A stretch of 20,872 bases of DNA, from positions 68,377-89,248 of the IMG/VR virus record IMGVR_UViG_3300023278_002223; one strand, given 5' to 3'. Shown piece by piece: positions 1 through 20,872 of the stretch (the first letter of the stretch is position 1; each line of letters opens with the position of its first letter). The position numbers and the translations under genes were made by a program. A model generated the notes under the pieces. That model did not search any database. It was given only the letters and a program-made list of their open reading frames with translations, and had not been told where the DNA came from. The stretch comes from a virus.

Positions 1-37
1 GCGTTAAGCCCCCCGATCCCAGGTAGCGCGGAGAAGC

Positions 38-1486
38 TTAGTTGTTTGGGCAGACACCGAGGGTGTCGCCGTGGTTTAGGTGGGCCTGAACTGCATGGTA
101 GTTCACGTAGATTGTGCGCCCATTGTGGCAGATCGCAACCTTCCTGCAGTCTTTGCGGTTATCACCTTCATCCTCTTCGCAGTCATCATCATCACCGTGC
201 TCTTCTGGACAGTCGCAACTTAAACTACAGTCTACTTCGGAGCTTAGGAACCCGAGTTCGTAGTACTCCAGAATGACCTCAATAACACCAGTGTAGAAAC
301 CGATATTACTGCATTCGCCGTTCTCCACAGCAAGGTCTAGGCTGGCTTGGAACTGATCAAGATGAAGGGACACTGTTGTGCCATCAGCGAGGAAGCCGAG
401 GCAGTTGTTGGCGTCACTTAGACCCTCACCGAGATAAAAGTTGAGCTCGGTTGAGTATGCGCCGCTCTCAATGTCAGCCATGAATGCGTCGTATGCCTCC
501 TGAACAGCGTCGTTTGATACTGAGTTGAAGCCAAGGTCATAGTTCTCTTGGACATGATTTAGGAGGAAGCTGTGGAATCCAATTCTAAAGCAACGCCCAG
601 CGTCCTCTCCAAGCTCTTCTTGGAGGGCAACGTCTGTATCAATAAAGCCCTGAACATCTACCAAGAACTGAGAAACGTACTCGTTTGCTAGGTATTCTCC
701 GGAGCAGCCGATGTTGGCGTCAGCCACACCAAGTGAAAAGAGGTTTGCGGCATCGTAGAACTCAAGGTCGACCATCCACTCAGCAGCATCAATAGCTCCC
801 TGGTTGGCTTGACCTTCACAGTCAACACAGCTGTCATCAGCGTCTAGAGGGTTGGACCCACATTCTAGCTCGTCCTCATCAGTGTCACCGTCATTGTCGT
901 CGTCGTCGTCACAGGCGTCGATGACTCCATCGTCGTCAGTGTCTAGCTCACAGGTGTCATCAATGTTGTTGGAGTTGCAGTCAAAGCCATAGGTGAAGTC
1001 GATATCACAGTTGTCCAGAATGTCGTCTCCATCTACATCCTCGTCACATGCGTCGATAATGCCATCGTTGTCTAGATCGCTCTCGCAACCGTCATCGATA
1101 CCATTGAGGTCACAGTCTTCGCCGATTACGTCGTCAGACGCACCGAGAGGGCCTGGGTTATCGAAGTCGCATGGGTTTAGGATTCCGTCACCGTCAAAGT
1201 CTGGATCACAATCGTCAATGATTCCGTCCATATCGAAGTCGGTCTCTTCTCCGTCACAGATACCGTTCTCGTTGCAGTCACCGTACTCGCAGGTCTGACC
1301 GTTGCCGTGATCGTGATGACCTAGCTGGTGAGGGGTGGCCCAGTTGAGGTGACCACCAGTGTTGTCACAGCCAGACACGAAGAACGCAGCAGCAACCAAA
1401 CCAGCGATGATTAGCGCTCTTACGATGCACTTCCCTGGACAGCAGCTGTCGGTTCCACAATTGTTTTTTGAACATGAATTAGACAC
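38..1486 (-). CDS. Lipoprotein with thrombospondin type 3-like Asp repeats
   Basis: Predicted exported lipoprotein of 482 residues. I chose a GTG start at 1486 because an AAGGAG ribosome site lies just upstream; an in-frame ATG at 1564 has no such site. A hydrophobic segment (about 22-38) ends in a lipobox FVSGC with Cys40. Unusually, the 20 residues before it carry five cysteines. Residues about 84-215 are Asp-rich repeats of the type D.D.DGI.D.CD, as in calcium-binding thrombospondin type 3 repeats. Residues 230-430 are an unrecognised domain, followed by an acidic linker. The C-terminus has an ICHNG...HLNHGDTLG motif that I recall from secreted proteins of environmental bacteria. It overlaps the stop of the upstream zinc-protein gene by 8 bases, so translation is probably coupled. 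Lipoprotein and repeat calls are firm; the role is unknown, with surface attachment or masking possible. Confidence 0.8.
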   Translation of the reverse strand: MSNSCSKNNCGTDSCCPGKCIVRALIIAGLVAAAFFVSGCDNTGGHLNWATPHQLGHHDHGNGQTCEYGDCNENGICDGEETDFDMDGIIDDCDPDFDGDGILNPCDFDNPGPLGASDDVIGEDCDLNGIDDGCESDLDNDGIIDACDEDVDGDDILDNCDIDFTYGFDCNSNNIDDTCELDTDDDGVIDACDDDDDNDGDTDEDELECGSNPLDADDSCVDCEGQANQGAIDAAEWMVDLEFYDAANLFSLGVADANIGCSGEYLANEYVSQFLVDVQGFIDTDVALQEELGEDAGRCFRIGFHSFLLNHVQENYDLGFNSVSNDAVQEAYDAFMADIESGAYSTELNFYLGEGLSDANNCLGFLADGTTVSLHLDQFQASLDLAVENGECSNIGFYTGVIEVILEYYELGFLSSEVDCSLSCDCPEEHGDDDDCEEDEGDNRKDCRKVAICHNGRTIYVNYHAVQAHLNHGDTLGVCPNN

Positions 1487-1703
1487 CTTGTATCTCCTTG
1501 TCTGAGTCTTCACAATTGTCCGGAGAGCAGTGGATACACACCTCTGGCTCAAGCTCCGATTCAAAATATGAAGCGCAATAGTTGTTACATTTGTAGCACT
1601 GGAATGTTTGACCTAGATCCTCTTCGCAAGCACTTTGTTTCTGGCTTCTGAAGACTTTCTTTCTCTGTCTTTGCTCCCAGTCGTCCTGGTACTTTTTTCT
1701 CAT
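1479..1703 (-). CDS. Small cysteine-rich zinc-ribbon-like protein (74 aa)
   Basis: Unrecognised 74-residue protein. It starts with a very basic, charged segment (residues 1-23) and then has two cysteine clusters, C36-x2-C39-x3-C43 and C56-x2-C59-x4-C64, spaced like a zinc ribbon. Its ATG overlaps the stop of the upstream gene as ATGA, and its own end overlaps the start of the lipoprotein gene by 8 bases, so the three genes form one tightly coupled unit. There is no clear ribosome site of its own, which fits translational coupling. No signal peptide is visible, so it is probably cytoplasmic. Binding of metal and possibly nucleic acid is inferred from cysteine spacing only. Confidence 0.7.
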   Translation of the reverse strand: MRKKYQDDWEQRQRKKVFRSQKQSACEEDLGQTFQCYKCNNYCASYFESELEPEVCIHCSPDNCEDSDKEIQGV

Positions 1704-2068
1704 ACTGGATTAAAAACCAATCTACCTGTTGCCCTACCTGCCTTGCGTCCAAGTTCAGATCCTTCAGAATCTGAAGCGACGAGCATTAGACTGGTTACGC
1801 TTTTTATGTCAAAGCTGTCCAGGGCCTTATTGCCAGGACAGACTGTTCCGGAACCAACACACTCTACTAAAAAAAAGATCTCCCCCTCATGGCCTTTCCC
1901 AACAACCTCTGAAGATAACGAGAATGCCAATATATTGACGTCTTCGTTGCCAGATAGACCAATGTCCTCTGGCGTCCATGAGATCCTAACCACAGATGGA
2001 CTGTAGTTTTTTTCTACCTTACACCTCTTGAGCTTCCTCATTAAGGCTATCGTGTCCATTAGGTTCAT
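1700..2068 (-). CDS. Unknown 122-residue protein, first gene of its unit
   Basis: Not recognised. It opens with MNLMD and a basic segment, followed by a predominantly beta-type sequence with alternating hydrophobic residues. No signal peptide, transmembrane helix or known catalytic motif is visible. An AGGAAGAG ribosome site precedes the ATG at 2068, and a near-perfect sigma70 promoter lies about 25 bases upstream. Its stop overlaps the next ATG as ATGA. The middle (residues 28-60) has a vague feel of a TerD-type domain, but I cannot support that by any diagnostic motif. It heads the unit that ends with the calcium-repeat lipoprotein. Confidence 0.65.
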   Translation of the reverse strand: MNLMDTIALMRKLKRCKVEKNYSPSVVRISWTPEDIGLSGNEDVNILAFSLSSEVVGKGHEGEIFFLVECVGSGTVCPGNKALDSFDIKSVTSLMLVASDSEGSELGRKAGRATGRLVFNPV

Positions 2069-2090
2069 AACTCTTCCTTCTCATACCTTC

Positions 2091-2119
2091 ATTATAGCAC
2101 CGTTAATCTAAGTTTTCAA
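2091..2119 (-). promoter_or_regulatory. Sigma70-type promoter for the lipoprotein unit
   Basis: On the minus strand TTGAAA (2119-2114) and a perfect TATAAT (2096-2091) are separated by exactly 17 bases, with TG one base before the -10 (extended -10). Transcription would start near 2084, about 15 bases before the ATG at 2068. Confidence 0.8.
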
Positions 2120-2133
2120 CTTTTATTATAAGT

Positions 2134-3075
2134 CTATAGCTCGTAGTCATTTGAGTCAATGGATTCTTTTATCCTTGCTTGCTCTTTCATTGTAACCCCA
2201 AGCAGTGGAAGGATTTGCGACACCTCTGTTGTCGAAGCCACCCAGTTGAAATGGCCCTGTTTATTTTGAAGTTCTACCAATCTCTGCATTATTACAGCTA
2301 TTGCTCTAACTTGCTCGTCTTTAGGCCCACTACCCATGTTCCTTATTCTGGAGACTGTTCTCTCTGATATTGAGGCTTTAATTGGGAGGCATGGGCCTCC
2401 TGCATATGTCCCAGAAATCGTATCCTTGTCTCCTAGATCAGAGAATCTTTCATAAGAATACCTAGACACTATGTCGTTCAACAAATGCTTGCTGTAGACG
2501 ACAAGCTCTTCCTTCTTGAAGTCGTAAGCGAACATGTTGGAATCAAAGTCAAATCCCCTAATCACATCTAGAGGGCTGCCATACGAGGGGTAGCAGAACT
2601 GCACTGGGATTGTGGATTTGTGCAACAGGGCATCTCCACCTATTCCGTAGCGGAAGACTTCTCTCGGGATTGACACTGGTGTGACAGAAGAACACAAGGT
2701 GACGGCGTTGTCAGTTATGCTCCTGACTGCGATGTCCTTATAACTCTCTTCCGTATAGCCCAGTGATGCGTACAGCCCACTAACCTTGGTCCCCTCTGGC
2801 AGGAATGTGGGCCAGCTGCCACCCTTCCAATGCCTCATCAGGTATCCCTCCCTATCACTCTCACATAGAGCCTGTAGGAATTCTGTTGGATCAACCTTGA
2901 AGAAGATGTCTAAGTCTTTTGGAGTTGCTCCAGTTAGAGAGTCTCTTACAGCTCCACCAGCAAGGAAGGCGTTCTCTTTAAGCCAACCCCAGTGCTTCCC
3001 AAAAGCCTCCCCCAGCTCTGATGAGATTCCTGAAAGCCAGTCTAGGCGAACTTTTAGTGGATCGTAATTTGTCAT
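2134..3075 (-). CDS. Nucleotidyltransferase of the CCA-adding/poly(A) polymerase head type
   Basis: 313 residues. Residues 38-58 carry the signature of class II CCA-adding enzymes and poly(A) polymerases: GGAVRD (40-45) followed by KDLDIFF, whose Asp54 and Asp56 would be the metal-binding acidic pair. The rest does not clearly match the family's arm domains, and the length is shorter than bacterial CCA enzymes (about 400). The reaction would be transfer of a nucleotide to an RNA 3' end or to another acceptor. The ATG at 3075 has a distant AAGGAA ribosome site. The first 98 bases overlap the end of the upstream gene in another frame. All five tRNAs in this window already encode CCA, so tRNA repair or a non-tRNA substrate is as likely as CCA addition. 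The fold is fairly sure; the substrate is unknown. Confidence 0.75.
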   Translation of the reverse strand: MTNYDPLKVRLDWLSGISSELGEAFGKHWGWLKENAFLAGGAVRDSLTGATPKDLDIFFKVDPTEFLQALCESDREGYLMRHWKGGSWPTFLPEGTKVSGLYASLGYTEESYKDIAVRSITDNAVTLCSSVTPVSIPREVFRYGIGGDALLHKSTIPVQFCYPSYGSPLDVIRGFDFDSNMFAYDFKKEELVVYSKHLLNDIVSRYSYERFSDLGDKDTISGTYAGGPCLPIKASISERTVSRIRNMGSGPKDEQVRAIAVIMQRLVELQNKQGHFNWVASTTEVSQILPLLGVTMKEQARIKESIDSNDYEL

Positions 3076-4081
3076 GGTTTTTCTTTATTCCTTCTACAAG
3101 CTCAAGTGTGGTCTCTAAGTCCTTGGGCTTAACCCAGGAGCCCATGTTCTTTGGGTTTGATGCGTCCAGCAGGTTTCCTTTGAAGGCGTGACTAAGCAGC
3201 CCCCCAACTTCTTCTCCATCTTCTATAATGTTATTGAAGGAAGAGTCGTCAGGGTTGTATCCCATGGCGTAAAACTCTCCTTCTCCCAGCTGAAGTATTC
3301 TGCCACTATCCTTCTCCCAGGTCACTCCGAAGTGTGGGACAGTCTCCCTGGGCACAGCAATGGGATCCTCTAGCCTGCACTCAGATGGTAGGTAAGACAT
3401 AGATTGAACATCTGTCTCGGTGCTGAAGAATACAGAGTATATCCTTCCTCCTCCTCCATACAGAGCGCTACCATTCTTCTTCTTGTCTCCATGCCATTTT
3501 TCAGATGGGGACTTTGACGATGAAACACACCCCACCATCCTATCTCCGATCAAGCACAGTCTGATTAGATATGCGGTGTCATCCCACACCGAGGGGTCTT
3601 CGCTGTCCTTAAGTACGCTCCCGAACACACACATTGTGTCTCCGGAGGTCATCAGCCTAGCAGCACCGTCCTCATAGTAGTCAGCGACTAGAGACGGATG
3701 GCCCTTCGGTTCCCCAGCCTGGATCTGAAGCCCTGGTCTCCAATTATCCAAAGTCCAATCTTCGGAGCCAAGAACGTGACTAACTGTAAGATCAAGGAGT
3801 GGTCCCGGTAAACCATCTGGCCTAACAACCGTTAAGACGCTGTTGCCTCTCCAGTAGTAGGGCTCAGAAGAAACCCTCTTTATGCTTGTAATTATATCAT
3901 TAGAAAAGAACTCTACACTCTCATCTTTCCAGTCTGGGAAGACAGAAACAGCTGCGTCATGATCTTCTTGTCCATGAAGAGGCTGCCCCTCCGAAGAGAG
4001 AACACCATTGTGACAATTCCTAACCCTAAATCCAGGCCAGTAGGAGCTGTCTGGGTAGACTTTTCTAGATGAGAGGTCCAT
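2978..4081 (-). CDS. Unknown 367-residue protein between ATPase and nucleotidyltransferase
   Basis: Not recognised. It is a soluble, mixed alpha/beta-looking protein without signal peptide or membrane segment. Notable features are many aromatic and acidic residues, a glycine run (GGGG near residue 212) and a charged C-terminal stretch. Its ATG follows the stop of the MoxR-type ATPase gene with no gap (TAG then ATG), so it is almost certainly co-translated with it. By position it could be an adaptor or substrate of that ATPase (inference). Its last 33 codons overlap the start of the nucleotidyltransferase gene, a long overlap. The true stop might be earlier if a sequencing or programmed frameshift exists, but I see no slippery site. 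Confidence 0.7.
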   Translation of the reverse strand: MDLSSRKVYPDSSYWPGFRVRNCHNGVLSSEGQPLHGQEDHDAAVSVFPDWKDESVEFFSNDIITSIKRVSSEPYYWRGNSVLTVVRPDGLPGPLLDLTVSHVLGSEDWTLDNWRPGLQIQAGEPKGHPSLVADYYEDGAARLMTSGDTMCVFGSVLKDSEDPSVWDDTAYLIRLCLIGDRMVGCVSSSKSPSEKWHGDKKKNGSALYGGGGRIYSVFFSTETDVQSMSYLPSECRLEDPIAVPRETVPHFGVTWEKDSGRILQLGEGEFYAMGYNPDDSSFNNIIEDGEEVGGLLSHAFKGNLLDASNPKNMGSWVKPKDLETTLELVEGIKKNHDKLRSTKSSPRLAFRNLIRAGGGFWEALGLA

Positions 4082-5152
4082 CTACTTCCCTACCCTTGAT
4101 GTTCTTTTGACGAGTTCTCTTCCTTTTTCTGATGACCCAAGGCTATTGCTGATCTCGTTTGACTTCTCAGTGTCACCCTCTCCAGAGTACAGAGTCCCAA
4201 AGAACCCAAACAGGATCTCTTCTGGCAACTCAAGGAGAAAGCTAACAGCGTTGTCAACAACCGACTTTGTCAGCTTTGTAGTGAGGAGTTCGTCGTAGAC
4301 GTTTGCGCTAAGCTTAGAGATAGCGTCTGGCGTATCGTGGATAGACAAAACCTCTTCCCGAACCTCTGGGTAGCTTGCCAAAACGTCCTTGCCTCTCACT
4401 CTCTGGTGGGAGAGCCCGTTCGTCTGGATGTGCTCATCAATACATGTGGCAATAGGCCCGACCATCCCCGACAAGAACTCCCATCCAAACTTAGAGTACT
4501 CTTCGCTAGTAATGTCTTTCAGGGCTACTCCAGACAGGTGCATCGACCTTGGGTCTGGGGTTACTTCGGGAATATCGCAGGTCTTAAATCTAACAAGCCC
4601 CTCTGTGGCTTCGATCATAGCCGGATGAACGTCTCCCTTTACGAAGTTCGACCAGTCCCTATGGCTGTTGTCCAGTGTCACGTGACACAGGCGAGACAGC
4701 ATTGCCTTGTCATCTATCGTTGTAACGTTGTAATCCTCGGTCCCACCTGGGTTTGCAGCAGCAAGGATGGTGGTGTTCCTGGGTACCTTGTGTGTGTGTA
4801 GTGTCCCATCAAGTAAGAATGGCAGCATACAATCCAAGACGTACTTGTTTGCCCTATTGAACTCATCAAGGAAGATGATAAACTTTCTTTCGTCGTCCTC
4901 TGCTGGCATCCAGTCGGGCCTGAGCCAGACAGTCCTGTCTCCCTCTCTTGAGGGAAGGCCGATGAGGTCTCCCGGATCCTGAGAAGCCAGGTGCAAGACA
5001 ACCAGTTCGGCTCCAATGCTGTCTGCGTACCTTGTTACGGCCTGGGTCTTTCCACAACCTGTAGTGCCCCAGACAATGGGGGAAATTCTGTTCCCGTTGT
5101 CTGCCTGTCTGTTCATGAATCCTAGAAACGATTGAAATTCTGCATGTTTCAT
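4082..5152 (-). CDS. MoxR/CobS-type AAA+ ATPase
   Basis: 356 residues with the full AAA+ core: Walker A GTTGCGKT (29-36), Walker B FIIFLDEF (91-98) followed by the NRA typical of MoxR-like proteins, sensor 1 in AAANPGG (131-137) and an arginine-finger candidate in LSRL (Arg154). MoxR ATPases work as hexameric chaperones with a partner carrying a von Willebrand A (VWA) domain. Such a partner is encoded directly upstream at 5219-6367, which supports the pairing. An AAAGGG ribosome site precedes the ATG at 5152, and a promoter lies between the two genes. ATP-driven remodelling of a protein or complex is established for the family. The actual target here is unknown. Confidence 0.9.
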   Translation of the reverse strand: MKHAEFQSFLGFMNRQADNGNRISPIVWGTTGCGKTQAVTRYADSIGAELVVLHLASQDPGDLIGLPSREGDRTVWLRPDWMPAEDDERKFIIFLDEFNRANKYVLDCMLPFLLDGTLHTHKVPRNTTILAAANPGGTEDYNVTTIDDKAMLSRLCHVTLDNSHRDWSNFVKGDVHPAMIEATEGLVRFKTCDIPEVTPDPRSMHLSGVALKDITSEEYSKFGWEFLSGMVGPIATCIDEHIQTNGLSHQRVRGKDVLASYPEVREEVLSIHDTPDAISKLSANVYDELLTTKLTKSVVDNAVSFLLELPEEILFGFFGTLYSGEGDTEKSNEISNSLGSSEKGRELVKRTSRVGK

Positions 5153-5183
5153 ATTAAGACCCTTTCGTTGATCTACCTACCAA

Positions 5184-5212
5184 AGAGTACAACACTGGTC
5201 GGCAGTATGCAA
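5184..5212 (-). promoter_or_regulatory. Promoter of the MoxR unit
   Basis: TTGCAT (5212-5207) and TACTCT (5189-5184) with 17-base spacing, in the 66-base gap between the metallopeptidase/VWA gene and the ATPase gene. The bases before the -10 read AGTGTTG, shared in part with other promoters of this window. The leader would be about 25 bases. Confidence 0.6.
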
Positions 5213-5218
5213 TGTTTT

Positions 5219-6367
5219 TTAAAACTTTAAATTAGTAACCGAGCCTGGAAAGTTGGAACCCCTGTTCCCATTTTCGGTTATGGCCCAAAGAACCCTAGAC
5301 CTTGGCGGCACATCAAACCCGAGGTCAGCGTATCCGTCCGTTAGGATTATCATATTCCTAGACTCTCTCTCCTTGGAGAGTCTCTCGAAGAGGCAGGCGA
5401 ACGAAGTACCACCCCTCCCCTCGACCTCGAAGTCTGTCTTAACTCCGCCCCACACAACCTCTTGCTGTATCTCTACATCAAACGTAAGAAGGACAGTCTC
5501 AGCATCCTTGGAGACAGCAGACACTTCCCCTAGAAACTGAGAGATCTCAGCCTCTGTTATGGAAGCAGACGTGTCAAGGGCCACAAAGACCTTCGGTTTC
5601 TGCGGAGTGCTCACCTTCGCCGGGATCATATCTTCTCCGTTGTGATACGTCCTTCTCCTGTCAAACCTGTTGGTCTTATACGAGATGTCTCTAATCGTAG
5701 GCTCAAACATTCTGCGGATATCAGCGACCCAGCTTCGACTTGGTGGTGCAACCCTTGTAGAGACCAGCTTTCTTGCTGTCGAGTCTCCAGCCTTTGCAGA
5801 CTTGACAATCTGCTCTTCCACCATCTCCTCTGCTTTTCTAGCAACAGCTCCAGAGTCAGAGACATCTTGCCACATGCTGTGGTCTCCTGACTGCTGTCCG
5901 CAACCCTCTCCCCCCTGCTGGCTGCTTTCTTCGTCATAGTCAGGGTCTTCCATAACTTTGTCGTAGTAGTAGTCGGCAGCCCTGCGTGGCTCCCAGCCCT
6001 CTTTCAGGGTTATGGAGCCCTCTGGCAAGTCCTTTAGGAATTGGTTGATGGCCATATCGGTCCCAATATTCCACTTGCCTGCGTCCTTGTTGTCCATTCT
6101 AAACAGGTGACCCCCAACGATATGCATAGCCTCATGCCTAAGCACGTCCAAGGCCTGTGGTTCTGTAAGGGATGAGAAGAACTCTGGGTTCCAATATAGG
6201 GCAATCCTGGTCTTCTCTTCATTAAGACCCACTGCTGCAGTTGGAATCCCAGATGTCTCAATTCTCTCTATCTGAGAAAGGATGGAGGCAAAGAGGTGAG
6301 ACCTGCTTTGAAACAGTTTTGCCAGAAGGCGTCTCATATTAGTGTTGTTTGGAGTTTTGTTGTTCAT
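5219..6367 (-). CDS. Zinc metallopeptidase-like/VWA protein (DUF2201 type), partner of the MoxR ATPase
   Basis: 382 residues. The N-terminal half has a gluzincin-like motif HEAMH (His78, Glu79, His82) followed by GGH with His87, as in the putative metallopeptidase domain called DUF2201_N. A Gln/Ser/Gly-rich linker (about 147-175) leads to the VWA-like C-terminal domain, with a MIDAS motif DTSAS (265-269), a conserved Thr321 in GGTSF and Asp344 in LTDG. This architecture is the usual partner of MoxR/CobS-type ATPases. Its promoter puts the transcription start almost at the ATG at 6367, and no ribosome site precedes it. Met11 (6337) is the alternative start, also without a ribosome site. It is cytoplasmic by sequence. 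Peptidase activity is possible but not proven for this family. Confidence 0.88.
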   Translation of the reverse strand: MNNKTPNNTNMRRLLAKLFQSRSHLFASILSQIERIETSGIPTAAVGLNEEKTRIALYWNPEFFSSLTEPQALDVLRHEAMHIVGGHLFRMDNKDAGKWNIGTDMAINQFLKDLPEGSITLKEGWEPRRAADYYYDKVMEDPDYDEESSQQGGEGCGQQSGDHSMWQDVSDSGAVARKAEEMVEEQIVKSAKAGDSTARKLVSTRVAPPSRSWVADIRRMFEPTIRDISYKTNRFDRRRTYHNGEDMIPAKVSTPQKPKVFVALDTSASITEAEISQFLGEVSAVSKDAETVLLTFDVEIQQEVVWGGVKTDFEVEGRGGTSFACLFERLSKERESRNMIILTDGYADLGFDVPPRSRVLWAITENGNRGSNFPGSVTNLKF

Positions 6368-6375
6368 TATGCTTA

Positions 6376-6404
6376 AGAATACAACATAATATAGAGGATG
6401 TCAA
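6376..6404 (-). promoter_or_regulatory. Promoter of the metallopeptidase/VWA gene, nearly leaderless
   Basis: A perfect TTGACA (6404-6399), a 17-base spacer and TATTCT (6381-6376). The usual start distance puts +1 at about 6368-6370, only 1-3 bases before the ATG at 6367, so the transcript would be leaderless or nearly so. Confidence 0.7.
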
Positions 6405-6414
6405 GTGGATTGGC

Positions 6415-6452
6415 AAAAAAAATAGGGGAGGCCAGCAGAACGCCAGCCTCCC
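6415..6452 (-). terminator. Intrinsic terminator after clpP
   Basis: Minus-strand hairpin 6452-6426: a 7-bp GC-rich outer stem (GGGAGGC/GCCTCCC), a small internal mismatch, a GC inner pair and a GTTCT loop. It is followed by an uninterrupted run of eight U (6422-6415). It lies 21 bases after the clpP stop and separates clpP from the next promoter. Confidence 0.88.
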
Positions 6453-6473
6453 AAAACGATAGAATATCTTGTT

Positions 6474-7100
6474 TTAGCTCCAGGAGCCCTGGACACCATC
6501 TTCAGTGTCTTCTTCTTTGATCACCCTGTCGATGATTCCATAGCCGAGAGCATCTTCTGCGCTCATGAAGTAGTCCTTGGAGCAGTCTTCAGTCATCTCC
6601 TCTACGGTCTTGCCGCAGCGCTGAGAGAGAATTCGGTACAGGACGTCCTTGAGCCTTGTCATTTCTTCAAACGAGGTCTGGATGTCAGCTGCTGTCCCCT
6701 GGACGCCACCAGATGGCTGGTGAATCATTACTCTTGCATTCTCAAGGCAGTGTCTTTGTCCCTTGGTTCCGTTTGAAAGAATGACGGCACCCATCGAGCA
6801 CGCCTGACCCACACAGTAAGTCTTTACCTTGTTTGGGATTAGGTTCATTGTGTCTACAATGGCGAGCCCGGCTGTAACTGATCCGCCTGGGCTGTTGATG
6901 TAGAAGTCAATTGGCTGATTCTTGCCACTGGCCGAAAGGTGGAGAAGCTGTGCCACAATGCTAGCGGAGCTGTGATCATCCACCTGACCATTGAGGAAAA
7001 CGATTCTCTCCTCAAGGAGTCGGCTGTAAATGTCAAACGTGCGCTGCTCTCCGGCCTTGCCAACAATAACGTAAGGAATAACAGTGTTATTCGTCTCCAT
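6474..7100 (-). CDS. clpP: ClpP-type serine protease
   Basis: 208 residues, close to the usual size of ClpP. The catalytic triad is complete: Ser102 in GQACSMGA, His127 in MIHQP and Asp176 in KDYFM. The INSPGG loop (69-73) that forms the oxyanion hole region is also present, and the C-terminal DALGYGIID matches the family. Established role: a 14-subunit chamber protease, normally fed by ClpX or ClpA. No Clp ATPase is in the window, so it would use a host ATPase, self-assemble, or act with another AAA+ protein. Some phages use ClpP-like proteases to mature capsids, but no capsid genes are nearby. AGGAAGG lies 8 bases before the ATG at 7100. It is a single-gene unit with its own promoter and terminator. 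Confidence 0.95.
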   Translation of the reverse strand: METNNTVIPYVIVGKAGEQRTFDIYSRLLEERIVFLNGQVDDHSSASIVAQLLHLSASGKNQPIDFYINSPGGSVTAGLAIVDTMNLIPNKVKTYCVGQACSMGAVILSNGTKGQRHCLENARVMIHQPSGGVQGTAADIQTSFEEMTRLKDVLYRILSQRCGKTVEEMTEDCSKDYFMSAEDALGYGIIDRVIKEEDTEDGVQGSWS

Positions 7101-7147
7101 GTTTTGGTTCCTTCCTGTTGAACCGTTGTGTGTTTTTCATACACATA

Positions 7148-7176
7148 AGAGTATAACATAGTAGCCCGTCGCGCAA
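7148..7176 (-). promoter_or_regulatory. Promoter of clpP
   Basis: TTGCGC (7176-7171), a 17-base spacer and TACTCT (7153-7148), the same -10 as the MoxR promoter. An overlapping reading is TATACT (7155-7150) with a TGT extended element before it. The leader would be about 40 bases and holds the AGGAAGG ribosome site. Confidence 0.6.
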
Positions 7177-7209
7177 GGTGTTTCTTGTATATTCTCTAAG
7201 ATGCGACGA

Positions 7210-7251
7210 CAAAAGAAGTTGGGGACGAGGAGCCAATCCCTCCTCGCCCCC
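7210..7251 (-). terminator. Intrinsic terminator of the secreted-protein unit
   Basis: Minus-strand hairpin with a 12-bp stem (7251-7240 paired with 7232-7221, one G-U pair) and a 7-base loop, followed by a short U-rich tail (CTTCTTTTG). It lies about 65 bases after the last gene of the unit and before the clpP promoter. Confidence 0.82.
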
Positions 7252-7314
7252 AGTAAATCTCAGCTGTGATCGGAGTAAGTCATTTAGAGGAGTCAACTTA
7301 AGAAAAGGAATCAA

Positions 7315-8187
7315 CTACTGAGACTCTGTCATGCTGTAAATAAAAGAAGTGTCTTCGCATTCTATAAAGTCTTCATCTAGAACGACACCGTTAGAGCCAA
7401 ACGTGTTTAGGCTGTCTCTGAAGTAGAAGTCTAGGTTCTCACTCCCAGATAGGCCCGATATGTTTAGCTCCATATATAGAACTTCTTGATGCTCTCCGTC
7501 TCCAAGAACCCAATAAGCACCACCCAACTGAATGCTGGACACCATCCCTAGGGACAGCTCGCCGTGAGAGAAGCCTCCAACGACAAGATCTGGACCCTGT
7601 CCGCTGTTGATGGCCATAGTCCAATCTGAAAGAACGAAATCCACCGGAATGACTTTCTCTGGGTTGAAAGCCAAAGACAGACTGATAGAACTAATGAGAT
7701 TAGAAGTCAGCCCGGTAAGATTGCTGGATGCCTTCTTGAGAAACAGCGGAACCTCTAGAGGGGTGTTGTCTCCAACTAAATACTCTATCTGGTCATTGCT
7801 GCCAAAGAAGACGAATCCGTTCGAGGTGTGAGCTTGGACCGCGCTGTTTACGGTGTACAAGCTTTGTCCTCCCGAGTTGTTCTCTGCAATTAAGGTTACA
7901 CTGTAGACACCTGGCTCTTGAAAGGTGTGAGTTGGGTTCGTCTCGTATGAGATCCCCCCATCGGAGAACAGCCATACAAAGTTAGCACCGAGATCATCTG
8001 TAGTGTTTGTAAATGAAACAGACAATGGGGCTTCTCCAAAGTTGGTGTCAAAGACAAACATGGCCTCAGGCACATGCTCCTCGTTTCCACCCTCGTTTCC
8101 ACCCCCACCTCCCCCTGAGCCTCCCCCACATCCCGTGGACGCCAAGACTGCAGAAATTGTAAGAGCTAACATTGCCTTGCTGAACAT
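7315..8187 (-). CDS. Lipoprotein with PKD domain and cohesin-like domain
   Basis: 290 residues. I take the ATG at 8187 because GGAG lies six bases upstream; an in-frame ATG at 8199 is poorly placed. A signal segment ends in lipobox ASTGC with Cys20, then a flexible Gly-rich linker (21-34). Residues about 40-118 form a PKD domain: F.W.FSDGG, NPTHTF and EPGVYSVTLIAEN are its hallmarks. Residues about 120-285 look like the beta-sandwich, cohesin-like domain (long alternating hydrophobic strands, SLAFNPEKV) seen in planctomycete secreted proteins; this second call is weaker. PKD domains usually mediate protein or glycan contacts. It is the last gene of the unit that also encodes dockerin-tailed proteins, so it could hold one of these at the membrane (inference). 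Confidence 0.82.
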   Translation of the reverse strand: MFSKAMLALTISAVLASTGCGGGSGGGGGGNEGGNEEHVPEAMFVFDTNFGEAPLSVSFTNTTDDLGANFVWLFSDGGISYETNPTHTFQEPGVYSVTLIAENNSGGQSLYTVNSAVQAHTSNGFVFFGSNDQIEYLVGDNTPLEVPLFLKKASSNLTGLTSNLISSISLSLAFNPEKVIPVDFVLSDWTMAINSGQGPDLVVGGFSHGELSLGMVSSIQLGGAYWVLGDGEHQEVLYMELNISGLSGSENLDFYFRDSLNTFGSNGVVLDEDFIECEDTSFIYSMTESQ

Positions 8188-8230
8188 TTTGAACTCCATA
8201 TCCTATGTTATTATGGACAGTTTATCGTCT

Positions 8231-8494
8231 CTACTGGTTGGTTTGTGGCTGTGGGTCTACTGGTGGCATTGGCAATGGAACAACGACTGGGTCGTCATCA
8301 TCGTCATCATCATCGTCACCATCGGAGATAGGAGGTGAGACAATTAGGTCTCCATTCTCGTCCATCTCTAGAAAGCCTACGCTTTGGTTTGTTGTGGTGC
8401 ATCCGCTGATAAGACCCAGCAGGAGCATTAGAAGAACAAAGATACCGATGCCAATTCTGATCTTCTGTGTCTTGTTTAGTTCAGAGTAGTTCAT
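8231..8494 (-). CDS. Small lipoprotein with poly-Asp tract (87 aa)
   Basis: 87 residues. A positively charged N-terminus (residues 1-14) and a hydrophobic segment end in lipobox LISGC with Cys32. The mature part is short: a stretch containing MDENGDL, a run of nine aspartates (60-68) and a Pro-rich tail. The Asp run is encoded by GAT/GAC codons and could vary in length. AGGA lies eight bases before the ATG. It sits between the cohesin-like/dockerin protein and the PKD lipoprotein in one unit. It resembles small entry-blocking lipoproteins of phages only in size and anchoring. The acid tract may bind calcium, which dockerin repeats need (inference). Confidence 0.75.
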   Translation of the reverse strand: MNYSELNKTQKIRIGIGIFVLLMLLLGLISGCTTTNQSVGFLEMDENGDLIVSPPISDGDDDDDDDDDPVVVPLPMPPVDPQPQTNQ

Positions 8495-8517
8495 TTTAAA
8501 ATCCTATTCTATTATTG

Positions 8518-9393
8518 TTATGGGCAGTTTGACAGCATGCAGCCGAGGGAGTCAGCAGTTCTATCATAATCACAGCCCGGAAAAGGTGCTTCTGGTGGCA
8601 GAGATCCTGTTAGGGAGTATCCCAAGATCAACATGACATCTGCGATGTTTAGCTGTGTATCATCATTGGCGTCTGCTGCGTCCTTGCAGAATATGCTGGT
8701 TCCAGAAAAAAGATGAGAGAGAAGAGCGACCCCGTCCGAGAGGGTGCATAGCCCATCAAGGTTGGCATCCCCTCTAACAAAGTCGATCACAACAGCTATG
8801 CTTCCATGTAAAAGCGTTGGCGTAACAGGCATTCCACCATTTATAGTGGCCTCATTGTACACCTGGGTGTACCCAATCAACAGCTCGGTGAAGCGTATGA
8901 CGGCAGTGTTCTGCCCAGGAATAGCAGTTGAAGCAATATTGTATTCGGCCTTCACCATTGGCTGATAAACAGGGGTAGCAGGTATTGTGTTCTGAGTCGC
9001 TGTCATATCCAAGATGCACAAGACCGCCAACCCATGGTTGGGTGAGTTCGTTGGGTTCCAAAGCCTGCTCTCGTAGTAGTCCGGACCCAACCCCCCATTC
9101 AGAGAGGCTAGGTATTCGCTTGGGCCCGCACCAATTACGGTCAGGGCTCCTCCGGAGTGATAAACATTCATTGAGAATGCATTGACTGGCTGACTATTCA
9201 ACATGCTAAGATCTATCGAAGCATACTCGCCTGCATGGCCGAACCCCCGCCCTGCCTTGAAGTAAACGCCCTGCTCACCGGGCCCTTGGGCACTGGCTGA
9301 ACCAATGTCTAGGGAGAGGACACACCCGACACAGTACGCAGCAAATGCTAGGAAGCAGGCAATCACAATGACATGTGCTTTTTGGCTAGTCAT
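8518..9393 (-). CDS. Secreted cohesin-like protein with C-terminal dockerin repeats
   Basis: 291 residues with a signal peptide (hydrophobic 8-25). Cleavage is likely after SASA near residue 36; a CVGC at 22-25 is a poor lipobox. Residues about 45-200 form a cohesin-like beta-sandwich of the planctomycete type. Residues 204-291 form a dockerin-like module with two EF-hand loops, DANLDGLCTLSD (209-220) and DANDDTQLNIAD (241-252), and the typical PPEAPFPGCD tail with paired cysteines. Dockerins bind cohesins in calcium-dependent complexes in clostridia; in planctomycetes the partner is not established. GGGAGGA lies just before the ATG. It is co-transcribed with the dockerin subtilase directly upstream (14-base gap). 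Confidence 0.85.
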   Translation of the reverse strand: MTSQKAHVIVIACFLAFAAYCVGCVLSLDIGSASAQGPGEQGVYFKAGRGFGHAGEYASIDLSMLNSQPVNAFSMNVYHSGGALTVIGAGPSEYLASLNGGLGPDYYESRLWNPTNSPNHGLAVLCILDMTATQNTIPATPVYQPMVKAEYNIASTAIPGQNTAVIRFTELLIGYTQVYNEATINGGMPVTPTLLHGSIAVVIDFVRGDANLDGLCTLSDGVALLSHLFSGTSIFCKDAADANDDTQLNIADVMLILGYSLTGSLPPEAPFPGCDYDRTADSLGCMLSNCP

Positions 9394-9407
9394 TTCGTCC
9401 TCCCTTC

Positions 9408-11363
9408 TTAACCGCAGAGGTAAGTGTTGCAGTCAAGACTGTCAGGAGTCGGATCTACTCCACAACTTGGGAATGGCGCTGGTGGAGTTGGATCCCCTGT
9501 GCCTGTTCCAAAGATGTAGTTGAGTGTCTGCATAACATCCGCAATGTTAATAAGCCCGTCATCGTTTGTATCCTGAGATGAGATACAGTCGCTGTTAGCT
9601 GCCTCAACGAACAGGTAGGTCAAGGTGTAGACGGCGTCTGACAGAGTGACGATCCCATCCTGGTTTCCGTCCGCCCTAACGAAACTGTTTCCCACGCCAA
9701 TTTGACCATTGGTAAGTGTTGGGATAACAACCAAGCCCTCAGCTAGGCTGAACTCAGTTCGGACGGTTCCGAAGATTGGGGTAAGGGTAAGAGCGGTGTT
9801 TGAGCCGCTTCCGCCTACGGCTTGGTAGTTGATATTGACCAAAGGTCTCTCAAACCCCTCAGCTGTAATTGGTAGGAATGTCTGAGGCGCTGCCATTGAC
9901 ATAACAAAGCCAACTACGGCCCTATTGGTGTAGGTCTGTGCCAACCAGAACTCTGGCTGGTTTACAGTTAGGTAGTCTAGCTTTGTGACGGTTTGGGCAG
10001 TGATGACTGTTGGGTCATTGACTACAACGAAGCTGAGTCCATAGACTTCAACATTGTTTGTCATGAAGACTGTCCCTGTGGCTCCTGCTGCTACGGCCAC
10101 AACCTCTCCTGTAACCTTAAGACTGTTGGCTACTGGTCCAGGACCGCCACCACCGCCTGCTGCGGCTAGTGCTGCTCCTCCATTGAGGCTTCCGTACGAG
10201 AAGGTGTCATCAAGACCTGGAGCACCCAGGTCGTCACAGGTTGACTTCATGATGTTGACTACTTCTGCGGCTGTTAGAAGTGGGTTGTGGGTTATAATCA
10301 AAGCCGCTAGTCCAGCAGCCTTTGGAGATGCATAGCTTGTACCGCTACCTGTTGAGGTTGCATTGTCCCCAGATGAGTGAGTGGAAACAACGCTGGTTCC
10401 TGGTGCGAAGAAGTCTACGGATTTTCCGTAAGCTGAGAAGGTTGACTTTGGGGAGGCTGTGTTGTTCTGAAGGGATCCAACAATCTGAATGTGATCGACA
10501 TCTCTATCGAAGCCCCCTCTGTTCATGTTGTCGTTTCCGGCACTCCAGAAGAGGATTGCATTAACAGAGTTTACATAGTCTCCAACAACCCTGTTGCTTG
10601 CTGCAAACACGCCACTGTATGACACGTTGACAACCCTGTCCCCAGAGTCAACAGCGGTCATGATGGCATGCTGTAGGGTGGAGATGTTTGAAGAGCCGCC
10701 TGTGGAGTTTGAAACTCTCATCATTCTGGTTCTAGCGTTGAAGTGAACGCCTGCGACGTTTCTGAAGTTATCACCCACAGCTCCGCTGAATCCGGTTGTC
10801 ATAGTTCCATGATAGTGGACTGCAGAAGTGTTTCCACCTTGAGACTCCCAAAGCCTGTCTACGGCATTGTATCCCTCTAGCTGCTTTAGAAGGTCGTTGT
10901 GGGTGGCTAGCACTCCAGTATCACAGGTTGCAATAACTACTGCATTTGGGTCGTTGACATCTCCTCGTTCGAGATCCCAAGCTGACTCCATATTCATCCA
11001 CTGGTGTCCCCACTGGCTTGAATATCCGCTGTCGTTGGGAACATAGGTTGGGAAGACTTCCCAGTTTGGCTCTACCACATCGAAAAGGCCAGTAGACATG
11101 AGTTCTACATAGCAAGTCTCTTCGTTATCGCCAATGGGAATATCCATGACGATGGTCCCGTTCTGGAGAATCTGCGTAGCACTCACGCCAATTGCGATTT
11201 GTGCAGCATCTTCTGATCCAGGGGTAGGAACACAGATCATTTGGCCTGAGAACTGTTGAACTCCTTGAATTTGAACGAACTGCTGAGCAGATGCGTCTTG
11301 TCCAGAGAGGCCAAAGAATAGAACCGCAAGAACTGCGGCTGCACTAATAAAGCTTCGGAACAT
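9408..11363 (-). CDS. Secreted subtilisin-family (S8) peptidase with C-terminal dockerin
   Basis: 651 residues from the ATG at 11363, which has AAAGGAG nine bases upstream; an in-frame start at 11432 lacks one. The signal peptide is cut after DASA (about 26). Residues 30-110 look like a propeptide ending near VVEPNWEVFP. The S8 core (115-405) has Asp148 in CDTG, His185 in HGT, oxyanion Asn277 in SAGND and Ser343 in GTSYASP, so all catalytic residues are present. A Gly-rich linker leads to a beta-sandwich (411-558) and a dockerin-like module (559-651) with EF loops DGNQDGIVTLSD (565-576) and DTNDDGLINIAD (598-609). The HGT motif lacks the usual following His-Val (HGTM rather than HGTHV). It is an extracellular protease, probably built into a complex through the dockerin (inference). 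Confidence 0.93.
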   Translation of the reverse strand: MFRSFISAAAVLAVLFFGLSGQDASAQQFVQIQGVQQFSGQMICVPTPGSEDAAQIAIGVSATQILQNGTIVMDIPIGDNEETCYVELMSTGLFDVVEPNWEVFPTYVPNDSGYSSQWGHQWMNMESAWDLERGDVNDPNAVVIATCDTGVLATHNDLLKQLEGYNAVDRLWESQGGNTSAVHYHGTMTTGFSGAVGDNFRNVAGVHFNARTRMMRVSNSTGGSSNISTLQHAIMTAVDSGDRVVNVSYSGVFAASNRVVGDYVNSVNAILFWSAGNDNMNRGGFDRDVDHIQIVGSLQNNTASPKSTFSAYGKSVDFFAPGTSVVSTHSSGDNATSTGSGTSYASPKAAGLAALIITHNPLLTAAEVVNIMKSTCDDLGAPGLDDTFSYGSLNGGAALAAAGGGGGPGPVANSLKVTGEVVAVAAGATGTVFMTNNVEVYGLSFVVVNDPTVITAQTVTKLDYLTVNQPEFWLAQTYTNRAVVGFVMSMAAPQTFLPITAEGFERPLVNINYQAVGGSGSNTALTLTPIFGTVRTEFSLAEGLVVIPTLTNGQIGVGNSFVRADGNQDGIVTLSDAVYTLTYLFVEAANSDCISSQDTNDDGLINIADVMQTLNYIFGTGTGDPTPPAPFPSCGVDPTPDSLDCNTYLCG

Positions 11364-11375
11364 TTGAAACTCCTT

Positions 11376-11394
11376 TCGAGGACTAGCGCCTCGA
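11376..11394 (-). promoter_or_regulatory. Leader hairpin directly before the subtilase ribosome site
   Basis: Perfect 6-bp stem TCGAGG/CCTCGA with a 7-base loop on the minus strand, ending one or two bases before AAAGGAG. It lies at the predicted 5' end of the transcript and may stabilise the message or modulate initiation. Confidence 0.45.
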
Positions 11395-11402
11395 CTAACA
11401 CA

Positions 11403-11432
11403 AGTATTCGCAACAGAACTTACTGTTGACAA
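11403..11432 (-). promoter_or_regulatory. Possible promoter of the subtilase
   Basis: TTGTCA (11432-11427) with AATACT at 18-base spacing (or GAATAC at 17). The -35 is good and the -10 is weak. It lies in the 117-base gap before the subtilase gene and would allow expression apart from the upstream deaminase. Confidence 0.35.
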
Positions 11433-11480
11433 TTATTGTTGGTGGAGTGACAAATGTCGTCCACCTCTCCATAATAGCAT

Positions 11481-12086
11481 TTAACGGAGAGGATTGAGTG
11501 ATTTCTTGTAGAAGTTATCAATTTCTGTCGGTGTTTCGCCGTGAATTGTCGTACCCTCTGTGACAAAAAATGGCTCAACAAGGTCTGCATAGTCGTCGAT
11601 GTTTAGTCCATATTTATAGGAAAGTCGAAGACTGTCAAGAATGACATTTCCAGACTCATCTTTACTAGAGCCAAAGTATCCATGCTTGTAGCAGTCCACC
11701 CACAACGAACTTCTTAAACCATCCTTTGTCGTAGTATTTATAAGTAGAATGCCTCTTACAATTCCTACTATGGAAACTTTGCCGGATTCCTCTCTCCTCA
11801 CCTTCTCGTCATACCTAAAAAAGTTTAAACGAAATAGGGATATTTCTTTAGAATCTTCGGCTTTTGGTCTGTAGATCTCCATTCGGATCACGATCTCGAT
11901 GCCCCACCTTGGGGCACCCCTAAGACACACGACAATAGTTCCGCCATCTAGGTAGGTGGCAGAGTATCTTTCTTTTCTTTGGTCTATTGAGGCCCTCTGA
12001 TGAAGGAGTGTGACGGCTCTGTCCACCCTAGAGTGCGGATAGTCGGAAAGCCTAAGCTTGTCTAGCCTATTGTAGTTGTTTGACAT
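11481..12086 (-). CDS. Unknown 201-residue protein
   Basis: Not recognised. I chose the ATG at 12086 because GGAG lies six bases upstream; an in-frame ATG at 12098 has none. This start lies within the end of the deaminase gene (20-base overlap), so the two are probably translated together. The protein is soluble, rich in basic and aromatic residues, with several beta-type segments (for example TIVVCLRGAPRWGIEIVIRMEIY) and no signal peptide. No catalytic motif is obvious. It lies between a nucleotide enzyme and the secreted subtilase. Confidence 0.65.
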   Translation of the reverse strand: MSNNYNRLDKLRLSDYPHSRVDRAVTLLHQRASIDQRKERYSATYLDGGTIVVCLRGAPRWGIEIVIRMEIYRPKAEDSKEISLFRLNFFRYDEKVRREESGKVSIVGIVRGILLINTTTKDGLRSSLWVDCYKHGYFGSSKDESGNVILDSLRLSYKYGLNIDDYADLVEPFFVTEGTTIHGETPTEIDNFYKKSLNPLR

Positions 12087-12468
12087 TTCCTTCTCCATCG
12101 GTGTAGTAGACAGTTTTTATCCCGTAAGACTTCAGCATCTTCTGACACTCGGAGCACGGCTTTGAATTGCCCAGGCTCCCATCGGCCATTGTCCTTGTAA
12201 CATACATTGTGCATTTGGTTGGGCAGACAGAGAGCTTCTTGACGGCATTGAACTCTGCATGAGGAAAGGGCCACTCGTAGTGATCGCAAGCCTTTGGGTC
12301 CGACTTGGTCATCGTGTTACTTGCCGTAGCCACAACTCTGCTTCCCAGGTAGACCACAGCCCCCATCTTGTATCTATCTACAGAGAGGGCGGCAGCCTTG
12401 GCTGCTGAGGCCATCCCTCTGTCTATCCTTTTGCTAGTAAGAGTCACTCTCCTGTCCCCCCATTGCAC
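12067..12468 (-). CDS. Cytidine/dCMP deaminase-family enzyme
   Basis: 133 residues from a GTG at 12468, which has GGAG ten bases upstream. A second GTG at 12447 overlaps the upstream stop as GTGA and is the alternative. It has the zinc deaminase signature: HAE (His70, Glu72) and PCSEC (Cys105, Cys108), with a central five-stranded fold pattern. dCMP deaminases make dUMP for thymidylate synthesis and are common in phages; cytidine or tRNA deaminases share the motif. The extra CPTKC (82-86) after the helix resembles dCMP deaminases. The family is sure; the substrate is inferred. It overlaps the end of the dockerin lipoprotein gene by 25 bases, an odd pairing of an exported protein with a cytoplasmic nucleotide enzyme. 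Confidence 0.85.
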   Translation of the reverse strand: MQWGDRRVTLTSKRIDRGMASAAKAAALSVDRYKMGAVVYLGSRVVATASNTMTKSDPKACDHYEWPFPHAEFNAVKKLSVCPTKCTMYVTRTMADGSLGNSKPCSECQKMLKSYGIKTVYYTDGEGNVKQLQ

Positions 12469-13508
12469 GTCAGGTTGTCTCCGTCAAGATCTTCTTCAAT
12501 GGCACCGAAACCAATGAACGGTGCGTCTGACCCCCAGAACACTCCAAGAATATAGATTGGGTCGCTCACATCGATTACTCCGTCGTCATTGACATCTTGC
12601 GCCTCGTAGCAGGTGGAGTCGACAACAGTGTGTCCGAAGACACCGTCAAGAAGGGTTACTGCGTCGGCAACATTTACCGTGTTGTCCTCATTGACATCCC
12701 CTCTAATGAACCCGCGAGAAAACACGTCGAAGAACTTAACGTAGTCACAGTTCTGGTCCAGAAGCTCGTAGCATAGATATGTAACCAAGTCCATCTCAAG
12801 GTACTCAGACTGGCTCACAATGCCAGCAACGTCATCCTGAATGGTGGTGTCCCCACCCCCAGAGACGGGCACCTCAGCGTCAGCACAGAGAGTCTCGGAG
12901 CAATCCCACCTCATCCGGCCACCAGAAGAGTTGAGCAGGAATGTTTTGGGCGATGTCAGCGGAGTGATGGCCCCACCAATGTTTTCTGTTAGACCGAGTC
13001 CATAGAACAGAACACTCCAGCCACACGGAAGCTTGTCTAGGTTGGCTCCACCCAGAGCCTCTTCAAGGCGACCGATTCCAGTTAAGGGCAAGCCATAGCC
13101 TCCCCTTGGGCCGTCCAAATCGAGACCCAGGGTCACGGTGCCAGGGCTGGGGTCTCCAAGCATGGGGGTTCCTGGAACCGAAAGATTGTCGGGAATAAAC
13201 CCACTACCAAAGAGAGTTCCACGGAATGTGACTTGGCCAGACTCGTCTTTGACGATTATTCTGATGGCCTTGTGTGGGTACTGTTCCCCCGCGCTGCTTC
13301 CGGTGCTGACTCTCGCTTCAAAGTCATCGCAGCAAACCCCTCCAGCCACATAGGCTTCAAATGGGCCGCTGTTGTCTGACTCCTGGTCAGCCTCCACCTT
13401 GTCCATGTAGGGATATCCAACCCGACAAAGGTCTTCTTGGGACGTGTCGACACCACTGGCGCATCCGGTTGCGGCCAGGATAAGGAACATTGCAAAAATC
13501 TTATTCAT
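12444..13508 (-). CDS. Dockerin-bearing lipoprotein
   Basis: 354 residues. A short signal ends in lipobox AATGC with Cys16, so the protein is predicted to be lipid-anchored. Residues 20-265 are an unrecognised, cysteine-containing domain with many Gly/Pro/Asp residues. Residues 266-354 carry a dockerin-like module: FIRGD, EF loops DVNEDNTVNVAD (271-282) and DVNDDGVIDVSD (305-316), and a terminal DLDGD. It is the first gene of the unit, behind a promoter about 45 bases upstream. The ribosome site is weak (ACGGAT). If its dockerin pairs with a cohesin-like domain of the neighbours, it could anchor them; equally, it may bind a host protein. Confidence 0.85.
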   Translation of the reverse strand: MNKIFAMFLILAATGCASGVDTSQEDLCRVGYPYMDKVEADQESDNSGPFEAYVAGGVCCDDFEARVSTGSSAGEQYPHKAIRIIVKDESGQVTFRGTLFGSGFIPDNLSVPGTPMLGDPSPGTVTLGLDLDGPRGGYGLPLTGIGRLEEALGGANLDKLPCGWSVLFYGLGLTENIGGAITPLTSPKTFLLNSSGGRMRWDCSETLCADAEVPVSGGGDTTIQDDVAGIVSQSEYLEMDLVTYLCYELLDQNCDYVKFFDVFSRGFIRGDVNEDNTVNVADAVTLLDGVFGHTVVDSTCYEAQDVNDDGVIDVSDPIYILGVFWGSDAPFIGFGAIEEDLDGDNLTCNGGTGE

Positions 13509-13553
13509 CGTACTATCCGTTCTAGCAGGACACTATTATCCCGCGTTCAGTTA

Positions 13554-13582
13554 ATACTACCACACTCTGCCAGCCAGTGCAA
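13554..13582 (-). promoter_or_regulatory. Promoter of the dockerin/deaminase unit
   Basis: TTGCAC (13582-13577), a 17-base spacer and TAGTAT (13559-13554), with AGTGTGG before the -10 giving an extended TG. It closely matches the promoter at 19831-19859. Confidence 0.6.
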
Positions 13583-13594
13583 CAATGTTTACAC

Positions 13595-13627
13595 AAAAAA
13601 ACAGGGAAGCCCCAAATGGGACTCCCC
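13595..13627 (-). terminator. Strong intrinsic terminator after the tRNA/small-gene unit
   Basis: 10-bp stem (13627-13618 with 13613-13604, two G-U pairs), a tight 4-base loop and seven U (13601-13595) on the minus strand. On the plus strand the stem is followed by CTTTTAT, so it might act weakly in both directions. Confidence 0.88.
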
Positions 13628-13656
13628 TTTATAAGATCGGCAAATATTTCTTAGTC

Positions 13657-14010
13657 CTATGGTTTGTCAAAAACCTCCGACTCATTGGCCATGATGTCGC
13701 TTCTTGGGTCTCCTGGCTTCCTATTGCAGCAGCCCTCAGGAGGAGGGTTGTTTCTTTTGCTTTTGATTAGGTAAGCCGACAGCCCAATAGTGAGGAGGTA
13801 GGCCGCAAGTGGGGCATGGTAGAAAAGAACCCCAAGTGACACCAGACACACAAGGAACATAAAGACAACAGAGAACGAGACGAGAGTGTTGAACACCACT
13901 CTATCAAGGGCATGAAAAGTGGCAACAGTAATCCTACTCAGCCCAGCAACCGCGATTAGAACGACTGCCAAAATCTGAGCTACATCCTTAATAAGAGTCA
14001 TAGTATCCAT
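13657..14010 (-). CDS. Small membrane protein (117 aa)
   Basis: Not recognised. It starts at the ATG at 14010, inside the end of the upstream gene (23-base overlap); the 31 codons further upstream in the same frame only mirror that overlap. Hydrophobic stretches at about 8-30, 40-62 and 65-85 suggest two or three transmembrane helices. They are followed by a charged tail with a Cys-Cys pair (residues about 96-97) and a hydrophilic C-terminus. It is paired with the two-helix protein upstream. Holin-like or envelope function is conceivable but not supported by motifs. It is the last gene before the strong terminator. Confidence 0.65.
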   Translation of the reverse strand: MDTMTLIKDVAQILAVVLIAVAGLSRITVATFHALDRVVFNTLVSFSVVFMFLVCLVSLGVLFYHAPLAAYLLTIGLSAYLIKSKRNNPPPEGCCNRKPGDPRSDIMANESEVFDKP

Positions 14011-14251
14011 CGTCTCTTTTCCCAACCCTAAGAGCCTCTTGGGCTCTTTCTGTTGTTGTTGTTTTAAAGGTATCTGGAAGTAGGGCGTGAACAAATGCGG
14101 CAAGAGCTCCCATTAGGAGAAGCCACCCACACTTGGCCGCTACAGACATGTGCTGAAAGTAACTCTCACCCTCCTCATCAATGTGAGAATGCTGGGTCGA
14201 GTATCCAATGATCCCAGCAACCAACGCTGCTGTAAGAATAAAGATCAACAT
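13988..14251 (-). CDS. Small two-helix membrane protein (87 aa)
   Basis: Not recognised. A hydrophobic N-terminus (2-18) is followed by a His/Asp/Glu-rich linker (about 20-33), a second hydrophobic segment (about 41-58) and a charged C-terminus ending KRDDGYYDSY. The ATG at 14251 comes 26 bases after the end of the Ile tRNA gene. It overlaps the start of the next membrane gene, so the two are probably made together and may form one complex. Confidence 0.65.
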   Translation of the reverse strand: MLIFILTAALVAGIIGYSTQHSHIDEEGESYFQHMSVAAKCGWLLLMGALAAFVHALLPDTFKTTTTERAQEALRVGKRDDGYYDSY

Positions 14252-14276
14252 GGTTTTATCCGTTCCATGGGTTTTA

Positions 14277-14354
14277 TGGTAGTCACGGCTGGATTTGAAC
14301 CAGCGACCTTTCCGTTATCAGCGGAATGCTCTAACCGGGCTGAGCTACGCGACT
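14277..14354 (-). tRNA. tRNA-Ile (anticodon GAT)
   Basis: Full cloverleaf: 7-bp acceptor AGTCGCG/CGTGACT, D-arm GCTC/GAGC, anticodon stem TTCCG/CGGAA with loop CTGATAA, T-arm GCTGG-TTCAAAT-CCAGC, discriminator A and encoded CCA (14279-14277). Last of four clustered tRNAs. Confidence 0.95.
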
Positions 14355-14360
14355 AATTTA

Positions 14361-14437
14361 TGGCACGTCTGTCAGGACTCGAACCTGAAATCTACCGATT
14401 AGAAGTCGGTGGCTTTATCCAATTAAGCTACAAACGC
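14361..14437 (-). tRNA. tRNA-Arg (anticodon TCT)
   Basis: Acceptor GCGTTTG/CAGACGT (with G-U pairs), D-arm GCTT/AAGC, anticodon stem ACCGA/TCGGT with loop CTTCTAA, T-arm TCAGG-TTCGAGT-CCTGA, discriminator G and encoded CCA (14363-14361). Reads AGA. Confidence 0.95.
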
Positions 14438-14450
14438 ACAGATTTTTATA

Positions 14451-14525
14451 TGGTAGGCCCTGGGAATTCCGAGATCCCAACCTCCTCGGTGTAAACGAGA
14501 TGCTCTGCCTTTGAGCTAAGGGCCT
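14451..14525 (-). tRNA. tRNA-Val (anticodon TAC) with irregular T-arm
   Basis: Acceptor AGGCCCT/AGGGCCT, D-arm GCTC/GAGC, anticodon stem TCTCG/CGAGG with loop TTTACAC, discriminator A and encoded CCA (14453-14451). The T-arm is abnormal: GGGAT-CTCGGAA-TTCCC has a T-T mismatch in place of the conserved G53-C61 pair and lacks the usual T54 and A58. It may be divergent or decaying. Confidence 0.85.
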
Positions 14526-14538
14526 GTTGTTATTAAAA

Positions 14539-14612
14539 TGGTGGAGCCACAGGGAGTCGAACCCTGAACTTTGCCTTGCGAAAGCAATGTAATCCCATTT
14601 TACTATGGCCCC
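14539..14612 (-). tRNA. tRNA-Ala (anticodon CGC)
   Basis: Acceptor GGGGCCA/TGGCTCC contains the G3-U70 pair that marks alanine tRNAs. D-arm GTAA/TTAC, anticodon stem TTGCT/GGCAA with loop TTCGCAA, T-arm CAGGG-TTCGACT-CCCTG, discriminator A, encoded CCA (14541-14539). It begins 10 bases after the stop of the upstream gene. Confidence 0.92.
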
Positions 14613-14622
14613 ATTTTAGTTC

Positions 14623-14931
14623 TTAGTTGTGAGTCCTGCACCCAGGAGTTCGGTTCTCCTCCAGGAAGTCCTGCCAGGGAACAAGGTCTCCATTCTTATT
14701 TGGGTTTGCCTCTACCTCAGTCTCCCAATACCACTTGGAAATTAGTTCGTCATAGCTGAGAGTGAAACACTCGCTACAACTCAGTTCCTCGATAGAGATG
14801 TCTCCCTCTGCAGCATGCTTATCTCCGAGCATAACATTGTGAAGCTCAGGGGGACCGACAGCGAAGATGGCGATAAAGGCAATCATAGCACAAAGTGCTG
14901 CGGTGCTGTATAGAAGCAGGTCTTTAAACAT
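14623..14931 (-). CDS. One-helix membrane or secreted protein (102 aa)
   Basis: Not recognised. The ATG at 14931 has GGAG nine bases upstream and lies inside the end of the 62-residue zinc protein gene (8-base overlap). A hydrophobic helix (about 5-25) could be a membrane anchor or uncleaved signal. The rest is hydrophilic and acidic, with CSEC (52-55) and a further Cys98 near the end, which might form disulfides outside the cell. The tRNA cluster begins 10 bases after its stop, in the same transcript. Confidence 0.65.
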   Translation of the reverse strand: MFKDLLLYSTAALCAMIAFIAIFAVGPPELHNVMLGDKHAAEGDISIEELSCSECFTLSYDELISKWYWETEVEANPNKNGDLVPWQDFLEENRTPGCRTHN

Positions 14932-15112
14932 CTTTGTAGGCTCCGAAAAGCTCTTCGTTAGCATAGAGCCCATCCATATGGGCTACTGAATCTGGAAGTC
15001 CATTATTTTCTGTGTGATTGTTCCAACAATCCTTGCTGCAAAAAGAGAGCTTCCCGCTCTCACTTTGTCCGGCTAGGGATGTGTCACAGTTGTAACACCA
15101 TGAAATCTCCAT
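14924..15112 (-). CDS. Small zinc-finger protein (62 aa)
   Basis: 62 residues with a four-cysteine site, C6-x2-C9 and C25-x3-C29 (the second as FCSKDC), plus His33. This is the pattern of TRASH/FCS-like zinc fingers, which bind metal and often act in protein or nucleic-acid contacts. AAGG precedes the ATG. It lies 22 bases after the HNH gene and overlaps the following membrane gene. The zinc-binding call is good; the role is unknown. Confidence 0.7.
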   Translation of the reverse strand: MEISWCYNCDTSLAGQSESGKLSFCSKDCWNNHTENNGLPDSVAHMDGLYANEELFGAYKDV

Positions 15113-15134
15113 AACTGTACCTTACTAGCACAAT

Positions 15135-15506
15135 TCAGCGCATTTTTCTTAAATCGTTTAGATCAACTTTCCCCAGCTTCATCGACCAGGATATAGCGTC
15201 TGTCCAAAAGTTTGGGTTGGTTCTCCTGTAGTTCCCCAGGTGTCCAATGAGTAGATGGCAGTTAAGCCCATACTTCTTGGCCTCGCACAGGGACACTAGG
15301 TTGCTTGGATCCAACTCTAGGTCAGGAGCAACACTGAAGGGGATGACGTGATGGACTTCCACCTTCTTGCTTCCCCCGCACACAAAGCAGGTTGGGTTGG
15401 CTTCAATGAAGTCCTTGCGAACCTTGCGCCACCTACCCGACCTCTTTTCTCCAGGAGCTGCCTTGCCCTGGATCCTATCTTTAAGTCTTCTGAATGAATT
15501 TATCAT
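15135..15506 (-). CDS. HNH endonuclease
   Basis: 123 residues. A basic N-terminus (1-32) is followed by the HNH module: zinc pair CFVC (40-43), VHHVIP (His52, His53), Asn69 in PSNLVSLC (Cys74) and CHLLIGH (Cys83, His84, His89). The fold cuts DNA with a single metal ion. In phages such enzymes serve packaging, genome degradation or mobility. It has no intron or intein context here. Its ATG overlaps the upstream stop as TAATG. The family is sure; the role is open. Confidence 0.9.
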   Translation of the reverse strand: MINSFRRLKDRIQGKAAPGEKRSGRWRKVRKDFIEANPTCFVCGGSKKVEVHHVIPFSVAPDLELDPSNLVSLCEAKKYGLNCHLLIGHLGNYRRTNPNFWTDAISWSMKLGKVDLNDLRKMR

Positions 15507-15898
15507 TAATTGTCTTTTTCATACGTCATAAGAAATGCCAAGAATCCCGCTTCGGTAGGATTCTCTCCGTTGAAGAAGCACAGGGTTACATAGGAATCGT
15601 GGGCGTCTTGCCTGGAGTCCCAACCTCTTGCCTTTATGAGACGTTCTTCGGTCATTGGGGGTCGGGTTGTGTCTTTATCAGACCTCCACTTGGGGGTGGA
15701 GTCACCCTTGGGCATTGGCTTACTAAGGTGAGGACAGTTGGGCAAGTGTCCATTCTTTGCACACACCTTATCCCACTGCTGCTCTTGTGTGAGGCTGTCT
15801 GACTCGAAATCCATAGTAGAGACGACCAACGGAACAAGAAGCAATAAAAGCACAGACATCGACCCTATGAGAAGCTTTTCAAAATCACTCTTAGACAT
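15506..15898 (-). CDS. One-helix membrane protein (130 aa)
   Basis: Not recognised. It starts at the ATG at 15898 with a strong GGAGGAA ribosome site; ten in-frame codons upstream are not needed. A charged N-terminus (1-8) and one strong hydrophobic helix (9-27) precede a hydrophilic domain with three cysteines (46, 55 and about 106), so it is probably a membrane-anchored protein facing the periplasm. It is the first gene behind the promoter at 15919-15947, and the HNH gene and the tRNA cluster follow in the same unit. Confidence 0.68.
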   Translation of the reverse strand: MSKSDFEKLLIGSMSVLLLLLVPLVVSTMDFESDSLTQEQQWDKVCAKNGHLPNCPHLSKPMPKGDSTPKWRSDKDTTRPPMTEERLIKARGWDSRQDAHDSYVTLCFFNGENPTEAGFLAFLMTYEKDN

Positions 15899-15918
15899 TT
15901 TATTCCTCCATTCAAAGA

Positions 15919-15947
15919 AGAATACCATTGTGTCTGGGATTGTGCAA
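15919..15947 (-). promoter_or_regulatory. Promoter of the HNH/tRNA unit
   Basis: TTGCAC (15947-15942), a 17-base spacer and TATTCT (15924-15919), with TGG just before the -10 (extended). The -35 is identical to that at 13577-13582. It should drive the membrane gene at 15898, the HNH gene, the zinc protein and the four tRNAs. Confidence 0.65.
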
Positions 15948-15964
15948 CTTTAATTGTGAAAAAA

Positions 15965-16040
15965 TGGTACCGCTGGCAGGATTCGCACCTGCGACCCCTT
16001 CATTCGTAGTGAAGTGCTCTGTCTACTGAGCTACAGCGGC
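15965..16040 (-). tRNA. tRNA-Arg (anticodon ACG) lacking canonical elbow bases
   Basis: Acceptor GCCGCTG/CAGCGGT, D-arm GCTC/GAGC, anticodon stem CTTCA/TGAAG with loop CTACGAA, T-arm GCAGG-TGCGAAT-CCTGC, discriminator A, encoded CCA (15967-15965). The D-loop AGTAGACA has no GG pair, and T55 of the T-loop is G. Confidence 0.9.
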
Positions 16041-16057
16041 ACCGTAGGAAAATGGTC

Positions 16058-16348
16058 CTAGTTGGTGTTGCAGTGAATGTCTACCCTAAGGCCACCATCA
16101 CTGTCTTCTGTGTGAACTCCTTGTGGGCAAATCTTGCTGACCTGCTTCAGGATGGAGTCAATCTCTGATTTCTTGTTGGCAAAGCTGCAGTATGCGAAGA
16201 TCACAGATTGCTTCTTTAGGCTATATAAGCATGGGTTGTATTCTGGGATTAGGTCCACAAGGGAGGAGCTTTTCTCATGCCCATCCCCCTCGAAGGTTAT
16301 GACAACAAGGGTCTTCCTCTTGTCAACAAGTTGCATCTGATTGAACAT
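16058..16348 (-). CDS. Unknown 96-residue protein
   Basis: Not recognised. The ATG at 16348 has AGGG five bases upstream; a TTG 24 bases earlier is the alternative. The sequence alternates hydrophobic strands (TLVVITFEG, SVIFAYCSF) with a helix (about 60-78), a small alpha/beta or ferredoxin-like pattern, and ends DGGLRVDIHCNTN. No signal peptide. The Arg-ACG tRNA follows 17 bases after its stop. It lies 20 bases after the 46-residue phage-type gene. Confidence 0.6.
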   Translation of the reverse strand: MFNQMQLVDKRKTLVVITFEGDGHEKSSSLVDLIPEYNPCLYSLKKQSVIFAYCSFANKKSEIDSILKQVSKICPQGVHTEDSDGGLRVDIHCNTN

Positions 16349-16368
16349 CGATCCCTCGATATACCTAC

Positions 16369-16509
16369 TCAAAGCGACCCCTTTTCTTTGTAGTCCTTCT
16401 TCTTATTTTTCTTGAAGATCCTGTCGTACCCCTCTTGGTACTTCTTGTCGTCGGTTGGGCGTCGAAGGTCTCCCTTTCCTGCCCCTCCATCTCTTGTTCC
16501 ATCACCCAT
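16369..16509 (-). CDS. Small phage-type protein with GKGD..RRP motif (46 aa)
   Basis: Short gene of 46 codons. The ATG at 16509 overlaps the stop of the upstream zinc protein by 8 bases, with AGGAAG ten bases upstream. The sequence opens with a Gly/Asp-rich segment, then GKGDLRRP (11-18), KKYQEGYDRIF (22-32) and a very basic tail. I recall this arrangement (GKGD.xRP, then an Y..n/g(Y/F)D.IF core) from many short uncharacterised phage proteins, so it is good evidence for a viral genome. Function unknown. An overlapping frame (16365-16502) is also open but shows no such similarity. Confidence 0.7.
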   Translation of the reverse strand: MGDGTRDGGAGKGDLRRPTDDKKYQEGYDRIFKKNKKKDYKEKGSL

Positions 16510-16765
16510 TGTCTGCACACTTCCTACAGATTGTCTCTGATCTTTGTGTTTCAGCCTTGATGGCGTCCAGGAGATAGCCTCTGTCTACCATCTGTGTGAG
16601 CCTAATGCTCTTCCAGATAAGGTCTTCGGAGACTCCGCACTCGCAACACGACCTGGATAAGATCTCCTGAGAGCAGAACCCCATCGCTGCGAGCCTATTG
16701 GTCTCCCGCATACCGTCTGGGTAATCTCCGTTGTTGTGAATGCTATTAGGGTTAACTTTTCTCAT
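16502..16765 (-). CDS. Zinc-ribbon-like protein (87 aa)
   Basis: Not recognised as a named family. Two CxxC pairs, C40-x2-C43 (within SCCECG) and C80-x2-C83 at the C-terminus, flank a helical middle with WKSIRLTQM, suggesting a zinc-stabilised small protein. The ATG at 16765 is eight bases after the upstream stop, and the stop region itself supplies the AGGA ribosome site. Its 3' end overlaps the 46-residue phage-type gene. Confidence 0.65.
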   Translation of the reverse strand: MRKVNPNSIHNNGDYPDGMRETNRLAAMGFCSQEILSRSCCECGVSEDLIWKSIRLTQMVDRGYLLDAIKAETQRSETICRKCADNG

Positions 16766-16773
16766 AGATATTC

Positions 16774-17238
16774 CTAGTTGCGTCTTTCCAGCCTTTTAAG
16801 CCATTCCCCTGTAATGTCGGAAGAAGAATTCATTTTAAAGTCTCCGCCGACACTCCAAGCCATCTCTGCGTTGCTCTGAGCATCCACCCAGGAGCCCTCT
16901 GGGGTGTTTCCTGAGGCTCTGTCTCCACCATTGCAGAAGATAACCCTATCATTCTCTCCGGCGCTCTCACAGACGATCCTGAGGCCGTCTATAGCGGTAT
17001 TATCGCGATCATCAAAAGGAATAACAGCATCTACACACTCAAACTCGCCAATAATCGCGGCTCTCTCATTGAAGGGTTGAAAATAGGTACCTTTCTTCCT
17101 TGTCAGCCACTCATTAGAGTTTAGAAGAATAACGCATGTATCGCCAATAGTTGCTGCTTCTTTGATCATAGCGATGTGACCAGTGTGAATCGGGTCGAAC
17201 CCTCCTGACACCACTGCGATCTTGATTCCTTCGGTCAT
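16774..17238 (-). CDS. Cytidylyltransferase/adenylyltransferase-fold enzyme
   Basis: 154 residues. Residues 7-42 match the HIGH-type nucleotidyltransferase fold: GGFDPIHTGH with His18 and His21, then an alpha helix and a beta strand ending LLNSNEW. ERAAII (58-63) and ECVDAVIPFDD resemble RfaE/TagD-like cytidylyltransferases. NGGDR (103-107) takes the place of the family's KGGDY, and SSSDI (138-142) matches the ISSS-type nucleotide motif. Such enzymes activate small phosphates (sugar, glycerol, FMN or NMN) by forming an NMP adduct. Phages carry related ones for unknown substrates. The fold is sure; the substrate is unknown. It is preceded by the 47-residue membrane gene with a 3-base gap. Confidence 0.85.
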   Translation of the reverse strand: MTEGIKIAVVSGGFDPIHTGHIAMIKEAATIGDTCVILLNSNEWLTRKKGTYFQPFNERAAIIGEFECVDAVIPFDDRDNTAIDGLRIVCESAGENDRVIFCNGGDRASGNTPEGSWVDAQSNAEMAWSVGGDFKMNSSSDITGEWLKRLERRN

Positions 17239-17241
17239 AAC

Positions 17242-17385
17242 TTACCACCCTATTCCGTTGGATTTGTCTACAAAAATTTGATGGACAGATGTAACAATAC
17301 CCCATCCGCAGTACAGAAGGAATGCGGTGATTGTGATCATTGCGAAAAGTCTGCTCGCCTTGCCCATAAGTCTAATGGTAGTCAT
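17242..17385 (-). CDS. Small single-helix membrane protein (47 aa)
   Basis: Short gene found in the gap between the zinc protein and the cytidylyltransferase gene. Its ATG overlaps the upstream stop as TAATG, and its own stop TAA comes three bases before the next ATG, the same packing as its neighbours. The product has a basic N-terminus (residues 1-12), one hydrophobic helix (about 13-34) and a short C-terminal tail ending NGIGW. Not recognised; the helix and the coupling are the main support. Confidence 0.6.
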   Translation of the reverse strand: MTTIRLMGKASRLFAMITITAFLLYCGWGIVTSVHQIFVDKSNGIGW

Positions 17386-17639
17386 TACTTGAGATCCAGA
17401 GTCTTCAAAGCTTCATCTACGGAGCAAACAAAGCCACAAGTGTACTCGAAGTGGTTGTATCCGCCATCTTGGCCCGGCAGAACTTGAGCCTTCTTGTCTT
17501 TGGTGCATCGCACCATCATCCCACCAGGGACATACTTGCTCAACTGCAGGTCGCTCTTACACTTAGGGCAGATCGCAGTCCACTTTCCTGCTCTCATCTG
17601 CTTCTTTGGATCGAAGTTTCCAAAATTTGCCTTAGCCAT
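17385..17639 (-). CDS. Zinc-ribbon-like protein (84 aa)
   Basis: Not recognised by name. CPKC (24-27), Cys45 and C68-x3-C72 give a probable zinc site in a compact, beta-rich protein of the rubredoxin/ribbon sort. A strong AGAGGAG ribosome site precedes the ATG at 17639. Its stop couples to the next gene as TAATG. No signal peptide. It may start a sub-unit behind a weak promoter at 17693-17722. Confidence 0.65.
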   Translation of the reverse strand: MAKANFGNFDPKKQMRAGKWTAICPKCKSDLQLSKYVPGGMMVRCTKDKKAQVLPGQDGGYNHFEYTCGFVCSVDEALKTLDLK

Positions 17640-17692
17640 TGCTGTCTCCTCTACTGAAACCCTATTTAAAATTTAAAAAATCGTTACAAGGC

Positions 17693-17722
17693 TTAATAGC
17701 CCACACTAATCTGTTTTTCCAA
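17693..17722 (-). promoter_or_regulatory. Possible weak promoter before the zinc-ribbon gene
   Basis: TTGGAA (17722-17717), an 18-base spacer containing AGTGTG, and TATTAA (17698-17693), in an 89-base A/T-rich gap. A 5-bp hairpin (GGGCT/AGCCT) also lies here, so a partial terminator is the alternative. Confidence 0.3.
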
Positions 17723-17728
17723 CATATC

Positions 17729-18133
17729 TTACCTGTTGATGTCTGACAGTATCGCCGATGTCATCTGGGAGGACAGGGCGACCAGGGCTTCCTGCCTAGT
17801 TTTATACGTATTCCCACACACCTTTGACTTACTCCGCTTAAATCCTACTCCACTCTTGTCGATGTGATCGTCGGAGCACTCATCCATAAACTTATTGTAC
17901 TCGGCTTCATCCGCAAGGCCCCACTCACCGTCTAGGCCCCATTCTCCAACGTTAACGACTATCCCAGTGCAAACTCTTTCCACGTTTTGACTCTCATCGG
18001 CCCCAATGGAAAGACAGGAGACTTCAACAGTGTCATTCGTTAGCCCTGTTGAGAAGATGTGGTTAAAATTCTCTGGGTTTTTAGCCAGACCCCCTTGTTC
18101 CACATTTGCTTTGACTATCCTAATCCTGTGCAT
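17729..18133 (-). CDS. Unknown 134-residue protein
   Basis: Not recognised. The start at 18133 (ATG, with GGAG about ten bases upstream) overlaps the previous gene by 14 bases; an in-frame TTG 24 bases earlier is less likely. The product is soluble and acidic in the middle (residues about 45-95) with basic ends, and contains VCGNTYKTRQEALVAL near the C-terminus. No membrane segment or catalytic motif. Confidence 0.6.
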   Translation of the reverse strand: MHRIRIVKANVEQGGLAKNPENFNHIFSTGLTNDTVEVSCLSIGADESQNVERVCTGIVVNVGEWGLDGEWGLADEAEYNKFMDECSDDHIDKSGVGFKRSKSKVCGNTYKTRQEALVALSSQMTSAILSDINR

Positions 18134-18665
18134 GGATTCCGTCTCCTTCAAACGCAACTTGTAAAGCCGTTGTAGTCGTCATGTAGTTTGTCATGTACTC
18201 ATGCGCCATGGTGTGGGCGTAAGAAATCGCAGCCCCTTTGGTCCTGGACGCGTTCAGAAGCTTCCAAAAGGCACGATGAACCTCCTCATGTGAACCCGTT
18301 CTCTTGGCCCATTTCATCATTTCGTAAGTCATCGCGTCCACGACGACCCACTTGTAGGACTTCGTCCACTCGTAGTTGTAGTATCGTTCGGCCTTGTAGC
18401 TTTCTTCTAAGAACTTATCGATCTTCAACACAAAAAGCTTGACATGCCTCCATGCGGAAGCACCCTTTGGGGAGTCCTTGTGTCTGCCTGAGACTTTAAC
18501 ATAGACGCCGTCATACTCTTTGCCACAGACGGTTCTGTATTCAAACGGACAAGCGTCCTTGGCGGACTCGTCCCATGATAGTTTGTCAAAGCCAATTGAA
18601 ATATCTTGCTGGTTCAGAGACTTGAGATACTTTGCCTGCTCATCCCTTGTTCTATCGTTTCCCAT
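18120..18665 (-). CDS. Unknown 181-residue protein
   Basis: Not recognised. It has a strong AAGGAGAG ribosome site before the ATG at 18665 and a good promoter upstream. The protein is soluble and helix-rich, with many Lys, Tyr and Trp residues and a C-terminal HTMAHEY segment (about 151-157) whose two histidines and Glu might bind a metal; they do not form a standard HExxH site. It is the first gene of its unit. Confidence 0.62.
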   Translation of the reverse strand: MGNDRTRDEQAKYLKSLNQQDISIGFDKLSWDESAKDACPFEYRTVCGKEYDGVYVKVSGRHKDSPKGASAWRHVKLFVLKIDKFLEESYKAERYYNYEWTKSYKWVVVDAMTYEMMKWAKRTGSHEEVHRAFWKLLNASRTKGAAISYAHTMAHEYMTNYMTTTTALQVAFEGDGIHAQD

Positions 18666-18731
18666 TATTAGTCTCTCCTTTGTGGCTGGTGTCTACAAGT
18701 GAAATCATGGCAATCCTCTTGCCTATAAAGA

Positions 18732-18760
18732 AGATTACCATGAAATTTGTCAGTTGTCAA
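18732..18760 (-). promoter_or_regulatory. Promoter of the 18665-17729 unit
   Basis: A perfect TTGACA (18760-18755), a 17-base spacer and TAATCT (18737-18732), with TGG just before the -10 (extended). The leader is about 60 bases and contains a short open frame of 18 codons (18708-18652) that I do not call a gene. Confidence 0.6.
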
Positions 18761-18768
18761 CTTCTTTT

Positions 18769-18963
18769 TCAAAGATTTCTAAATGGGACCGCATTCAGCT
18801 TGGTCTCTTGTACAAACAGCATGATAGAGTCTTGCCAGTCTTTCTTGTTCATTGTCTTGTCGTTGATCGTAGCGGTTACGTCACCCCATTTGCGGTACTC
18901 TAGCACCCATCTCGCAACTGGATTTATAGAGTTCACGTTGTAGTCTTGGAAGCCATTACTCAT
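18769..18963 (-). CDS. Unknown 64-residue protein
   Basis: Not recognised. Its ATG overlaps the upstream stop as ATGA, so it is probably coupled. It is small and soluble with Asn- and Trp-rich features (ARWVLEYRKWGD, KKDWQDS). It is the last gene before the next promoter, whose -35 begins nine bases after its stop. Confidence 0.58.
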   Translation of the reverse strand: MSNGFQDYNVNSINPVARWVLEYRKWGDVTATINDKTMNKKDWQDSIMLFVQETKLNAVPFRNL

Positions 18964-19280
18964 TTGCTTTTCCTTCTGGTCTTTCTTCGAGCTCTCTTCT
19001 TCTTCTCATATGGTTTGACATTTGGCCTTTGTGGCAATGAATCGTAGGGTCTTAGGTCTTCGACCTCTATAACCCACCATGCTCCAGTTGAATTCTTCTT
19101 TGGAGCAATAAAAGCTATGGGGTTACCGCTCTTCCTTATTGAGAAGAAACTGATCTGCCCAGTCTGCTCTATCCCGTATCTCTTTGGCGTAAACCTACAC
19201 CTAGAGCCAACCTTCCAAGGCCCAACCTGAGTGATCTCATCGAGGTCTGTAGCCCTGCCTTTTCCTTTTTTCTTTGACAT
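18960..19280 (-). CDS. Basic 106-residue protein, possible SH3-like fold
   Basis: Not recognised. A Lys-rich start and a strongly basic tail (about 91-106, KKKRARRKTRRK) surround a beta-rich middle (26-80: VGSRCRF, TGQISFFSI, AWWVIEVEDL) that resembles a small SH3 or KOW-type barrel. Nucleic-acid binding is a reasonable guess from the charge. It overlaps the upstream membrane gene by 44 bases and the next gene by ATGA. Confidence 0.6.
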   Translation of the reverse strand: MSKKKGKGRATDLDEITQVGPWKVGSRCRFTPKRYGIEQTGQISFFSIRKSGNPIAFIAPKKNSTGAWWVIEVEDLRPYDSLPQRPNVKPYEKKKRARRKTRRKSK

Positions 19281-19434
19281 TTAGTTTGATCTTTCCAAAC
19301 ATGGCCCTAATTAACTCAGGCAAAACAAAGAGCCCCACAACCATGAGGGTTCCGACCAGCACATTCCCTGCGAACATTGAAAAAAAAGCAACGCATAGGG
19401 CGGCACAGATAGTGTAAAAAGTGTTCCGCGTCAT
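19237..19434 (-). CDS. Small membrane protein (65 aa)
   Basis: Not recognised. Two adjacent hydrophobic stretches (about 6-24 and 26-42) form one or two helices, followed by a basic tail ending KEKRKRQGYRPR, probably on the cytoplasmic side. The ATG overlaps the upstream stop as ATGA. The 3' end overlaps the basic protein gene by 44 bases, which is long for this window. Confidence 0.58.
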   Translation of the reverse strand: MTRNTFYTICAALCVAFFSMFAGNVLVGTLMVVGLFVLPELIRAMFGKIKLNVKEKRKRQGYRPR

Positions 19435-19787
19435 TCTGCATCCCCGTAATCCATCGGTTTGCCTAGTTTGGCCCGAATCTCCTCATATCGACGCCATCCT
19501 TCTCCATGCCCTGCAGCCTCTGCAGTCTCTTTGTTGTGAAGGTTGCCGTACTCAGACTCCCAGGTGTCGTAGGTGATCCCGAAGTTCTCAGCATACTCTA
19601 TAAACCTAGAAGCAAAGTCCGACCTCATGTCAAGAATTCTCTGAGGCTCATTAGATCCCTCTGCTACAGTAAAGAACTTATCAAGGTGCATCTCGCTTAC
19701 AACGAAAGCAGCCACCTCTGCTGGAACAAGGAGAGTCATTGGGACCATCTTGCCCTTTAGGTCATCGAACTTGGGTGTCTTGTGCAT
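19431..19787 (-). CDS. Unknown 118-residue protein
   Basis: Not recognised. GAGAGGA lies directly before the ATG at 19787, behind the promoter at 19831-19859. The sequence is soluble, with a hydrophobic strand-helix start (VPMTLLVPAEVAAFVVSEM) followed by helical, Glu/Arg-rich parts. No signal peptide. It heads a chain of four overlapping genes. Confidence 0.62.
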   Translation of the reverse strand: MHKTPKFDDLKGKMVPMTLLVPAEVAAFVVSEMHLDKFFTVAEGSNEPQRILDMRSDFASRFIEYAENFGITYDTWESEYGNLHNKETAEAAGHGEGWRRYEEIRAKLGKPMDYGDAE

Positions 19788-19830
19788 TTCCTCTCTTTTC
19801 TATCTACTGAGGGGTACTAGTTATACCTTG

Positions 19831-19859
19831 ATACTAGCACACTTTTGGAGCTTTGGCAA
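19831..19859 (-). promoter_or_regulatory. Promoter of the 19787-18769 unit
   Basis: TTGCCA (19859-19854), a 17-base spacer and TAGTAT (19836-19831) with AGTGTGC before it. It matches the promoter at 13554-13582 at 23 of 34 aligned bases and has the same -10. The -35 abuts the stop of the upstream gene. Confidence 0.62.
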
Positions 19860-20228
19860 CTACTTGATTGGAAAATCTATGGCTAGAAATTCTAAAGCCT
19901 CTGAGGTCTTAATCTTAAGAGATATCATATGGAAGGCTTCGTCTTGGATGTCTGCCCTTTTGGACGAGTGAATCAGCTCATCCATTAGTTCCTCATGCCC
20001 ATCGAGGAAGTTTCTAATCCGAATATCTTCTGCTCTTGTAAAATGGACGAACTTGTCTCCCCCGTACAGGTCTCCCCCCGTGGAGTTCTTCCTAGAGACC
20101 TCAGAAAGCCTCTCTGCGATCATAGAGACTAGGGAGTGTCCCTGCATGTGCTTTTCAAGCTTCATGCCCCTCATGAAATCAACTGCCTCCATGATTATGA
20201 TTGTGTTTTCTATCGAAAGCCGCTTCAT
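19860..20228 (-). CDS. Unknown 122-residue protein
   Basis: Not recognised. I take the ATG at 20228, just after the upstream stop, rather than an in-frame start 150 bases earlier that only mirrors the neighbour. AAAGG lies about ten bases upstream. Predicted mainly helical and soluble (NTIIIMEAVDFM, IAERLSEVSRK, FLDGHEELMDELI). No catalytic motif seen. Confidence 0.6.
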   Translation of the reverse strand: MKRLSIENTIIIMEAVDFMRGMKLEKHMQGHSLVSMIAERLSEVSRKNSTGGDLYGGDKFVHFTRAEDIRIRNFLDGHEELMDELIHSSKRADIQDEAFHMISLKIKTSEALEFLAIDFPIK

Positions 20229-20233
20229 TTCAA

Positions 20234-20872
20234 CTAAACCTTTTCTTGAATGTGGTAGACCTTCATTACTACAGACCAGAACTCCGGCCACTTGGCTGGG
20301 TCTGACTTGCCTTCTCTCTCCAGGTAATACTTGTTGTAGTTCCCAGATGTTCCATCTCCAGGCATCAGCTTTGGCCACATATGGACGAGAAACCCTCGAT
20401 CCCTCATCCGACTAGATAGGGCTTCAGCCAACTCGAACATTTCGGCCTCTGGGATTGGCTCAACTCCGTCTGGTCTTACACCCTTGATATTGACATGGGA
20501 AGAGGTCGACAGCGTGAGGTGGATCCCCCAGGAATGTCTCTTCCTTATGGCGTGTCTAGCATCGTATGCTGTCAGGGTGTACTCAGAGTTTGGGCAGTGG
20601 TCCATCATCTGAGGGTGACTGTGCCTAGTGGCTAGGATGGCGGGAAAGGTGTCCTCATATGCCAACTGCATGCCGAGGGCCTCCAGGTGACCGGCTGTCC
20701 TACGGTTATCGAACATCTGGCCCTGCCAGCGCTCGCTGTCCCACTCTGCTGACGCACCTCGGCTCGCCCAGATCTTCTTAACCACATCCTCGTACTGACC
20801 ATTGGCCCACTGATTTTCCAGCCATATTCTCTGGAGAGGGTCAATGTTGTCACAGACTTGCTCGTAGTCGTT
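20234..20872 (-). CDS. Unknown protein, partial (runs off the right edge)
   Basis: The reading frame is open to the right edge with no start needed inside the window, so at least 212 residues belong to it; the beginning lies outside. A GTG near 20785 could be a start but has no good ribosome site, and the codons before it continue in sensible protein sequence (PLQRIWLENQWANG). The visible part is soluble, rich in Trp, His and Arg, with HSWGIHLTLSTSSHV in the middle and MWPKLMPGDG further on. Not recognised. Confidence 0.6.
   Translation of the reverse strand, partial: NDYEQVCDNIDPLQRIWLENQWANGQYEDVVKKIWASRGASAEWDSERWQGQMFDNRRTAGHLEALGMQLAYEDTFPAILATRHSHPQMMDHCPNSEYTLTAYDARHAIRKRHSWGIHLTLSTSSHVNIKGVRPDGVEPIPEAEMFELAEALSSRMRDRGFLVHMWPKLMPGDGTSGNYNKYYLEREGKSDPAKWPEFWSVVMKVYHIQEKV

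Follow-up and report, generated by a model that had tools for sequence, protein, structure and literature searches.

The question raised by this locus is why a phage should encode, in one neighbourhood, a predicted secreted protease and exported proteins built on dockerin and cohesin modules. The window (the whole stretch of DNA that was analysed, 20,872 nucleotides) consists of bases 68377-89248, i.e. the end, of a virus record of 89,248 bases, which is incomplete. The assigned genes of the window were all on the minus strand; four tRNA genes were present, and a phage-type MoxR ATPase, a VWA protein, ClpP, dCMP deaminase and an HNH nuclease were found. Elsewhere in the record were genes for a tape measure protein, a DnaE-type polymerase, a primase, EF-G and a holin-like protein, as well as signal peptidase I (TIGR02227, 81 bits; cut-off 47), a trypsin-like secreted protease, NeuB and glycosyltransferases. 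Nucleotide and sugar metabolism genes were also present in the phage. By its gene content the record is a phage, with remote kinship to isolated phages (best DnaE identities about 30%). An earlier note on this DNA had described a phage-like stretch with clpP, MoxR, HNH and tRNA genes beside an island of secreted proteins; these genes were present on re-check, and the phage-like character was borne out by the tape measure, DnaE and holin-like proteins, the tRNAs and collinear phage relatives.

Four records of one related phage (L089-L092) were collinear with the window phage from the HNH gene to PurA and the lysis region. The genes for the deaminase (12067-12468, minus strand; phrog_174, E 6e-19; 54% identical to L092 and 53% to L009) and clpP (6474-7100, minus strand; PF00574, E 7e-71; 64% to L092), both phage core genes, form the borders of the island, and the spacing between them was 88 bp in L092 versus about 4,970 bp in the window phage. 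The genes in this gap encode a 205-aa protein (11481-12098, minus strand) with no PHROGs or NCBIfam match and four proteins whose genes are almost contiguous and make up an island of ~5 kb, namely the subtilase, the cohesin-dockerin protein, a small lipoprotein and the PKD lipoprotein. The four main proteins were found in open frames on the minus strand, with coordinates that agreed with the earlier note. Because the deaminase-clpP gap is only 88 bp in a collinear relative, the island is phage-borne. It was also not found in a second, looser relative (L009; MoxR 47% and VWA 40% identical), and its gain in the lineage of the window phage is therefore the simplest reading. It thus has the position of a phage accessory island, with conserved phage genes on either side and no counterpart in L092 or L009.

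The island enzyme is a subtilase (9408-11363, minus strand; PF00082, E 1e-27), predicted to be secreted and to comprise a signal peptide, an S8 domain (about 10191-10943), a cohesin-like domain (about 9795-10073) and a dockerin (about 9426-9683). Its start is the ATG at 11363, preceded by the ribosome-binding site AAAGGAG, and its catalytic triad is intact (D171, H208 and S366, numbered from a TTG at 11432). The neighbouring protein (8518-9393, minus strand), with GGGAGG at its start, is a predicted secreted, adaptor-like protein with a cohesin (about 8878-9228) and a dockerin (about 8539-8781), assigned from AlphaFold/Foldseek and from its calcium loops. The PKD lipoprotein (7315-8187, minus strand; PKD_4, E 5.2e-12) has a probable cohesin domain (7315-7845) and no dockerin; it starts most likely at 8187 and is a possible anchor. 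A small Asp-rich lipoprotein of 87 aa (8231-8494, minus strand) was assigned from its ORF and sequence. A further lipoprotein (12444-13508, minus strand) has a C-terminal dockerin (about 12462-12710) with canonical loops, which matched PF00404 at E 0.0087, below the cut-off. Lipoboxes were canonical in the small lipoprotein (ISGC) and in the lipoprotein at 38-1564 (VSGC), and weaker in 12444-13508 and 7315-8187 (ATGC and STGC).

Three window proteins (8518-9393, 9408-11363 and 12444-13508) had been described as ending in dockerin-like tails with two EF-hand loops each, and this description was confirmed, with all six calcium loops intact. D, N, D and D occupied positions 1, 3, 5 and 12 in every loop (pattern DxNxD......D), and position 6 was G in four of the six. 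The PF00404 gathering score of 22.9 bits was not reached by the three tails (17.0, 14.1 and 16.7 bits) or by the C-terminal part of the subtilase scored by itself (21.6 bits); cellular planctomycete relatives of the tails scored near the same limit. A profile built from ten planctomycete-type tails, including two window tails, matched solved dockerins at E 2.2e-9, and an HMM seeded with the three window tails and iterated on planctomycete tails recovered all three window proteins. The AlphaFold model of the 8518-9393 tail (pLDDT mostly above 93) contained both expected helices, at residues 218-230 and 250-262. The tails therefore resemble type I dockerins in having a helix after each loop and homology to solved dockerins, with PF00404 scores below the cut-off, and they are planctomycete-type dockerins.

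For the first domain of 8518-9393, the best PDB matches of the AlphaFold model in Foldseek were all cohesins (probability 1.00, TMt up to 0.61), with modest E-values (1.5e-3 at best) and a pLDDT of only about 60-88 in the sandwich. At the level of the model this confirmed a cohesin fold, and the cohesin-like module claimed for this protein was upheld. A domain of the same type lies in front of the dockerin of the subtilase (hhalign probability 95, E 2.7e-8) and is, by profile comparison, a second cohesin. The C-terminal domain of the PKD lipoprotein is probably a third. It matched the cohesin-like domain of a planctomycete protein (L170) at E 3.2e-6; hhalign to the cohesin profile gave a probability of only 9%, in a weak comparison, and AlphaFold from the single sequence gave a pLDDT of 31. 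The earlier assignment of this protein as a PKD/cohesin-like lipoprotein thus stood for PKD and is likely for the cohesin, where the support is weaker and passes through one bridge. No phage protein matched the Pfam cohesin family PF00963 directly; the domain family of the window cohesins includes PF00963-positive members in the likely host order.

A search of genomes for the tails gave 78 loci, nearly all in metagenome-assembled genomes of planctomycetes or unnamed bacteria, which bore out the view that such tails are mainly cellular. The few loci with other taxon labels may be mislabelled or contaminated. The phage EF-G was 65-71% identical to that of the planctomycete order around G009; outside this order, a few planctomycete genomes reached 64-68% and most 42-59%. 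As the TSP3 repeats of 38-1564 (DNA 66-71% identical to genomes of the order) and the tRNA-Arg gene, also similar to the order, agree with EF-G, this order is likely the host and the best candidate within the planctomycetes compared. A DNA search of planctomycetes for protospacers and near-identical stretches gave, among the matches listed, essentially tRNA, clpP and TSP3-repeat similarity. The modules are abundant in these bacteria. In the eleven genomes counted, with up to 150 candidates scored in each, there were from 59 to at least 150 dockerin tails per genome, above a hundred in most; the nine counted genomes of the G009 order had 59-148. Cohesin-like domains numbered 26-113 per genome in the 17 genomes, all of which gave a PF00963 signal (above cut-off in 15). 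Proteins with one or more cohesins and a dockerin were common in the order.

The protease itself is of mixed affinity. Its S8 domain had its best matches, at 43-46% identity, among subtilases of planctomycetes outside the host order, and none of the twelve examined had a dockerin. No S8 domain as close was found in the likely host order, where remoter subtilases do end in dockerins. Viral contigs gave no close relative of the phage subtilase, and isolated phages a single remote S8 match. Because the relatives examined lack a dockerin and come from planctomycetes outside the host order, the tail looks added; it seems that a protease of other origin was given a cohesin-dockerin tail of host type, as an address tag.

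Since cohesin domains and planctomycete dockerins are really present, the anchored protease complex proposed in the earlier note is possible, judged by anatomy. Our main reading, to which we give a probability of about 0.58, is that a protease and lipoproteins of the phage dock to a cohesin-dockerin surface network of host type; docking, localisation and activity are here inferred. In this view, a phage that infects a dockerin-rich order of planctomycetes would carry an accessory secretome island, the products of which would be exported by the Sec route, perhaps aided by the phage signal peptidase I. The PKD lipoprotein, with its probable cohesin, and 12444-13508, with its dockerin, would sit in the envelope; 8518-9393 would serve as an adaptor, with one cohesin and one dockerin, and 9408-11363 would supply a subtilase bearing its own cohesin and dockerin. 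Calcium-dependent cohesin-dockerin contacts would link the island proteins to each other and, above all, to the host network, and a phage protease would result on the surface of the infected cell. The phage proteins have at most one cohesin apiece, so a complex made by the phage only would be small. As to purpose, anatomy is the sole guide, and with low confidence we place proteolytic changes to the host surface at a late stage of infection (egress, receptor loss, phage exclusion) first and peptide feeding second. If the main reading is true, viruses exploit a bacterial modular surface-assembly system, and the dockerin tail could be used to recognise the host of uncultured phages that infect this planctomycete clade.

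The tail might instead act chiefly in sorting or anchoring, as a C-terminal signal that places phage proteins in the same way as host surface proteins, and not as a ligand of cohesins. This is rather unlikely. It would account for the length of the planctomycete tail, greater than in a classical dockerin, for its conserved C-terminal extension and for its occurrence on over a hundred proteins per genome in most of those counted. There is also an NCBIfam model named 'GC-type dockerin domain-anchored protein', against which the subtilase scored only 15.6 bits (cut-off 29). However, the cohesin-like domains of the likely host genomes provide a matching repertoire of partners, and every calcium-binding position of the tails is kept.

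Of published ideas, the nearest is the 'planctosome' (Andrei et al. 2019, PMC6461901), a peptidase complex proposed, and not tested there, for freshwater Nemodlikiaceae, in which M12B and M14 peptidases are combined with an LTD/P-domain anchor. The island has its logic without its named parts. Shared features are cohesin and dockerin modules on peptidases, an adaptor with a cohesin and a dockerin, and TSP3 repeats; here, in contrast, the genes are phage-borne, a subtilase replaces M12B/M14 and lipoproteins replace the LTD/P-domain anchor. No HYR domain, another planctosome feature, was seen in the phage. If our main reading holds, the phage offers small, defined modules with which to probe the role of the numerous planctomycete dockerins and cohesins, open since the planctosome proposal. 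A peptide-degrading machine of this host type could also serve nutrition, feeding amino acids to the infected cell with no role in defence or exclusion. This account, about as improbable as that of a sorting signal, is in keeping with the peptidase complex proposed for planctomycetes and with the metabolism genes of the phage, but no M12B/M14 peptidase or LTD/P-domain anchor was found in the island proteins by Pfam and NCBIfam, and one protease would add little to the host's own set. The type I cellulosome (e.g. of Clostridium thermocellum) shares the two-loop calcium dockerin and, by Foldseek, the cohesin fold; unlike it, the phage has no carbohydrate-active enzyme and no multi-cohesin scaffoldin, and the island has a protease as its sole enzyme. 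Secreted cohesin and dockerin proteins of planctomycetes (e.g. an ORF of 309 aa in L178, and L171, L174 and L180) have the same order of signal peptide, cohesin(s) and dockerin, but are chromosomal and in many cases have two cohesins.

Dockerin proteins were found in at least seven other viral contigs (L006, L007, L008, L009, L010, L164 and L168). L008 encodes two, with a short lipoprotein, and has terminase, portal and head genes; in L010 the dockerin is on a large protein encoded beside the tape measure gene, in a record with a major head protein. The dockerin protein of L164 is accompanied by an internal virion protein and RecT, the two tandem ones of L168 by a primase and a helicase, and that of L006 by Sak4 and a resolvase. 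L007 is less certainly a phage, as it gave DNA methyltransferase matches only. Chance matches were ruled out for L006 and L007, both of which encode a signal peptide and a dockerin. The search of viral contigs suggested earlier for the same gene set yielded dockerin proteins and no cohesins: the cohesin profile matched none of these other viral records (the window itself matches by construction), so these dockerins, if they dock, would use host cohesins. Taken with the dockerin-rich host clade, the seven contigs favour docking to a host network over a purely phage-made complex. The earlier note had mentioned neither these contigs nor the abundance of the module in the host clade nor the cohesin of the subtilase. 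The tails had no match in 50,697 phage records, and no account of dockerins in planctomycete phages turned up in a literature search; for Vibrio phage VvAW1, a dockerin-like gene has been noted (PMC3558961). Like exported moron proteins of phages, the island is variable cargo between conserved genes and includes lipoproteins with signal sequences. To our knowledge, no phage-borne moron proteins built on cohesin or dockerin modules are known.

The dockerin proteins of L006, L007 and L097 and the second one of L168 amount to little beyond a signal sequence and a dockerin; these records gave no cohesin. Phage dockerins might therefore be decoys that flood host cohesins and dismantle host surface complexes, with the protease contributing. 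We regard this as less probable again than nutrition or sorting, since the window dockerins are joined to a protease and to further domains and accompanied by cohesins, and recruitment fits them better. A broader suggestion, tentative and somewhat short of even odds, is that planctomycete phages repeatedly acquired the host dockerin, either as an address tag that connects their proteins to the cohesin network or as a decoy that blocks it, an interface so far unrecognised. Within this suggestion the set of the window phage is the most complete, comprising cohesins of its own as well as a protease that bears the tag. That the contig is chimeric with host DNA, or that host genes were picked up recently and without selection, is very improbable: dockerin tails are overwhelmingly cellular, but both flanks are collinear with related phages and not ordinary host chromosome, the island resembles the phage core in codon use and base composition, dockerin proteins recur in other phage contigs and the S8 type differs from that of the host order, and host contamination was rejected on collinearity and base composition.

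A second lipoprotein position was also observed among these phages. The N-terminal part of 12444-13508 had appeared by eye to resemble an L009 lipoprotein (10404-10991); the comparison gave E 0.017 and no relationship is claimed. At the second position, the window phage has a lipoprotein with TSP3-like calcium repeats (38-1564, minus strand; TSP3_bac, E 0.009) and L092 has a lipoprotein related to it (match in L089/L092, E 9e-24). In L009 the same position, behind the nucleotidyltransferase gene, is occupied by a dockerin lipoprotein.

The window's lipoprotein with TSP3-like calcium repeats (38-1564) carried the short motif CHNGRTIYVNYHAVQAHLNHGDTLGVC close to its C-terminal end, and its top BLAST match to the lipoprotein of the collinear related phage L092 covered 32 residues with 69% identity. 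Signal peptidase I was encoded by the phage itself on the minus strand (L005:3208-3732; above the TIGR02227 cut-off) and was retained in L092 (17689-18210). Also retained in L092 (19594-20424; 43% identity) was a secreted trypsin-like protease (L005:909-1862, minus strand), the gene of which adjoined a holin-like gene.

Dockerins were also encoded by other viral contigs. In L010, a large protein with a C-terminal type I dockerin pair (7808-10183) had no obvious signal sequence; its gene adjoined the tape measure gene, and it is possibly a virion protein. Two secreted dockerin proteins were present in tandem in L168 (7920-9698), a phage record of 108.8 kb, and the dockerin was N-terminal in one of them.

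Three adjacent small membrane proteins looked alike in the whole phage record (G000:51901-53568) and in a looser relative (L009:2010-3522), the middle one resembling TolR/ExbD by eye. The genes for NeuB, a NeuA-like cytidylyltransferase (recognised by eye) and nearby glycosyltransferases (G000:38889-42903) may form a phage surface-sugar cluster. The phage also carried a translation factor, a full-length EF-G of 691 aa (G000:35373-37448, equivalent to L003:15373-17448; minus strand), to which the EF-G of one planctomycete order was 65-71% identical.
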